Shown: piece by piece, positions 1-64,000 of the stretch | Numbering within the stretch: position 1 is the first letter of the stretch | Layout: every line of letters begins with the position of its first letter | Assembly: GCF_002943565.1 (NCBI RefSeq) | Contig: NZ_PJCH01000009.1 | Coordinates: forward strand, 62,001-126,000 | DNA: 64,000 nt | Direction of reading: 5' to 3' | DNA from: Hyphococcus luteus | Lineage (GTDB): Bacteria > Pseudomonadota > Alphaproteobacteria > Caulobacterales > Parvularculaceae | The notes under the pieces: generated by a model | Databases searched by the model: none | The model's input: only the letters and a program-made list of their open reading frames with translations | Told to the model about the DNA's origin: nothing | Translations under genes and position numbers: made by a program

Positions 1-1032
1 GTCCGGCGTTAAAATCTGAAGGTCGGGCAGGCCGCGCGCCGCCTCGACCCAGAGATTGCGCAGATAAGCGAGGCGTTCGGCTTTCAGCGCCGGGCCGATC
101 TCAAGGCCGAATTTCAAAGCCTCGGGCAGGGTCAGGACAGCGGCGAAATCCGACGTGCCGGTATGAATGCGGCCCGATATGCGGGTCTGCTCCCAGTCGC
201 CCGCGCCCGGATCGGGATCGATGGCGTTAAGGCGGCCTTTTTTGATATAGGCGAGGCCGACGCCGATGGGCGCGCCGATCCATTTATGGAGATTGTAGCC
301 GACGAAATCGGCGCCGAGATCGTCCGCCGTGAAATTCATCTGTCCCCATGAATGGGCCGCATCGACGATGCAGTCGACTCCCGCCTTTCTCGCTTCGGCG
401 ACGATCTTCTTCACCGGGATCGCGAGCCCCGTGCGGTGACTGATATGGGTGAGAAGGAGAAGCTTCACCGACGGATTGTCCGCAAGCGCTTTTTTGTAGA
501 AGGCGACGAGCCCGTCATGGGTCGACGGCTCGGGGATCGAGACCTTGACGACCGCGCAGCCGCTTTGAGCGGCGCGCCAGTCCATCATCGCCTGCATGGA
601 GCCGTAATCGAGATCGGCGTACATCACCGCGTCGCCGGGTTTTAAGCGGTTGTAGCGTGTGATCAGCGCTTTCAAGGCTTCGGTGGCGCCGCGCGTCAGC
701 GCGATTTCGTCTTCGCCCGCGCCGAGAAAGGAAGCGAGCTCGGCGTGAATGGCGCGATAGTCGTCGCCATAGGCGCGGCGGGCGTAATAGGAATTATCGT
801 GATTGACCTTTTTCAGGTTTTCGAAATAGCGCTCAGTCACCGGGCGCGCCATGACGCCCCAATTGCCGTTTTCGAGATTGACGATGTCTTTCTTGACGTC
901 ATAGGCCTTTGCGACCTCGCGCCAATAGGCTTCGTCCTCAACGGCGCCCTTATTCGCGCGCGCCGCCGAAATGAAAGAAGGCGCCGCCAGCGCGGCGGCG
1001 CCTTTCAATACTGTGCGTCGTGATGCTTTCAT
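1..1032 (-). CDS. Tat-exported class V aminotransferase-like PLP enzyme (3' end off window)
   Basis: The reverse strand is open from an ATG at 1032 to the window edge, giving 344 residues without the C-terminus. The N-terminus carries a twin-arginine signal (SRRTVLKG, then a short Ala-rich hydrophobic run), so the enzyme is probably exported folded. The body resembles the class V aminotransferase fold of the isopenicillin N epimerase-like group: an IVDAAHSWGQ segment supplies the Asp/His that contact the PLP ring, and NLHKWIG holds the likely Schiff-base lysine at residue 250. Substrate is unknown. It lies 13 bp downstream of the TonB receptor stop, on the same strand, so it may be co-transcribed with it. 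Family call is solid; the specific reaction is not. Confidence 0.85.
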   Translation of the reverse strand, partial: MKASRRTVLKGAAALAAPSFISAARANKGAVEDEAYWREVAKAYDVKKDIVNLENGNWGVMARPVTERYFENLKKVNHDNSYYARRAYGDDYRAIHAELASFLGAGEDEIALTRGATEALKALITRYNRLKPGDAVMYADLDYGSMQAMMDWRAAQSGCAVVKVSIPEPSTHDGLVAFYKKALADNPSVKLLLLTHISHRTGLAIPVKKIVAEARKAGVDCIVDAAHSWGQMNFTADDLGADFVGYNLHKWIGAPIGVGLAYIKKGRLNAIDPDPGAGDWEQTRISGRIHTGTSDFAAVLTLPEALKFGLEIGPALKAERLAYLRNLWVEAARGLPDLQILTPD

Positions 1033-1045
1033 GCTTGTGAAGCTA

Positions 1046-3433
1046 TCACAGTTTCACGTCGAGCCGAACATAATAGAAGCCGCCATCGGTGTCGTAAGGC
1101 GCGTTGCGCGAATAGATGAGGCCGCGATTGGCCTGGAACTCCGCTTCGTCCGGATAATTGTCGAAGACGTTTTCCGCGCCCGCCCGGATCGAAAGCTGAT
1201 CCGTGAACCGATAGGTCGCCGCGAGATCGAGGAATGTCTCGCCGCCAAACGCCTGGAAGATGTCGCCGTCGGCGTTGAACGAATAGTCCGTCCATCCCCC
1301 GTAATAACGCGCGCGGGCGAAGAGCTCGAGCGCGCCCAGCGCATAAGACGCAGACGCCGTCGCCGTATGGTTCGGCAGCACTTCCTCGAAGCGCACCCGG
1401 GTCGTCTCATTCGCGGCGAGATCGCCGTCGGTGACTTTCGTCGAGTTGTAGTTGTAAGCGCCGGTGAGGGTGAGATCGCCCGGACCGGCCTGCATCGCGT
1501 AAGAGGCGACGACATCGACGCCGCGGGTGCGGGTGTCGAAATCGTTCTGGAAGAAATTGACGCGCGTGATGCCTTCGCCGCCGGGCACGCCGAGGGCGAC
1601 GAATTCAGCCTGTTCTTCCGGCGTCGGGTTGAAGGTTTGCGAGGTGCCGAAGCGGTCGGAAATGTTGATCTGGTAAAGATCGACCGTCGCGGTGAAGCCG
1701 CCCTCGCTCCAGGCGAGGCCGATCGTATAGTTTTCCGACTCTTCAGCGTCGAGCGAGCGGATATTTGCATCCGGACGCGCATTGATGACTTCGGCGACGG
1801 GGCCGAGCGGGCTGAAGCGGCCGGCGGTGAAGATGTTGAGCGTCACCGTATCGAGCCCTTGCGAGGTGCGCTCTGAGAAGAGCTGGCCCGGGGTCGGCGC
1901 GCGAAAGCCGGTGGAGGCGGTGGCCCTGAGCGCGAAAGACGGCGTGATTTCAAAACGCGTGGAGATTTTCCCGTCGAGGGAGTCGCCATATTCGCTGAAA
2001 TCTTCGTAACGCCCGGCAAGACCCAGCGTCCAGAACGCCGTCACCGGGATTTCGACGTCGATGTAACCGGCGTAGCTTGTCTGATCGAATTCGCCGGCCT
2101 GCGCTTCGGAGTAGCCGGGGAAGCCGTTGGAGCCGGAAGGAAGGCCGTCCGCCGCGCCCGCTCCGATGGCGTAGGAGGCCGGATCGCCGGCGACGATTTC
2201 ATAGGTTTCTTCGCGGCGTTCGCCGCCCCAGGCGATGTTGACGGGTTCTGCGAAAAAACCGGAATCCCATTCATAACCGAAATCGACATTCACGTTGAAT
2301 TCGCGCTGAACGAGATTGCCCGGATCGAACGATGTCGGGCTGTCGGGGCCGAGCGAGGCGTTAATGGTGTCGTAGATGAAGTAGTCAATTTCGTTGCGGC
2401 CGTAGCCTGCGCTCACATCATAGCTGAACGGGCCGTCGCCATTGCCGCGCAAGCCCCCGGCGATGGAATAGTCTTCGTCGTCCTGGCCGAATTGCGGCGT
2501 GAAGCCGGTCGGATAGATGTCATTGAGATCGAAACCAGGGAACGCTGCGCTCGGGTTGAAGGCGCTCGTGGTCGTCGGGTTGCGCCAGTTGAAGTCCGAT
2601 ACGCCCGTGCCCCAGCCGTAAGTCCCGAAGGCGTAAAGCTCGGTCACGCCTGCGTCGAAGGCGCTGTTGACGGCGAAGCGGTAAGAGGTGCGTTCGGGCT
2701 GGCCCCAGTTCTGCACCGGGTTCGGCACGTCGAGATCGGGATTGGCCGCCTGAAGATCGATGGCGTCCTGGCGCTGGCGCGTGCGCGAGGTGCGCGCGGA
2801 GTCGGAAAACTCGAAGGTGGCGTTCAAAAATCCGTAATCGCCGGCGAGACCGCCTTGGACGCCTGCACGGTACTGGTCGCCGTCATTCTCGTAATATTGC
2901 CCGTACTGGCCGAAGGCGCTGAGGCCCGGTTCGTCGTCGAGAATGATGTTGATGACGCCGGCGATGGCGTCCGAGCCGTATTGCGCCGAGGCGCCGTCGC
3001 GCAGGACTTCGATGCGTTTCACCGCGAAAGACGGGATCTGCGCCAGGTCCGGCGCCTGTGCGCCGTTCGAGCCGAGAAGAGCCGAGCGGTGGCGGCGCTT
3101 GCCGTTGACCAGAACTAGCGTGTGGTCCGGCGAAAGATTGCGCAAACGGGCGGGCCGCACGAAGATGAGGCCGTCATTCATGGGCAGGCGCTGCACATTG
3201 AAGGACGGCGCCAGTTGGGCGAGCGAGTCCATGATTTCATCGGACGCGGTGAGATCGAGCGCGTCGTCGGAAATCACGTCGACCGGCGCGAGACTGTCGA
3301 ACGCCGTGCGCCCTTCTGCGCGCGTGCCGGTGACGATAATCGTATCGCCGCTTTGTGTTTCAGCTTGCGCATAAGCTTGCGCCGCCGCGCTGACAATGAG
3401 CGCGAGCGCGATGACAGAAAGTTTCTTGAACAT
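1046..3433 (-). CDS. TonB-dependent outer-membrane receptor
   Basis: Encodes 795 residues. The chosen ATG at 3433 follows an AAGGTGGGG ribosome site and begins a Sec signal peptide (MFKKLSVIALALIVSAAAQA). After the signal comes a TonB-box-like DTIIVTGTR segment, a plug domain (about residues 35-160, including RIEVLRDGASAQYGSDAIAGVINI) and a long beta-barrel rich in aromatic alternating strands to the C-terminus. The barrel should sit in the outer membrane and import a large ligand using TonB/ExbBD energy. The ligand cannot be read from sequence; no Fe-siderophore enzyme or sugar hydrolase is adjacent, only the aminotransferase-like gene downstream. A longer in-frame start upstream lacks a signal peptide and was rejected. 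Confidence 0.95.
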   Translation of the reverse strand: MFKKLSVIALALIVSAAAQAYAQAETQSGDTIIVTGTRAEGRTAFDSLAPVDVISDDALDLTASDEIMDSLAQLAPSFNVQRLPMNDGLIFVRPARLRNLSPDHTLVLVNGKRRHRSALLGSNGAQAPDLAQIPSFAVKRIEVLRDGASAQYGSDAIAGVINIILDDEPGLSAFGQYGQYYENDGDQYRAGVQGGLAGDYGFLNATFEFSDSARTSRTRQRQDAIDLQAANPDLDVPNPVQNWGQPERTSYRFAVNSAFDAGVTELYAFGTYGWGTGVSDFNWRNPTTTSAFNPSAAFPGFDLNDIYPTGFTPQFGQDDEDYSIAGGLRGNGDGPFSYDVSAGYGRNEIDYFIYDTINASLGPDSPTSFDPGNLVQREFNVNVDFGYEWDSGFFAEPVNIAWGGERREETYEIVAGDPASYAIGAGAADGLPSGSNGFPGYSEAQAGEFDQTSYAGYIDVEIPVTAFWTLGLAGRYEDFSEYGDSLDGKISTRFEITPSFALRATASTGFRAPTPGQLFSERTSQGLDTVTLNIFTAGRFSPLGPVAEVINARPDANIRSLDAEESENYTIGLAWSEGGFTATVDLYQINISDRFGTSQTFNPTPEEQAEFVALGVPGGEGITRVNFFQNDFDTRTRGVDVVASYAMQAGPGDLTLTGAYNYNSTKVTDGDLAANETTRVRFEEVLPNHTATASASYALGALELFARARYYGGWTDYSFNADGDIFQAFGGETFLDLAATYRFTDQLSIRAGAENVFDNYPDEAEFQANRGLIYSRNAPYDTDGGFYYVRLDVKL

Positions 3434-3671
3434 ACCCCACCTTTTAAAGGAACACTGATGTGGGGCATTAATCAGACTGTGATGACGGTTTTGTTTTAGA
3501 ATTGTGAGGGTTTTTTGACCATTGCCGCGGGGCGGGAAAAGCCTTTTCAAACGCCATTTCGGCGCGCCATGGTTTTATTCTCAAGAGAAATCAAAGCGCG
3601 CTTATTGCGCTCCCGGTTTGACCGCTATCCGGTCCGCTTTTAAAAATAGAATGCTTTTAAGATGGAAGCCC

Positions 3672-4523
3672 ATGACCGACATCACTGTTAAAAACGACGG
3701 CCTTGATCTCACCGCCTCTGTTTACGGGCCGGAAGGCGCGCCGGACATCCTCTTTCTTCACGGCATCGCCGGCTCGCGCGACACCTGGGAGGAGGCGGCG
3801 CGCCGTTATGAAGACCGCTTTCATGTCTGGACGCTCGATTTTCGCGGGCACGGCCATTCGGACCGCGCGGGCTCTTATTTTGTGGAGGATTACGCTTCGG
3901 ACGCTGCGGCGATGCTCGATTTTATCCGTAGACCAACGATCGTTGCCGGTCATTCGCTGGGCGCCGTCGCCGCTGCTTATCTTGGGCATGAACCGCACCG
4001 GTTTTTGAAGGCGCTCTTTTTAGAAGACCCGCCCTATTTTATGGACGATCGGGATGATTTCGAAAATTCCGGCCCTGCGAAAGCCTTCGCGGCGATCCAT
4101 GCCTTCTTGGAGGAGGCAAAACTGACCGGCGCCGCTTTCGACCGCTATCTTGAATGGACTAGGACGATGCCGACGGCGTTGGGCGGACCGCGCAGCGACC
4201 ATACAAGCCCGCGGCATCTCTTGAGCGCAGCGTCCGGTTATATGCGTCAGGACCCGGCCTGTTGGGAGGCTGCGCGCTCGACAGCGCAGTTTGAAAGTTT
4301 CGACCCGAGTAAGCCGCTTAAAGTTCCGACCTTTTTGTTGCGTGCCGATCCCGCGTTAGGCGCAGCGATTCTGGCCGGACATGAAAAGCGCTTCGTTGCG
4401 GCGAATCCCGGCGCCCGGATTGTCCTGGTCGAGGGCGCCTCCCACCGCATTCATGCGACTCGCGCTTCGGAGCCGCGCTTTTTCGAAGAACTCGACGGGT
4501 TTCTTCAAACACACGCCGGATAA
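3672..4523 (+). CDS. alpha/beta hydrolase
   Basis: Encodes 283 residues from an ATG at 3672; upstream in-frame codons give no plausible protein. The alpha/beta-hydrolase pattern is complete: oxyanion-hole HGIAG at residues 30-34, DFRGHGHSD at 56-64, nucleophile elbow GHSLG with Ser95, and a late GASHRIH segment supplying the catalytic His. No signal peptide, so cytoplasmic. Such enzymes cleave esters, lactones, epoxides or C-C bonds, and the substrate cannot be assigned. It is divergent from the TonB receptor across about 240 bp and convergent with the PEP-CTERM gene. Confidence 0.9.
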   Translation: MTDITVKNDGLDLTASVYGPEGAPDILFLHGIAGSRDTWEEAARRYEDRFHVWTLDFRGHGHSDRAGSYFVEDYASDAAAMLDFIRRPTIVAGHSLGAVAAAYLGHEPHRFLKALFLEDPPYFMDDRDDFENSGPAKAFAAIHAFLEEAKLTGAAFDRYLEWTRTMPTALGGPRSDHTSPRHLLSAASGYMRQDPACWEAARSTAQFESFDPSKPLKVPTFLLRADPALGAAILAGHEKRFVAANPGARIVLVEGASHRIHATRASEPRFFEELDGFLQTHAG

Positions 4524-4552
4524 AAAAGAAAAGGCCGGGCGAACCCGGCCTT
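4522..4552 (-). terminator. Rho-independent terminator of the PEP-CTERM gene
   Basis: A perfect 9-bp stem (AAGGCCGGG / CCCGGCCTT, 4531-4539 with 4544-4552) closes a four-base loop. On the reverse strand it is followed by TTTTCTTTTTT, the expected U-tract, so it ends transcripts of the reverse-strand gene at 4576-5268. It overlaps the stop codon of the forward hydrolase and could slow that transcript too. Confidence 0.85.
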
Positions 4553-4575
4553 CTCATCCCCCACGATGACTTTGT

Positions 4576-5268
4576 TCAGACGCGGCTGCGCTGTTTGCGG
4601 CTTGCAAAGCCGAGACCGGCAATGCCGGAAAGAAGCAGCGGCAGGGCGCCCGGGATCGGCACGGCCGAGGTGAGAAGGTCCTGGGTGCCGCGCGCATGGA
4701 AGACGTCGACCGCACTGGCGAGATAATCGCCGGAGATGATCAGCGCCCAAAGGCTTTGCGCTTCGGAAAGCACGTCAGAGGTGAAAAGTTTGAAGTCGCC
4801 GGCGGCGAGATCGAAGGAGGTCGCGCCGTCTTCGACGATTTCCCAGACGATGGCCTGGGCGGCGGCGGCGGTGTTCGCATTTTTGAGGGCGAAATCGGCG
4901 GTCATGAGATCGCCATAGAGGACGCCCAGGGCTTCGAGGTCGTCCGAAGAGCCGAAATAGTCGCCGCCCGCGACGCGCTCGTGATCTTTCGGCAGGGAGA
5001 GATATTCCGAAAGCTGAAGGCAGAAAGTGACGAAATCGGTCCAGCCGCCATTTTCGTCATGCTGCAGGGAGAAGGCCCCCGCCTGAACATTGCGGTTCGA
5101 CCCGTCATGCTGGATTGAGATGGAGCGGCCGAGCCCGGTGGCGAAGACCGAGCCGCCATTGTCCGGATTGTCCCGGATCGAGACGGTCGCCGCATTGGCG
5201 GCGGCGGGCAGGGCGATGGCGGCGGCGAGGCCGGCCAGACCGGCGAAAACTGTTTTAAGGCGCAACAC
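4576..5268 (-). CDS. VPLPA-type PEP-CTERM surface protein with possible Cys-Gln thioester domain
   Basis: Encodes 230 residues from a GTG at 5268 placed 8 nt after GGAG; an in-frame ATG at 5292 is the alternative. Residues 1-26 are a Sec signal ending AANA. The C-terminus is VPIPGALPLLLSGIAGLGF followed by SRKQR: short recognition motif, one membrane helix and a basic tail, matching the VPLPA variant of PEP-CTERM sorting signals. It should therefore be cleaved and anchored by the exosortase at 17436-19064. The mature part holds a single cysteine in FCLQ (Cys83) and a QAIVWEI segment (Gln138), a pairing that resembles thioester (TQXA-like) adhesin domains. The sorting signal is clear; the thioester is inference. 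Confidence 0.85.
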   Translation of the reverse strand: MLRLKTVFAGLAGLAAAIALPAAANAATVSIRDNPDNGGSVFATGLGRSISIQHDGSNRNVQAGAFSLQHDENGGWTDFVTFCLQLSEYLSLPKDHERVAGGDYFGSSDDLEALGVLYGDLMTADFALKNANTAAAAQAIVWEIVEDGATSFDLAAGDFKLFTSDVLSEAQSLWALIISGDYLASAVDVFHARGTQDLLTSAVPIPGALPLLLSGIAGLGFASRKQRSRV

Positions 5269-5420
5269 TTTATTAACTCCTTGCAGCGGCATTGGGTGTT
5301 TCGCCCTCTCCGTTTCAAGAAGGAGGCCAGCCGCCTCAACGCCGCGGGGGCCTCCGGCAGCCCGTTTGACCGGCGTTCGGGGAAGGGTTAAGGCGTCGCT
5401 TTTCGACAGCTGGAACACCC

Positions 5421-6749
5421 ATGACCGTCAAAGTCCGCTTTGCGCCGTCCCCCACCGGAAAAATCCATGTGGGCAATGTGCGCGCCGCCCTCTGGAACTG
5501 GCTTTTCGCCCGCAAATCCGGCGGGATTTTCGTCCTCCGGATCGACGACACCGATCTCGAGCGCTCGACCAAGGCCTTCGAGGACGGCATCCGCGCCGAT
5601 CTCGCCTGGCTGGGGCTCGATTATGACGAGACCTTCAGCCAGTCCGCGCGTTTCGACCGCTATGACGCGGCGGTGGAGAAGCTGAAGGCGGCGGAGCTCC
5701 TTTATCCCTGTTACGAGAGCGCCGAAGAGCTCGACCGCAAGCGCAAGATCCAGCGCGCCCGCGGCCTGCCGCCGGTTTACGACCGCGCGGCGCTGGCCCT
5801 GACGGACGATCAGATCGCCGCGTATGAAGCGGAAGGCCGGAAGCCGCACTGGCGCTTCAAGCTCTCCCAGGGCGTTGTCAAATGGGACGACCTCATCCGC
5901 GGCGAGACCACGGTGGACACGGCGAGCGTTTCCGATCCGGTGCTGATCCGCGAAGACGGCATGTATCTTTATACGCTGCCGAGCTGCGTCGACGATATCG
6001 ATTCCAAGATCACCCATGTGATGCGCGGCGAGGATCACGTCACCAATACGGGCGTGCAGATCGAGCTGATGAAAGCGCTGGGCGGCGAGCCGCCGCAATT
6101 CGCCCATCACTCGCTGCTGGTCGGCGCAGACGGCGAGGGCCTGTCGAAACGGCTCGGCTCGCTCTCGATCGAGGCGATGCGCGAGGACGGTCTCGAACCC
6201 GCGGCGATCACCAGCCTGCTTGCGAAACTCGGCACCGCCGATCCGGTGCTGCCGCAGCCCGATCTTCAGGCGCTCGCGGAAAGCTTCGACTTCGACCGCG
6301 TCGGCCGCGCGCCGGCGCGCTTCGACATGGCCGAGCTCGAGGCATTGAACGCCAAGATCCTGCACGAGACGCCTTACGATAAAGTCGCGGACCGGCTCGA
6401 AAAAATCGGCGTTTCCGAAGCGCTTTGGGAAGCGGTGAAAGGGAATATCACGCGCCTGAAAGACGCCGCCGCGTGGATCGAAGTGGTCGACGGCGCGGTC
6501 GATCCGGTGATTGAGGATCAGGACTTCGCCAAAGCCGCCGCGGCGCTGGTGCCCGATCAACTGGATACGGACAGCTGGACGGCGTTCACCAACGCCGTGA
6601 AGGAAAAAACCGGCGCCAAAGGCAAGGCCCTTTTCATGCCCTTGCGCCTTGCCCTCACGGGCCGCCAGCGCGGGCCGGAAATGGCCGCGCTGTTTCCGCT
6701 GATCGGATCGGAGAAAGCCCGCGCCCGCCTGAACGGCGAGCGCGCCTGA
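5421..6749 (+). CDS. gltX: glutamyl-tRNA synthetase
   Basis: Encodes 442 residues. The class I Rossmann core opens with PSPTGKIHVGN (HIGH-like motif, residues 9-19) and has the KMSKS-like loop as LSKRLG (residues 241-246). The C-terminal half is the all-helical anticodon-binding region of bacterial GluRS. It attaches Glu to tRNA-Glu and, in many alphaproteobacteria, also to tRNA-Gln for later amidation by GatCAB. Alphaproteobacteria often carry two GltX paralogues. I cannot tell from this window which one this is, nor its tRNA specificity. It is divergent from the PEP-CTERM gene and followed by a large nested palindrome. Confidence 0.93.
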   Translation: MTVKVRFAPSPTGKIHVGNVRAALWNWLFARKSGGIFVLRIDDTDLERSTKAFEDGIRADLAWLGLDYDETFSQSARFDRYDAAVEKLKAAELLYPCYESAEELDRKRKIQRARGLPPVYDRAALALTDDQIAAYEAEGRKPHWRFKLSQGVVKWDDLIRGETTVDTASVSDPVLIREDGMYLYTLPSCVDDIDSKITHVMRGEDHVTNTGVQIELMKALGGEPPQFAHHSLLVGADGEGLSKRLGSLSIEAMREDGLEPAAITSLLAKLGTADPVLPQPDLQALAESFDFDRVGRAPARFDMAELEALNAKILHETPYDKVADRLEKIGVSEALWEAVKGNITRLKDAAAWIEVVDGAVDPVIEDQDFAKAAAALVPDQLDTDSWTAFTNAVKEKTGAKGKALFMPLRLALTGRQRGPEMAALFPLIGSEKARARLNGERA

Positions 6750-6750
6750 A

Positions 6751-6945
6751 GAGCCTAACGCCAAACCCGCATCATCGTCCCCCCCCCCCCCCCCGGGTCC
6801 GGCCAAAGGCCGGCCCGAGGACAAGCTTCGAGACGCCCAATCGTCTTCATCCTGAGGGCGCGCATGCAATGCGCGCGTCTCGAAGGACGAAGACGATTGG
6901 GCTCCTCAGGATGAAGAGATGATGATGCGGGTTTGGCCTCAGGCT
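6751..6945. repeat. Nested palindromic intergenic element with C16 tract
   Basis: The gap between convergent gltX and the LOG gene is almost entirely inverted repeats. Outer arms: GAGCCT (6751-6756) with AGGCTC (6940-6945), and a perfect 15-bp arm CCAAACCCGCATCAT (6761-6775) with its complement at 6922-6936. Inner perfect arms: 6836-6848 with 6889-6901 (13 bp), TTCATCCTGAGG 6846-6857 with 6904-6915, and CTTCGAGACG 6826-6835 with 6876-6885. The core is GCGCGCAT-gca-ATGCGCGC (6858-6876). A run of 16 C lies at 6779-6794. Several of these pairings compete, so alternative folds exist. No open frame or terminal inverted repeat with target duplication was seen. Confidence 0.8.
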
Positions 6946-6955
6946 CTGTAAAGAC

Positions 6956-7510
6956 TTACGCGCGGGCGCGCAGCATGCGTTTTTCCGCCGTGTCGAACAC
7001 CGCTTCGACATTGTCGACGAAGATCAGATCGTCGACCAGCAGCTTGTCGGCGAGCTCTTTTTCCACGAAGTGCTTGATCAGCTCGCGCAGCGGCGACCAG
7101 AAGCCGTTGATGTCGAGGACGATGATCGGCTTCTTGTGAAGGCCGAGCCGCGCCCAGGACAGAACCTCGACAAGTTCTTCCAGCGTGCCGATGCCGCCGG
7201 GCAGGGTGAGAAAAGCGTCCGACTCCTCATACATCAGCATTTTGCGCTCATGCATGTTGTCGACGATCTTATGATCGACGCCTTCGAGCACGCCTTCGAG
7301 TTCTACGAGAAAATCGGGGATGACGCCGAAAACCTTGCCGCCTGAATCGCGCGCTGCGCCGGCGGTCGCGCCCATGAGGCCGAGTTTTCCGCCCCCATAG
7401 ACGATACGGCAGCCGCGTCGGGCTGCTTCCTGTCCTACCGATATGGCGGCTTCTTTAAAGGCGGGATCGTTTCCGGGCCGCGAGCCGCAGTAAACACATA
7501 ATGATTTCAT
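6956..7510 (-). CDS. LOG family protein (cytokinin-riboside monophosphate phosphoribohydrolase-like)
   Basis: Encodes 184 residues. The family hallmark PGGIGTLEE is at residues 104-112, with the partner MHERK at 86-90 and a nucleotide-binding YGGGKLGLMG at 38-47, all as in TIGR00730/LOG proteins. Family members cleave the N-glycosidic bond of nucleoside 5'-monophosphates (AMP or N6-modified AMP) to release the base and ribose 5-phosphate. In bacteria the physiological role is often unclear. ATG at 7510 is preferred because the protein then begins MKSLCVYCGS like its relatives. It is divergent from the LysM gene over about 100 bp. Confidence 0.93.
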   Translation of the reverse strand: MKSLCVYCGSRPGNDPAFKEAAISVGQEAARRGCRIVYGGGKLGLMGATAGAARDSGGKVFGVIPDFLVELEGVLEGVDHKIVDNMHERKMLMYEESDAFLTLPGGIGTLEELVEVLSWARLGLHKKPIIVLDINGFWSPLRELIKHFVEKELADKLLVDDLIFVDNVEAVFDTAEKRMLRARA

Positions 7511-7612
7511 GGCCTTACACGTTTCTTGTTGTTGGGGTGGCATTGTACGCGGATTTCCATATGGGTAAAGTGTATTCGAGACATCCTAAGAAGCGTTAAG
7601 GAGCCTGTTCTC

Positions 7613-8620
7613 GTGCGCATCGTCATCATAATCCTGTTACTGATTGTCCTCGGTTTTATCGGCTGGAAGGCCGCCGAACGATTTAAGATCATCGAAGAAG
7701 AAAGCCCGACGCAGGAAACCGCCGCGCCGGCCGAACCCGATGCGCAAGAGCCCGCCGAAGAAGAGCCCGCCGAAGCGGCGCTCCCGAGTTTCGACATCGT
7801 GCGGGTCGACCGCTCGGGCTACGCCGTCATCGCCGGCCGCGCCAAGCCCGGCTCGGAAGTCACCATCTACGCCAATGATGAAGAGCTTGCGAAACTCCCC
7901 GCCGAGCCTGATGGAACCTGGGCGGTGGCGACGGACACGCCGCTCGACGCGGGGCCCGTGGAGCTCAGCCTCTCCATGGAAACCGAAGACGGCGTCATCG
8001 TCCGTTCCGAAGAGACGATCGTCATTTATGTGCCGGAACGCGAAGGCGACCTCCCGCTGGTCCTCAGAACGACGCCGGGCGGGGCGACGGAAGTCCTGCA
8101 GGAGCCGAGCGAACGCCCGGAAGGGCTCGGGCCCCTGTCGCTAGACGTCATCGACTATGACGACACCGGCGCGGTGATCTTTTCCGGCCGCGCCACGCCC
8201 AATCGCGTCGTCGAACTTTACATCAACCGCCAGCTGATCGGCCGCACGCCCGCAGACGAGGACGGGCGCTGGACGCTCGCTCCCGAAGTGCAGATCGAGC
8301 CCGGGGTCTATCAGTTGCTGGTGATCCAGCTCGATCAGGACGGCCGGCCGGAATATGCGATCGAGCTGCCGTTCCAGCGCGAACGCCCCGATCAAATCGA
8401 TATTCGCGATGGCAGGGTCGTCGTCCAGCCCGGCAACAGCCTGTGGCGCATTGCGCGCAGCGCCTATGGCGAGGGCGCGCAATATACGATCATCTACGCG
8501 GCGAATGCGGCGCAGATCCGCAATCCGGACCTGATCTATCCCGGCCAGATTTTCGACGTGCCGGGCGCCGAGGAGGAGGAAACGCAAGACGCGCCTGCGG
8601 AGGAAGAAGAGGCGAACTAG
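7613..8620 (+). CDS. Membrane-anchored protein with tandem Ig-like repeats and C-terminal LysM
   Basis: Encodes 335 residues from a GTG at 7613 with AAGGAG nine bases upstream. Residues 2-17 form one hydrophobic helix (RIVIIILLLIVLGFIGW), followed by a Pro/Glu/Ala-rich acidic linker. Two related beta-rich modules follow (SFDIVRVDRSGYAVIAGRA and LSLDVIDYDDTGAVIFSGRA mark their starts), of the kind found in bacterial Ig-like proteins. The end is a LysM domain (NSLWRIARSAYG ... NPDLIYPGQIFDVPG), which binds the glycan strands of peptidoglycan, then an acidic tail. It probably tethers the inner membrane to the cell wall. Proteins with this layout are common in alphaproteobacteria and not functionally defined. 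Confidence 0.85.
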   Translation: MRIVIIILLLIVLGFIGWKAAERFKIIEEESPTQETAAPAEPDAQEPAEEEPAEAALPSFDIVRVDRSGYAVIAGRAKPGSEVTIYANDEELAKLPAEPDGTWAVATDTPLDAGPVELSLSMETEDGVIVRSEETIVIYVPEREGDLPLVLRTTPGGATEVLQEPSERPEGLGPLSLDVIDYDDTGAVIFSGRATPNRVVELYINRQLIGRTPADEDGRWTLAPEVQIEPGVYQLLVIQLDQDGRPEYAIELPFQRERPDQIDIRDGRVVVQPGNSLWRIARSAYGEGAQYTIIYAANAAQIRNPDLIYPGQIFDVPGAEEEETQDAPAEEEEAN

Positions 8621-8632
8621 GCCGCCTCGCGG

Positions 8633-9778
8633 TTAAGCGCTCGCAAGTTTTTTCTTGGGGTCGTAAAACGGTTTTTCGACGACGGTCGCTTTACGCTCGC
8701 CCGCTTCGCACGCCGTCGTCAATTCAGCGCCTTTCGTGCTGTGGCTGATGTCGACCAGCCCCAAGGCGATGTTCTTTTCCAGACGGGGCGAATAGACGGC
8801 CGAGGTGATATGGCCGACCGTTTCGTCCTTCGCCGTTAAAGGCCAGTGTTTGTCATTGGGTCCGGCCAGCGGCGGGCCGTCGATTTCAAACCCGACGAAA
8901 AGTCTCGAAACGCCCCTGGCCTTGATCGCTTTCAAGGCGTCCTTGCCGATGAAGGGCGCCTCCATTTCCAGATCGACGAGGCGGTCGAGGCCGAGCTCGA
9001 AGGGATTGGCGTCGATGTCCATGTCGGCGTGATAGGACAGCATGGCGCCTTCGATCCGCCGGATCGTCGAGGTGTGGCCGGGCTTGAGGCCGAAAGGTTC
9101 TCCGGCGGCCATGATTATCTCCCAAAGCCGGTCGCCCATGCGGTGATCCCTGAGATAGATCTCGTAACCGCGTTCGCTCGACCAGCCGGTGCGCGACACG
9201 ACGAGAGGAATGCCGTCGAGCTCCGTCTCGATCAGCCAGTAATATTTGAGCGTCTCGATGTCGTCGCCGAACAGGGCCTTCATGATGTCGAGAGAGCGCG
9301 GCCCCTGCAATTGCAGCGGGGAGACGTCAGGCTCGCGGATGTCCACATTCATTCCCGCATAGGCCGCGACGCCTTTGGCCCAGAGCAACCCGTCGCTGTC
9401 CGCGAGAGAAAGCCAGAAATGATTTTCGCCGAGGCGGAGCAGCACGGGATCGTTGATGATCCCGCCTTCCTGACTGGTCAGCAGAACATATTTGCACTGA
9501 CCGACCTTGCATTTGGAAAGATTGCGCGGCGTCAGCAACTGGACGAAGGCCGCCGCGTCGGGGCCGGTGATCTCGACCTGACGTTCGGCCGCGACGTCGC
9601 AGAGAATGGCGCGTTCGACGAGATTCCAGAAATTCTCAACCGGATCGCCGAAACTGCGGGGTATGTACATGTGATTATAAACGGAGAACCCCTTGGCGCC
9701 CCACCGCAGCGTCGCATCGAAATAGGGCGATTGACGGATTTGCGCGCCAAATCCCACCGAGCTTGAGTTTGAAGTCAT
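8633..9778 (-). CDS. DmdA/GcvT-family tetrahydrofolate-dependent methyltransferase
   Basis: Encodes 381 residues; the ATG at 9778 has GGGAG six bases upstream. The whole length is the folate-binding aminomethyltransferase (GcvT) fold. From memory, segments such as FSVYNHMYIP, CDVAAERQVEITGPDA, INDPVLLRLGENHFWLSLAD and EPDVSPLQLQGPRS follow the dimethylsulfoniopropionate demethylase DmdA more closely than glycine-cleavage T protein. DmdA moves a methyl group from DMSP to tetrahydrofolate, a marine sulfur pathway. No gcvH/gcvP or dmdBCD lies alongside, so substrate is unproven. Confident of the family, moderately so of the DMSP link. Confidence 0.8.
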   Translation of the reverse strand: MTSNSSSVGFGAQIRQSPYFDATLRWGAKGFSVYNHMYIPRSFGDPVENFWNLVERAILCDVAAERQVEITGPDAAAFVQLLTPRNLSKCKVGQCKYVLLTSQEGGIINDPVLLRLGENHFWLSLADSDGLLWAKGVAAYAGMNVDIREPDVSPLQLQGPRSLDIMKALFGDDIETLKYYWLIETELDGIPLVVSRTGWSSERGYEIYLRDHRMGDRLWEIIMAAGEPFGLKPGHTSTIRRIEGAMLSYHADMDIDANPFELGLDRLVDLEMEAPFIGKDALKAIKARGVSRLFVGFEIDGPPLAGPNDKHWPLTAKDETVGHITSAVYSPRLEKNIALGLVDISHSTKGAELTTACEAGERKATVVEKPFYDPKKKLASA

Positions 9779-9998
9779 ATTGGCTCCCTCAGGGTCAGGT
9801 CTGCTGGTCGGCGGCGACAAGGCAACAAGGCGCGCTGTGGATCAAGCCCAAACGGCGATTATTTCCGAATATAGAGATCATTATAATCTGAATGTGATGC
9901 GCGCCGCGCCGGTCCTTTCGAGACCTTCAGGATATCGCAGGAGAATGCCCGCTTTCAGTCTGCAAACGGAATGACCGGCTATAAGTTCCCGGGCCGGC

Positions 9999-12900
9999 TT
10001 ATTCCGCCGCGCGCGGAACATCGCTTTCTATCTGGCGCTGTTCATCGGGTTCTGCCGCGCCGCGTTTTTTGAAAGGAAGCTTGCGGTTCATCCAGCCGAT
10101 TGCGCCCGGCAGGCGGTTGCGCAATACGGTCGGCGCCGCGAGCATCACCGGCGTCAGGATCAGCGTCAGCACGGTCGAAAAGGCGAGGCCGTAGACCACG
10201 GCCGAGGAGAGCAGCACCCACCAGTCGGAGGTGGTTGAGCCGTGGGTGATCGTGCCTGCGCCGAAATCGACGCTGATCTCGAACACCATGGGCAACAGCC
10301 CGAGAATGGTCGTGGCGGTGGTCAGGAGCACCGGGCGAATGCGCTGCGCCGCCGTCCTGACGACGGCGTCTTCGACGCCAAGCCCTTTGCGCCTCAAATA
10401 TTGATACGTGTCGATCAGGACGATGTTGTTGTTCACCACGATCCCGGCGAGCGCCACGATGCCGGTGCCTGTCATGATGACGGAGATATACTGGCCGGTG
10501 ATCGCGATGGATAAAAGCACGCCGAAAACCGACAGGATGACCGCGCTCAAGGTCAGCGCGGCGTGATAGAAACTGTTGAATTCGAGGAGCAGGATCATTG
10601 CGATCATGAACAGCGCGGCGAGCATGGCGTTCTGGAAAAAACTCGCCGCGGCGGCGGTTTCCTCGTCGGCGCCGCGCATCACCCAGGTGACGTCCGGTCC
10701 GAGGGCGCCGGTCTCGAGCCAGTCTTTCAAGAGATCGATGGCGCGGTCCTGGCTCACCGCATGGCCTTCGACATTGGTGTTGCCGTTCGCCTTGACCTCG
10801 ATAATGCGCGCGCCGTCGCGCCGCGTGATCCGGTCGACTTGGGGCTTCGGCGCGACCGTGACGAAATTCGACAGCGGCACGGAGCCTTGCGGCGTCTGCA
10901 CGCGCACCTGGTCGAGGGCGAATAGATTGCGGTTCTCTTCCGGATAGCGCACGCGAATGTCGACTTCGTCGTCGGCGTCCTGGGGGCGGTATTTGTCGAC
11001 GAGAAGGCCGTCGGTAACGAATTGCAGAACGGCGCCCGCCTGCTGCACCGAAAGGCCGTAACGTCCGGCGCGGGCGCGGTCGATTTCGACCTCCCATTCG
11101 ATGCCGGGCAGCGGCAGCGTGTCTTCCTGGTCCATGTAAGCCGGCACGTCCTGGCCGTCGATCTCGATGACGGCGTTGTCGACAAAGTCCCGCGTCTTCT
11201 TTGCAGCGGCGACCATGGCCTCGAAGTCGGGCGAGGAAATCTCCACCTGCGCGTCCTTGCCCACATCGGGGCCGGGCGCGCGCTGGCGCACCTCTACATG
11301 AACGCCGGGCACGCCCCGCACGCGCTCGCGCAACTCGTCGAGCACGGTGTAGGAGTGCTCGCGTTGGGTGTAGTCCACCAGCGTGACGCCGACCTGGCCG
11401 ATGGTCTCCACCGGCGTGTCATTGCCGCGGGCGAGCTCCGGCCCGGTCTGAATATAGATGTGCTTGATCGCCGGGTGATCTTCGACGCGGGCGGCGACAT
11501 CCTCGACAATGTCGATTTTCTGCTCCGCCGAGAGATTGCCCCGCGCCAGAACGAGGACATTGATCTGGTCGTCGTCATTGCGGATGAAAAATTCGACTTC
11601 CGGAGCGGCGGCGATGAAGGACGAGATGCACACGACCACCACGCCCACGGCCGCGGCGGCGACCATCAAAGGGCGCCGCACGAGTTGTTTCAGCACTTTG
11701 GCGTAAGTTGCGATAGGGCCGTCGAGGGTCGTCGGGTCGATTTCATCGACCTCGTATTTCTTTTCCGGCTTTTCGGTTTTGCCCTTGATCTTGAATTTCT
11801 TTTTCGCCCAGTCGGGAATGGCGAACAGCGTGCCGATCACCGGCAGGAAGATGAGCGCCACCAGGAGCGAGGAGAGGAGGATGAAGATCAGGGTGAGCGG
11901 CAGAAATTTCATGAACTGGCCCACCGTGTCCTTCCAGAACAGGAACGGCACGAAGGCGGCCAGCGTCGTCGCCGTCGAGGTGATGACCGGCCAGAACATG
12001 CGTTTCGAGGCTTCGAGATAGGCTTCGCGCCGCGGCGCCCCCTCGGCCATGCGCCGGTCGGCGTATTCGACGATGACGATGGCGCCGTCGACCAGCATGC
12101 CGACCGCCAGGATGAGGCCGAACATCACCATCATGTTGAGCGTGTAGCCGGAGACCGCGAGGAGCAGGAACCCCATGAGGAAGGTCGACGGGATGGCGAT
12201 GCCGACCATCAGCGCCGACCGGAGGCCGAGCGCGGCGACGACGACGATCATCACCAGGAGGATCGCCGTCATCACCGAGGCGGTGAGGCCTTCGAGGCTG
12301 TCTTTGACGAAAGTCGACTGGTCGCTGATGAATTCGTAATGGATGGTCGCGGGCCAGGTTTTCGCGTCTTCCTCGATGACGCGCCGCGCCTCCTCGATGG
12401 TCTCGACGATATTGAAGCCCGAGCGCTTGGAAATTTCGACGCCGATGGCGAGATCGCCGTTGAAGATGGCGTAGCCCTCGCGGTCCTTGAAGGTGCGGCG
12501 CACGGAGGCGACGTCGCCGATGGTGAGGACGTTTTCGCCGCTGACGCGCACGGGCGTGTCGGCGAGATCCCGGGCGTTGCGCACGAGGCCCGGCGCTTTC
12601 ACCGTGAACCGCCCGTCGCCGACATCGACCGAACCGGCGGTGACGAGCTGGTTGTTCGAGGTGACGGCGTTCAGGACTTCGAGTTCGGTCAGGCCGTAGG
12701 ATTCGAGCACCTCCGGGTCGACGATGACTTCGAGAAGTTCGTCGCGCGCGCCGGTGAGTCGCGCTTCAAGAACGCCGGAAATGCTCTCGAGCTTGTCTTC
12801 GAGACGCTGGGCGATCTGCAACAGCGCGCGTTCGGGCGCGTCGCCGTAAATCACGGTGGTCAGGATTGGGAACTGGGTCTGGGCGTTGAATTCCTGAATG

Positions 12901-13283
12901 ATCGGTTCTTCAGCGTCGCTCGGGAATTCGGACTTGGCGCGGTCGACGGCCTCGCGCACGTCAAGCACAGCCTGATCGATGTCGACGGTCGGCTGAAACT
13001 CCAGGATGAACTGCGCCGCGCTGTCATAGGCGAAGGCGTCCATCTGTTTCAGGCCTTCGACGTTTTGCAGTTCGAGTTCGGTCGGCCGCAACAACAGGCG
13101 CTCGCCGTCTTCGGGCGAAACGCCGGGCAGGGGAATGGTGACGCCCACGAACGGCACGGGCACGTCGGGATCGCCCTCGCGCGGAATGGTCTGATAGGCG
13201 ACGAGACCGAAGAACACCATGACGACCAGCGCCGTCATGACGACGCGGGTGCGCGCAAAAGCGGCGTCGATGATCGAGGTCAT
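9999..13283 (-). CDS. RND efflux transporter permease subunit
   Basis: Encodes 1094 residues with the AcrB-type duplicated layout: one N-terminal helix (residues about 13-30), a large periplasmic loop, six helices around 335-550, a second helix near 540-560, a second periplasmic loop and a C-terminal helix bundle. The TM4 region GMLVDGAIVIVEYADRRM carries the conserved proton-relay aspartate. A Lys/Glu-rich cytoplasmic insert (about residues 492-520) is longer than in AcrB. It acts as a proton-driven exporter in the inner membrane. Its start overlaps the stop of the upstream fusion protein by ATGA, indicating translational coupling. No outer-membrane TolC-type gene is adjacent. Confidence 0.95.
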   Translation of the reverse strand: MTSIIDAAFARTRVVMTALVVMVFFGLVAYQTIPREGDPDVPVPFVGVTIPLPGVSPEDGERLLLRPTELELQNVEGLKQMDAFAYDSAAQFILEFQPTVDIDQAVLDVREAVDRAKSEFPSDAEEPIIQEFNAQTQFPILTTVIYGDAPERALLQIAQRLEDKLESISGVLEARLTGARDELLEVIVDPEVLESYGLTELEVLNAVTSNNQLVTAGSVDVGDGRFTVKAPGLVRNARDLADTPVRVSGENVLTIGDVASVRRTFKDREGYAIFNGDLAIGVEISKRSGFNIVETIEEARRVIEEDAKTWPATIHYEFISDQSTFVKDSLEGLTASVMTAILLVMIVVVAALGLRSALMVGIAIPSTFLMGFLLLAVSGYTLNMMVMFGLILAVGMLVDGAIVIVEYADRRMAEGAPRREAYLEASKRMFWPVITSTATTLAAFVPFLFWKDTVGQFMKFLPLTLIFILLSSLLVALIFLPVIGTLFAIPDWAKKKFKIKGKTEKPEKKYEVDEIDPTTLDGPIATYAKVLKQLVRRPLMVAAAAVGVVVVCISSFIAAAPEVEFFIRNDDDQINVLVLARGNLSAEQKIDIVEDVAARVEDHPAIKHIYIQTGPELARGNDTPVETIGQVGVTLVDYTQREHSYTVLDELRERVRGVPGVHVEVRQRAPGPDVGKDAQVEISSPDFEAMVAAAKKTRDFVDNAVIEIDGQDVPAYMDQEDTLPLPGIEWEVEIDRARAGRYGLSVQQAGAVLQFVTDGLLVDKYRPQDADDEVDIRVRYPEENRNLFALDQVRVQTPQGSVPLSNFVTVAPKPQVDRITRRDGARIIEVKANGNTNVEGHAVSQDRAIDLLKDWLETGALGPDVTWVMRGADEETAAAASFFQNAMLAALFMIAMILLLEFNSFYHAALTLSAVILSVFGVLLSIAITGQYISVIMTGTGIVALAGIVVNNNIVLIDTYQYLRRKGLGVEDAVVRTAAQRIRPVLLTTATTILGLLPMVFEISVDFGAGTITHGSTTSDWWVLLSSAVVYGLAFSTVLTLILTPVMLAAPTVLRNRLPGAIGWMNRKLPFKKRGAAEPDEQRQIESDVPRAAE

Positions 13284-14356
13284 GAATCAGCCTCGTCTGC
13301 TTCGACGGCGGCGACTTTCTGGCCTTCATTCACGTAAAGCTGGCCGCCGGTGATGACCCGCGCGTCGCCGGAAAGACCGGCGACCCAGACGCCGGACGGC
13401 GTTTCGCCGATCAGCCGCACCGGCTCGAAGCCGACGATATTCTCCTCATCGAGGGTTCTCAAGCCGATATCGCCGCCGTCATTGAGAACGAGCGCCGCGC
13501 GCGGCACGCGATGGGCGCTGCGCTCCTCGGCGAAAACCGTGAATTCCGCGGTGACGCCGTCGCGCAAGAGCCCGTCCTCGTTCGGGACTTCAAGCTCCAC
13601 GTCGAATGTGCGGGTCGCCGGCTCGGCGCTCGTCGCCACGAAGCGCACGACGCCGTCAATGGTTTCGCCGGTGGCGAGGCGGGCGCGGCCGCGGTCGCCT
13701 TTCTTGATTTTTGCGACGTCGCGTTCGGACACGGCGCCGACGACGAGAAAGGGCGAACGCTGAATGACGGTGGCGCACGGATCGCCCACATTCATGAAAT
13801 CGCCGAGCTCCACATGACGTTTGTCGAAAACCCCGTCGAACGGCGCCTTGATGTCGGTCTTTTGTAGTTCGTTCCGCGCGCGCTCGAGCTGCGCCGCCGC
13901 CTGGTCGCGCATTGCTCTTGCCTGTGCAACGGCGGTCTCGGACCGGAAGCCGTCTTCGTTCAGCTTCACCGCTGCGTCGTAGTCGAGTTTCGCTTTGGCG
14001 AGGGAGGCGCGCGCCTCGGCGAGCTGGGCCTGGCGGGCGTCCACATTGAGGCGGCAAAGAATGTCGCCTTTGGAGACGAGCGCGCCGAGTTCGGCCGGCG
14101 TTTCAGCGACAGCGCCGCTGGTTTCGGCGCGCACGATCACCTTGCGGTCGGCTTCGGTGCGCCCGCGCACGATCACCTCGTCGCGCCAGTCCTGCGGCGT
14201 CACGGTCTGATAAATAACGGTGAAGTCGTCCGGCGCGGCGGCCCCGGCGTCTTCGGAAGAGGCGGGAGCGCCGCCGAAAAGGCCTTTGACCAGAAAATAA
14301 AGGACGATCAGGACGACGAAGACGCCGGCAAGCTTGACGGATTGAGGGACATTCAT
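13280..14356 (-). CDS. RND efflux periplasmic adaptor (membrane fusion protein)
   Basis: Encodes 358 residues from an ATG at 14356. One N-terminal membrane anchor (LAGVFVVLIVLYFLVKGLF), then the HlyD-like order: lipoyl half, alpha-helical hairpin rich in Ala/Gln/Arg (residues about 85-150), second lipoyl half (DIKAPFDGVFDKRHVELGDF), beta-barrel and membrane-proximal domain. It bridges the permease to an outer-membrane channel. First gene of a two-gene operon with the permease. Two palindromes lie 52-92 bp upstream of its start and are probably the control region. A GTG 69 bp upstream is in frame but lies inside one of these palindromes. Confidence 0.93.
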   Translation of the reverse strand: MNVPQSVKLAGVFVVLIVLYFLVKGLFGGAPASSEDAGAAAPDDFTVIYQTVTPQDWRDEVIVRGRTEADRKVIVRAETSGAVAETPAELGALVSKGDILCRLNVDARQAQLAEARASLAKAKLDYDAAVKLNEDGFRSETAVAQARAMRDQAAAQLERARNELQKTDIKAPFDGVFDKRHVELGDFMNVGDPCATVIQRSPFLVVGAVSERDVAKIKKGDRGRARLATGETIDGVVRFVATSAEPATRTFDVELEVPNEDGLLRDGVTAEFTVFAEERSAHRVPRAALVLNDGGDIGLRTLDEENIVGFEPVRLIGETPSGVWVAGLSGDARVITGGQLYVNEGQKVAAVEADEADS

Positions 14357-14407
14357 GGCGCCGGCTCTTGCGTAAAAGAGGGATAACAGGAGGTTAAAAA
14401 GCTTATC

Positions 14408-14448
14408 CGTGAAGAAAGTCTTCACGCGCGCCTATACTGGGAAGTATA
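14408..14448 (-). promoter_or_regulatory. Paired palindromes upstream of the RND operon (putative operators)
   Basis: Two dyads lie just upstream of the adaptor gene: CGTGAAG-N5-CTTCACG (14408-14426) and TATACT-GGGA-AGTATA (14433-14448). On the reverse strand a TTGAAG hexamer lies 17 bp before CAGTAT, which overlaps the second dyad, so a sigma-70-like promoter could be covered by a repressor. No regulator gene is adjacent. Sequence symmetry is certain; function is inferred. Confidence 0.5.
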
Positions 14449-14565
14449 CCGCAGCGCTTCAAGCGATATAGCTGAAGATCGCTGCGGTTTGCAGCTTTTG
14501 AGCAACATGCGGCGTGGGCCGGAGCGGTCGGGGGCGGGCGGACGAAGAAAGACCGCCCGCAGCTT

Positions 14566-15462
14566 TTAATAATACTGGTTCGGCATGAAGGCGGACGGGG
14601 ACTTGTTCAGGACCGTGCCGATAATGTTGGATTTGGCGAGAATGCGGTTGGCTTCTTTCAGCTCATGAACCCGCGTGTCGCCGCTGGCCGCGACCAGGAG
14701 AACGCAATCGACCTTCGGCAGGAAGGCGAGGGTGTCGTCGCAGCCAAGAAGCGGCGACATGTCGAAGATCACCGTGCGCGAACCGAAATCATTGACGGCC
14801 GTCTCGATCATCTCGTCCGCCCGGGCCGAGGTCAGATGTTCGGCGCCCCGGCGGGTCACGCGTTCATTGGCCGCCAGCACGATGTCGGAAAGGCCGGGCC
14901 GGACGGCGACGTCGCGGAATCCGCACTTGCCCTCGAAGAAATCGAGCACTGAAGGGAAATTCCTGATGCCGAGATAGCGGGCGATGCTCGGCCGGTAGAA
15001 ATCGAGATCGATCAGCGTGGCGCGCGACCCGGCCTTGCTGCTGAGCGCGATCGCCAGATTGATCGCCGTCACGGTCTTGCCGGCGCCAGCCCCCGGCGAC
15101 ACGACCGCCATAGTCTTCCAGCCTTCCGCGTCCATCTTCTGCAAGACGCGGGTGCGCAGAACGCGATAGGCGTTCAGGACGGGATCCTGTTCGTTGGCGA
15201 TGATGCGGTTGCGGGCGAAATGCTCAAAGTCGCATTCGACCCTGGCGAGGCCGAGATCGTCGCCATGAGGCGAGGGCCCCCTGGCCGCGCGCGCCGCCTG
15301 CACGGCGGCGCCGGCCTGTTTGGCGGCGGTCTGTTTAGCGGCGGCCTGCTGGGCGGCCGCCGGCTGCGCCGCGGCGACAGGCGCGTCGACGGCGGGCGCT
15401 TCGGCGCGATGGCCTTCTCTTTTCTGACGGGCGCGGGTGACCGCGTTGCGAATACGATCCAT
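14566..15462 (-). CDS. CpsD/CapB-type tyrosine autokinase (exosortase-locus polysaccharide kinase)
   Basis: Encodes 298 residues. After an Ala/Gln-rich low-complexity stretch (about 25-65) comes the BY-kinase ATPase core: Walker A GAGAGKT at residues 124-130, Walker A' LIDLDFYRPS, and Walker B-like VIFDMSPLLG. The tail ends NQYY, giving a short Tyr cluster as possible autophosphorylation sites. Such kinases cycle phosphorylation with a Wzz-type partner in the inner membrane to control polysaccharide chain length and export. The Wzz-type gene is immediately upstream on the same strand. Family relatives at exosortase loci are annotated as XrtA-associated tyrosine autokinases. Confidence 0.88.
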   Translation of the reverse strand: MDRIRNAVTRARQKREGHRAEAPAVDAPVAAAQPAAAQQAAAKQTAAKQAGAAVQAARAARGPSPHGDDLGLARVECDFEHFARNRIIANEQDPVLNAYRVLRTRVLQKMDAEGWKTMAVVSPGAGAGKTVTAINLAIALSSKAGSRATLIDLDFYRPSIARYLGIRNFPSVLDFFEGKCGFRDVAVRPGLSDIVLAANERVTRRGAEHLTSARADEMIETAVNDFGSRTVIFDMSPLLGCDDTLAFLPKVDCVLLVAASGDTRVHELKEANRILAKSNIIGTVLNKSPSAFMPNQYY

Positions 15463-15497
15463 GAGGACGCCTTAACCCAATTCCATTTTCAAAGTCT

Positions 15498-17138
15498 TCA
15501 TAGCGCCGGCTCCGGCTCCTGCGGCGCCAGCTTCGTCCGGCGGAACAGCTTGCCGGCGGCGCCGCCGATAAACCGCCGCCAGAGCGTGTTCTTGTTGTCC
15601 GCCTCGCTGTGAATATAGGGAATGACGGCGATCGGCTGCGCTTCGATTATGCCGGCCAGGTGCGTGCGTCCGCGCAGTTTCGCCTGCAACAGCTCCATGC
15701 CGAGCGCCGCGCCGCCGCCGGCGGCGAGCGCGGCGAAGAGCGCGAGGACAGTCAGCTTTCCGCGATCGGGACTTGAGGGCTTGTCCGGCTGCAGCGCCGG
15801 TTCGAGGATGGAGAATTTCTCCGCCTGTCGGTTTTCCTCAAGATTTTCCGCGAGCTGAGCATCCTGCTGTTTCGCCAGCACTTCCTGGTATTCCGAGAAC
15901 AGATTATCGTAATCGCGGTTGAGATTGGCTATGCCGCGTTCGACTTCCGGCGTGCGCGAGACGCGCTGTTCGAGATCGGCGATCTGCTTCAGCAACTCGT
16001 CGATCTGTTTGTTCAACATTCTGATGCGGTTGTCGATGACGGCGATGCGGCCTTCGATCTGAACGCCGGAAATGTCAGAGGCGCCTTTGCGGGTTTCTTT
16101 TGAAATGCGGTCGCTCAGCGCGTTGCGCGCGGCCTCGACCTCTGTTTCCGCGGCGGCGACCGCTTCCGGATCGGCCGGGTTCGCATTTTCAGCTGCGGTC
16201 AGTTTGTCTTCGGCGGCGGCGAGCCCGTCGCGCAGCCGCTGGATCTCGGCGCTCGGCGCCATGCGCGCCTTGATCGAGGCAATCTCTTCGCGTTTCGCCA
16301 CGACTTCCGGGTAGTTGTCGCGATAGGTGGCTCTAAGGCGCGCCAGCTCCGACTCGAGACGTGCGAGCTCCGCCGTCACGCTGTTGTCGCCGCTGGCGCC
16401 GCTGATCAGCTGCGTTTCCAGAAAACGGCGCTCTTCCTCGAGCTGGGAAATCGACGTCTTGGCGGCGTTGAGGTCGCTGCGCGCGCGTTCGAGCATGCTG
16501 AGATGCATGTTCAGATGTTCCGGCAGCGCGTCGCTGTTCTTCTGTTTGTACTCGGCGACCCGGGTTTCCATGTCAGCGACTGCGTTGCGCAGCCGATTGG
16601 CTTCTCTTTCAAAAAATTCCGTGGTGTTGGAGGCGCCGGCGGTGCGCGAGCGCACATCCTCATTGAGGAACAGCGTCATGAACTTGTTGGCGACCAGATA
16701 TGCGTTGCGCGCGCTGGTGTCCGTATAGGAGACCGTAAAGGCGATAGTGCCGTCGCGGTTGTTCCGGCCCGCGGCGGTGATCACGTTGACTTTCAGCCTT
16801 TCGCGCATCAGGGCCGCGCGCTCGCTTTCCGACAGGCCGAGCGAGCGCGGAAAAAGATCGTATTCGTCCGCAACCTCAAGCAGGCGGTTGCGGGTCATGA
16901 CCCGCTGGCGGATCGTCGAAATCCGCTCCTGCGCATAGGCGTTGACCGTCGAGCGGACCAGGTCGGTGGGGATTTGTTGAGACTCCACGAGGATCGTGCC
17001 TTGCGCGGTGTATTTCGCCGGCAGCAGCATGACGGCGATGATCCCCAAAGGCGCGAGGACCAGAACCGGCAAGAGGAAAGACAGAAAGCGCCGCTGCAGG
17101 ATGATCAGCGCGTCTTCGATTGAAAATTCGTCACCCAT
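15498..17138 (-). CDS. Wzz-type polysaccharide chain-length determinant (GNVR family)
   Basis: Encodes 546 residues from the ATG at 17138; a TTG three codons earlier is less likely. One N-terminal helix (LSFLLPVLVLAPLGIIAVML), a long periplasmic coiled-coil region (about 170-440, rich in Glu/Arg/Ala), and a second helix (LTVLALFAALAAGGGAALG) near residue 470, followed by a short cytoplasmic tail. This is the standard two-helix Wzz/GumC/EpsF arrangement. It sets chain length and couples to the kinase encoded 35 bp downstream. Length and order match chain-length proteins of exosortase-associated EPS clusters. Confidence 0.9.
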   Translation of the reverse strand: MGDEFSIEDALIILQRRFLSFLLPVLVLAPLGIIAVMLLPAKYTAQGTILVESQQIPTDLVRSTVNAYAQERISTIRQRVMTRNRLLEVADEYDLFPRSLGLSESERAALMRERLKVNVITAAGRNNRDGTIAFTVSYTDTSARNAYLVANKFMTLFLNEDVRSRTAGASNTTEFFEREANRLRNAVADMETRVAEYKQKNSDALPEHLNMHLSMLERARSDLNAAKTSISQLEEERRFLETQLISGASGDNSVTAELARLESELARLRATYRDNYPEVVAKREEIASIKARMAPSAEIQRLRDGLAAAEDKLTAAENANPADPEAVAAAETEVEAARNALSDRISKETRKGASDISGVQIEGRIAVIDNRIRMLNKQIDELLKQIADLEQRVSRTPEVERGIANLNRDYDNLFSEYQEVLAKQQDAQLAENLEENRQAEKFSILEPALQPDKPSSPDRGKLTVLALFAALAAGGGAALGMELLQAKLRGRTHLAGIIEAQPIAVIPYIHSEADNKNTLWRRFIGGAAGKLFRRTKLAPQEPEPAL

Positions 17139-17435
17139 AGGTCTCAATATCCGTTTCCGACGCCGTATCTTTCCGGGACGGCGTCCGCCTTGGCCGCGGC
17201 CGTCTTTCGAGTTCCGTTACGCCCGATGGCGCCGACCCCCTCCAGTTGCAAGACCTGCGCCGTTTTCGCAAGGGGCGTCCAAAAAAGGTGCGAATCCGGG
17301 ATTTCCGGCGCAGGCCAAGAGTTTAGAGCAGGATAGCCCCGAAAATAAGGCGCCCGGGCGATTGATTTTCGCCGTCGGCGGGCGCCCGTTTCCCCCCCCC
17401 CTCGGGGCGGCGAAGGCTGCGCCCGGTTTGGCGGC
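17139..17435. other. Non-coding gap between the exosortase and chain-length genes, with C10 tract
   Basis: These 297 bases separate two same-strand genes of one cluster. Only a run of 10 C (17392-17401) stands out, flanked by GGCGCCCG-type short repeats. I see no convincing promoter, terminator or small gene. The size suggests the chain-length gene may have its own promoter here. Confidence 0.5.
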
Positions 17436-19064
17436 CTATTCGTACTCGTTCGGATCGAAGGACCGCGTCGTCGGCGCATCTTCGGGCGGAATGTAAGGAT
17501 CGAGCAGCGGGTCCAGCGTGTTCATGAAACCCTGAAGACGCACGTCTGCATTCTCGAGCGCCTCGCCCTGGGAGACCGGCGTCATGATGCGGATCATCGC
17601 CCCGTCGGTGCGGCGCAAGCGCACGGCGTCGAAGATCAGAAGGGTCTTCATGACGAATTCGTTGGCGATCCGGCGGCTGCGCTGGTCGTACCAGTAATAG
17701 AGAAGCTGGCGCGCGCCGCGGTTTTCAATGACGATGCGGTTGTAGTGGAAAGTCGAGCCGTCGGAGAGCGTGGCCTCCTCGACTTGGTGATCGACGATCT
17801 GCCAGCCCCCGCCGGGGATGCACTGCCGCGGCGAATGCCAGCTATGCCCGTGCCGCTGCATGTCCAGATAGGCGATATAAAGGTTGAACCGTTCGTCTTC
17901 GGGGCTGGTGAGATTGGTGATGATGTAATCGTCCGCGCCGAGGACGTCGACGGTGGCGCTGTCGACATGCTGCACGTCGCTCCGCCAGCCTTCGAGTTCG
18001 TAAGGCAGGCCGGCGAGATCGGTCCGGTCGGGAATGCGCAGGATGTTGGAAATGCCGAAATGAACATAGGCGCCCGCCGCCGCGATGAGCGCGATGGAAA
18101 TCCCCGCATGCAGCATGAAGCGGTCTTTTGTCCATTTGTCAGCAGCCGGCCGGGCCTCGATGTCGGGCAGGCCAAGCAACTCGGTGAATGGTTTTTTGCC
18201 GGAAATCCGCGCCAGAATGGCGATAATCCCGAACAGAAGCGCGAGGCACAGGATGAAAACCACCCAGCCTTCAAACATGTGAATGAAGCCTTCCGCATGT
18301 TCGGTTCCGAAGCGCTGGACGAGAACGCCCGTCACTGCGATCCGGAAACTGTTCATCAAGATGGTGATGGGGATTGTCGACAGGAACACGATCGCCCGCT
18401 GCCATAACGGCGCCTGGAACAGATAGGCGGCGAGGAAGCCGAGGCTCAAAAACGGAAACAGATAGCGAAGGCCCGAACAGGCTTCCGCCACCTGCAGCTT
18501 GTAATCGCCGAGATCGATAATGTTGCCGGAAAGGAAAACGGGAATGCCGAGAAAATCGATCATCGCGACGCCGAGCTGCGACGACCAGAGCTGGAATTGC
18601 TGCGACAGGACGGTGATCACCCAGTAAGGCGGCGGCACCATGAACAGCATGAAGCCGATGGGCAAAAGCGTCAGCCAGAAAATGCGCCATCCCCCAAGCC
18701 CGAGCGCCAGCGAGGAAAACAGAAGGATCATTGCAAGGTGCTGAAAGATCATCAGCGAGGTAACGGTCAACTCTGACAGGACAAGCACGATTGCGGAGAT
18801 GGCGACGCCGGCGAGGCCGAGGAGCGCGGGCTTGCCGAGGCTGCCGCGCAGCGCGTCGCGCCGCGCCCAGATCATCCAGGCCGAAATCAGCGGCAGGAAA
18901 TAGCCGTGGCTCAGCTCCTGCTGTTCGCCCCAGCGTTTGAACAGGTTTTCGATGCCGCCCCAAAAGGCGAAGACGGTGACGGCCCCGACCACGGCGAGGA
19001 CATGGATCGGGCGTACGGTGAAGCCTGTGTTGGAGGGGCCTGCGCCGGTATTGCTGTCTGACAT
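17436..19064 (-). CDS. xrtD: Exosortase fused to EpsI domain (VPLPA-CTERM exosortase, XrtD-like)
   Basis: Encodes 542 residues. The N-terminal two-thirds is a polytopic exosortase with the full catalytic triad: Cys196 in EACSGLRYLF, Arg241 in NSFRIAV, and His262 in FIHMFEGW. A C-terminal soluble domain (about 330-542) is EpsI/DUF3485-like, marked by HSPRQCIPGGGW. Exosortases are inner-membrane transpeptidase-like enzymes that cleave PEP-CTERM proteins and attach them to a surface acceptor. The exosortase-EpsI fusion is the layout of XrtD, which recognises VPLPA-type signals, and just such a substrate is encoded at 4576-5268. It heads the leftward arm of the polysaccharide locus. Confidence 0.92.
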   Translation of the reverse strand: MSDSNTGAGPSNTGFTVRPIHVLAVVGAVTVFAFWGGIENLFKRWGEQQELSHGYFLPLISAWMIWARRDALRGSLGKPALLGLAGVAISAIVLVLSELTVTSLMIFQHLAMILLFSSLALGLGGWRIFWLTLLPIGFMLFMVPPPYWVITVLSQQFQLWSSQLGVAMIDFLGIPVFLSGNIIDLGDYKLQVAEACSGLRYLFPFLSLGFLAAYLFQAPLWQRAIVFLSTIPITILMNSFRIAVTGVLVQRFGTEHAEGFIHMFEGWVVFILCLALLFGIIAILARISGKKPFTELLGLPDIEARPAADKWTKDRFMLHAGISIALIAAAGAYVHFGISNILRIPDRTDLAGLPYELEGWRSDVQHVDSATVDVLGADDYIITNLTSPEDERFNLYIAYLDMQRHGHSWHSPRQCIPGGGWQIVDHQVEEATLSDGSTFHYNRIVIENRGARQLLYYWYDQRSRRIANEFVMKTLLIFDAVRLRRTDGAMIRIMTPVSQGEALENADVRLQGFMNTLDPLLDPYIPPEDAPTTRSFDPNEYE

Positions 19065-19531
19065 ATCGGACGGATGTTTCCTGCTGATTTGAAAAGGCGG
19101 TGTTTGTTTGAGGCGCGCCTTCCGCGTTCTCCCATGCGCGGATTAGCCGGTTTGCAGCGTATGAGCAAAAACGGCGCCGCAGATCATTTGCGGCTGGCGG
19201 CGGGGAAGTAAAGGCCTCAAAGGATAAAATTGGCGTGGGTCTGTTAGGAATGGGCCGGGGCTTTAACCTTAACCGATTTTCGTGCGAAAATTTCCGCCGG
19301 GCGCCGGGCGCGGCGCTTGCTGCAGCGCGGCGCGGGGACGGCTGCCCGCATGGAGCTCGGTTCGTCCGCCGGGGTTAGGCTTTTCGGGAGCTCGTGGGGT
19401 AAATAAAGCCTTAAGAACACGCAAGACGTGAATCTGGCCTGCGCTTTGCTGAGAGGAGCCTATGGGAAAGCGGTTCAGCGTGGTTTACCGCCTTCCCGGT
19501 TCCGAACTGAGACGCCCTTAACTGGTTAACG
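19065..19531. promoter_or_regulatory. Divergent control region of the exosortase locus
   Basis: This 467-bp gap separates the two outward-reading arms. It holds a dyad ATTTTCG-TG-CGAAAAT at 19276-19291, an AT-rich stretch around 19261-19295, and TTAAGG/CTTTAA-like short repeats near 19380-19425. No protein with credible start and codon pattern fills it. It probably carries both promoters; exact -35/-10 boxes could not be assigned with confidence. Confidence 0.5.
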
Positions 19532-20770
19532 ATGGAAAGCGGCATTTTAATGAGCATGACCGACCCTCTCGCCCCTCAGGAGCCCCAGCGTGACACGCTG
19601 CGGGACGCAGGGGCGGTTGCGCCGCTGCGCCGGGACGATTTCGACCGGGACGTGTGGTGCCTCATGGGGCTGGCCGTCGACGCCGCCGACATCACCCGCG
19701 CCATGGCCGAGATTGACGATGCGGCGCGCACCGGCCGCAAGCTCTCTTTCGTGACGCCGAATGTGAATTTTCTGGTCCGCGCCGCCGCCGATCCGGCCGC
19801 CCGGCGCGAAATCCTGAACGCCGATCTTTCCCTCGTCGACGGCGCTCCGCTGGTGATGATGGCGAAGCTCCTCGGCGTGCCCGTGCCGTCGCGCGTCGCC
19901 GGTTCCGATCTTTTCGAAGCGCTGCGCCGCCGCCCGGGTTTTGCAGGCCGGCGTCTTAAAGTCTTTTTCTTCGGCGGGCGCGACGGCGCGGCCGAAGCGG
20001 CGGCCGAGGCCCTCAACCGCGAACGCGGCGGTCTTGAGGCCGTCGGCTGGCTCAATCCCGGGTTCGGCGATGTTGACGCCATGAGTTCGGACGCCGTGAT
20101 CGACGAAATCAATGCGGCGGAGGCGGATTTCATCGTGGTCGCGCTCGGCGCCGCCAAAGGCCAGGCCTGGATCGACCGTAATCAGGGCCGGCTGACCGCG
20201 CCGGTGATGTCTCATCTCGGCGCCGTTGTCGATTTCACTGCCGGCGGCGTCGCCCGCGCGCCGCAATGGGTCGCCAGGGCCGGTCTCGAATGGGCCTGGC
20301 GGATCAAGGAAGAGCCTTCCCTTTGGAAGCGGTACTATAAAGACGGTCTCGGTCTCGCCCGTCTCGTCCTGACCGGGCTGGCCCCGCAGCTCGGCCGCAG
20401 GCGGCTGGACGCGGCTGGCGAAGCCGGCGCTGATCTCGAAGCCGCGCCGGCGGAAACGATCATCCGGCTCTCCGGCGATCTGGGCCATCGAAATCTCGCT
20501 CCCGTGCGCGAGGCGTTCCGCGCCGCGGCCGCGCGCGGCAAGTCCGTGCGGCTCGATTTCAGCGGCGCCGGCCGGGTCGATCGCGCCTTTCTCGGCCAGC
20601 TTTTGATGCTGGAAAAGCATCTCGGACGCGCCGGCGCCCAAATCCGCATTTCCGGCGCAAACCGGAATGTGGCGGCGCTCCTCGCCGCCAACCGCATGCG
20701 CTATGCGCCCGCGCAGGCCGCGGACGTCTCCGGCGCGGACGCCGCGACGGCCCGCAAGGCGGCGGTTTGA
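19532..20770 (+). CDS. WecG/TagA/CpsF glycosyltransferase fused to a C-terminal STAS domain
   Basis: Encodes 412 residues if the first ATG is used; ATGs at 19550 and 19556 are alternatives and none has a strong ribosome site. Residues about 40-260 are the WecG/TagA/CpsF (GT26) fold: TPNVNFLVRAA, LVDGAPLVMMAKLLG, RVAGSDLFEAL, VALGAAKGQAWI and GAVVDFTAGGVARAPQW. GT26 enzymes transfer N-acetylmannosaminuronate or similar sugars to lipid-linked acceptors. Residues about 310-395 form a STAS (anti-anti-sigma-like) domain, where the usual phosphorylated Ser in D-S-S-G is replaced (VDRAFLGQLL). First gene of the rightward arm. GT family is clear; the STAS call is moderately strong. Confidence 0.85.
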   Translation: MESGILMSMTDPLAPQEPQRDTLRDAGAVAPLRRDDFDRDVWCLMGLAVDAADITRAMAEIDDAARTGRKLSFVTPNVNFLVRAAADPAARREILNADLSLVDGAPLVMMAKLLGVPVPSRVAGSDLFEALRRRPGFAGRRLKVFFFGGRDGAAEAAAEALNRERGGLEAVGWLNPGFGDVDAMSSDAVIDEINAAEADFIVVALGAAKGQAWIDRNQGRLTAPVMSHLGAVVDFTAGGVARAPQWVARAGLEWAWRIKEEPSLWKRYYKDGLGLARLVLTGLAPQLGRRRLDAAGEAGADLEAAPAETIIRLSGDLGHRNLAPVREAFRAAAARGKSVRLDFSGAGRVDRAFLGQLLMLEKHLGRAGAQIRISGANRNVAALLAANRMRYAPAQAADVSGADAATARKAAV

Positions 20771-20840
20771 AACAGGATTTCATTGTAACGGGAGCCCATT
20801 AGTGGCACATCAACGGTTCTTGAAGAAAAGGGTGGAGAAC

Positions 20841-23264
20841 ATGACGGCATCAGCAAAACATTTCATGCGCGCAGTGAAAAACGCGCGTCCTTGGCGCGTT
20901 TCGCGGCTGGCCGCCGTGTCTCTCCTGGCGATGTCGGCGGCCTGCGCGTCGCCGGAGCAGAAGGTCGAGCGCTATTCCAACGAAGCCGCCGAATTTTTCG
21001 AAAACGGCGAGCTGACCAAGGCCTATATCCAGTATCAAAATGTGCTGAAAATCGACGAGGAAAACGTCCCGGCGCTGCTCGGTCTCGCAGAGATCGCCGA
21101 GCAGCGGCAGGATTTTCAAGGCATGTTCAGCTATCTGCAGCGCGTCTTGCGTCTCGATCCGAACCAGGTCGATGCGCGTGTGAAGATCGGCAAGATTTAT
21201 CTTCTCGGCAGCGACGAAACGGCGGCGCTTGAGGAAGCCGAGAAAGCCCTGGAGCTCGAGCCCGACAATCTCGACGCCATGGCGTTGAAAGCGGGCGTCC
21301 TGTTGAAAATCGGCGACAACGCCAGCGCGGTCGAACTCGCCCGCCAAGTGCTGGGGCGGGATCCCGCCAATCCTGAAGCGGTGACGGTGATCGTCACCGA
21401 TCATATGACGAAGAATGAAAAGGAAGAGGCGCTCGCCGAACTCGACAAGGCGCTCGACATCGATCCCCAGCTGGCGATGCTGCAGCTCCTGCGCATCTAT
21501 GTTCTCCAGAGCCTCGACCGCACAGATGACGTGCGCGAGGCCTATGCCCGCATGATCGAGCTCTTCCCGGAACAAACGGCGTATCGCCGTGTTTACGCGG
21601 GCGAATTGATCCGCCTTGGAGAATATGAGGCGGCGCGCAAACAACTTGAAGCCGTGGTCGAGAAAGAGCCCGGCAATCTCGCTGTGAAGATGGATGTCGT
21701 TCGCGTGATCAAGGCGGGTGAGGGGAACGCCGCCGCCGAAGCGAAACTGAAAAGCTATGTTGAGGCGGACCCGGACAATGTGGATCTCAAATTCGCGCTC
21801 GTTGATTACTATCTGGGCGAAGACACGCCTGAAAAAGCGAATGACCTCTTAGACGAGCTTGCCGGCAGCGACGATATCGACATTTCGCTTCGCGCCAAAA
21901 ACAAGCTTGCCGGGACGCTTATGAACTCCGGCGACAAGGAGGCCGCGCACGCGCTTACGGATGAAATTCTCGCTGCTGACGACCGCAACACCCAGGCGCT
22001 GTTGCGCAGGGCCGCGTTCGAGATCGAAGCGGAAGAGTACGATCAGGCGATCGTGGATTTGCGCACGGTTCTCGACAACAGCCCCGATACGTATCAGGCG
22101 AATGTCCTGATGTCCGCCGCTTTCGAAGCGCAGGGCAACGCCAGCTTCGCCCGGGCCGAACTCGCCAAGTCTTTTGAAAACAGCAATCGCGACCCGAATG
22201 TGGCGAACCATTTCGCCAAATTCCTTCTGCGCCAGAAGGATGCGGACCGCGCCGAGGAGGTGCTTCTGGATTCGCTCGCCGCGCATGAGGATGATGTCGA
22301 AAACATGAAGCTGCTCGCCTCGATCCGGCTTGCGCGTCAGGACTGGCGCGGCGCCGAGGAAGTGGGCGAAATGATCGAACGCGCTGGCGGCGACAGCGCG
22401 CTCGGGTCCAATGTCAAGGCCGCCGCCTATGTGGGGCTCGAAGATTATGACAGCGTCATTGAAACGCTGAATGAGCGCCAGGCCCAAAGGCCGCTCGATA
22501 CGCAGCCCCTGGCGGCGCTCGTCAACGCCTATATTCGCCAGGACCGCACGGACGAAGCCGAAGCCATGCTCGAGCGGATGCTTGAGAATGAGCCGGACAA
22601 CTACCCGGCGCTCATTCTTCTTGCGCGCGTTTATAGCGAGAAAGGCCAGATGGAAGACGCCGAATCGACTCTGGTGAAAGCGACCCAAGCCAGTCCCGAC
22701 CGCGCGCAGGCCTATGAAATTCTGTACCGGACCTATCTCAGCCGCGGCCAGCAGGACAAGGCGGCGGCGCTGATCGAACGCGGTCTTGCCGCGGCGCCCG
22801 ACAACGACGCGCTCAAGGTTTACAAGGCGGATGTTCTGCTGTCGCAAGGCAGGCGCGAGGAGGCGCTCGACCTTTATTCGGAGCTGATCAAGGTCCGTCC
22901 GAACGACCGGATTATCGCGAACAATTTCGTCAGCCTGTCGAGCGATCTGCGTCAGGACGAGAAAAGCGTCGCCCGCGCGCTGGAAGTCGCCAAAGTGATC
23001 GAAAATCTCGGCAATCCGTATTTTCGCGACACCGTCGGCTGGGCTTATTACCGCGCCGGCGAATATGACAAGGCGCTTCAATATCTTAAAGAAGCGGCGG
23101 CGGGCGCTGAGAACAATGGCGAGATCCTTTATCATCTGGGCGCCGCCCAGGCCGCTTCGGGCGATGAAGCCGCTGCGAAAGCCACGCTGGAAAAAGCGCT
23201 TTCCGTCAGCGGAGAGGATTTCGCATTTGTCAACGAAGTGCGGACGCTGCTAGACCGCCTGTAG
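20841..23264 (+). CDS. PrsT-like TPR lipoprotein of the exosortase/EPS system
   Basis: Encodes 807 residues from an ATG at 20841 preceded by GGTGGAG. A lipoprotein signal (SLLAMSAAC, Cys35) places it at a membrane facing the periplasm. The rest is about twenty tetratricopeptide-like helical repeats, visible as recurring A-x(3)-L-x(2)-A-L-x(2)-D/E-P patterns (for example YLQRVLRLDPNQVDARVKIG and ALELEPDNLDAMALKAGVLL). Large TPR lipoproteins of this kind (PrsT) accompany exosortases and act as scaffolds for polysaccharide polymerisation or export. It lies between the GT-STAS and ATPase genes on the same strand. Confidence 0.88.
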   Translation: MTASAKHFMRAVKNARPWRVSRLAAVSLLAMSAACASPEQKVERYSNEAAEFFENGELTKAYIQYQNVLKIDEENVPALLGLAEIAEQRQDFQGMFSYLQRVLRLDPNQVDARVKIGKIYLLGSDETAALEEAEKALELEPDNLDAMALKAGVLLKIGDNASAVELARQVLGRDPANPEAVTVIVTDHMTKNEKEEALAELDKALDIDPQLAMLQLLRIYVLQSLDRTDDVREAYARMIELFPEQTAYRRVYAGELIRLGEYEAARKQLEAVVEKEPGNLAVKMDVVRVIKAGEGNAAAEAKLKSYVEADPDNVDLKFALVDYYLGEDTPEKANDLLDELAGSDDIDISLRAKNKLAGTLMNSGDKEAAHALTDEILAADDRNTQALLRRAAFEIEAEEYDQAIVDLRTVLDNSPDTYQANVLMSAAFEAQGNASFARAELAKSFENSNRDPNVANHFAKFLLRQKDADRAEEVLLDSLAAHEDDVENMKLLASIRLARQDWRGAEEVGEMIERAGGDSALGSNVKAAAYVGLEDYDSVIETLNERQAQRPLDTQPLAALVNAYIRQDRTDEAEAMLERMLENEPDNYPALILLARVYSEKGQMEDAESTLVKATQASPDRAQAYEILYRTYLSRGQQDKAAALIERGLAAAPDNDALKVYKADVLLSQGRREEALDLYSELIKVRPNDRIIANNFVSLSSDLRQDEKSVARALEVAKVIENLGNPYFRDTVGWAYYRAGEYDKALQYLKEAAAGAENNGEILYHLGAAQAASGDEAAAKATLEKALSVSGEDFAFVNEVRTLLDRL

Positions 23265-23332
23265 CGGCGCGAGACGCGTAGTCGTCCGTTTACGATGCAG
23301 CGCCGCTGGCGCCGATTGGATGCGTTGAACGA

Positions 23333-25513
23333 ATGTACGAGCAGTTTTTCGGCCTAGCGGAAAAACCGTTTTCCATACAGCCGGATCCGTCCTTCCTGTA
23401 TTGGGGGCGGACCCACAGGCTCGCCTATGCGATGCTGGAATACGGCGTTCTGAACTATGCCGGGATTTCCGTCATCACCGGCGAGGTCGGCTGCGGCAAG
23501 ACCACGCTGATCCACCGGCTGCTCGATCAGCTGTCCGACACCCATACGGTGACGCTGCTCTCCAATATTCAGGAAGGGCGGGGCGACCTTTTGAGCTGGG
23601 TGCTGATGGGGTTCGGGCAGCCCTTCAGCGACGACAATCACGTGGCGCTCTTCTCCCAGCTCCAGAGCTTTTTCATCGGCGAATACGCCAAGGGCAAACG
23701 CGTCGTCCTGATCATCGACGAGGCGCAGAACCTGTCGATGGACATGCTGGAGGAGTTGAGACTCCTTTCCAACATCAACGCCGGCAAGGACCAGCTTTTA
23801 CAGTTGATCCTGGTCGGCCAGCCGGAATTGAAAGACGTTCTCAACCGGCCTGAGCTGTTGCAGCTGGCGCAGCGCATCGGCTCGGATTTTCACTTAACGC
23901 CGCTGAGCCGCGAAGAAGTCCACTCTTATATCGAAACGCGGTTGTCGATCGCCGGCTGCCGCCGCCGGGTTTTCACCGAGCGCGCTATTGACCTGATTGC
24001 GGAGCAATCGCGCGGCGTTCCGCGCGTCATCAACATTATCGCCGACACGGCGCTCGTTTATGCATTTTCCGCAGAGGACCTCGTCGTCGGCGTGGAGACG
24101 ATCCGCAGCGTCGTGCGCGATAAAAAAGCTTACGGCGTCTTCGGCATCGCCGCCAATGAGCCGGGCGTGGGGCCGATCTCTTCGGATGAGGATGACGGAG
24201 AAGGGCCGGACGCTTTTGTCGGCGAGCAAAATCGCGCGGCTTACGAGGCGGCGGGGCCTGCGTATGCTCCCGGCCCGGACGAAGGCAACCGTGTTTCTCC
24301 CGGCGCGGCGGCGGAGCAGCGCGCCGGCGTGCGCGCCGATGTGCGGGCGCGGTTGATGCCGGCGGGCAGCGATCTTTCCCCGCCTGACGCGCATGCGCCG
24401 TCCGCGCCCGCCTATGAGCCGGCGCACGAAGCGGACGCTTATGGAGCGCCGGAACGTGAGCCGGCTCCCCGCCAGGAAGAAGCTTACGAAATTGCGCCTG
24501 AACCGGCCCTGCAAGAGCCGCCCGTCACCGGCGTCGTGATCGTCGGCGCCGATCCGCGCGTGTCGCCCGAAGCCTCCATTCGCTCCGTAGGGGACGGGCG
24601 GCCGGTGGTGTTTGTCCCCATGACGGCGATGAACGAAGCGATCGCGCAAGCCAGGAAAGCGGGCGCCGAAATCGTCGAACCGGGCAAGGGGCTGCAGACC
24701 GGCGGACGGGCGAAAAACGCCGGCTACAGACAATTGAAAAAGATCGCGCCGGATCTTTCTTATGTGCAGTTTATCGAAGCCGGCGCGGCGCTCGATCCGG
24801 ATTGGCTGAGCGCGGCGGAAAATTTCATGCAGCGCCGGCCCGAGGTCGCCGTCATTGACGGGCGCATGCGCAACAGCAAGGGCGAATTGTTCTCTTTTCC
24901 GACGCTCGCTGAACAGCGCCTGCGCGATGCGGCGGGCGAAATCGTCTCTGTCGCCGGCGGCGGCGCTTTTGTGCGCGCCGATGCGTTTGAGGCCGCCGGC
25001 GGTTTTCGCGGCGATCTGTTGTCTTGCGAGGTCGACGATCTTTGCATCCGTCAGCGCCGCCGCGGCTCCCATATCTGGCGGCTTGAGGCGGACATGGCCA
25101 TCAATGCGCAGCGCCGCCGGCGCGGCTGGTGGGGCCGTTCGGTCTTGCGCGGCTTCGACAACGCCTACGCCATGTCGCTGCATGGCGGCCCGCCGGAGCG
25201 GCACGGCGTCGGCCAGACCCTGAACGCGATTATCTGGGGCCTTGTCTTTCCGCTTTTCATTCTCGCTTCCGCCGGTCTTGGCGCGCTGGTGGCCTCGAAG
25301 CTTGCGCCGATGATGCAGGCCCCGCTGGTGGCCGCCGGCGTGCTCGCCGCCGGCGCCGGCATATACGGACTGAAAATTCTCGCGAGTCTTCTTGTGCGCG
25401 GGCCGTTCAGGCTTTCTTCCTGGGGCGGCGCCTTCGGCGCCGTGCTCGGCCGGATTCCCGAAGCGCTCGGCGTTTTGCGTTTCTGGTTCGGCGGCGATCG
25501 TCCGGCGCGATGA
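23333..25513 (+). CDS. ExeA-like AAA ATPase fused to a degenerate GT2-like membrane domain
   Basis: Encodes 726 residues. Residues 1-270 are a GspA/ExeA-like ATPase, as in XrtA-associated ATPases: FFGLAEKPFSIQPDPSFLYW start, Walker A GEVGCGKTT (50-58), Walker B VVLIIDEAQNL. A Pro/Ala/Glu linker (about 275-395) follows. Residues about 395-610 look like a GT-A glycosyltransferase (GRAKNAGYRQL, VQFIEAGAALDPDWL, GGGAFVRADAFEAAGGF, DDLCIRQRRRGSHIWRL), but the metal-binding DxD position reads EAGA. Two hydrophobic segments (about 630-690) end the protein. ATPase function is likely; the transferase half is probably catalytically dead. The stop overlaps the next start as ATGA. Confidence 0.85.
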   Translation: MYEQFFGLAEKPFSIQPDPSFLYWGRTHRLAYAMLEYGVLNYAGISVITGEVGCGKTTLIHRLLDQLSDTHTVTLLSNIQEGRGDLLSWVLMGFGQPFSDDNHVALFSQLQSFFIGEYAKGKRVVLIIDEAQNLSMDMLEELRLLSNINAGKDQLLQLILVGQPELKDVLNRPELLQLAQRIGSDFHLTPLSREEVHSYIETRLSIAGCRRRVFTERAIDLIAEQSRGVPRVINIIADTALVYAFSAEDLVVGVETIRSVVRDKKAYGVFGIAANEPGVGPISSDEDDGEGPDAFVGEQNRAAYEAAGPAYAPGPDEGNRVSPGAAAEQRAGVRADVRARLMPAGSDLSPPDAHAPSAPAYEPAHEADAYGAPEREPAPRQEEAYEIAPEPALQEPPVTGVVIVGADPRVSPEASIRSVGDGRPVVFVPMTAMNEAIAQARKAGAEIVEPGKGLQTGGRAKNAGYRQLKKIAPDLSYVQFIEAGAALDPDWLSAAENFMQRRPEVAVIDGRMRNSKGELFSFPTLAEQRLRDAAGEIVSVAGGGAFVRADAFEAAGGFRGDLLSCEVDDLCIRQRRRGSHIWRLEADMAINAQRRRRGWWGRSVLRGFDNAYAMSLHGGPPERHGVGQTLNAIIWGLVFPLFILASAGLGALVASKLAPMMQAPLVAAGVLAAGAGIYGLKILASLLVRGPFRLSSWGGAFGAVLGRIPEALGVLRFWFGGDRPAR

Positions 25514-26706
25514 CCCTGCTTGTCTATCTCTTGCTGACGCCGCTTGTCCTGGCGGGGCTGGCGTTTTCGATTTTTCTTGCGCTTGAAATCGCCGCGGCCT
25601 TGAGCGCGCGCGATGAAGAGCGCGCGGATGCGCCGGCGCCGCCCTTTGTCGTGGTCATTCCCGCCCACAACGAAGCCGGAACCATTGCGCCGGTGCTGGA
25701 GAATGTGCGCGGCTGCGTGCGCGAGGGCGACCGCATTCTCGTGGTCGCCGACAATTGCGCCGACCAGACCGCCGATATTGCGCGCGCCGCCGGAGTCGAC
25801 GTCATCGAACGCAACGATCCGTCGCGGCGCGGCAAGGGCTATGCGTTGCAATTCGCGCTCGATCATTTGCGGCGCGCGCCGCCGGCGATCGTCGTTTTCA
25901 GCGATGCTGACTGTCAGTTCGCGCCGGGGGCGCTGCAGCGCGTGGCGGCGGCGGCGCAGGCCTCCGGCCGGCCGGCGCAGGCGCTTTATCTGATGACGGC
26001 GCCGGCCGGCGCGGGCCCGCGTCTTCAGGCGTCGGAATTCGCCTGGGCCTTCATGAACAACGCCCGCATGCGCGGACTGCAGCGTCTGTTCAACGTCACG
26101 CGTTTCACCGGCGCCGGGTTCGCCGCGCCATGGCCGGCGCTCGCCGATCTTCAACTTGCTTCCGGTGAAATCGTTGAAGACCTGGCGCTGACCATGGCGC
26201 TGATTCGCAAAGGCGCGCCGCCGATGCTGGTTGCGGACGCGCTTGTCGTCAGCGAGTTTCCGACAGACGATGCGGCGCTGACGCGGCAGGCTGCGCGCTG
26301 GTCCATCGGGTCCATGCGCTATTCGGCGCGCGCGGGGCTGGCGGCGTTGCTCGAAGGCGTCTTTAAAGGCCGGCCTTCCCAGATCGGCGCCGCCGTCGAT
26401 CTGATGGTGCCGCCGCTGACGGTGTTTGCGGCTGCGCTGACGATGCTTGTGTTGTTTGGTTTTCTGGCGGGATTGTTTGTTGGCGCATGGATGCTTTTCG
26501 CACTCGCGCTTTGCGCGCTTGTCATCGCGGCGGCGGCGGTCGTCGCCGGCTGGCGGCGTTACGGACGCGACGCGTTGCCGCCCGAATCATTGGGCGGGCT
26601 TTTTGCGCTTCTTGCGTCAAAAGCATCCGTATTCGGATCGCATGGGCGCAAAAGTGCGAAGTCATGGACGCCGACGCGCGGTGATTCGGGCGGTGAAAAC
26701 GGATAA
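25510..26706 (+). CDS. GT2 family membrane glycosyltransferase
   Basis: Encodes 398 residues from the ATG inside the upstream stop (ATGA overlap), so it is translationally coupled to the ATPase-GT gene. An N-terminal helix (LLVYLLLTPLVLAGLAFSIF) precedes a GT-A domain with PAHNEAGTI, VADNCADQTADIA, the DAD metal site at residues 132-134 (SDADCQF) and a QAARWSIG segment equivalent to the QxxRW motif. C-terminal helices (VFAAALTMLVLFGFLAGLF and following) anchor it in the inner membrane. It probably adds a sugar during polysaccharide repeat-unit or polymer synthesis. Substrate is unknown. Confidence 0.9.
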   Translation: MTLLVYLLLTPLVLAGLAFSIFLALEIAAALSARDEERADAPAPPFVVVIPAHNEAGTIAPVLENVRGCVREGDRILVVADNCADQTADIARAAGVDVIERNDPSRRGKGYALQFALDHLRRAPPAIVVFSDADCQFAPGALQRVAAAAQASGRPAQALYLMTAPAGAGPRLQASEFAWAFMNNARMRGLQRLFNVTRFTGAGFAAPWPALADLQLASGEIVEDLALTMALIRKGAPPMLVADALVVSEFPTDDAALTRQAARWSIGSMRYSARAGLAALLEGVFKGRPSQIGAAVDLMVPPLTVFAAALTMLVLFGFLAGLFVGAWMLFALALCALVIAAAAVVAGWRRYGRDALPPESLGGLFALLASKASVFGSHGRKSAKSWTPTRGDSGGENG

Positions 26707-26993
26707 ACGGACTCTTGCGCACATTATGCGTCTTCGGGCCGGTCGTCCCTGGCGGGGTTAAGCGGGCGGGATTAACCGGAAAGAAACGTTTGTTTACGAA
26801 TTCGGCGCGTTTTCGTCATTTGAGAAACGAAATATCGAGTTCCGCCCGTTAGCGATTAACTCTGCGTAACATCCGCCATAGGCCAGTAAATTAGCCAAGT
26901 CGGATTTAATTCTAACAAAACCGTCAATGAATCTTTTGCGGGCCCTCCGCTACGTTTTCCTTCTGGTTGCGTCAGTTTTTATATGGGACCGTT
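26707..26993 (+). other. AT-rich leader upstream of the G8 surface protein
   Basis: The 287 bases between the GT2 gene and the G8 protein are noticeably more AT-rich than their surroundings (26770-26935), as expected for a separate promoter. No hairpin with a U-tract ends the upstream operon. I could not settle on promoter boxes. Confidence 0.4.
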
Positions 26994-29900
26994 ATGAGTT
27001 TCGATGCATACGCCCGGAATTCCCGTTTCGCAGGTGATTTCACGGATCTTGTGGAAGCCGCCAACAAGGGGCTGCTGCCCGGCGCGAAAAAGCGCGGTCG
27101 CTCCCGCGGCAAATCCGGCGTAAAGCAGCGGCTCTCCCAGGCCGCGCTCCTGGCGCCCTTGCTGGCGACGGAAGGCTGCCTGACGCTTGGCGATGAAGGC
27201 GGCGCGCTTGCCGATCAGGAAGGGGCGCCGCCGCCCGCTCCGGACGCCCAGGACGCCCCGACGGCGCCGACTGCGCCGACTGCCCCGCCGGCGACGGTTC
27301 AGGCCGTGAACGACGCAGGGTATCATTCCGATTTGAACAGCGACATTCTCATCTCGCCTGACGACTTGTTCGCCAATGACCAGAAACCTCAAGACGCGAC
27401 GCTGGAGATCGTTCGCGTCTTTGGCGCGAGCCATGGCGAAGTCCATCTGATTGACGGGCTTGTCCGGTTTACGCCGGACTCCGGCTATGAAGGCGTCGCG
27501 AATTTCTTCTACGAAGTGCGCGACAGCAACGGCAATCTCAGCCAGGCAGGCGTCGAGCTTCATGTCGGCGCCATGGATCAAGACGGCATGGATCACGCCG
27601 CGCATGGCATGCACATGGCCGTCATGGAGCTGGTGCCGATCAGCGAGGCGACTCATGTCGCCGTCAACAACGGCTCATGGTTCGATCCCAACACCTGGGC
27701 GGACGGCGAAATTCCCGGCGAAGGGGCGAAGGTCCTCATCCCCGAGGGTATTGAAGTGCTCTATGACGGCGAAAGCCCGGTTTCGCTGTTTACGGTTCGC
27801 GTCGATGGCGCGCTGGATTTTGCGACTGATGAGGACACCTTTATGGAGGTGGACACGCTGGTCGTGAGCCAAGTCGGACGCTTGACGATCGGCACGCAGG
27901 ACAATCCGGTGAGCCCGAATGTTCAGACGATCATTCAAATCGCGGATAACGGGCCGATCGATGTCGAATGGGATCCCACGCTTGTCTCACGCGGCGTGAT
28001 CACCAACGGCGATGTCGAAATCCACGGCGCGTACAAGGATACGTTTCTTAAAGTGGCGGCGGATCCGATGGCCGGCGACACGTCGCTCACCCTGGAAAGC
28101 GTTCCGGAAGGATGGCGGGTCGGCGACAAGCTGGTGCTGACCGGCACGCATCTGACCGAGACAATCGGGCAGGATCCTAACGAGGCGATGATTAACGAGA
28201 CAGAAGACGAAGAGCTGATTATCACCAGCATCAGCGGCAATGTGGTGAATTTCGACCGTCCGCTCGAATTCGATCATGAAGGCGCGCGTTCCGACCTCAA
28301 GGCCTATGTGGCGAATTACACGCGCAATGTGCGCGTTCAAACCGAAAACGCAGATGATCTTCCGGTCTATCAGCGGGGCCATGTCATGCTGATGATGTCG
28401 GATGATATCGACGTTCGCTATGCGGAGTTTCTGGACCTTGGCCGGACAGACAAATCGCACCGGGCATTCGATGTCGAAGATCTCGACACGGTCGAAAGCG
28501 ATTCCAACGTCAAGGCCCGCTATTCGCTGCATTTGCACCATCTGGGCGTCGACGATCCCGAAAACCCTGCAATGCTTGTCGGCAACTCCGTCTGGGGCTC
28601 GCCGGGCTGGGGCTACGTGCACCATGACTCAAATGCGATTCTCGCCGACAATGCGGCCTACGATACCTGGGGCGCCGGGTTTGTCGCTGAAACCGGCAAT
28701 GAGATCGGCCGTTGGGTCCACAACATATCCATCAGGACGGTCGGCACGGCGGCGGCGCCGAAATGGTTTGAGGATGTTGTGGCGTTCGACCTTGGCCGCT
28801 CCGGCGTAAATTTCTGGTTTCAGGGCCGCCTCGTGGACGCGCTCGACAATGTCGCGGCGGGCTCGCCCGGCGGCCAGGGCTTTGTCTACATGACCCGCGG
28901 CGCCGGCCAGACGATTCCCATCGACAGTGTGAATGCGGATTTTCCGGAGACGATGCACTATTGGGATAAAGTAGACATTGCGCTGCCGTCGATTTCGCAG
29001 TTCGAGGGGAACGAGGCGATCGCCGTCAATCTCGGCCTGCAGGTCGTCAAATCGAACTCCAAGCAGTATCACGACGACCGGTCAATCATTAAGGATTTCA
29101 CCGGTTGGGAAGTCGAGACCGGCGTCGAGCTGCAATATACGGCGCACTATACGCTGGAAAATATCGATGTCGTCGGCTCGACGGGCGCGGGCGGCGGCGT
29201 GCTCGGTTTTAGGGGCATTGAATACGCGAATTCGGTGTTCAGCACCGTGGTGAACGGCGCGACCGTGGACGGCTTCCAAGAAGGCATCTATTACAACAAG
29301 AACACCACGGGGCTGGATCCGACATTTGACAATAACTGGGACTATGTCTTCGTTGATCTTGATTTAAAGAACAATGGCGAGGACATGCCGACTTTCGACC
29401 CGGCGCACGACAGGCTGCTGTCCAGCAGTGATTTGCGCACGGGCGACCTTCTCATCGATCCGGATTATGACGGCATCTGGGGCGTGCCGGACCCGGGCGC
29501 AGACTCTTTTGTTCTGAGCGGAACGAAAACGGACAGTCTCGGCGAAGGGCCGATCTCTCCCACTTGGGATCCGGAATATATCAATCTTCTGGCGGTTCGG
29601 GGCGCGGTGGCCGCCGAAGGCTACTGGACGCTTTCCGATGGCCGGATCGTCACGCAAATCGAGCAGTATTTCGTTGACCGCGTCACCGGCGAGGCCGACA
29701 AAATCTCGCATTTCGTCACATGGGAGAAAGGTCCCAATGTGTTTGACGTGGCCCCGGAGTATCATGGCGTTCTCGACCGCAACAGCAACGCGCCTGTGGC
29801 TGTCGACGATTCCGCCACTGCGCCCGGCGTTGAAGAAAGCGTTATCATCGACGTCCTGGCGAACGACTTCGATCCCGACGGCGACACGACAAGAGTCGAC

Positions 29901-30059
29901 GGCATCGTTCAGCCGACCCATGGTCAGGTGTTTTTGAACGACGACAACACGGTGACCTATGCGCCGGATCCGAATTTTTCAGGCACGGACGAATTCTGGT
30001 ACTGGGTTGAAGACAATAATGGCCAGTTCGACAAGGGCCACGTCACCATCGAAGTCTAA
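26994..30059 (+). CDS. Giant surface protein: Ig-like, G8 and parallel beta-helix domains
   Basis: Encodes 1021 residues from an ATG at 26994 with GGGA upstream. The N-terminus is odd: no Sec signal at the start, then a Lys/Arg-rich segment ([15 protein letters not shown]), a short hydrophobic stretch ending ATEGC, and a Thr/Ala/Pro linker. An Ig/cadherin-like module follows (about 110-190; [18 protein letters not shown]), then a G8 domain (about 220-330; [20 protein letters not shown]), a long right-handed beta-helix-like region as in G8/CEMIP proteins, and a C-terminal Ig-like module ([28 protein letters not shown]). G8 proteins bind or process extracellular glycans, so a role with the EPS made next door is plausible. 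No PEP-CTERM signal at its end. Confidence 0.8.
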
Positions 30060-31180
30060 CCGGCGGCTTCCCATTCGGCCCTGACTTCCGCGTCGTCTTC
30101 CTGCGCGTGATAACGCGCGCGCAAGTCTTCAATATCACCGGGGCGTAATTGCGCGAGCGCCCAGACCGCAGCACCGCGCACCAGCGGACTTTCATCCTCA
30201 ATGAGCGTCTCCGCGCAATCGGAGAGGCGTTCATCGCCGGAATTGCCGATCGCGATCAGCACATTGCGCACAAAGCGGTTGCGGCCCGTGCGTTTCACCG
30301 GCGAGCCGGAGAATTTCGTCCGGAACGCCGCGTCGTCGAGGCCGGCGAGCTCGCTCAACAAGGGCCGGCTTAAATCTTCCCTCGCGTGAAACGCGCTTTC
30401 GCGGGCCCTTTGCGCGAATTTGTTCCACGGACAAACAGCGAGGCAATCGTCGCAGCCATAGATGCGGTTGCCCATGGCCTTCCTCAACTCGCGCGGGATC
30501 GGGCCTTGATGCTCGATCGTGAGATAAGAAATGCAGCGCGTCGCATCGAGCTGATAGGGCGCGGGGAACGCGTTTGTCGGACAGATGTCGAGGCAGTTGC
30601 GGCAGGTGCCGCAATGATCGCGTTCGGCCTCGTCGGGGGCGAGCTCCAGCGTCGTGAAAATCGCGCCGAGAAACAGCCATGATCCGAACTCGCGGGAAAC
30701 GAGATTGGTGTGCTTTCCCTGCCAGCCGATCCCGGCGCGCGCGGCAAGCGGTTTTTCCATCACCGGCGCCGTATCGACAAAGACCTTGACCTCCGCGCCG
30801 GTTTCTTCGGCGAGCGCGCGGGCGGCGCGCTTCAGGCGTTTTTTGACGAGGTCGTGATAATCGCGGTTATGGGCGTAAACGGAAAGAACGCCGCTGGATT
30901 TTTGTTCGAGCGCCGCCATCGGGTCGTGGTCCGGCCCGTAATTCATGCCGAGCATGATCACGGACTTCGCGTCTTTCCAGAGAGACTGCGGATGCGCGCG
31001 TTCGCCGGCCCGCGCTTCGAGCCAGCCCATCTCGCCATGGCGTCCGAGCGCCAGAAAACGCATCAGCCTTTCGCGAAAACTGTCCGGCAGCGCCGCCGGC
31101 GTAAAGCCGACAGCGTCAAACCCGCATTCGCCCGCCAGCGCGCGAATGCGGGCGGCGATATCGTCCGCCGTCTTTGTCAT
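30056..31180 (-). CDS. queG: Epoxyqueuosine reductase
   Basis: Encodes 374 residues. Two ferredoxin-like [4Fe-4S] motifs are present ([16 protein letters not shown] and [11 protein letters not shown]), together with the QueG cobalamin-binding N-terminal half ([19 protein letters not shown]) and a C-terminal HEAT-like tail ([13 protein letters not shown]). QueG reduces epoxyqueuosine to queuosine at the tRNA wobble position in the cytoplasm. Its start shares bases with the upstream GST stop (TAATG), so the two are co-translated. Its stop overlaps the stop of the convergent G8 gene by four bases (CTAA). Confidence 0.95.
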
Positions 31181-31863
31181 TAAAAATCCGGATTGTCGTA
31201 ATGAGCCGGCGGCGGCAGGCCGTCGATGCGGTCGCGCAGGATCGGGCGCATGGCCGGGCGCGACTTCAGCCGCGCATACCAGTCCTTCACCGGCGGAAAT
31301 TTCTCCCAGGGCACGAAGTCGATATAGTCGAGCGCCGACAATTGCGCGGCGGCGGCGATGTCGGCGATGGTCATCTTTTCGCCGGCGAGCCAGTGACGCT
31401 GGTCGAGCAGCCAGGCCGCGTAGTCGAGATGCCAGGCGAGGGCGTCGGCGCCGGCTTTCAGGAGTTCGTAATCGGGCTGGCCGCGGCGCATCAGCCTTTT
31501 GTCCACCCGCTCGCGCAGGGTGAAGACGCTGACTTCCGCTTCGAACTTGTCGAGAAACCAGGCGCTAAGCCGGCGCGCCTCCGCCCGCCCCGCCGACGTC
31601 GCCGGCAGCAGCGGCCCGCTCTCATAAGCTTCTTCCAGATATTCGATGATGGCGCTTGCGGGCGAGACGGCGATTTCGCCCCCCGTGGGCGGCTCGTCGA
31701 TCAGCACCGGCACCGCGCCCGCCGGGTTCGCCGCGGCGAGCGTTCCGTCCTCATCCGCCCAGGGCCGCTTTTCCACGAGCTGCGCCGGCAGTCCTTTTTC
31801 CGCCATGGCGAAACGGATCGCCCGCGAGGCCGGATCGAGGGGCATGTGAAAGAGGGTGCGCAT
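31180..31863 (-). CDS. Glutathione S-transferase family protein
   Basis: Encodes 227 residues. The N-terminal thioredoxin-like half has [11 protein letters not shown] (cis-Pro motif that holds glutathione) and [12 protein letters not shown]; the C-terminal half is the all-helical GST domain ([18 protein letters not shown]). It conjugates or reduces substrates with glutathione in the cytosol; the substrate is not predictable. It is the upstream partner of queG with a one-base stop/start overlap, an arrangement I recall as common in alphaproteobacteria. Confidence 0.92.
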
Positions 31864-32214
31864 TCGTCAGCGCCTAACCCGGCTGAGTTGCAAAGGGCTG
31901 CGGGAGCCGAACATCAGACGTTCCTTTCAGCAAACCGATACGCTTCCGGCGCTCATTCGTTAAGAAGCGGGATCGGCGAGGCATGACTATCGCGGCTTCC
32001 GGGCGTCTGTCCATTTGGTTCCGCCGGTTTTGCCGCCATTCGAGCCAGCTCCCGGACCATAGCAGCGCCGCCGGCGGGGCAAAGCCGGAATCGGGCCTTC
32101 TTTTTCCGAAATTCCCGTTTAAGGCGAGCGATCGGCAGGCCGCTTGCAATGTCCTTCCCGGCGTCCGGTCTCCTGCAGGCCGCGCCCAGCGGGAGGGCAG
32201 CAAAGGTGTCTCAA
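31864..32214. other. Divergent intergenic region, no gene recognised
   Basis: These 351 bases lie between the GST (leftward) and an unknown membrane protein (rightward) and must hold both promoters. I found no RNA gene, terminator or credible small protein here. Confidence 0.5.
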
Positions 32215-33852
32215 ATGAATACAACCGCCGCCGGGGAGACGATCGAGCCTGAATTTGCATGGCGCGCGGGAGCGCCGAGAGCGCGGTCCATGGCCATGCG
32301 CCTTTTTTCATGGCGCCAGCCGGGCTGGGTTTTTCTGTGGTCCGTCGGCGCGGCGTCCCTGTTTGTGGCGGCGGCCCTGTTGTCGCCGGCGCTGCTTAGC
32401 CTGTCGCCGACCGTGGACATGATCGGCCCCATCGCCGAGGCGCGGGCGGTCATGGCGGGCGAAGCCGATCTCGCCGCGCAGGACGCGCCGTTTCATCTTT
32501 TGCTGTTGATGGCGGCGGATATTTTTGTGGACGCGCCGGGCCGCGTGCATCTCGTTGCGAAAGCCATTGGCGCAGCGCTCGTTGCCTATGCCTTTGCTTT
32601 TATCGCCATCACGCGCTTTCCGGCGGTTTTCGTGACACTCGCAACAGCTGCGCTCGCCGGTTTCATAGCCGCGCCTTTTTCCGGCGCGCCGGAGTTCGGT
32701 CTCGCCCTGTTTATTGTCTGCGGTCTTTGCTTCCTGACGGCGTCCGCCGACGACAGTCCGGGGCGCGCGCGATTTGAAGGCGCGCTTGCCGGGCTCATGC
32801 TCGCCGCCCTGTGGCTGCTTCATCCGGCTTTTGCGCTCATCGGATTCATTCTCCTGTCGGCGTGTCCGTTTCTCACCGGCCGCGCAGGCCTCTGGCGCTA
32901 CGCCGGCGCGCTCATCGGCTTTGCGTTCGCCGCCGGGCTCATGGAAGTCATGGCGCCGGGCGTTAATCTCGCCCGCGCGGGCGCCGCGCCGGGCGCGCTC
33001 GAGTTGCATGCGCTGTTCAAGGGCGGAGAAAGCGCCGTGGGGCTTGGCGGCGCCGCCTATGGCGCGCTGATCGTCATTCTTTCAAGCGCCGTCTTCGGCG
33101 GCGGCGCCCATTGGAAAAACTGGGCGGCGTCTGCGGCGCTGATGGTCGCCGGGCTGATCGCCGCGAAACTCGCCGGCGCCAGCGCGCTGCCGGTCTTTGC
33201 ATTCGCCGCGGCGCTTGCGTGTTTTTCCGTTTCCTCGCCGTTTTACGATGGGCTGTTTCGCGAGCATGACCGGGCGAGCGTGGCGACGGCGCTCACCGCC
33301 GCAGCGCTCACCCTGTTCTGGACCGGCGCCGTCGCCGTTCATGCGGCGGGGCAATTCTCCCTGCAGCACCGGGCCGCGAAAGAGGCGCCGGAAAACATCC
33401 GCAGCGAGCTTGCGCTGGTCCAGCCGGGGGGGCCGACCATTGCGAAATGGGTGGAGGAAGGGCGCTTCTCGACGCCCGAAGCGCGGGCGTTTTTCGCCCT
33501 GACGCCGGTGGACCAGTCGGCGATGCTGCTCGAGGCGGCGGCGCGCGCGCGCGTCATTGCGGCGGAAGGCCTCGATGTGGCTTTCCTCACCGGCGCCGAC
33601 ACGGCCTGCGTGCTGGCGGAAGAACGCGACTGCCGGGCGGACGGCCCCGCCGCCGCAAATGAGGCGAGCGTCGTCTTCGTGCCGCGTCTTGAGATGGATC
33701 CGAAAACCACGGAAGCCAAAGGCCGCGCCGAAGCGATGCTCTATACGCAGTTCAAGATGGTCGAACGCACGGCGCTCTGGGAAATCTGGGTGCGCCGCGA
33801 CGCGCCGGCCCCGGCGGGCCTGTTTCCGTCGACAGCGACCGATTACCGTTAG
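32215..33852 (+). CDS. Polytopic membrane protein of unknown function
   Basis: Encodes 545 residues from an ATG at 32215 with AAAGG eight bases upstream. About ten hydrophobic segments span residues 35-390 (for example VFLWSVGAASLFVAAALLSP, LAGLMLAALWLLHPAFALIG, AALTLFWTGAVAVHAAG), followed by a soluble, acidic/arginine-mixed domain (about 395-545) containing two Cys in TACVLAEERDC. The topology recalls GT-C-type glycosyltransferases with a periplasmic tail, but I see no diagnostic GT-C motif, so no function is claimed. It sits between the exosortase arm and the initiating sugar transferase, so an EPS role is possible. Its stop overlaps the convergent cysQ stop (TTAG). Confidence 0.8.
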   Translation: MNTTAAGETIEPEFAWRAGAPRARSMAMRLFSWRQPGWVFLWSVGAASLFVAAALLSPALLSLSPTVDMIGPIAEARAVMAGEADLAAQDAPFHLLLLMAADIFVDAPGRVHLVAKAIGAALVAYAFAFIAITRFPAVFVTLATAALAGFIAAPFSGAPEFGLALFIVCGLCFLTASADDSPGRARFEGALAGLMLAALWLLHPAFALIGFILLSACPFLTGRAGLWRYAGALIGFAFAAGLMEVMAPGVNLARAGAAPGALELHALFKGGESAVGLGGAAYGALIVILSSAVFGGGAHWKNWAASAALMVAGLIAAKLAGASALPVFAFAAALACFSVSSPFYDGLFREHDRASVATALTAAALTLFWTGAVAVHAAGQFSLQHRAAKEAPENIRSELALVQPGGPTIAKWVEEGRFSTPEARAFFALTPVDQSAMLLEAAARARVIAAEGLDVAFLTGADTACVLAEERDCRADGPAAANEASVVFVPRLEMDPKTTEAKGRAEAMLYTQFKMVERTALWEIWVRRDAPAPAGLFPSTATDYR

Positions 33853-34646
33853 CGCGCGCCCCAGGCGATGAAATGCGGATTGTCGAAGCCGCGCGCCTTC
33901 TTGCCGTAAGTCAGCGGCTCGCCTTCGGGATGGGTGAGCACGCGCCCGCCCGCCGCCTCGAGCACGGCCTGGCCCGCGCCGGTGTCCCATTCCATGGTGC
34001 GCCCGAAACGCGGATAGACGTCCGCCGCGCCTTCCGCCACAAGACAGAATTTCAGCGACGAGCCGGCGGCGGTGAAGTCGCTGACCTTCAGCGTTTCAAG
34101 ATAGGCGTCGGTCTCAGGCGAGCGGTGCGAGCGGCTGGCGACGGCGACGAGCCCTTCCTCAGGCGCCGTCCGGACACGGATGATGTCGCGTGCGCTGATG
34201 ACATAATCGGTCACTTCGCCTTTCCAGGCGCCGTCCCGTCCGCCGAAATAAAGCCGGTTCGCCGCCGGGGCGTAGACGACGCCGAAAACCGGCCGGCCGT
34301 GTTCGATAAGCGCGATGTTGACCGTAAACTCGCCGGTTTTTTTGACGAATTCCTTGGTGCCGTCGAGGGGATCGACGAGGAAAAACACATCGCCCAGCGG
34401 GTCGGGAATCTTGCCCGCCGAGGCGCTTTCCTCCGCCAGCACCGGGATCTCCGGCGCGAACGCCGCAAGCCCGTCGAGAATGATTTTTTCGCCAAGCTCG
34501 TCGGCTTCTGTGACGGGGGAGGCGTCCGCCTTGGTCTGCGTTTCGAAATCGCGGGCGTAGACCTCCATCGCTGCGGCGCCGGCCTTGAGGGCGAGGGCGC
34601 AAAGCGTTTCGGTCAGCGCTTCGTCTGTAAAATGGTGATCGCTCAT
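33849..34646 (-). CDS. cysQ: 3'(2'),5'-bisphosphate nucleotidase
   Basis: Encodes 265 residues; the ATG at 34646 follows GGAG by five bases. The Li+-sensitive, Mg2+-dependent phosphatase fold is marked by PVTEADELGE, the metal site VDPLDGTKEF, and a C-terminal EWDTGAGQAVLEAAGG segment, all typical of CysQ rather than inositol monophosphatase. It dephosphorylates PAP to AMP, recycling the by-product of sulfate assimilation and sulfation reactions. Cytoplasmic or membrane-peripheral. Nothing in the surroundings indicates a sulfate operon. Confidence 0.92.
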   Translation of the reverse strand: MSDHHFTDEALTETLCALALKAGAAAMEVYARDFETQTKADASPVTEADELGEKIILDGLAAFAPEIPVLAEESASAGKIPDPLGDVFFLVDPLDGTKEFVKKTGEFTVNIALIEHGRPVFGVVYAPAANRLYFGGRDGAWKGEVTDYVISARDIIRVRTAPEEGLVAVASRSHRSPETDAYLETLKVSDFTAAGSSLKFCLVAEGAADVYPRFGRTMEWDTGAGQAVLEAAGGRVLTHPEGEPLTYGKKARGFDNPHFIAWGAR

Positions 34647-34853
34647 TAGGGCTCCATGGCGGCAAGGGCGGGGGAAAGCAAAACGGCGATTTGCCACGGT
34701 CTGCGCCGAAAATGCAAATCGCCGGAATGAGCGGATGGGCGCTGGAAGTTTCTTTCGCTTTGTTAATGCAGACGCGGGCGCCGCCCTGTCGGGAGGGAAG
34801 GGAACTTCCGCTATGCCGGAGGCGTTAGAGGCGGATATGCGTCCTATGGAGGG

Positions 34854-35078
34854 TCAGCGGAAGGCGACAATGGTGAAGGCGGCGGTCTGGCGCGGGGTCA
34901 GGCCCGGCGCGGCGAGGACGTCCTGGATGATCCAGCCTTCGTCGGCGAGCTGGTTTAGGCGCGTTTGAAGCGCGGCGGCGGCGGCCCGGCCATAATCGCG
35001 CTCATCGGCGAAAAGGCCGATCGGGCGCACCTTGGCGTCCCGCCAGCTCACGTAGAAAGACGCAAACTGTTTCGACAT
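34854..35078 (-). CDS. Small DUF4177-like protein
   Basis: Encodes 74 residues from an ATG at 35078. The LNQLADEGWIIQDVLA segment recalls the LNxLGxEGWELV core of DUF4177 small beta-alpha-beta proteins. There is no strong ribosome site. It is divergent from the sugar transferase gene. Likely a real conserved small gene, but function is unknown. Confidence 0.55.
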   Translation of the reverse strand: MSKQFASFYVSWRDAKVRPIGLFADERDYGRAAAAALQTRLNQLADEGWIIQDVLAAPGLTPRQTAAFTIVAFR

Positions 35079-35124
35079 GGCACAGGTAACCTTTTTGACG
35101 TAAATTAGTCCTATTCTTGTTTAA

Positions 35125-35153
35125 TTGACATTCAAACATCGGGCCGCTTCATT
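35125..35153 (+). promoter_or_regulatory. Possible sigma-70 promoter of the sugar-phosphate transferase
   Basis: TTGACA (35125-35130) is a consensus -35 box. A 17-base spacer leads to TTCATT (35148-35153), a weak -10. It lies about 30 bp before the ribosome site of the 35184 gene. The -35 is good, the -10 poor. Confidence 0.35.
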
Positions 35154-35183
35154 CCGCGCCGTCTGTAGCCGGAGGAGGGCCCC

Positions 35184-36698
35184 TTGGGGACTGGCCTGAG
35201 AGGACTGGGAGCGAAGACTGGAATGGGGGAGCAGGGCCTCAGCAGCGGCGCTGACAATGCCGACAATTTTTCCGGCGACGGGGTTCGCCATCGCGGTCCG
35301 ATGGCGCGCGCGCTGTTCGGCGACATTGTGCAGTTCGTCGATTTTATCGTCGTCATCCTGACGGCGGTGCTCGTCGCCTATGTCTATCATGTCTTTTACC
35401 TGGGCTCGGAATTCGACATTCAGTACTACGCCGCCGCCGGCATAATGGGCGCGACGGGGCTGACGGCGCTGATGCGCCGCGACGGCTATTACGATTTCGA
35501 TCAGGCCGCCGGCGCCGAGCATCCGGCCCGCGCCATCGTTTCGCGCTGGGCGCTCGTCCTGCTCGGACTTCTGGCTTTCGGATTCGCCCTGAAAATTTCG
35601 GAGAATTTCTCGCGCGCCTGGCTCGGCGCCTGGTCGGTGACGGCGGTGTCGTCGGTGATCGCCGTGCGCCTGTCGGCGAACGCCTTCGTGCGCAAGATGA
35701 GCCGCGACGGCGGCGTCTTTGCGCGCCGCGTGGCGGTGGTCGGCGCGACGGCGCTCGGGGTGAAATTCACCGAACATGCAAAAGCCTCGCCTGCGGGGCT
35801 CATTGTCGACGGCATTTACGCCGCCGGTCTCGCCGACGCCGGCGACGGCGTCGGCGAAGGGGTCGCCATCAAAGGCGATCTCAACGATCTCGTGCACGCC
35901 GCGCGCCATGGCGAAATCGACGATGTCGTCATCGCGACGCCGCGCGCGTCAACCGAAGAAATGCAGATGCTGGTGCGCCGCCTGTCGATCCTGCCGGTCT
36001 CCATCGCCATTTGTCCGAACATTCACTGGCTCGACCATCTCGGGGGCGCCATCTCCCGCGTCGGCGGCGTCCGGGTCTTGTCGCTTTACCGGCGCCCGCT
36101 CGAAGGCTGGGGCAGCGTCATCAAGACGCTCGAAGATTACCTCCTGGGCTCGCTTGCGCTGATCGCCTTGTCCCCGGTGATGCTCGCAATCGCCGTCGCC
36201 ATCAAGCTGCAGGGCAAAGGGCCGATCCTGTTTGCGCAAAAGCGCCACGGTTTCAACAACGCCGTCTTCAAGGTGTATAAGTTCCGCACCATGACCGTCG
36301 CCGAGGACGGCGACGTGATCACGCAGGCCAAGGCCGGCGACGCGCGCATCACGCCGCTCGGCGGTTTCCTGCGGCGTTACAGCCTCGACGAGCTGCCGCA
36401 GCTGTTCAACGTCATCAAGGGCGAGATGTCGCTTGTGGGCCCGCGCCCCCATGCGCTCGCCCACAACCACCAATATGCGCGCGCCATCGAGAACTATTCC
36501 GGCCGCCACAAGGTGAAGCCCGGCATCACCGGCTGGGCTCAGGTGAACGGCTATCGCGGCGAGACCTCCGAAAACGAGCAGATGGAGGACCGGGTGCGCT
36601 ACGACCTCGCCTATGTCGATAACTGGTCACCCTGGTTTGATATAAAAATCCTGTTTTTGACCGTCAAAGCAGTGGTTTTTCCGCAAAACGCCGTTTAA
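35184..36698 (+). CDS. Undecaprenyl-phosphate sugar phosphotransferase (WcaJ/HPrT type)
   Basis: Encodes 504 residues if the TTG at 35184, five bases after a strong GGAGGAGG, is the start; an ATG at 35223 is the alternative. Four N-terminal helices and a CoA-binding-like middle domain (RRVAVVGATALGVKFTEHA) precede the bacterial sugar-transferase domain: GKGPILFAQKRHGFNN, VYKFRTMTV, RRYSLDELPQLFNV, GEMSLVGPRPHA. It moves a hexose- or N-acetylhexosamine-1-phosphate onto undecaprenyl phosphate, the first step of EPS or capsule repeat-unit assembly. It probably serves the 14.5-27 kb locus, together with ugd just downstream. Confidence 0.93.
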   Translation: MGTGLRGLGAKTGMGEQGLSSGADNADNFSGDGVRHRGPMARALFGDIVQFVDFIVVILTAVLVAYVYHVFYLGSEFDIQYYAAAGIMGATGLTALMRRDGYYDFDQAAGAEHPARAIVSRWALVLLGLLAFGFALKISENFSRAWLGAWSVTAVSSVIAVRLSANAFVRKMSRDGGVFARRVAVVGATALGVKFTEHAKASPAGLIVDGIYAAGLADAGDGVGEGVAIKGDLNDLVHAARHGEIDDVVIATPRASTEEMQMLVRRLSILPVSIAICPNIHWLDHLGGAISRVGGVRVLSLYRRPLEGWGSVIKTLEDYLLGSLALIALSPVMLAIAVAIKLQGKGPILFAQKRHGFNNAVFKVYKFRTMTVAEDGDVITQAKAGDARITPLGGFLRRYSLDELPQLFNVIKGEMSLVGPRPHALAHNHQYARAIENYSGRHKVKPGITGWAQVNGYRGETSENEQMEDRVRYDLAYVDNWSPWFDIKILFLTVKAVVFPQNAV

Positions 36699-36789
36699 GA
36701 CGCGGGGCCAAGAGCAATGCGTCTTTGCGGTGCGCTTTATCGCCGAAGGGCCGTTTAAGGCGCGAGATTTTACCAGTAGGATTTCGGCC

Positions 36790-38103
36790 ATGCGCGTCAC
36801 CATGATCGGCACCGGTTATGTCGGGCTTGTTTCCGGCGCCTGTTTCGCGGATTTCGGCCATGAGGTCGTTTGCGTCGACAAGGACCGCTCGAAAATCGAA
36901 AAGCTCGAAAAGGGCGAGATCCCGATTTACGAACCGGGCCTAGAGGCGCTGGTTGCGGAAAATGTGAAGGCCGGGCGCCTTTCCTTCAGTCTCGATCCCG
37001 CCGCGTCGACGCCGAAAGCCGACGCCGTTTTCATCGCGGTCGGCACGCCGTCGCGCCGCGGCGACGGCTTCGCCGATCTTTCCTATGTCCATAAGGCGGC
37101 TGAGGAAATCGCCGAAGTGATGGACGGCTATACGGTCGTCGTCACCAAATCGACCGTGCCGGTGGGGACCGGGACGGAGGTTGAGGAGATCATCCGCAGG
37201 GCGCGCCCGGACGCCGATTTCTCCGTCGTCTCCAATCCGGAGTTCTTGCGCGAAGGGGCGGCGATCGAGGATTTCAAGCGTCCCGACCGCGTCATTGTCG
37301 GCGCCGAGGACGAGCGCGCGCAAAAAATCATGCGCGAGCTTTACCGGCCGCTTTATCTCAACGAAACGCCGATCGTCTTCACCAACCGGGCGACGTCGGA
37401 GCTTATCAAATACGCCTCCAACGCCTTTCTCGCCACCAAGATCACTTTCATCAACGAGATGGCCGATCTTTGCGAAAAAGTCGGCGCCAATGTTCAGGAA
37501 GTGGCCCGCGGCATCGGGCTGGACGGGCGGATCGGTCCGAAGTTCCTGCATGCGGGGCCGGGCTATGGCGGCTCGTGCTTTCCCAAAGACACGCTCGCGC
37601 TGGTGCGCACGGCGCAGGTCCATCACTCGCCGACCAAGATCGTCGAGGCGGTGGTCGAGATTAACGACGCCCGAAAGAAGAAGATGGCGGCCCGCGTCAT
37701 CGAGGCTTGCGGCGGCGCGCTGGAAGGCAAGACGGCGGCCGTTCTCGGTCTGACATTTAAACCGAATACGGACGATATGCGCGACGCGCCTTCGCTCGAC
37801 ATCGTGCCGGCGCTGCAGGCGGCGGGCGCGCATGTCCGCGCCTTCGATCCCGTCGGCATGCGCGAGGCGGAAGGGCTGTTAAAAGACGTCGAATATGTGG
37901 ACGGGCCTTACAAGACGCTCGACGGCGCCGACGTCGTCGTCATCGTCACCGAATGGGACGAATTCCGGGCGCTCGATCTTGAACGGGTGAAGTCGCTGAT
38001 GAAGGCGCCGGTCATGGTCGATCTCAGGAACATCTATCGTCCCGATGAAATGGCGGAAGCCGGGATCGATTATTACTCCATCGGCCGGCCGAGGAAATCC
38101 TAG
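36790..38103 (+). CDS. ugd: UDP-glucose 6-dehydrogenase
   Basis: Encodes 437 residues from the ATG at 36790, which starts directly with the Rossmann NAD site MRVTMIGTGYVGLVSG. The catalytic Cys lies in GYGGSCFPKDT, and the C-terminal UDP-binding domain has LGLTFKPNTDDMRDAPS. It oxidises UDP-glucose to UDP-glucuronate in two NAD-dependent steps. It lies 91 bp after the sugar-phosphate transferase on the same strand, so it probably supplies uronic acid for the same polysaccharide. Confidence 0.95.
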   Translation: MRVTMIGTGYVGLVSGACFADFGHEVVCVDKDRSKIEKLEKGEIPIYEPGLEALVAENVKAGRLSFSLDPAASTPKADAVFIAVGTPSRRGDGFADLSYVHKAAEEIAEVMDGYTVVVTKSTVPVGTGTEVEEIIRRARPDADFSVVSNPEFLREGAAIEDFKRPDRVIVGAEDERAQKIMRELYRPLYLNETPIVFTNRATSELIKYASNAFLATKITFINEMADLCEKVGANVQEVARGIGLDGRIGPKFLHAGPGYGGSCFPKDTLALVRTAQVHHSPTKIVEAVVEINDARKKKMAARVIEACGGALEGKTAAVLGLTFKPNTDDMRDAPSLDIVPALQAAGAHVRAFDPVGMREAEGLLKDVEYVDGPYKTLDGADVVVIVTEWDEFRALDLERVKSLMKAPVMVDLRNIYRPDEMAEAGIDYYSIGRPRKS

Positions 38104-38141
38104 CCTTCTCCGCCTCGCGCGCGCAGTTCTGCGCATCCGGA

Positions 38142-38516
38142 GCAGGCGGGCGCCGTTCATGATAGCACGGAAGTAAAAGGCGTGGATAAGTATCCACGGG
38201 TTTTCCCGCGGGGGTATTATGCATGTGGCCCCGTGAAGGCCCGAAGCCGTGTTCGCAGAACCGGCGATAGAAGGTCAAATTCTCTTCTTGCGACTCGTCA
38301 CGCTTCAAGCGTGGCGTCCATCTTTTACGCCGGAGCTTGCTGGCGGCCTCTGGACCCCACGCTTCAAGCGTGGGGAGTCGAAGAAGGGCGGATCGCAAAA
38401 TACAGGATGCATCCCCGTGGAACAATTTACGCAAATGGCGCCAAATTCGGCTGAAAGCCAGGAAAGACGCCGTTTAAAAGAAAAAGGGAATCCGGTTTAC
38501 GCAAATTGTTCCACGG
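38142..38516 (+). repeat. Dispersed palindromic repeat, copy A
   Basis: Matches an inverted copy at 51643-51987. Shared parts: a left block of about 75 bases (38142-38220, containing AAGGCGTGGATAAG) and a right block of about 100 bases (38416-38516) bounded by GTGGAACAATTT (38417-38428) and its complement (38503-38514). The middle is not shared: it holds an inverted repeat with 30-base arms (38291-38320 and 38351-38380), each arm itself a near-palindrome (CACGCTTCAAGCGTG). Parts of it read as open frames by chance. It fills the gap between ugd and the DUF4174-like gene. Confidence 0.85.
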
Positions 38517-38551
38517 CGCGCGGGCAAAATGCAGCGCCGGGAAGGGAAGCT

Positions 38552-39064
38552 TCAGGCGGCGCGGAGTTTTTTCAGAATGGCGTTTTTGCGCGACGCGCCG
38601 CTGCGCGACGGCGCGTCGATGTCGAGGCGCGCGCGGCGGAGAATGTCCGAGGTCACCACGGGCGCCTCGCTGCGGAACAGCGTCTTGCCCTCCTCGTCCA
38701 CATAGATGACGAAAAATCCGCCTTCGGCGTTCAGCGCATGGCGCAACAGCGCCGGATCGAGCCAGTCCATGGGCTCTCCGTTCTGGCGCGGCGTCGCCTC
38801 GCCATAGACCTCCATCACCGAGACCTCCTCGCGGATCAGCGCCGCGATGGCGGGCTTCAAAAGCCTGCGCTGCATCTTGCAGGCGGGGTGATTGGCGCCG
38901 GGGCCGATAATGAACAGGGTGTTTTTCGGCGAGAACTTCTTCACCGTTTCCGTCTGCCTGAGGCTCGAGCCGATCTCCGGGATGAGGCCGGGCCGGAATG
39001 AGGCGAGCGCGGCGATGAATCCGAAGACGAGGCAGATCGCAATAATGGCGAAGGTCAGTTCCAT
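38552..39064 (-). CDS. DUF4174-like membrane-anchored protein
   Basis: Encodes 170 residues from an ATG at 39064. One N-terminal helix (LTFAIIAICLVFGFIAALA) is followed by a thioredoxin-fold-like domain: NTLFIIGPGANHPACKMQRR, then VSVMEVYGEA and GGFFVIYVDEEGKTLFRSE, the usual DUF4174 pattern. The CxxC of true thioredoxins is absent; only one Cys is present. Function unknown. No ribosome site is obvious. A TTG further upstream would add 18 residues and hide the membrane helix from the N-terminus. Confidence 0.65.
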   Translation of the reverse strand: MELTFAIIAICLVFGFIAALASFRPGLIPEIGSSLRQTETVKKFSPKNTLFIIGPGANHPACKMQRRLLKPAIAALIREEVSVMEVYGEATPRQNGEPMDWLDPALLRHALNAEGGFFVIYVDEEGKTLFRSEAPVVTSDILRRARLDIDAPSRSGASRKNAILKKLRAA

Positions 39065-39251
39065 AGGCTGTGGAAAATACCGTCCCGTCCTTGCCGTCCC
39101 GTTAACCGGATGCGCCAAAGGCTCCGGAAAACAGGCGCTTCCGCCGTTCAGTTCCCGGCGGCGGCCCGAAAAAACGTCCGGTCCGGCGGGAAGGTTAAGA
39201 GAAGATGAATATCACGGGGCCCCGGACGGGGAAAGCGGCGGCGCGGCTGTG

Positions 39252-40616
39252 TTACGGCCTGTGCGCCGCGGCGCCTGCCGGCGCGCCGAGCATTTCGTCA
39301 TAAAGCCCTTCGGGGAGGGTTTTCCGGCGATAGAGCATGACGGCGCCGATGGCGAGCATGGTGATCCCCGCAGCGATGAAGGCGAGGCTCGGATCGGCGT
39401 TGGTGCGGGTGATGGCGAGCACCGACAAAGAGCCAGGGATGGCGAAGGCGGCGTAGGTGAAGGCGGCGGCGGCCATGATGCGCGCGCGCGTCTCGCGCGG
39501 CGCCCGGCGCTGCATCGCCGCCTGCAGGGGGGCGATGTAAACGCCGGCGAGACCGGAGGTGAGAATGAGCACGCCGACCAGCACGCCGCCGCCTGCGGAG
39601 GAAAAAAGTCCCTGCAACGTCATGGGCGCCGCCGGCGTTCCCGCAGCGAACGGCGTCACGATATAGATTGCGATGCAGGAAACGCCTGCTGCGGTGATGG
39701 CGAAGGCGGATGCGCCGAGCCCGGAGCGCGCTTTCGCAAAGCTCGCCGCCGTTACCGCGCCGGTTCCCGCGCCAATCGCGAAAAAGCCGTTAAGCGCCGC
39801 CCAGACCAGCGGCGTCGCATGAAGCGCGTCCCGCCCGTAAAGCGGAATGACGACGGTGATGGCCGTGGAGAGAAAATAGAAACAGGCGGCGCCGAGAAGC
39901 GGCGGCGCAACGCCGCGGGCTTCAAAGGCATGGCGGAACATGAGCGCGGTTTGTTTAAAGCCGTTGAAACTCAGTTTCAGATCCGGCGCATTGGCGGCGG
40001 CGTAAGGCGCGAACCATGCGGCGGCAAGGCCGGTCAAGGAGGCAAGCACGAGAGTCGCGCCGACAAGGGCGCCGCCGCCCGGCGCGGCGATCAGCGTTCC
40101 GCCGAAAACATAGCCGAGGAGAATGAATGTGAAGACGCCCGCATTGCAAAACCCGTTGCCGCGCACCAGCTCGTCCATGGCGAGATATTTCGGCATGGCC
40201 GCGACGCGCACCGGCGAGAAAAAGGCCGATTGCGCGCCCATGGCGAACAGCATGGCGATGGCGAGCCCGCCCCAGCCGAAAGCGAAGGCCGCCCCCGCCG
40301 TCAGCATGAGCACGAGTTCGGTGGTTTTCGTGCGCCGGAACATCAGCGAGGTTTCGTATTTGTCCGCCAATTGTCCGGATACAGAGGAAAAAATGAGGAT
40401 CGCCGCCGGCAAAAGCGCGCCGATGAGCGGGATGGCGTCGTCCGGGTCGGGGAAAAACGGCACGGAAATGACGCCCGCGGGGATGCCGATGAGGAGCGCC
40501 TGACGCAGGGTGTTGTCTGCGAAAGCGCCGAAGGAGAGCGCCGTCCACATGGGCAGGAAGCGCCGCCGGAAAAACAGCGGCGTTTTCGACGGTTTTGTTG
40601 TGTCAGGGGCGCTCAA
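39252..40616 (-). CDS. MFS transporter (LplT-like lysophospholipid flippase candidate)
   Basis: Encodes 454 residues with about twelve hydrophobic segments. The opening RRRFLPMWTALSFGAFADNTLRQALLIG and LADKYETSLMFRRTK resemble the LplT branch of the major facilitator superfamily. Its start overlaps the stop of the upstream PlsC-family acyltransferase by four bases. LplT proteins flip lysophospholipids inward for reacylation by Aas, and the acyltransferase partner here is a separate gene. Substrate is inferred from family and context only. Confidence 0.82.
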   Translation of the reverse strand: MSAPDTTKPSKTPLFFRRRFLPMWTALSFGAFADNTLRQALLIGIPAGVISVPFFPDPDDAIPLIGALLPAAILIFSSVSGQLADKYETSLMFRRTKTTELVLMLTAGAAFAFGWGGLAIAMLFAMGAQSAFFSPVRVAAMPKYLAMDELVRGNGFCNAGVFTFILLGYVFGGTLIAAPGGGALVGATLVLASLTGLAAAWFAPYAAANAPDLKLSFNGFKQTALMFRHAFEARGVAPPLLGAACFYFLSTAITVVIPLYGRDALHATPLVWAALNGFFAIGAGTGAVTAASFAKARSGLGASAFAITAAGVSCIAIYIVTPFAAGTPAAPMTLQGLFSSAGGGVLVGVLILTSGLAGVYIAPLQAAMQRRAPRETRARIMAAAAFTYAAFAIPGSLSVLAITRTNADPSLAFIAAGITMLAIGAVMLYRRKTLPEGLYDEMLGAPAGAAAHRP

Positions 40617-41389
40617 CTGGCCTGGCTCCGCGGATCGGGGAGGAGGGCGCCGATTTCGACGCCTTCGGGCGTCTCCTCGCCCAGCAGCGCAATGGAGCGC
40701 GCTTCGACAGCGGTTTCAAGCCGGGCCATGAAAGTCTCCTTGTTCAGGCCCGGCTCGATCGGGTCAAGAAATTCGATCACCGCTTCGCCGGGGCGCAGGC
40801 GCCAGCTTTGTTGCGGCCAGCGAAGGCCGAGATTGGTGGCGACCGGCGCCACGGCGCAGCCATAGGCTTCATACATATGATAGACGCCTTTTTTATAGCG
40901 ATATTGACGCCCCACCGGCGCGAGATGGCCTTCCGGGTAGATCAGGATGCGGCGATTTTGCGTCCGCGCCCTTTCAAGATCGTTATCGACGAGGCGCGCT
41001 CTCGCATAAGCGCCGCCGCAATTGTCCACCACGATCGCGCCCATCTTCTTGAGGATGCCGCCGACCAGCGGAAAATTCTCGAGATGGTCGCCGGTGACGA
41101 AAGCGAGATCGAAAAACTGGGAGAACATCAAAAAGCCGTCGCCCCAGCTCTGGTGTTTGGCGGCGATGATGCAGGGCCCGTCGGGCAGTTTTTCCTTGCC
41201 GGCGACGCGAATGCGAATGCCGGCGATTACGCGCATCCACAAACACATGGTCCGCGTATAGCCGAGGGTCCAGAACATCAGCGGCTTGCGGTTGGGGATC
41301 AGCAAGAGCGGAATCGCGCCGAGCGCGAAGAAGATCGAGGTCAGCCAGTAGGCGGCCTGAAACAGGAAAGAGCGTAACAAGGAAATCAT
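40613..41389 (-). CDS. 1-acyl-sn-glycerol-3-phosphate acyltransferase family protein
   Basis: Encodes 258 residues. An N-terminal membrane segment (LTSIFFALGAIPLLLI) precedes the PlsC fold with the HX4D catalytic box AKHQSWGD and the substrate-binding YPEGHLAPVG, where the family usually has EGT. It transfers acyl groups to lysophospholipid or lysophosphatidate at the inner membrane. It lies upstream of, and overlaps, the MFS gene, and just downstream of a TetR regulator on the same strand (11 bp), so the three may form one operon. Confidence 0.9.
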   Translation of the reverse strand: MISLLRSFLFQAAYWLTSIFFALGAIPLLLIPNRKPLMFWTLGYTRTMCLWMRVIAGIRIRVAGKEKLPDGPCIIAAKHQSWGDGFLMFSQFFDLAFVTGDHLENFPLVGGILKKMGAIVVDNCGGAYARARLVDNDLERARTQNRRILIYPEGHLAPVGRQYRYKKGVYHMYEAYGCAVAPVATNLGLRWPQQSWRLRPGEAVIEFLDPIEPGLNKETFMARLETAVEARSIALLGEETPEGVEIGALLPDPRSQAS

Positions 41390-41399
41390 GACAAACCTC

Positions 41400-42011
41400 T
41401 CAGGATTTCAAAACGGCGATAACGGCGCGGGCGAGGGCCTCTTCATGCGCGCCAAGCGCGCCTTTCACCCGGCCGTAGATTTTATGAAGCGCCGTTTGCA
41501 GGACGACGCCGAGGGCCGCGGCGGTCTTCAGGGCGGCGTCGCCTTGCGGCAGTTCGCCGTGTTTTACGGCGTCCATAATGACGCCTTCGACGATGGCGAC
41601 GGGGTTGCCGCTTTTCGGACTTTCAGACTTGTCCGCATAGGGAAGAAAGCGGTGCGTCGTCAGCAGGTGATAGGAAAACAGCGTCCAGTCTTCGTCGGCG
41701 ATGCGGACATAGGCGGCGACAATGGCGCGGGCCTTGTCTTCGATCTTCGCGGCCTCCGCGGCGGCGGCTTCGACCTCCTCGGCAAGGCGCTTGTGGATTG
41801 CAAAGAACATGGCCTGGCTCAGCGCATCCTTGCTCGGGTAGTGGCGGTAGAGCGCCCCTTCGGAAACGCCGCTCGCCGCGGCGATCTCCCGCGTCGTCAC
41901 GGCGTCCACGCCGCGCGCGCAAAACAGGCTCAGCGCCGCCCGTTCGATCCGCGCCTTGGTGGTTCCCGGGGCGGCGGTGACGCCGCTTTGTTCCGTCTTT
42001 TCCGTCAGCAT
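41400..42011 (-). CDS. TetR family transcriptional regulator
   Basis: Encodes 203 residues. The N-terminal helix-turn-helix is classic TetR (ERAALSLFCARGVDAVTTRE and GVSEGALYRHYPSKDAL); the C-terminal helical domain would bind a ligand. Two matching 16-bp dyads lie 61-120 bp upstream of its start, so it probably represses its own operon, which includes the acyltransferase and transporter genes. TetR regulators in such settings often sense acyl-CoA or lipids; that is inference. Confidence 0.93.
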   Translation of the reverse strand: MLTEKTEQSGVTAAPGTTKARIERAALSLFCARGVDAVTTREIAAASGVSEGALYRHYPSKDALSQAMFFAIHKRLAEEVEAAAAEAAKIEDKARAIVAAYVRIADEDWTLFSYHLLTTHRFLPYADKSESPKSGNPVAIVEGVIMDAVKHGELPQGDAALKTAAALGVVLQTALHKIYGRVKGALGAHEEALARAVIAVLKS

Positions 42012-42071
42012 TGTCGCCGTCTCCGTCTTTCAGCCCGCAGGCCGGGCCCGGCGGCCTGGCGCGTGCTGGGT

Positions 42072-42087
42072 GTGAGCGTTCACTCAC
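42072..42087. promoter_or_regulatory. TetR operator, site 1
   Basis: GTGAGCGTTCACTCAC is a dyad (GTGAG-N6-CTCAC) 61 bp upstream of the TetR start. The same symmetry recurs at 42116-42131. A TetR autoregulatory site is the simplest reading. Confidence 0.7.
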
Positions 42088-42115
42088 GTATAAGCTGGAA
42101 TGGAAGGTTAGTCAA

Positions 42116-42131
42116 GTGAGCGCTTACTCAC
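42116..42131. promoter_or_regulatory. TetR operator, site 2
   Basis: GTGAGCGCTTACTCAC repeats site 1 with two base changes in the spacer. The centres are 44 bp apart (about four helix turns), so both sites face the same side of the DNA and could be bound cooperatively. Confidence 0.7.
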
Positions 42132-42470
42132 ATTTGGACGGTCGGTTTGGGCTGGACGGGATCGGTCCCGAAAAGGGGAAAGGCGGCTCAAGAGGCGGGA
42201 AAGAGATAAAGCCCGGTGCGGCGGAGGTTGTGTGGACGCGCCCTTGTGCCTCCGCCCGCCCTTTGAGCGGCGGAACGAGTCCCCGCGCCCCTGTGAGCCG
42301 GCGGTCAGGCGTGGCGCAAAGGCATCGCCGCCTGAAGCCTTCTCGCCCGGCGCATTGCAACCGCACTGTGGATCGCTATATATCCCGCGGACTTGCCGCC
42401 GGGCGGGGCGGGCTAAGCAGCTCATCTTCCTCGCATTCCGGCCTTCGCTTCCCGAGGGAGTTTTCTGCCG
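42132..42470. other. Intergenic region before yajC, no gene recognised
   Basis: These 339 bases separate the TetR operators from yajC. Short GC-rich inverted repeats occur (for example CCGCCCG / CGGCGG near 42255-42285) but no RNA gene or credible protein. The yajC-secDF promoter should lie here, perhaps around 42360-42400 where the sequence becomes more AT-rich. Confidence 0.45.
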
Positions 42471-42827
42471 ATGTTTATTTCGCCCGCTTACGCGCAGGCC
42501 GCCGAAACGGCTGGTGGCCCGCAAAGCATTTTCACATCGCTTTTTCCGATCGTGGCGATGTTTCTCATCTTCTATTTCCTGCTGATCCGGCCGCAAATGA
42601 ATGCGCGCAAAAAGCATCAGGAAATGGTTTCCAATGTCCGCCGCGGCGATGTGGTCGTCACCGCCGGCGGCATTGTCGGCAAAGTGACGAAAGTGCTTGA
42701 AGGCGAGGAGGTCATGGTCGAGCTCGCTGACAATGTGACCGTGAAAGTCGTCAAGTCGACTCTCACTGACGTGCGCACCAAGCCGCAGCCGCCAGCCAAC
42801 GACGAAGACAAAAAAGACAAAAAATAA
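42471..42827 (+). CDS. yajC: Preprotein translocase subunit YajC
   Basis: Encodes 118 residues: a short periplasmic N-terminus, a single helix (SLFPIVAMFLIFYFLLIRPQ) ending in the family's invariant LIRPQ, and a small basic cytoplasmic domain (RRGDVVVTAGGIVGKVTKV) with a Lys/Asp tail. YajC joins SecD-SecF at the Sec translocon in the inner membrane. First gene of yajC-secD-secF. Confidence 0.96.
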   Translation: MFISPAYAQAAETAGGPQSIFTSLFPIVAMFLIFYFLLIRPQMNARKKHQEMVSNVRRGDVVVTAGGIVGKVTKVLEGEEVMVELADNVTVKVVKSTLTDVRTKPQPPANDEDKKDKK

Positions 42828-42866
42828 AAACAGGCGCGCTCCGCGCGCAGCAGCCGGGCTCACCCC

Positions 42867-44501
42867 ATGCTTCAGTTTTCGAAATTTCAAACCGCCGGCG
42901 TCGCGTTGCTGGTATTGCTCGGCGCGCTGTTTGCGGCGCCGAACCTGCTTTCCGAAGAAACGCGCAACGCCTTGCCGGGTTTCATGCCGAAAGGAACGAT
43001 CAATCTCGGCCTTGATCTTCAGGGCGGCTCGCACCTTCTCCTCAGCGTCGACACGAAAAAGGTGATTGACGACCGGATGCGTGCGACCATGGGCGACATT
43101 CGCCGGGAGATGCGTCCAAACCGCACGGCGAACCGCGACCGGATTTCGATTGAAAGCCTTTCCTATGACGACGAGGCCGGCGTGATTTCACTGTTGATCG
43201 CCGATCCTGCAGAAGCGGAAGAAGCGGAAAAGCGCGTGCGCGACTTGACCCGCGGCGGGGTTGGCGGCGCGCTGGGGCTCGGGATGCGCAGCTACACCGT
43301 GACGGCGGACGGGGGGCGCATCGAGGTTGAGATGACGCCGGAGGCGCAACGCTTTTATTCAGACGAGGCGGTGCGCGACTCCATTGAGGTCGTCCGCCGC
43401 CGGATCGATCCCGCCGGCAATAAGGAAGTTCTGATTGCGCCCCAGGGCGTCGACCGTATCGTCGTTCAGGTGCCCGGCGATAACGACCCCGAAGCCTTGA
43501 AAAGACTGATCAACCGCACCGGCCAGCTGACCTTTCACCGCGTCGATCAGACGGTGAGCCTCGCCGACGCGGCGGCGGGTCTTCTGCCGCCGGGCCGGAT
43601 CCTTGTGCCTTTCGCCGATCTTGCAGGAACTGGCGGGCCGGGGCTGGTGCTGGTCGAAGATCCTGAAATTACCGGCGACATGGTGAACACGGCTTCCGCC
43701 AGCCCGAATAGTGATGGCGGCGCTTTTCAGATCAATTTCCAGTTTGACAATCGCGGGGCGCGGCGTTTCCGCGATTACACCACCAACAATGTCGGCGCGG
43801 TGTTCGCCATCGTGCTCGACAATGAAATCATTTCGGCGCCGACGATCCAGACGCCGATCCCCAACGGGTCGGGCCGCATCACCGGCGATTTTACGGCGCA
43901 GGAAGCAGCGCAGACTGCGCTCTTGATCCGCTCCGGCGCGCTGCCGGCCGAACTTGAAACCATCGAACAGCGCTCCGTCGGCGCCCAGCTCGGCCAGGAT
44001 TCGGTCGAGGCCGGCGCCAAGGCGCTGATCATCGGGTTCGCCGCGGTGATCATTTATATGATTTTGAGCTATGGCCGTTTCGGCGTCTACGCCGATATGG
44101 CGCTGATCGCCAATGTCATTTTGATCGCCGGCCTGTTGTCGCTAATGGGCTCGACCCTCACTCTGCCGGGCATCGCCGGCATCGTCCTGACCATCGGCAT
44201 GGCGGTCGACGCCAACGTCCTCATCTTTGAGCGCATTCGCGAAGAAATGCTCGCCGGCAAACCGCCGATCAAGGCGGCGGAGGTCGGCTATGACAAGGCG
44301 CGCTCGGCCATCATCGACGCCAACATCACCACTTTCCTCGCCGCGCTGATCATGTTCCAGCTTGGCGCCGGACCGGTGCGCGGCTTTGCGATCACGCTGG
44401 CCGTGGGCGTCGTCACCTCCGTTTTCACCGCTTACGTGCTGACGCGGCTTTTCGCCGGCGCTTATCTTTTGGCGAAGCGGCCGAAAGAACTGAAACTCTA
44501 A
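42867..44501 (+). CDS. secD: Protein translocase subunit SecD
   Basis: Encodes 544 residues. One N-terminal helix, the periplasmic P1 region with LGLDLQGGSHLLLSVD, then the RND-like helix bundle with SYGRFGVYADMALIANVILI and TIGMAVDANVLIFERIREE, whose Asp is needed for proton-driven pulling. SecD helps release and pull proteins across the inner membrane after SecA/SecYEG. It follows yajC by 39 bp and precedes secF by 11 bp. Confidence 0.97.
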   Translation: MLQFSKFQTAGVALLVLLGALFAAPNLLSEETRNALPGFMPKGTINLGLDLQGGSHLLLSVDTKKVIDDRMRATMGDIRREMRPNRTANRDRISIESLSYDDEAGVISLLIADPAEAEEAEKRVRDLTRGGVGGALGLGMRSYTVTADGGRIEVEMTPEAQRFYSDEAVRDSIEVVRRRIDPAGNKEVLIAPQGVDRIVVQVPGDNDPEALKRLINRTGQLTFHRVDQTVSLADAAAGLLPPGRILVPFADLAGTGGPGLVLVEDPEITGDMVNTASASPNSDGGAFQINFQFDNRGARRFRDYTTNNVGAVFAIVLDNEIISAPTIQTPIPNGSGRITGDFTAQEAAQTALLIRSGALPAELETIEQRSVGAQLGQDSVEAGAKALIIGFAAVIIYMILSYGRFGVYADMALIANVILIAGLLSLMGSTLTLPGIAGIVLTIGMAVDANVLIFERIREEMLAGKPPIKAAEVGYDKARSAIIDANITTFLAALIMFQLGAGPVRGFAITLAVGVVTSVFTAYVLTRLFAGAYLLAKRPKELKL

Positions 44502-44512
44502 AGGTCGAAGCG

Positions 44513-45478
44513 ATGCTGCTTAAATTAATCCCGGACCAGACTCATATCGGTTTCACGCGCATGCGTTATGCGGCGCTGGCCTTTTCGGCGCTCCTGGTCG
44601 TTGCGTCGCTGGGCGCTGTTTTTACACTGGGCTTTAATTTTGGCGTCGACTTCCGCGGCGGCGTCACCATCGAGGTCGCCGATGAGGAGCCGATCGATAT
44701 CGGCGAAGTGCGCACAGCCATGAACGATCTCGGTCTCGGCAGCATCGACGTTCAGGAGATCCAGGATTTCGCCGGCACGGACAAGGCCGTGCTCGTGCGG
44801 ATTGCGCAACAGCAGGTTGACGGCGCCGACGGCGACGGCGCCGCCGAACGGGCGCAGCAGCAAGCGCTGGCGACGGCTTCGGACGCGCTTCAGGCCTTGC
44901 TCGGCGACGACATCGAGTTCCGCAAGCGGGAAGTCGTCGGGCCGACCGTCTCCGGCGAACTCATTCAGAAAGGCGCGCTCGCCATCGCGCTCGCCATCGG
45001 CATGATGCTGATCTATATCTGGCTGCGTTTTGAGTGGCAGTTTTCCATGGGCGCGATCATCGCGCTTGTTCATGACGTGATCATCACGCTCGGCATGTTC
45101 GCCGTGACGCGGCTTGAGTTCAATCTCGCCATTATCGCCGCGATCCTGACCATTGTGGGCTACTCCATGAACGACACCGTCGTCGTTTACGACCGCGTGC
45201 GAGAGAATTTGCGCAAGTTCAAGCAAAAGCCCCTGTCGGAGCTTATCGACCTTTCGATCAACGACACGCTGAGCCGCACGATCATGACGTCCGGCACCAC
45301 CATGCTTGCGCTTGCCGCGCTTGCGGTTTTCGGCGGCGAAGTTTTGCGCGGCTTTACGCTCGCCATGATCTGGGGCGTCGTCATCGGCACCTATTCATCG
45401 ATCTTCGTCGCCTCGCCCTTCCTGTTGGCGACGGATGTGAAACGCGACTGGTCGAAAGCCGTTCCGGCCGGAGCTTAG
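44513..45478 (+). CDS. secF: Protein translocase subunit SecF
   Basis: Encodes 321 residues with the SecF pattern: N-terminal helix, FNFGVDFRGGVTIEV in the periplasmic part, then five helices including TIVGYSMNDTVVVYDRVREN. It forms a complex with SecD and uses the proton gradient. Last gene of yajC-secD-secF, ended by a strong terminator at 45508-45540. Confidence 0.97.
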   Translation: MLLKLIPDQTHIGFTRMRYAALAFSALLVVASLGAVFTLGFNFGVDFRGGVTIEVADEEPIDIGEVRTAMNDLGLGSIDVQEIQDFAGTDKAVLVRIAQQQVDGADGDGAAERAQQQALATASDALQALLGDDIEFRKREVVGPTVSGELIQKGALAIALAIGMMLIYIWLRFEWQFSMGAIIALVHDVIITLGMFAVTRLEFNLAIIAAILTIVGYSMNDTVVVYDRVRENLRKFKQKPLSELIDLSINDTLSRTIMTSGTTMLALAALAVFGGEVLRGFTLAMIWGVVIGTYSSIFVASPFLLATDVKRDWSKAVPAGA

Positions 45479-45507
45479 CCGGAGCGTTCTTCTCGGATGA
45501 TAGAAAT

Positions 45508-45540
45508 GAAAAAGCCGCCGGAAAAACCGGCGGCTTTTTC
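45508..45540. terminator. Bidirectional Rho-independent terminator between secF and sodB
   Basis: A perfect 14-bp stem (GAAAAAGCCGCCGG with CCGGCGGCTTTTTC) closes an AAAAA loop. T-runs occur at the 3' side of both strands, so it can end the secF transcript and the convergent sodB transcript. Confidence 0.95.
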
Positions 45541-45560
45541 ATTTGGGCATGCTCAGGCTT

Positions 45561-46160
45561 TTAAGCCTTGGACAGATTCTCGTTCGCGAAATCCCAGTTG
45601 ACGAGCTTGTCGAGGAACGTCGCGATGTAATCGGGGCGCTTGTTTTGATAATCGAGATAATAGGCGTGCTCCCACACATCCATGGTGAGGAGCGGCGTGA
45701 CGCCCGCTTCAGTCAGCGGCGTTTCGGCGTTCAGGGTTTTTCTGACTTCGAGCTTGCCGTCTTTCGCGACGAGCCAGGCCCAGCCGGAGCCGAATTGCGT
45801 GGCGCCGGCGTCGGAGAAAGCGTCCTTAAAGCCGTCATAGCCGCCAAAAGCGTCGTCGATCGCCGCGGCGATGTCGCCTTTCGGTTTGCCGCCGCCTTTC
45901 GGCGCCATGGAGTTCCAGTAGAAAGTGTGATTCCAGGTCTGCGCGGCGTTGTTGAAGAGGCCCTGATCGCCTTTCTCCGCAGCCGCTTTGACAATTTCTT
46001 CAATTGAAGCATCGTCAAGCGCCGTTCCTTTAATCGCGGCGTTCGTCTTGTCGACATAAGCTGCGTGATGCTTGTCATGATGGAATTCGAGCGTCTTTTT
46101 CGAGATATGCGGCGACAGCGCGCTCATGCTGTAGGGTAGGTCCGGTAGTTCGATAGCCAT
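45561..46160 (-). CDS. sodB: Fe/Mn superoxide dismutase
   Basis: Encodes 199 residues. Metal ligands are visible: His27 in LEFHHDKHHAAYV, a second His in QTWNHTFYWNSM, and Asp/His in DVWEHAYYLDY. The AAQTWNHTFYWNSM segment fits the iron type. No signal peptide, so cytoplasmic. It converts superoxide to peroxide and oxygen. Monocistronic, read convergently with secF. Confidence 0.96.
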   Translation of the reverse strand: MAIELPDLPYSMSALSPHISKKTLEFHHDKHHAAYVDKTNAAIKGTALDDASIEEIVKAAAEKGDQGLFNNAAQTWNHTFYWNSMAPKGGGKPKGDIAAAIDDAFGGYDGFKDAFSDAGATQFGSGWAWLVAKDGKLEVRKTLNAETPLTEAGVTPLLTMDVWEHAYYLDYQNKRPDYIATFLDKLVNWDFANENLSKA

Positions 46161-46314
46161 TAATACGCCTCTTCTTGCCTCGGGTCCAAAATAAGCGCCG
46201 ATTGAAGCACGGCAAGCCTTGCGGATAAACTTTTCAAGATTGTATTTTCAACGGTCCTTGAACGCGCACCGCCAGCTTTCTTTACTCCCGGCGTTTCTGT
46301 TATCACGCGCCTCT

Positions 46315-47034
46315 ATGACCGCTTCACGAACACAATCCGACGCCTATTGTTCCGATCTGGTTCGGGGCGGCGACGAGGATCGCTGGCTTGCGTCACAATA
46401 TGCCGCACCGCCCTTGCGTCCGGCGCTCATGACGCTGTGCGCTTTCCAGATCGAATTGCGCCGCATCCCTTCGGCGGTCAGCGAGCCGCCGCTCGGCGAA
46501 ATCAGGCTGCAATGGTGGCGCGAGGCGCTGGACGAGATCAGGGACGGCAAAACCCCCCGGGCCCATCCCGTGGTCGAGGCGCTCGCCGAATCGGGCTTGG
46601 CGGCGCCGGTTTATGCTCCGGATATAGAGGCGATACTCGACGCGGCGGCCCGCCCCCTTTACGGCGAGGGATTTTCATCGCTTGCATCGCTCGAAAGCTG
46701 GCTGAAGGCTGCGGAAGGCGGTTTCGACGCGCTGGCGGCGAAGCTTGCGGGCGGCGATGCGGCGCTGGCCCGCGCCGCGGCCGGCGCCGGAACGGCTTTT
46801 GCGCTGGCGCGGGAAGGCGGCGGCGTCGCGCCCAACCTTGCGGCCGAAGCCCATGCGCGCGCAAAGGCGCTCTATAAGGACACCGCTCCGGCGCTGTCTG
46901 ACGCGCCGCCGGAAGCATCGCCCGCCTTGCTGCATCTTTCGCTGACGCCGTCTTATCTCGTATGCGGCGGCAAGGCGTTCCCGGCGCGCAAACGGTTGCG
47001 CTTGTTCGCCGCGATGGCGTTCGCGCATTACTGA
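46315..47034 (+). CDS. Squalene/phytoene synthase-like protein (NDUFAF6-like, active-site Asp motifs missing)
   Basis: Encodes 239 residues from an ATG at 46315, shorter than the usual 280 or so. The trans-isoprenyl synthase (head-to-head) fold is recognisable from SDAYCSDLVRGGDEDRWLAS, AFQIELRRI and LQWWREALDEI, but the first DxxxD motif (normally around YAFCRAxDDIxDE) reads AFQIELRRIPSAVSE, so Mg-diphosphate binding is unlikely. Similar short homologues in alphaproteobacteria and mitochondria (NDUFAF6) act in respiratory complex I assembly. That role is inferred. Confidence 0.82.
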   Translation: MTASRTQSDAYCSDLVRGGDEDRWLASQYAAPPLRPALMTLCAFQIELRRIPSAVSEPPLGEIRLQWWREALDEIRDGKTPRAHPVVEALAESGLAAPVYAPDIEAILDAAARPLYGEGFSSLASLESWLKAAEGGFDALAAKLAGGDAALARAAAGAGTAFALAREGGGVAPNLAAEAHARAKALYKDTAPALSDAPPEASPALLHLSLTPSYLVCGGKAFPARKRLRLFAAMAFAHY

Positions 47035-47039
47035 GGGGA

Positions 47040-48674
47040 TCAGGTGTGGTGTTCGATATTGTCTTCGATCAGCGCCCTGTTATAGGCGGCGAGCGCTTTG
47101 ACGCGGGAGAGATAGCCGACCACTTGTTCGCGGTCTTCCGCGTCGACCACAGGCAGGCCGTGTTCTTCGGCTTCGTTCAGCTTGGCGAGGGCTTCGCCCA
47201 GCGACTGGCGCGTTTCGAGCCGTTCGGCTTCGGATGGCAGAGGCGAGCCCGGCGGCATTTTCTCCATCACTTCGCGCACCCTGATGGTTTTTAAAATGAT
47301 GCCTTGCGGGCCTTCGGAAAGGTCGTAGCCGCGCCGCGACAGCTGCCAGTGGAAAAAGGATTTTCCGCAGAGCGCTTGCGTGATCAGCGTGGCGATGGCG
47401 ACGGCGACCATCAGCGAAATGGTGATGCCGTATTCGCCGGTGAGTTCGAAAACGATCAGCGTCGTAGAAATCGGCGCGCCGAGAATGGCGCCGCTCACTG
47501 CGCCCATGCCGACCATGGCGTAATAGGCCGGGTTTGCAGTGACGCCGGGAAAAAGCTCGGTAAGGCCTGCGCCGAAAGCGGCGCCGGCGAAGGCGCCGAT
47601 GACGAGGCCGGGCGAAAAGACCCCGCCGCCGAAGCGGCAGGATAGCGTGACGGCGGTCGCCGCGCCTTTCATCAAAACAAGCAAGATCAAAAGGTGAAAC
47701 GCGTATTCCCCGTTGAGCGCCTTTGTCACCGCCTCATAGCCGACGCCGAAGACTTCCGGATAGAAGATCCCGATAAAACCGACAATGACGCCGCCGATGG
47801 GGGGCAACAGCAAATAGGAAATATTGTGGCGCTGGGCGATCTCGCGCAGATCGACGGTCAATTTCTCCGTAAACAGAAGAAACCCGGAAGCGACAAGGCC
47901 GCAGACAATGCCTAAGAGGGCGGCGAGCGGCACGTCGATTGTCGCAGCGACGCCGTAATCCGGCGGCGTAAAGGCCGGGAAATCGCCGAGGTGAATGCGC
48001 GTGACGATGGCGGCGGAAACGCTCGCCGCGGCGATCGGTCCGAAGACGGAGAGCGCATAATTGCCGAGAATGACCTCAAGCGCGAAGAGAACCCCTGCAA
48101 TCGGCGCGTTGAAGCTCGCCGACACCGCCGCCGCCGCGCCGCAGCCCAACAGCGCGCGCCTTTGTTTGGCGTCGAAGCCGAGCCTGCGGTTGATCCGCGA
48201 GGCGATGGTCGCGCCGAGATGGACGGCCGGGCCTTCGCGGCCGGCGCTGGCGCCCGCGCCGAGGGAGATGATGGAGACGGCGGCGGCGGCGAGTCCGGTC
48301 CGCATGGAGACATGCCCGCCGGCCACCGCCCGGGCCTCGATCACTTCGGCGACCCCTTGCGCGCGCCCGTCGGCGAGCCACTGAAACCGGTCGGCGAGAT
48401 AAAGGATTGCCGACACCGCAAGTCCGCCGATCACCGGCGCGGCCCAGGCCCGCCAATGGCTTAAGGAAACAGCGCCGCTGAGCATGCTGGCTTCGGTCTC
48501 GCCGAAGGAGAGTTGCGCCACGGCGTCGATGGCGTAACGAAAGCCGATGACCCCGTAAGCGGCGGCGGCGCCGATCAGCACCGCGCATATCCACACGCGC
48601 AGGACTTCGAGCTTCTGCAGCCAGCGGCGCAGCTTGCGCAGGGCGATAAGGATGCGGGCGACGTTCCGCGTCAT
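47040..48674 (-). CDS. ClC family chloride channel/antiporter with CBS domain
   Basis: Encodes 544 residues. About ten helices include the gating-glutamate motif GREGPAVHLGA and the GGGVFSPGL (GxFxP) motif. The first ion-site motif, GSGIP in E. coli ClC, here reads AQGVAEV. A CBS-type regulatory segment fills the C-terminus (LPVVDAEDREQVVGYLSRV). It moves chloride, probably against protons, across the inner membrane. Convergent with the NDUFAF6-like gene (5 bp apart) and divergent from the GlnE-like gene. Confidence 0.93.
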   Translation of the reverse strand: MTRNVARILIALRKLRRWLQKLEVLRVWICAVLIGAAAAYGVIGFRYAIDAVAQLSFGETEASMLSGAVSLSHWRAWAAPVIGGLAVSAILYLADRFQWLADGRAQGVAEVIEARAVAGGHVSMRTGLAAAAVSIISLGAGASAGREGPAVHLGATIASRINRRLGFDAKQRRALLGCGAAAAVSASFNAPIAGVLFALEVILGNYALSVFGPIAAASVSAAIVTRIHLGDFPAFTPPDYGVAATIDVPLAALLGIVCGLVASGFLLFTEKLTVDLREIAQRHNISYLLLPPIGGVIVGFIGIFYPEVFGVGYEAVTKALNGEYAFHLLILLVLMKGAATAVTLSCRFGGGVFSPGLVIGAFAGAAFGAGLTELFPGVTANPAYYAMVGMGAVSGAILGAPISTTLIVFELTGEYGITISLMVAVAIATLITQALCGKSFFHWQLSRRGYDLSEGPQGIILKTIRVREVMEKMPPGSPLPSEAERLETRQSLGEALAKLNEAEEHGLPVVDAEDREQVVGYLSRVKALAAYNRALIEDNIEHHT

Positions 48675-48811
48675 GACAGGCCGAAAGGTTAAGGAACAGC
48701 GTTCATATCAGCATTTCCAGCGGAGTCTAAATGTCATGAATGGCTTAACGTCGCATTCACCCTGCCTTGGCATGATCTGAAGTCTATCAGCTTTTGGGCA
48801 CGGGGAAGGCT

Positions 48812-51631
48812 ATGGCGGCGCCGACGACGCAAGCAGCATGCAGCAACACGGCCGACAAAATCGATCCCGCACGGGCGCCGGCGGCGCTTGAGCGCTGGCG
48901 CCGGGCGGTGGCCGAGGCCATGGGCGGCGATCCCGGCGCGCCGCTGGACCAGCCCGACCGCCGGCTTTTGATGCTGCGGGTCTTCGGCGCGACCCGCCGT
49001 CTCGCTGAACTTTGCATGACTCATCCCGATGCGGCGGCGACCGCGCTGATCGACGGCGCCTCGCCGGTGCTCGCCGAGGCGGCGCGCGATCTGACAGCGC
49101 TCGATCGCGGCGTTGGCGGGCCGGACGCCCTGCACGCCGCGCTCGCCCCTTTGAAGAACCGTGTCGATGTGGCGATCGCCATCGCCGAGATGAGCGGTCA
49201 GTGGAGCGTTGCGGATGCGACCGCGGCGCGGGTCGATTTCGCCGAGCGCATGGTCGAGACGGGCCTGCGCTGGCTGGTGCGCGCGGCGGTGAAACGCGGC
49301 GAACTGACGGTCGAGGATTCCGACAATTTCCTGAAAGGCGTTTTCGTCGTCGCCGGCAGCGACTTCGCTCATGAAGACCTATCGCCCTACGGGCCGCTCG
49401 ACATGATCATCCTCTATGACGAAAAGGCTTTTGGCGGCCCGACGGCGCGCGGGGCCGACCGGATTTTCGTGCGCATCGGCGCCGAAATCCGCGAAGCCTT
49501 CGAAGGCAAGCCCGGGGAATATCTGCTTTATGCGCTGAAAACGCCGCTTGGCTCCGGCGTCGGCGGCGCCGGCTACGCCGACAGCGTCGCGCGCGTCAAG
49601 GCGACGGCGGGCGGGCCGCAGGCGGATGCGTTGAAGATGTGGCTTGGGTCGGCCCGCATCGTCGCGGGCGACCGCACGGCGGGCGGCGCCTTTCTCGAAG
49701 ACATCGAACAAATGGTGTGGACGGACAATCCCATCGCCGTTGAAGCGCTGCGGAATTTCGTCGAAGAGACCGACAATGATCCGCGCGGGCCTTTCCGCCG
49801 CGTCGCCGGTCTGTGCCGTCTCGCGATCGGCGGGCTGCGTCCGGTGTTTCGCACGTCGTCGGCGCGGGAGATTTTCGAAACGGCGGCCAGCTCCCGCACG
49901 CTCGCGAAAGATGTGGCGCGCCGTCTGGTTTCTGGAAACGAGCTCGCTCATATCGCCGTTTCGCGCCTGCAGATGATGAAAGGCGCGGCGGTCTCCGGCG
50001 TTGAGCGCGAGGACGAACAGCGCGCGCTGGCGCTGCTTTGCGGCTATTGCGACTACAAGGATCTCGACGCGGCGATACAGGGCGCGCGCACCGACGCCGC
50101 GAATACGCTGCGCCGCTTCGCATCCGGCCCGCAGGCGGAAATCGCGCTTTACCGGGGCGCCGCCGAGACCGACGAAGGCGACGCCGATAAGCTCGAAGAC
50201 CTCGGTTTCTTGAATGGCGCGAGCCTTTCCGCCGCCGTCGACAATTGGGCTGAGCGGGCCGAAGGCCGCGCCGGCGAAAAACGCTTTTCGGCCTGCGCGC
50301 CGGGGCTGCTCACCGCTTTTGGCGAGACGCAGCACCCCAATGATGCTGTGCGCCTGTTCGATGAGCTTCTCACCGTCGCCGGCGAGGGCCATGACGTTTT
50401 TGCGCTTGTCGGCGAAGACGCGCCGCAGCGCGACGGGCTGGTGGACGCTTTCGGGTCCTTCGGCGCAGCGGTGGCGCCGCTCGTTCAGTCGGCGGACGCG
50501 GCGGAATTTTTCTTCGAGGCGCCCGGCGCCGAAACGCCGCAAAGCGGCAAGGAATGGCTGAGCCGTTTCACGCCGCCGCCGGCGAAAGGCAAAACGGCGC
50601 TCGCCGACCTTTCCGAATGGCGCCGCGATCTGATGGCGCGCATCGCCTATAGCGCGGCCACGGGCGCCAGCGGCTTCGACGCCGCCGTGGAGGCGTTTGA
50701 GGACATTCATGTCCGCACCCTGAAAAATGTCTTCGACATCGTGCGCCAGACGGCGCCCGGCGCGGAAAAAACCGCCGCCGGCAAGATCGCCATGCATGTC
50801 TTTGAATCCGACGGCCCGCATCTGCCCGGCGCCGCCACGCATGTCGGCTTCATTTCCAGCGCGCAAACCGGCGATGCGGGCGAGGCTTTCGTTCACCGCT
50901 ATCTCGAAGCGTTGGGCGAGCTCGGCGAAGGCGTCTTTGCAATTACGCCTGACGCGACCCACCGTCCCGGCGGCGTTGGCGGACCGATCGCGCCTGAAGT
51001 CGCGGCCTTCAAGACCTATGTGCAGTCCGAGGCCGTGGCTCACGAACAGATCATGCTCGCCCGCGGCCGGGTGGTTGCAGGCGAAGACGCGGCGGCTGAA
51101 TGCGCGCGTGAAGCGCTGCGCGGGGCTGTCGCCGGCGCGCGCCGCGCCGACATTCTCTTCCGCGATCTCGACCGCGCCCGCGCCCAGCGCATGCGCCGCG
51201 AAAAAGCCTCGTCCGATTGGGACATCGACCGTCTCGAGGGCGGGCGCGCCGATGTTGAGCTGGTCGTTTCGACGCTGATCTACAAGCACGCCTCGGCCCA
51301 TCCCTTCGTGCAGGAAAAGGCGCCGGGCGAAGCCCTTGAAGCCATGGCCCGCTCCGGTCTCCTGCCCGAAGAAACGGCGCAGGCGCTCGCCAATGCGCGG
51401 GCGTTCTGGGCGCGCTTGCAGCTTGTGCGCGCGCTTTCCGGCTGGAGCGATCCCTTGCGCGCGCCGGTGCGCCGCCGCTTCGGCTCGCTCATCGCGCGCG
51501 CCGCGGGCGTCCACAAATTCGACCAGGTGCGTCCGATGATGCGCGGTTATGCGGACGAAGTGACGCGCAGCTATGCGCAGATCGTGCTCGGCCGCCCCTC
51601 GCTCAATGTCGCGTCCCACGCGGCGAGTTAG
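48812..51631 (+). CDS. GlnE-like protein with degenerate nucleotidyltransferase motifs
   Basis: Encodes 939 residues from the ATG at 48812 (GGGGAAGG just upstream). Overall length and order follow glutamine-synthetase adenylyltransferase/deadenylase GlnE: two nucleotidyltransferase-like halves and helical spacers. The final half-domain is clear (SDWDIDRLEGGRADVELVVS matches the GlnE RxGGxxDIE region). However, the metal-binding GSDLDL site of the first half reads YGPLDMIILYD, and in the second half the equivalent segment is absent, replaced near ESDGPHLPGAATHVGFISS; the MRLRPSG segment reads ITPDATHRPGG. It is therefore probably catalytically inactive or changed in function. I call it a GlnE homologue, not GlnE itself. 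Confidence 0.82.
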   Translation: MAAPTTQAACSNTADKIDPARAPAALERWRRAVAEAMGGDPGAPLDQPDRRLLMLRVFGATRRLAELCMTHPDAAATALIDGASPVLAEAARDLTALDRGVGGPDALHAALAPLKNRVDVAIAIAEMSGQWSVADATAARVDFAERMVETGLRWLVRAAVKRGELTVEDSDNFLKGVFVVAGSDFAHEDLSPYGPLDMIILYDEKAFGGPTARGADRIFVRIGAEIREAFEGKPGEYLLYALKTPLGSGVGGAGYADSVARVKATAGGPQADALKMWLGSARIVAGDRTAGGAFLEDIEQMVWTDNPIAVEALRNFVEETDNDPRGPFRRVAGLCRLAIGGLRPVFRTSSAREIFETAASSRTLAKDVARRLVSGNELAHIAVSRLQMMKGAAVSGVEREDEQRALALLCGYCDYKDLDAAIQGARTDAANTLRRFASGPQAEIALYRGAAETDEGDADKLEDLGFLNGASLSAAVDNWAERAEGRAGEKRFSACAPGLLTAFGETQHPNDAVRLFDELLTVAGEGHDVFALVGEDAPQRDGLVDAFGSFGAAVAPLVQSADAAEFFFEAPGAETPQSGKEWLSRFTPPPAKGKTALADLSEWRRDLMARIAYSAATGASGFDAAVEAFEDIHVRTLKNVFDIVRQTAPGAEKTAAGKIAMHVFESDGPHLPGAATHVGFISSAQTGDAGEAFVHRYLEALGELGEGVFAITPDATHRPGGVGGPIAPEVAAFKTYVQSEAVAHEQIMLARGRVVAGEDAAAECAREALRGAVAGARRADILFRDLDRARAQRMRREKASSDWDIDRLEGGRADVELVVSTLIYKHASAHPFVQEKAPGEALEAMARSGLLPEETAQALANARAFWARLQLVRALSGWSDPLRAPVRRRFGSLIARAAGVHKFDQVRPMMRGYADEVTRSYAQIVLGRPSLNVASHAAS

Positions 51632-51642
51632 CGCCGCGCCGC

Positions 51643-51987
51643 CCGTGAAACATTTTGCATAAAGCGGATTTTCTTTTTTCTTTAAACGGCGTCTTTCAAG
51701 GCTTTCAGCCGAGTTTGGCGCCATTTGCGTAAATTGTTCCACGGGCTTTCTCGCACCATTCTCGCTGTCATCCCGCACGCGCTGCAATATGAAATATTGC
51801 TGCGCAGATGCGGGACCCACGACACGGCGCTTTGCAAACGCCAATGGGTCCCAGGTCTGCGCAGCAGCATTGGCATGCTGCAGCGCGCCCGGGATGACAA
51901 TCGAGTGCATATTACCCCCGCCGGAAAACCCGTGCGGACTTATCCACGCCTTTTATTTCCGTGTTATCATGAACGGCGCCCGCCTGC
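51643..51987 (-). repeat. Dispersed palindromic repeat, copy B (inverted relative to A)
   Basis: The reverse complement matches copy A at 38142-38516 in both end blocks, including GTGGAACAATTT and the AAGGCGTGGATAAG block. Its interior differs: 51767-51898 is a 132-base palindrome opening GTCATCCCG and closing CGGGATGAC, with further pairs (GCTGCGCAGA / TCTGCGCAGC, TGGGACCCA-type arms). The element thus has a constant frame with interchangeable cores. It fills the gap between the GlnE-like gene and the RHH gene. Confidence 0.85.
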
Positions 51988-52029
51988 CCGGCATGCGGAT
52001 TTTCCCACTAAAGGCCGCAATAAAGGCGC

Positions 52030-52248
52030 TTACTCTCCCGCCTGAAGGCGCTTCAAGACATACACCCGGATCGCCGAGGCGAGCCCCGGCGGCGGCGACC
52101 GTTTGAGGCGGTCCCTGTCGATGGAATTGATCAGAGCGGGCAGGGTGCGCTTGTCCGCTTCGGCGAAGGCGTCGAGTGCGTCCCAGAATTCGGCTTCGAG
52201 CGCGATGCTGGTGCGGTGGCCTTTCAGCGTGATCGATCGCTTGCGCAT
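52030..52248 (-). CDS. Ribbon-helix-helix domain protein
   Basis: Encodes 72 residues from an ATG at 52248. The fold is RHH_4-like: KRSITLKGHRTSIALEAEFW (beta strand and first helix) then LDAFAEADKRTLPALINSID and a C-terminal helix. Probably a small DNA-binding regulator. It lies in the common alphaproteobacterial sspB-fumC-RHH neighbourhood. A terminator-like hairpin ends only a few bases before its ATG. Confidence 0.85.
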   Translation of the reverse strand: MRKRSITLKGHRTSIALEAEFWDALDAFAEADKRTLPALINSIDRDRLKRSPPPGLASAIRVYVLKRLQAGE

Positions 52249-52252
52249 GGCT

Positions 52253-52292
52253 AAAAAAACCGGCTCCCTCAACGAAGTGAGGAAACCGGTTT
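52253..52292 (-). terminator. Terminator/attenuator between the 72-residue gene and the RHH gene
   Basis: On the reverse strand AAACCGGTTTCCTCA pairs with GAGGGAGCCGGTTT across a short TTCG-type loop, and the run TTTTTTT follows at once. It should end transcripts from fumC and the small gene, or act as an attenuator for the RHH gene, whose ATG is about five bases beyond. Confidence 0.75.
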
Positions 52293-52325
52293 GGGCTCAA
52301 ACTGCAAGTGAAAAGAAAGTGCGGC

Positions 52326-52544
52326 CTAGCTCTTGGCCCAGTTGTCGATGCCGTGGGCGCGGATCTTCGCCGTGGCGAGGGTCACGCCGTCAATGATGCC
52401 CGCCATATGGGAGACCGCTTCGGGGTCGGCGGCGGAAAGATCCGCGCCGAGCGCATTGTAAAGCGTTTCGATGTCCACATTATGCGCGAACAGGAACTGC
52501 GCGAGCAGAAGCCGGAGCTGGCTGTCGGAAGGTTTGTCGGCCAT
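52326..52544 (-). CDS. Small conserved-looking protein of unknown function
   Basis: Encodes 72 residues: an N-terminal helix (SQLRLLLAQFLFAHNVDIET), an acidic middle and a helical end (IDGVTLATAKIRAHGIDNWA). No family recognised; it is not the DUF4169 protein often found beside fumC. It lies 132 bp after fumC on the same strand and before a terminator, so it is probably co-transcribed with fumC. Confidence 0.6.
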   Translation of the reverse strand: MADKPSDSQLRLLLAQFLFAHNVDIETLYNALGADLSAADPEAVSHMAGIIDGVTLATAKIRAHGIDNWAKS

Positions 52545-52676
52545 GAGATTAGCGTCCTTGTCCCAAAATGCGTCAGGCGAGAAAAAGCCTCTCCGGGGCT
52601 TAAGGCAAGAACCGGTCCAGCCGGGCCGGTACGCCTGGGCGCTGCGGGGCGACGGGCAACCCGCTGGAATCGCGCC

Positions 52677-54068
52677 TTATTTCGGGCCGATCATGTTTTC
52701 CGGCCGGACAATGCGGTCGTAATCCTCAGGCGTAACAAAGCCGAGATTGACCGCTTCTTCCCTTAAGGTTGTCCCGTTTTTGTGCGCCGTCTTGGCGATC
52801 TTGGTGGCGTTGTCATAGCCGATTTCCGGGGCGAGCGCCGTCACCAGCATTAAGGACTGCTGCATCAGCGACTTGATGCGCTCTTCATTCGCCTCGATGC
52901 CGGCGACGCATTTGTTGGTGAAGGAGACGGACGCGTCGGCGAGCAGACGGATCGATTGCAGCGTGTCATAGGCGATGACGGGCTTGAACACATTGAGCTC
53001 GAAATGGCCCTGGCTGCCGGCGAAGCTCACCGTCGTGTTGTTGCCCATCACCTGCGCGCAGACCATGGTCATGGCCTCGCACTGGGTCGGGTTCACCTTG
53101 CCCGGCATGATCGAGGAGCCGGGCTCGTTCTCCGGCAGGGCGATTTCGCCAAGCCCCGAGCGCGGGCCGGAGCCCAGAAGCCGGATGTCGTTGGCGATCT
53201 TGAAGAGGCTCACCGCGATTTCGTTCAAGGCGCCGTGGGCTTCCACCATGGCGTCGTGTGTGGCCAGCGCTTCGAACTTGTTGGGCGCGGTGACGAAAGG
53301 AAGCTTCGTATAGGACGCGACTTCTCCGGCGAAGGTCTTGGCGAATTCCTTTTTCGAATTGACGCCGGTGCCCACCGCCGTGCCGCCCTGCGCCAGCGCA
53401 TAGAGCGACGGCAACACGCCCTTGGCGCGCTTGATCCCGTTTTTCACCATGGCCGCATAACCGGAAAATTCCTGGCCGAGCGTCACCGGCGTCGCGTCCT
53501 GTAAGTGCGTGCGGCCGATCTTGATGATCTTGGCGAAGGCTTTCTGTTTCGCGGCGAGGGCGCCTTGCAGATGTTCGAGCGCGGGGATCAGCGTGTGATT
53601 GATCTCTTCGGCCGCTGCGATGTGCATCGCGGTCGGAAAGGTGTCGTTGGACGACTGGCTCATATTGACATGGTCGTTCGGATGCACGGGGTCTTTCGAG
53701 CCGATTTCGCCGCCGAGAATTTCGATGGCGCGGTTGGCGATCACTTCGTTCGCATTCATGTTCGACTGGGTGCCCGAGCCCGTCTGCCAGACCGACAGCG
53801 GAAAATGGTCGTTGAGCTTGCCTTCGGCGACTTCCAGGGCGGCTTTCTCGATCGCCTTGCCGGTTTTCGCCGGGATCGATTTCAGCTTCATGTTGGTGCG
53901 CGCGGCGGAAAGCTTGACGACGCCGAGGGCGCGGATGAGCGGCGCCGGCATGGTCTCTTCGCCGATGGGAAAGTTAATCAGCGAGCGCGCCGATTGCGCG
54001 CCGTAATATTTGTCGGCGGGGACTTTGAGCTTTCCGAAGCTGTCGGATTCGGTGCGGGTCTTGGACAT
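52677..54068 (-). CDS. fumC: Class II fumarate hydratase
   Basis: Encodes 463 residues. The signature [15 protein letters not shown] is intact, with [13 protein letters not shown] and the substrate-binding [14 protein letters not shown]. It is the iron-free fumarase that interconverts fumarate and malate in the TCA cycle in the cytosol. It lies downstream of sspB on the same strand (105 bp gap). Confidence 0.97.
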
Positions 54069-54173
54069 GGGGCAAGGTCTTTCGGCGGGAGCGGAAGGAA
54101 GGGAAGATCGTTCGGGGCCGGGTTTAAAACCGCGACCGCCCCCAAGGCAAGCGCGGCGCCGGCCGCCTGGCGC

Positions 54174-54683
54174 TTATTTCTTCCGGAAGGAATCGAGACT
54201 GACGATATCCGCGCCTTCGCCCTTGTGCTCTTCGGGCGCGCCGTCCTCTTCGCCCTCAGCGGCTTCGGCGGCGGCTTCGGGTTCTGAGCCTTCCGTTTCT
54301 TCCACCGGCGCGGCCGCATCGAAACTGACGCCGAACTGGGCGCTCGGATCGGCGAACTGGGTGACGGCGTTGAAGGGCACTTCAAGCCGCGCCTCCTTGC
54401 CCTTGAACCACAGCGTCACGCCCAGCTTGTCGTCGTCGACGGTGAGGCCCTCGAACTGATGCTGCAGGACAATGGTCATGCGCTCGGGATATTGTTCCTT
54501 GAGATGGTCAGGGATCACCACCCCCGGCGCGCCGGTGGCGAATTCGATGAAGAAATGATGCTCGCCCGGGGCGTCGCCGAGCTCTGCAACGATCTCTAAA
54601 ACGTCGCGCATGAGAAAGCGGTAGGCCTTTTTCTGGGCCTCCTGAAAGAGCTCGTTGTAATCGAGTTCGACGTCTTCACTCAC
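54174..54683 (-). CDS. sspB: ClpXP adaptor SspB, alphaproteobacterial type
   Basis: Encodes 169 residues from a GTG at 54683 (the protein then starts MSEDVELDYNEL); a longer frame lacks support. The fold region is clear: EHHFFIEFATGAPGVVIPDH, MTIVLQHQFEGLTVDDD, VTLWFKGKEARLEVPFNAVT, FGVSFD. The C-terminus is an acidic linker ending in IVSLDSFRKK, the ClpX-docking tail. SspB binds ssrA-tagged proteins and delivers them to ClpXP. The tmRNA gene that creates the tag is directly upstream on the same strand. Confidence 0.93.
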   Translation of the reverse strand: MSEDVELDYNELFQEAQKKAYRFLMRDVLEIVAELGDAPGEHHFFIEFATGAPGVVIPDHLKEQYPERMTIVLQHQFEGLTVDDDKLGVTLWFKGKEARLEVPFNAVTQFADPSAQFGVSFDAAAPVEETEGSEPEAAAEAAEGEEDGAPEEHKGEGADIVSLDSFRKK

Positions 54684-54791
54684 TTGGGGTCCGCCCTTCT
54701 GGTCTCCATTTCTGGCGCAGTTGTAGCGGGCTTGCGCCCAAGAGGCCAGAAGGCCGGCTTTCGTCAGGCGCATCGTCTTTGCTGCGGAATG

Positions 54792-54832
54792 GAAAAAATA
54801 AAGTCCCCGGCTTCTGTTGCCAGGCGCCGGGG
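54792..54832 (-). terminator. Terminator of ssrA
   Basis: On the reverse strand CCCCGGC (54832-54826) and GCCGGGG (54811-54805) form a stem, followed by ACTTTATTTTTT. It lies just after the coding segment of the tmRNA and before sspB. Confidence 0.85.
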
Positions 54833-54836
54833 GGCC

Positions 54837-55110
54837 CCGCCTGACGCTTGGAAGGGCGTCAGGACTTCAGTCAAGCGAACTGCTCAGCCGCGTTATGCAG
54901 CGAGAGCGAGTTCTTCCGAGTAGTTGTCGTTGGCAACTATTCAGTTTTAGCCAAATAACGGAGGCAAACCGGGCGAAAACACCGTCTTTAGACGCTCGTC
55001 GATCCTATTTCGGCCCCGTCAAAGCCTCCCGCGAGAGAGGGGTTTTGGTGGAGCCGCCGGGTACCGCCCCCGGGTCCGATACGGTTATTGCACGGGTCAT
55101 TTATCGCCAT
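54837..55110 (-). ncRNA. ssrA: Circularly permuted two-piece tmRNA
   Basis: Reverse strand. The acceptor piece comes first and ends GGCTCCACCA (CCA at 55048-55046), preceded by a T-arm with CCGGG/CCCGG stem. About 28 bases later the coding piece starts GGGGCCG (55017-55011), which pairs with CGGCTCC of the acceptor, including the G3-U70 wobble recognised by alanyl-tRNA synthetase. The tag frame at 54934-54893 encodes ANDNYSEELALAA and a stop. Acceptor-first order with an intervening segment is the alphaproteobacterial permuted arrangement. tmRNA rescues stalled ribosomes and tags the products. Outer ends are approximate (within about 15 bases). Confidence 0.93.
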
Positions 55111-55271
55111 AGCCCGCTTGCGCGGGCCCTTCGAATATAGGCGCGACGGGTGAAAATTTAAAGAGCGCGGGCTTTAAGCCGCGAAAAAGCGCTGAAATGT
55201 CAAGATTCTGTAATATCCATGCATTATGTGCGCTAGGAGCGAGCGGGGGCTCGAGCTTCGGGGCGAAGGCG

Positions 55272-55529
55272 ATGGAATCAGGCGATTTCAAGAAGTGGCG
55301 CAAAACGCTGGGTCTGTCCCAAAAGGATGCAGCGAACCTGCTCGGCCTGAAGCGCCGGATGATCCAGTATTACGAAAAGGGCGAGCGCGACGGCGAGAAG
55401 GTGAAGATCCCGCGCTCGGTGCGGCTCGCCTGCTACGCCATCGCCCAAGGGGTCGAAGACTATAACGGCCCCAACCGCAAGATTCACATGATCGACAAGC
55501 AGGAAAAGGCGGTCGAGCCGGCCGCCTAA
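55272..55529 (+). CDS. XRE-type helix-turn-helix protein
   Basis: Encodes 85 residues from an ATG at 55272; a longer frame is poor. [23 protein letters not shown] and [14 protein letters not shown]. It is followed by a short basic tail with a [15 protein letters not shown] helix. Small lone XRE regulators with this layout are common in alphaproteobacteria. Targets unknown. Divergent from ssrA. Confidence 0.85.
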
Positions 55530-55683
55530 GCGGCGCCGGGGCGGCAGGCTCAGCCCCCGCACGCTTGGAGGAGGCGCGGCGAAACCGCCGCCTCGCCTGG
55601 CGCGCCATGGGGAAAACTTTCGCGGAAACGGCTGGCGCGAATCGCCCGAAACGCGCCTAATCCTGTCCGGGAAGGTAACGGCC

Positions 55684-56478
55684 ATGAAACAATATCTGGA
55701 ATTGCTGGCCCGCGTTCTGGAGGCGGGCGACAGTCGCCTCGACCGCACCGGGGTCGGCACGCGCGCCGTCTTCGGCCATCAGATGCGCTTCGATCTCGCC
55801 GACGGCTTTCCGCTCCTCACCACCAAGAAGCTGCATGTGAAATCCGTCGTGTACGAATTATTGTGGTTTCTCGCCGGCGACACCAATATCGCCTATTTGA
55901 AAGAACACGGCGTTTCGATCTGGGATGAATGGGCGGATGAGAAGGGCGATCTCGGCCCCGTCTACGGACGGCAATGGCGCTCCTGGGCGGCGCCGGACGG
56001 GCGCGCCATCGACCAGATCAGCTGGGTCGTCGATGAGATTAAAACCAATCCGGCCTCGCGCCGGCTGGTGGTGAGCGCCTGGAATCCCGCCGATCTCGAG
56101 CGCATGGCGCTGGCGCCCTGTCACTGCCTGTTCCAGTTTTTCGTCGCGGACGGGCGGCTCTCCTGCCAGCTTTATCAGCGCTCCGGCGATGTTTTTCTCG
56201 GCGTGCCGTTCAACATCGCCTCTTACGCTTTGCTGACGGCGATGGTCGCGCAAGTTTGCAATCTCGAACCCGGCGAGTTCGTCCATACGCTCGGCGACGC
56301 GCATCTTTATGCGAACCATGAGGACCAGGCGCGCGAGCAGCTGACAAGAAAGCCCGGCAAGCTGCCGAAGCTGGTTCTTAATCCAAATGTCAAAGACATT
56401 TTCGGCTTCGCCTTCGAAGACATCGCTTTTGAAGACTATGAGGCACAGCCCCATATCAAGGCGCCGGTGGCGGTATGA
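55684..56478 (+). CDS. thyA: Thymidylate synthase
   Basis: Encodes 264 residues. The nucleophile Cys146 lies in PCHCLFQFF, the folate/dUMP contacts in [21 protein letters not shown], and the C-terminus ends IKAPVAV. It makes dTMP from dUMP using methylene-tetrahydrofolate, producing dihydrofolate, which the DHFR encoded two genes downstream recycles. ATGA overlap with the next gene. Confidence 0.97.
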
Positions 56479-56960
56479 GCATTTCCATCAGAAACGCGGT
56501 CAAAGGCGACGAAGCGCTTATTCTCGGCTTTATCCGGGAGCTCGCGGCTTATGAAAAACTTTCCCATGAGGCCGTTGCGACGCCGGACCATCTGACTCGC
56601 ACGCTCTTCTGCGACAATCCGAAAGCCTTTGCGCTGATCGCCGAAGAGGACGGCGCGCCGGTCGGCTTCGCGCTGTATTTTTTCAATTACTCGACCTTTC
56701 TCGGTAAGCACGGGATTTATCTCGAAGACCTCTATGTGAAAGAGGATCGCCGCGGCGCCGGGGCGGGCAAGGCGCTCCTCGCCGAACTGGCGCGCATCGC
56801 CGTCGAGAACGATTGCGGGCGCCTTGAATGGTCGGTTCTCGACTGGAACGCGCCGTCCATTGCGTTTTACAAATCCCTCGGCGCCGCGCCCATGGATGAA
56901 TGGACTGTCTATCGCCTGACGGGCGACGCGCTCAGCGATCTTGCAGGGGCGGCGTCATGA
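56475..56960 (+). CDS. GNAT family N-acetyltransferase
   Basis: Encodes 161 residues. The acetyl-CoA site is [20 protein letters not shown]; the LEDLYV strand and the YKSLGA motif of the spermidine/thialysine acetyltransferase-like branch are also present. Substrate unknown. It overlaps thyA by ATGA at its start and folA by ATGA at its end, so it is embedded in the thyA-folA operon. Confidence 0.92.
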
Positions 56961-57490
56961 ACGCGCGTCTCGCCATGGTGGTGGCCATGGCGCGCAACGG
57001 CGTCATCGGGTCCGACAACGCGCTGCCCTGGCGGATTTCCGACGATCTAAAATGGTTCAAATCGGCGACGCTGGGAAAGCCCATGATCATGGGCCGCAAG
57101 ACTTTTGAATCCATCGGCAAGGCGCTGCCGGGCCGCGACAATATCGTGGTGACGCGCTCGCCGGATTTCCTCGCGGAAGGCGTCTTCCTCGCGCGCAGCC
57201 TCGACGGCGCCCTCAGGCTTGCGCGGATTGCGGCGGTCGAAGGCGCCGCTGACGAGATCAGCATTATCGGCGGGGCGGATATCTTCTCCCAGCTGCTTCG
57301 CCAGACCGAGCGCATTTACCTGACGCGCGTCGATGCGGAGGTCGAAGGCGATGTCGTGTTCCCCGCGCTTGATTCGGGCGAATGGGCGGAGACCCGCATG
57401 GGCGGATGCCCGAAAAACGACAGGAACGAGCATGCTTGCGAATTTTTCATTCTCGACCGCAAGGGCCGAATCCCGGCCAAAGAGCGCTGA
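56957..57490 (+). CDS. folA: Dihydrofolate reductase
   Basis: Encodes 177 residues from an ATG inside the GNAT stop. Hallmarks: GVIGSDNALPWRISDDLKWF (substrate loop with catalytic Asp), MIMGRKTFESIGKALPGR and ISIIGGADIFSQLL. It reduces dihydrofolate to tetrahydrofolate with NADPH, closing the cycle with thyA. Target of trimethoprim. Last gene of the thyA-GNAT-folA operon. Confidence 0.97.
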   Translation: MNARLAMVVAMARNGVIGSDNALPWRISDDLKWFKSATLGKPMIMGRKTFESIGKALPGRDNIVVTRSPDFLAEGVFLARSLDGALRLARIAAVEGAADEISIIGGADIFSQLLRQTERIYLTRVDAEVEGDVVFPALDSGEWAETRMGGCPKNDRNEHACEFFILDRKGRIPAKER

Positions 57491-57642
57491 TTTTTAGGGA
57501 TTTTGGCGACCCGGCGTTTAAGGATTGGGGCGTAAATTAATCATTCAAGCGCTTACGGCCCCTGCCGGCGCGGCTTTTTGCGTTAAGCTTTCGCCGGCGC
57601 CTGAAACGGCGCTTCCAAGAAGAGAGGACGGAGGAGGGGATC

Positions 57643-58869
57643 ATGAAACGGGCGGTTTCAATCATTGCGCTCAGCGCGGCGTTTTTTGCGGCCGGCGCGG
57701 CGCAAGGCGCGGAAAATAAAACGACCTGCGCGCGCGGCGGCGATTCGCGTATTATCGAAGTGATCGCGCCCGGCGAGGTCGGCGAAAGCTGCGACGTTCG
57801 CTATACGCGCGGACCCGACAATGTTTCGGTTCCCTATCACGCCGACAATTCCGACGCGTTCTGCGCCCAAAAAGCCAAGGAGCTCGTCGATAATCTGGCT
57901 TCGGCCGGTTTCTCCTGTTCGGGGCCGGCGCCGGCCCTGCGCGCGGACACGGCGGCTGCGCCTTCATCGGACTACGTCGTTGAGAGCAAGCGCCCGGCGA
58001 CCCCGGTGCAGCCGGCTTCAGCGCGTGCGGCCGAGCCGGCGCCTGCCGCGCCCGCTCCTGAAGCACAAACCGGCTCCGACGAAACGGCGCAGGCTCCGTC
58101 GCCCGCGCCCATGACGGCGGAGCAAAAAGAGCCGGCGCTCGTCGCCATAAATGAAAAGGAAGGCGAAGAGGCCGAAGCGCTTGAAGAGGAAATGAACCAG
58201 ATCTTGGCCCAGCCGGGACTTGAAAATACGTCCGGCGAACCGGCCCAGCTTGTGGCGAGCCAGGCAGAAACGACGCCGGGCGAGGCGCAGCCCGATTCCA
58301 TGGGCCGTCTCACCGGCGCCGCCCCCGAAGAGCCGAAAGCGGCGACGCCCGTGACTCAGACCGCCGCAGCGGCGCCGGCGGCGGAAGACCCCGCGCCGGA
58401 AAAAGCCGCAGCGGCGGAGCCGGCGCCCGCCGCCCAGCCGGAGAAAAAAGCGCCTGAGAAAACGGCGAACGCCGACAAACAACTGCGCACGCCGCGCGAG
58501 GTCATTCGCGCGAGCCTCATGGCGCAGGCCGCCGCCTGGAACGAGGGCGACCTCAACGGCTTCATGGACGGCTACTGGAAAAGCGACAATCTGAAATTCG
58601 TTTCCGGCGTCAATATCACCAAGGGCTGGGATGCGACGTTGAAGCGCTATCGCGAACGCTATGGCGGCGGCGAAGGTTTGGGCCGGCTTTCTTTCGATAA
58701 TATCGATGTGAAGATGGTCACCGACGACGTCGCCGTGGCGACGGGGCGTTTCAATCTCGCCGGCAGCGACGCAAGTTCAAGCGGCGTCTTTTCGCTGGTG
58801 ATGCGCCGCGACGGCGGCGCCTGGCGGATCGTGCACGATCACACAAGCGCCGATCCGGCGACGAACTAA
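57643..58869 (+). CDS. Exported protein with Ala/Pro-rich linker and C-terminal SnoaL/DUF4440-like domain
   Basis: Encodes 408 residues; the ATG at 57643 follows GGAGGAGGGG. Sec signal (IIALSAAFFAAGAAQGA), a small Cys-containing region (CARGGDSR, GESCDVRYTR, FCAQKAKEL, FSCSGPA; four Cys, possibly two disulfides), then a very long Ala/Pro/Glu-rich low-complexity linker (about 105-285), then a DUF4440-like NTF2-fold domain (AAAWNEGDLNGFMDGYW, GWDATLKRYRERYG, GGAWRIVHDHTS). NTF2-fold domains bind small molecules or are catalytic. Function unknown. Convergent with mrp, stop codons overlapping. Confidence 0.8.
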   Translation: MKRAVSIIALSAAFFAAGAAQGAENKTTCARGGDSRIIEVIAPGEVGESCDVRYTRGPDNVSVPYHADNSDAFCAQKAKELVDNLASAGFSCSGPAPALRADTAAAPSSDYVVESKRPATPVQPASARAAEPAPAAPAPEAQTGSDETAQAPSPAPMTAEQKEPALVAINEKEGEEAEALEEEMNQILAQPGLENTSGEPAQLVASQAETTPGEAQPDSMGRLTGAAPEEPKAATPVTQTAAAAPAAEDPAPEKAAAAEPAPAAQPEKKAPEKTANADKQLRTPREVIRASLMAQAAAWNEGDLNGFMDGYWKSDNLKFVSGVNITKGWDATLKRYRERYGGGEGLGRLSFDNIDVKMVTDDVAVATGRFNLAGSDASSSGVFSLVMRRDGGAWRIVHDHTSADPATN

Positions 58870-60005
58870 TCGTTCTTCAGGGCGGCGTCCGCGATTTTTT
58901 CAGCGAGCGCGCCGAAAACCTCCGCAGACGGATGGTCTCCCGCAGCGAGCGGCAGGCCTTCGTCCGAGGCTTCGCGCAAATCGGGATAAAGCGGCGCCGC
59001 GCCGAGGAATGGCGCGCCGAGCGCCTCGGCCGCCTTGCGCGCGCCGCTTTCGCCGAAGAGATATTGCCGCGTTCCGTCGGGGGTTTCGAGCCACGCCATG
59101 TTCTCGATGACGCCGATCACCGGCGTTTCGGTCTGGCGGAACAGGTGCACGCCCCGGCGCATGTCGGCGAGCGCCATTTCCTGCGGCGTCGAGACGATCA
59201 CCGCGCCCGACAGGCGCTTGGTCTGGATCAGCGAAATATGCGTGTCGCCGGTGCCCGGCGGCGTGTCGATGAGGAGGATGTCGAGATCGCCCCAGTCGAC
59301 GTCGCTGATCAGCTGGCGCACCGCGCCCATCACCATGGGTCCGCGCCAGGCGACCGCCTGTTCCGGGTCGATGAGAAAGCCGATCGACATCAGCTTCACG
59401 CCATAAGCCTCGTGCGGCACGATCTTGTTGTCGCGCATCGCCGGCTTTTCAGTGATCCCGAAGAGAGTGGGCACGGACGGCCCGTAAATGTCGGCGTCGA
59501 GGAGCCCGACCTTGAGCCCCTGTTTCGCCAGCGCCACGGCGAGATTGGCGGCGATGGTCGATTTGCCGACCCCGCCTTTGCCCGAAGCGATGACGACCAC
59601 GGATTTGACGCCGTCGAGCGCTTCGCCTGCGGCCTCGATCCGGGGCTTGTCCTTTTTGAGGCCAAAGGGGTTCTCATGGGCGCTCTGCGTGTTCTGCGGG
59701 GAATGGCGCCCGCCCGCTGGGCTGGTGGAAGGAGCCCCGGCGGTCCCGGCTGCGCTGTGAGCCGTGGCGACGGCGCTCACCCGCGCGACGCCGGAAACCG
59801 CGCCGGCCGCCTTTTTCGCCGCCTCGAGCATGCCTTCCGCCTTCTCCCTGTCCCCATCCGGGACTTCCAGGGTGAAGCGCACGACGCCGTCCTCGTCGGC
59901 GGAAAGCCCGCGCACAGCGCCGGAAGCGACGATATTGCGCCCGCTCGCCGGGTCCTTGATGGCGGAAAGCGCCGCTCGGACGCGCATGATCAGGGTGTCG
60001 GTCAC
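58866..60005 (-). CDS. mrp: Mrp/ApbC-type Fe-S cluster carrier ATPase
   Basis: Encodes 379 residues from a GTG at 60005 with AAAGG six bases upstream; ATGs at 60071 and 59987 are possible. An N-terminal DUF59/MIP18-like domain (RAALSAIKDPASGRNIV) precedes the P-loop ATPase: deviant Walker A ASGKGGVGKSTIAANLA, LLDADIYGPSVPTLFG, and LLIDTPPGTGDTH. A low-complexity Ala/Gly linker joins them. The two-Cys CxxC near the C-terminus of classic Mrp is not visible, so cluster handling is inferred from family. Divergent from hflK. Confidence 0.9.
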   Translation of the reverse strand: MTDTLIMRVRAALSAIKDPASGRNIVASGAVRGLSADEDGVVRFTLEVPDGDREKAEGMLEAAKKAAGAVSGVARVSAVATAHSAAGTAGAPSTSPAGGRHSPQNTQSAHENPFGLKKDKPRIEAAGEALDGVKSVVVIASGKGGVGKSTIAANLAVALAKQGLKVGLLDADIYGPSVPTLFGITEKPAMRDNKIVPHEAYGVKLMSIGFLIDPEQAVAWRGPMVMGAVRQLISDVDWGDLDILLIDTPPGTGDTHISLIQTKRLSGAVIVSTPQEMALADMRRGVHLFRQTETPVIGVIENMAWLETPDGTRQYLFGESGARKAAEALGAPFLGAAPLYPDLREASDEGLPLAAGDHPSAEVFGALAEKIADAALKND

Positions 60006-60157
60006 TTTTGGCCTTTGAAATCCTTCAAAAAAGCGTCGCAGGCGCGTTGCGCCCGGCGGATTCGGTAACATATATACGGGCCCAGCAAGGTTCTTCCACC
60101 GGCGCATGCGTCAGACAAATGCGCGCGGCGTAAAATTTTCACGAGAGAGAGGCTTCA

Positions 60158-61333
60158 ATGCCCTGGCAAGACAATTCCGGCAATCGCGGCGGCGGCCGCG
60201 GCCCCTGGGGCCAGCCGCCCCGAGGCAATGGCGGCCCCAACAATGGCGGCGGACGCGGCGGCGGCGAGCCCCCCGACCTTGAAGACCTGCTTCAGGCGTC
60301 GCGCCAGCGCCTGAAACGCGCCTTTCCCCGCGGCGGCGGCGGCGGTCGCGGCGGCGGGGGCTTTCAGTTCACCCGCGCCACCGGCGGGCTGATTGCCGGC
60401 GCGCTTGTCGCGCTCTGGATGATCAGCGGCTTTTATCAGGTCGACACCAAAGAGCTCGCGGTCGTGACGACCTTCGGAAAATTTCAGAACGTCACCGGGC
60501 CGGGGCTGCATTGGCATCTGCCCACGCCGATCCAGAATGTGCGCAAGGCGCCGGTCGAAACCCAGAATGAAATGTCGATTCCGGCGACGCCGGCGCGGCG
60601 CGGCGGGGCCATGCCGGAAGGTCTGATGCTCACCGGAGACAAAAACATTGTCGACGTCGCCTTCGTCGTGCAATGGAAAATCAAATCCGGGCGCGTGGCC
60701 GAAGAGGGCGACGAGTTGCCCGGCGTCGCAAAATATCTTTTCAACATCGACAATCCCGAAATTCTTGTCCGCATGATCAGCGAGGCCGCCATGCGCGAAG
60801 TCGTCGGCCGCAACACGCTCGATTATGTTCAGACCGACGGCCGCGCCGAAGTTGCGCAGGAGAGCGGGGAGCTCATGCAGACCGCGCTCGACGCCTATGA
60901 GGCGGGGATCGAGATCAGCCGCGTCAACCTCACGCTTGCCGAGCCGCCGACCGATGAGGTCAACGAAGCGTTCCGCGACGTGCAGGCGGCCGAACAGAAC
61001 CAGGCGACGGTGATCCAGCAGGCGCGCCAATACACCAACCAGGTCGTGCCGGAAGCGCGCGGCCAGGCGCAGCGCATCTTGGAGGAAGCGGGCGCCTATG
61101 CGGCCGAACGCACCGCGGACGCCCGCGGTCAGGCCGCGCGTTTCAACGAGATATATGCCGAATATGCGCAGGCGCCCGAAGTCACGCGCCAGCGCATGTA
61201 TCTGGAAACCGTCGAGCGCGTCTTGGGCGACATGGACAAGATCATCGTGGAGGAGGGCGCCGGTTCCGGCGTCGTGCCCTATCTGCCCCTTGATCAGGTG
61301 CGCCGCCAGCAACAACAAGGAGGGAGCAACTAA
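60158..61333 (+). CDS. hflK: Membrane protease regulator HflK
   Basis: Encodes 391 residues. A Gly/Arg-rich N-terminus (typical of HflK), one helix (GLIAGALVALWMISGFYQV), then the SPFH/band-7 domain (VTTFGKFQNVTGPGLHWHLP, NIVDVAFVVQWKI) and a helical coiled-coil end. With HflC it forms a large periplasmic-side ring around FtsH and controls its proteolysis. The stop overlaps the hflC start (TAATG). Confidence 0.96.
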   Translation: MPWQDNSGNRGGGRGPWGQPPRGNGGPNNGGGRGGGEPPDLEDLLQASRQRLKRAFPRGGGGGRGGGGFQFTRATGGLIAGALVALWMISGFYQVDTKELAVVTTFGKFQNVTGPGLHWHLPTPIQNVRKAPVETQNEMSIPATPARRGGAMPEGLMLTGDKNIVDVAFVVQWKIKSGRVAEEGDELPGVAKYLFNIDNPEILVRMISEAAMREVVGRNTLDYVQTDGRAEVAQESGELMQTALDAYEAGIEISRVNLTLAEPPTDEVNEAFRDVQAAEQNQATVIQQARQYTNQVVPEARGQAQRILEEAGAYAAERTADARGQAARFNEIYAEYAQAPEVTRQRMYLETVERVLGDMDKIIVEEGAGSGVVPYLPLDQVRRQQQQGGSN

Positions 61334-62208
61334 TGAGCAAGCTACCACTTTCCCTCATTGGCGTCGCCGCCGCCATCCTGCTTTTCGTTCTTTTCAATTC
61401 GGCGTTCATCGTGCCGGAAACGCGTTCGGCGCTGGTGTTCCGCTTCGGCGAACCGAAAAATCAGTACACGGAGGCGGGGCTGCGGTTTAAAGCCCCCTTC
61501 ATCGAGAATGTGCGGTTCATTGACCAGCGCAACCGCAATCTCGATCAGGAGCCGACGGAAATTATCGCCCGCAACCAGGAGCGTCTTATCGTCGACGCTT
61601 TTGCGCGCTACAAAATCACCGACCCGTTGCTCTTTTATCAACGCGTCAGCAATGAAGAGCGCGGCGAACGCCGTCTCGGCTCGATTCTCGAGGATGCGAT
61701 CCGCGCGGAGCTCGGCTCGGTCACGGTGGATGAAATCGTTTCCGAACGGCGCAGCGAATTGATGGCGCAGATTCAGGAAGAGTTGACGACCTCGGCCCGT
61801 CCTCTCGGCGTTGAAATCATCGACGTCAAAATCCGCAGGGCCGATCTGCCGCAAACCAACTCCGAAGCGGTGTTCCAGCGGATGATCGCCGAGCGCCGTC
61901 AGCTCGCCCAGCAATATCGCTCCGAAGGCAACGAGCGGGCGAACCAGATCCGCGCCCAGGCGGACCGTCAGGTGATCGAAATCAAGGCCAAGGCCGAAGA
62001 ACAGGCGCAGACCATTCGCGGCGAGGCCGATGCGGAGCGGAACGCCATTTTCGCCGCCGCTTACGGCAAGGATCCCGAATTTTTCGCCTTTTACCGGTCT
62101 CTTCTTGCTTATGAAGAGGCGCTGCAGAACGGCGAAACCACAATCCTGCTTTCGCCGAACAGCGAATTCTTCCGGTACTTCAATAACTTGCAGGGCCAGC
62201 GCCAGTAA
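61333..62208 (+). CDS. hflC: Membrane protease regulator HflC
   Basis: Encodes 291 residues. One N-terminal helix (LIGVAAAILLFVLFNSAFIV) and a band-7 domain (ALVFRFGEPKNQYTEAGLRF, RLIVDAFARYKI), then a helical QAQTIRGEADAERN region. Translationally coupled partner of HflK. It precedes degP by about 120 bp, and the three form the common alphaproteobacterial hflK-hflC-degP quality-control group. Confidence 0.96.
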   Translation: MSKLPLSLIGVAAAILLFVLFNSAFIVPETRSALVFRFGEPKNQYTEAGLRFKAPFIENVRFIDQRNRNLDQEPTEIIARNQERLIVDAFARYKITDPLLFYQRVSNEERGERRLGSILEDAIRAELGSVTVDEIVSERRSELMAQIQEELTTSARPLGVEIIDVKIRRADLPQTNSEAVFQRMIAERRQLAQQYRSEGNERANQIRAQADRQVIEIKAKAEEQAQTIRGEADAERNAIFAAAYGKDPEFFAFYRSLLAYEEALQNGETTILLSPNSEFFRYFNNLQGQRQ

Positions 62209-62327
62209 GGCGCCGGCCCCTGCAGGCGAGCCCAGGCGCGCCGTTTCGCCTAACCGTTTGCGGGCGGGCGGCTTTGCGTTAACCTGTTTGCGATAAGGGT
62301 TTTGTCTCGGGGAAAATAGAGGCGGTT

Positions 62328-63725
62328 ATGGCGCGCAAGGGTACGTTCAAGAGTGCGTTTCGGGGGCTTTTGGCGGGGTTGACCGCAGCGGGCGCGCTTG
62401 CCGCGTCCGGGATCGAAGCGGCGGCGGCGCGCGGCGCGCCGGAAAGCTTCGCCGATCTTGCAGAGAATCTGACGCCTGCGGTGGTGAACATTTCATCCGC
62501 CCAGCGTTCGCGCGCCGGCAAGGCGAGCGGCGAGCTGGCGCCGCTGCAACGCAAATTCGACCGGCCCGCCGTGTCCCTCGGCTCCGGCTTCATCATCGAC
62601 GCCTCGGGGATCGTGGTCACCAACAACCACGTCATCGACAACGCCGACGAAATCACCGTGACGCTGCATGACGGGCGCGAGTTGTCCGCGAGTTTGAAAG
62701 GCCGGGACCGCGAAACCGATCTTGCGGTTTTGCAGATCGAAGGCGGCGGCAAGTTTCCTTATGTGAATTTCGGCGATTCCGATGCGGCGCGCGTCGGCGA
62801 CTGGGTGATCGCCATCGGCAATCCTTTCGGTCTTGGCGGCACGGTGACGGTCGGCATCGTCTCTGCGCGCAACCGCGACATCAATTCCGGCCAGTATGAC
62901 GATTACATTCAGACCGACGCCGCCATTAATCGCGGCAATTCCGGCGGTCCTTTGTTTGACCTTCAGGGCAAGGTCGTCGGCGTGAACACCGCGATTTATT
63001 CCCAGACTGGCGGCTCCGTGGGCGTCGGTTTCGCCGTGCCCGCCGATCTCGCCGAGACGGTCGTGACGCAATTGCTGGAATATGGCGAAACCCGGCGCGG
63101 CTGGCTCGGCGTCTCAATTGACGATGTCACGCCGGAGCTTGCGGCGACGCTCGATTTGCGCGCGCCCAAAGGCGCGGTCGTCACCGTGGTGCGTCCGAAC
63201 AGTCCCGCCGCCGACGCCGGGCTTGAGCCCAATGACGTGATCCTCCAATTCAATCGCCGCGACATAGCGAGCGTGCGCGATCTCACGCGCGAGGTCGCCG
63301 ACACGCCCATCGGCGCCACCGTGCCTATGGAAATCCTGCGCGACGGACGGCGCATGACCGTTCAGGTGCGCATCGACCGGCGCGAAACGCGCATGCTGGC
63401 GGCGGCGAATGCCGGCGGCGTTCTGCCGGCGAATGCGGCCAAGGGCTCGGGGCTGACGCTGCAGGAGCCGACCGAGGAAATCCGTCAGGCCTACGGTCTG
63501 CCGGCGACTATTCAGGGTGTCGTGGTGACGGCTGTCGATCCGGAAAGCGACGCGGCGATCGTTTTGCAGCCGGGCGACGTCATTCTCGAAATCGGCTGGG
63601 AGCGCGTGACGCGGCCTTCCGCGGCGGTGGACAAGCTCGGCAAGCTTAAAAATCTCAACAGCGGGCCGGTGCAGATCTACGTCCAGCGCGGCGATCTTCT
63701 GTTCTACGAATCTTTAAGGCCGTAA
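62328..63725 (+). CDS. degP: DegP/HtrA-type periplasmic serine protease
   Basis: Encodes 465 residues. The signal-like N-terminus (LLAGLTAAGALAASGIEA) implies periplasmic location. Trypsin-like domain with complete triad: His101 (TNNHVID), Asp131 (ETDLAVLQ) and Ser205 (RGNSGGPLFD). Two PDZ domains follow (about 275-360 and 380-455). It degrades or refolds misfolded envelope proteins. Shared context with hflKC suggests a joint stress role; no sigma-E-type promoter could be assigned. The 4-bp gap to convergent serB leaves no room for a terminator. Confidence 0.95.
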   Translation: MARKGTFKSAFRGLLAGLTAAGALAASGIEAAAARGAPESFADLAENLTPAVVNISSAQRSRAGKASGELAPLQRKFDRPAVSLGSGFIIDASGIVVTNNHVIDNADEITVTLHDGRELSASLKGRDRETDLAVLQIEGGGKFPYVNFGDSDAARVGDWVIAIGNPFGLGGTVTVGIVSARNRDINSGQYDDYIQTDAAINRGNSGGPLFDLQGKVVGVNTAIYSQTGGSVGVGFAVPADLAETVVTQLLEYGETRRGWLGVSIDDVTPELAATLDLRAPKGAVVTVVRPNSPAADAGLEPNDVILQFNRRDIASVRDLTREVADTPIGATVPMEILRDGRRMTVQVRIDRRETRMLAAANAGGVLPANAAKGSGLTLQEPTEEIRQAYGLPATIQGVVVTAVDPESDAAIVLQPGDVILEIGWERVTRPSAAVDKLGKLKNLNSGPVQIYVQRGDLLFYESLRP

Positions 63726-63729
63726 TTCG

Positions 63730-64000
63730 TCAGCGTACGAACTCTTCGTCCTTCAGCCCTTGCAGGTATAAAAGGGCCGTGAGGTCGCCGTAATGGATGC
63801 GCGCCCGGGCGGCCTTGGCCACGGCCGGCTTGGCGTGAAAGGCGACGCCGAGCCCTGACCGGTCCAGCATGGAAAGATCGTTGGCGCCGTCGCCGACCGC
63901 CATGGTTTCGGCGAGATCGATCTCGTTTTCTTCCGCCAGGCGCACCAGCGCTTCCTCTTTTGCGGCGCGTCCGAGAATGGGTTCGCGCACCTCGCCCGAG
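63730..64000 (-). CDS. serB: Phosphoserine phosphatase, C-terminal part (start off window)
   Basis: Reverse-strand frame open to the right window edge; about 90 residues are visible. HAD-superfamily motif IV region: MAVGDGANDLSML, then GLGVAFHAKPAVAKAA, with SGEVREPI upstream as in SerB. The nucleophile DxDxT motif lies outside the window. It makes serine from phosphoserine in the cytosol. Confidence 0.88.
   Translation of the reverse strand, partial: SGEVREPILGRAAKEEALVRLAEENEIDLAETMAVGDGANDLSMLDRSGLGVAFHAKPAVAKAARARIHYGDLTALLYLQGLKDEEFVR

Follow-up and report, generated by a model that had tools for sequence, protein, structure and literature searches.

Results

Gene content of the locus

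We analysed a window of 64,000 nucleotides from Hyphococcus luteus (contig NZ_PJCH01000009.1), in which genes for exopolysaccharide synthesis and an exosortase surround a single gene that joins an ATPase to a putative pseudo-glycosyltransferase domain, abbreviated here as pGT (Table 1). The fusion frame opens with an ATG at 23333 and closes with a TGA at 25511–25513 (726 codons plus stop), the TGA overlapping the ATG at 25510 of the following EpsU-like GT2 gene as ATGA. The PrsT-like gene ends at 23264, ahead of the fusion start at 23333, and its true start probably lies downstream of 20667. The EpsU-like GT2 (25510–26706) scores 132 bits against the EpsU model NF041865 (cut-off 700) and, as judged by eye, carries D-A-D, E-D and Q-x-x-R-W. 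The genome holds 25 matches to VPLPA-CTERM, 20 of them above cut-off, so the exosortase has candidate substrates.

Table 1. Features of the locus and of the fusion gene, numbered by position in the window
Feature	Coordinates	Strand	Evidence
Tyrosine autokinase-like, exopolysaccharide locus	14566..15462	-	TIGR03018 108 bits, cut-off 230.65
Polysaccharide chain-length determinant	15498..17147	-	TIGR03007 226.5 bits, cut-off 278.85
Exosortase XrtD (VPLPA-CTERM type) with EpsI domain	17436..19064	-	TIGR04152 493.5 bits, cut-off 400
WecG/TagA/CpsF glycosyltransferase with C-terminal STAS	19532..20770	+	STAS_2 57.7 bits
PrsT-like TPR protein	20667..23264	+	TIGR02917 240.8 bits, cut-off 312.2
Fusion ORF: ATPase, linker and pseudo-glycosyltransferase (pGT), 726 aa	23333..25513	+	single open frame
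ATPase domain (TIGR03015-like, AAA_22), residues 1-268	23333..24136	+	profile matches
Walker A GEVGCGKT, residues 50-57	23480..23503	+	
Walker B acidic pair D129 E130	23717..23722	+	
Linker, residues 269-397	24137..24523	+	
pGT domain, residues 398-726: predicted GT-A fold and membrane tail	24524..25510	+	
Lost R-N-E site, residues 406-408, reads ADP	24548..24556	+	
Lost D-S-G-S-T-D site, residues 429-434, reads PMTAMN	24617..24634	+	
Lost metal motif D-G-D-C site, residues 482-485, reads EAGA	24776..24787	+	
Lost base motif G-E-E-P-E site, residues 565-569, reads CEVDD	25025..25039	+	
Lost H-D site, residues 591-592, reads NA	25103..25108	+	
Presumed membrane helix 1 (model helix 626-657)	25208..25303	+	model helix and hydrophobic sequence
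Presumed membrane helix 2 (model helix 663-689)	25319..25399	+	model helix and hydrophobic sequence
EpsU-like GT2, next gene	25510..26706	+	PF13641 74.4 bits, above cut-off

The ATPase half

We read 33 fused sequences, the window and 32 loci, and aligned 28 of them. We left out L018, in which an assembly gap interrupts the frame, L019, which lies at a contig end, and L025, L026 and L027, which are near L023/L024; L028 was retained despite its truncation at the locus end. All 28 sequences have an ATPase of exactly 268 residues, followed by a linker of 96 to 203 and a remainder of 312 to 339 (L028 being cut at its end).

The original prediction of an N-terminal exosortase-locus ATPase whose Walker motifs are intact was borne out. 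Against TIGR03015, which has a curated cut-off of 324.5 bits, residues 1–263 score 278.8; the same half matches PF13401 (AAA_22) at 99.9 bits, above the cut-off of 27. The Walker A residues G50, G53, C54, G55, K56 and T57 and the Walker B residues D129 and E130 are invariant in 28/28 fused sequences. The protein thus has the Walker motifs and the exosortase, PrsT and exopolysaccharide gene setting of a TIGR03015 ATPase, with a score short of the curated value; other ATPases also score below the cut-off (L048, 284.2 bits; L149, 240.9; L053, 284.7). In genus g2 of the Parvularculaceae the ATPases have 273–278 residues and lie behind PrsT. No peptidoglycan-binding domain was found among the best 25 of the 27 Pfam families matched by the whole fusion protein up to E 1. 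The H. luteus genome encodes a second exosortase-type ATPase on contig 10 (locus L002, 1501–2910), which reaches 341 bits with TIGR03015, above the cut-off, has a long tail and is flanked by a polysaccharide deacetylase on one side and a weak match to an outer-membrane barrel on the other.

Predicted structure of the C-terminal half

AlphaFold modelled the pGT domain alone with a pLDDT of 90.6 and a pTM of 0.86, as a predicted GT-A fold. Foldseek returned 300 PDB chains for this model at E up to 0.001, and the 50 chains listed were all named glycosyltransferases or polysaccharide synthases; hyaluronan synthase, BcsA, WrtF, K4 chondroitin polymerase, PcManGT, TarS and SpsA were among the matches, with hyaluronan and cellulose synthases at the top. 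The proposal that this half resembles GT2 enzymes therefore stands on the predicted fold and its glycosyltransferase matches, together with the 313 columns aligned to the relatives described below, and the fold search gave no hint of a fold outside GT-A. In Pfam, the pGT region alone matched only PF13632 (glycosyltransferase family group 2), with E 0.00099 and a score of 19.4 bits (cut-off 27), and this family was matched by 25/28 fused domains at E up to 0.01 (best 8.9e-10). A PDB sequence search with the pGT, as a single domain or as a profile, returned no match. As a GT2 member the domain thus has the predicted GT-A fold and lacks a Pfam score above cut-off, the D-x-D, the base acid and the H-D.

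In the full-length model the pGT was equally good, the ATPase was poor in parts and the linker was disordered (pLDDT mostly <50); the pTM was 0.48, so the relative placement of ATPase and pGT is not predicted. The two hydrophobic helices behind the GT-A domain (residues 626–657 and 663–689) are presumed to be membrane helices.

Loss of the catalytic motifs

As a reference we used L003, a stand-alone intact GT2 of 335 aa encoded on another contig of the same genome. It shares 35% identity with the window protein over residues 399–670 and retains R-N-E, D-S-G-S-T-D, D-G-D-C, G-E-E-P-E-L and H-D; its nearest NCBIfam models are MftF and EpsD, with scores far below their cut-offs. In GT2 enzymes the motifs in question are donor, metal, base and acceptor-side positions. 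With L003 we gathered 41 intact cousins from Parvularculaceae genomes and four other genomes of the class, which lack the ATPase and, unlike the fused pGT, keep all 11 motif residues. Profile-profile comparison of the fused domains with these cousins aligned 313 columns, including the tail after the GT-A domain, at E 1.4e-69, so their kinship is not due to chance.

All 11 motif residues and the base-position acid are present in 41/41 intact cousins, against 0/11 motif residues in the window protein and 0–3 of 11 in each of the 28 fused sequences. The motif readings first proposed for the metal, base and H-D sites (D-G-D-C as EAGA at 482–485, G-E-E-P-E as CEVDD at 565–569, with V567 at the base position, and H-D as NA at 591–592) were right, and two losses come on top of them: R-N-E has become A-D-P and D-S-G-S-T-D has become P-M-T-A-M-N. 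EAGA does not hold throughout the family, since D-x-D survives in 6/28 fused sequences; the base-position acid survives in 1/28 and both together in 0/28. The R and E of R-N-E, the first Asp of D-S-G-S-T-D and the His are gone in 28/28, and the residues that replace the lost motifs vary among relatives. A catalytic Asp displaced to another column was considered and rejected, the alignment of the window protein with L003 being gapless inside and directly beside all five motifs; in 6/28 fused sequences the final Asp of D-S-G-S-T-D falls in a gap.

Conservation within the fused set averages 10% in the 11 motif columns versus 52% in the 44 other columns invariant among the cousins (Mann-Whitney p 0.001, with the 11 columns picked as GT2 motifs after the alignment was seen). 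In all, 31 pGT columns are invariant across the 28 sequences, and R459, N462, G510, R573, M588, G607 and H617, which do not vary among the cousins either, are among the invariant positions; E566 is present in 23/28 and D482 in 14/28. Because the motif columns are relaxed while the fold columns are kept, the alignment bears the signature of a pseudoenzyme. The reading of this half as a pseudo-glycosyltransferase, with none of the 11 motif residues in the window protein and all of them in every cousin, is upheld within the limits of sequence data and a predicted structure.

Selection and origin

We computed NG86 dN/dS for 11 pairs and obtained, where it was computable, 0.014–0.12 for the ATPase, 0.05–0.39 for the globular pGT and 0.11–0.75 for the tail, several of the dS values being saturated or undefined. 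The tail evolves faster than the globular pGT in 7/10 pairs computed, and, wherever computable, the dN/dS of the linker exceeds that of both folded parts. The pGT is therefore held by purifying selection, less tightly than the ATPase, and a recent pseudogene is rejected on the conserved frame and the dN/dS values.

In a phylogenetic tree without outgroup, a single branch with support of 100/100 separates the 28 fused domains from the 41 cousins, a pattern consistent with one old origin of the fused pGT; the cousins had been selected by their match to the window protein, which leaves distant GT2s outside this tree. Origin by fusion with a glycosyltransferase gene adjoining the ATPase found no support, as no glycosyltransferase lies behind the ATPase in the g2 loci L149, L151 and L153.

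Distribution and association with the exosortase

Both halves occur in one frame, at least in part, in 33/62 Parvularculaceae genomes, which answers the call for a survey of exosortase loci for the same fusion. By genus the counts are 23/28 in that of the window, 7/9 in g6, 2/3 in g3 and 1/1 in g9; in G063 and G066, which are not among the 33, the ATPase sits at a contig end. The fusion tracks the exosortase XrtD within the family: XrtD was detected in 41/62 genomes, and the fusion is found in 31/41 XrtD-positive versus 2/21 XrtD-negative genomes. Put the other way, XrtD is present in 31/33 fused genomes, the two exceptions being 84% and 78% complete, and also in G063 and G066. Eight XrtD-positive genomes (seven of genus g2, plus G034) have the ATPase without a pGT in its frame.

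A scan of a genome collection with the pGT profile gave 32 loci, 31 with a pGT and one (L107) with a stand-alone intact cousin; it relied on two short peptide patterns, by which distant fusions would be missed. ATPase and pGT share one frame in 30 of these 31 loci, the remaining one (L098) starting at a contig end. The matching records are labelled Parvularculaceae, Parvularcula, Marinicaulis, Amphiplicatus or only Alphaproteobacteria, and the family name used here rests on these labels. Beyond the family, 385 genomes sampled across the class included 60 that matched, and only the window's own genome had both halves in one match; 398 genomes sampled across the phylum included 211 that matched, with the same outcome among the matches listed. 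Either sample had at most two candidates scored per genome, and some genomes are shared between the two. Within the order, 24 genomes of four other families yielded two weak matches, neither with both halves, and of 138 plasmid records matched none had a single place covering 80% of the query. The architecture is a variant of known parts, found so far in one family, the Parvularculaceae.

The assertion that such ATPases are usually stand-alone proteins is true for the closest relatives outside the family, which in the class sample have 46–59% identity and open frames of 294–387 aa, but not as a general rule: many TIGR03015-like ATPases at the phylum level lie, among the matches listed, in frames of 500–900 aa whose ends are unlike the pGT, and the H. 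luteus genome has an ATPase of this kind at L002.

Conserved gene order

PrsT lies upstream in 30/31 pGT loci, the exception (L098) starting at a contig end, and the PrsT–ATPase pair is also kept at the unfused loci L048–L051 and L149–L154. An EpsU-type GT2 lies downstream in 27/31. Two of the exceptions, L096 and L105, run into a contig end; in L100 and L102, about 10 kb of further sequence yields no EpsU-type match. An intact cousin of the pGT lies downstream in 16/31 loci, the window genome having its cousin on another contig. Among the loci examined, only the window and L077 show the stop/start overlap with the next gene; elsewhere the next ORF, where found, starts 6–310 bases on, the 310 belonging to L093, in which an assembly gap interrupts the frame. 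In 14/31 loci the following ORF opens with much the same residues (A-Y-x-x-N-Q/R-Y or similar). In many loci a GT4-type gene, absent in the window, follows the fusion gene and precedes the EpsU-type GT2; the sole one tested is that of L082 (11011–12225; PF13692, 105.6 bits).

Three further features of these loci deserve mention. The WecG-type gene with its STAS domain is a second odd fusion of a glycosyltransferase and a regulatory-type domain in one operon, and a STAS match occupies its place in 28/31 fusion loci and in L150, which has an unfused ATPase. Downstream of the glycosyltransferases (26967–30059, plus strand), the window encodes a 1030-aa protein with a G8 domain, a CEMIP-type beta-helix and cadherin/Big-like domains, matched downstream in 24/31 loci. 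In Amphiplicatus metriothermophilus (L106, 12030–14219), an EpsU-type GT2 and an intact pGT cousin form one 729-aa frame with two GT2 stretches.

Discussion

By combining profile searches, alignments and predicted structures, we describe a conserved gene fusion in which an exosortase-locus ATPase carries a degenerate GT2. The fusion itself, the ATPase motifs, the predicted GT-A fold, the motif loss in 28/28 sequences, purifying selection, the single group in the tree and the locus context are all supported by our data. In our preferred reading, to which we give a probability of roughly one half, the dead GT2 would be a membrane docking module that brings the ATPase to polysaccharide glycosyltransferases. 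The ATPase is likely the working part of the protein and the dead glycosyltransferase its binding part. On this model the GT2 would have lost its catalytic residues long ago while keeping the GT-A fold and the membrane tail. We infer an orientation that would place the pGT at the cytoplasmic face, where it would dock next to its cousin and the other intact glycosyltransferases that the exopolysaccharide locus encodes, with the flexible linker holding the ATPase at the docking site. ATP binding and hydrolysis would then drive the assembly or remodelling of a synthesis-export complex, in concert with PrsT, which is encoded just ahead of the fusion. The 729-aa protein of A. metriothermophilus, a single case, hints that the intact cousins and the EpsU-type glycosyltransferases pair, and so that an EpsU-type partner may also exist for the dead copy. 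A more specific version, which we put forward tentatively, is an exopolysaccharide synthase complex in which the pseudoenzyme pairs with its living cousins and an ExeA-type ATPase assembles, gates or recycles them, linking polymer synthesis to exosortase-dependent sorting. In favour of docking we count the retained fold with its lost motifs, the purifying selection on the pGT, the link with XrtD, and the neighbouring PrsT and EpsU-type genes with the stop/start overlap in the window. Against docking stands the observation that XrtD systems also run without the fusion, in eight genomes of the family. The rarity of the stop/start overlap, the EpsU-type GT2 missing behind the fusion in L100 and L102, the fast-evolving tail and the invariant R459 and N462 weigh against it as well.

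In the original prediction the pGT serves as a sensor or lectin-like module through which ATP hydrolysis is tied to the state of the polysaccharide. A domain able to bind, but not turn over, a nucleotide or a free or lipid-linked sugar, and thereby to gate the ATPase, would fit a common sensor layout, that of a binding domain fused to an ATPase, and the invariance of R459 and N462 in the G-R-A-R-N-A-G stretch next to the former donor site (28/28), with E566 in 23/28 and D482 in 14/28, may leave room for a ligand in the pGT. However, the R-N-E, D-S-G-S-T-D and H-D positions are altered, and differently so between relatives, and D-x-D is left in only 6/28; pocket residues that relatives do not share argue against a common ligand. 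Release of constraint at the donor, metal, base and H-D positions alike makes a pocket for a sugar nucleotide unlikely, and the simplest account is that the domain contacts other proteins at the membrane. We therefore do not favour the sensor and consider it rather unlikely.

We likewise give only a small chance to the pGT being a plain membrane anchor, a tail with no specific glycosyltransferase partner on an ExeA-like envelope assembly factor that acts with PrsT. Two observations speak for it: PrsT and the ATPase are a conserved gene pair even at unfused loci, and, according to the accessible part of the published account, ExeA and ExeB together with peptidoglycan assemble the ExeD secretin (PMC4098917). 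An anchor, however, would hardly need a globular domain of about 230 residues under purifying selection (dN/dS 0.05–0.39), nor 31 columns invariant in 28 sequences.

That the pGT is still an enzyme, through a rebuilt or metal-independent active site, is very improbable: although D-x-D persists in 6/28 sequences and the base-position acid in 1/28, none has both, four motif residues are lost throughout, and the varying substitutes leave no new common active site visible. A decaying relic or an assembly artefact, to which the fast tail of some pairs (dN/dS up to 0.75) might point, can be all but dismissed given one frame in 33/62 family genomes and 30/31 loci and a dN/dS <0.4 in both folded domains.

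How does the fusion compare with known systems? It resembles the XrtA/PEP-CTERM system-associated ATPase of TIGR03015 (ExeA/GspA-like) in its 263 N-terminal residues, its Walker motifs and its place beside PrsT in an exosortase/exopolysaccharide locus, and differs from the model in its score below cut-off and in carrying a pGT outside the model's description. No role assigned to exosortase-locus ATPases was found in the literature searched under the TIGR03015-type name, nor any paper on such a fusion, in a search by listings rather than full texts with many journals outside its reach. In its accessible part, the text of an early PEP-CTERM paper does not contain the word ATPase (PMC1569441).

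The match of the pGT fold to hyaluronan synthase, BcsA and K4 chondroitin polymerase (E 5e-10 to 2e-9, TM-score by query 0.47–0.61) comes with 11–15% identity, and these proteins, unlike the pGT, are active enzymes and have no ATPase. We take the ATPase of ExeA to be of the same broad family as that of the fusion. The ExeA-ExeB assembly factors of type II secretion differ from the fusion in their C-terminal module, their peptidoglycan-binding domain being absent from its Pfam matches; the likeness lies in an ATPase serving envelope assembly, as far as the accessible part of the source describes it (PMC4098917).

For the docking reading, the closest parallels are plant proteins, IRX9 and GAUT5/6/7, which presumably belong to glycosyltransferase families other than that of the pGT and, unlike the fusion, are eukaryotic and without a fused ATPase. 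In the accessible parts of the reports, IRX9 is a glycosyltransferase homologue with a structural role in xylan synthesis (PMC4132061), and GAUT5/6/7 are structural homologues that tether GAUT1 in pectin synthesis (PMC7533613). The shared idea is a glycosyltransferase homologue that holds or places an active partner (PMC4132061; PMC7533613, in the same parts). An ATPase joined to a dead GT2 hints that membrane glycosyltransferases may be a site of action for ATPases of exosortase loci. If this is true, the fusion would be a bacterial counterpart of the plant structural glycosyltransferase homologues.
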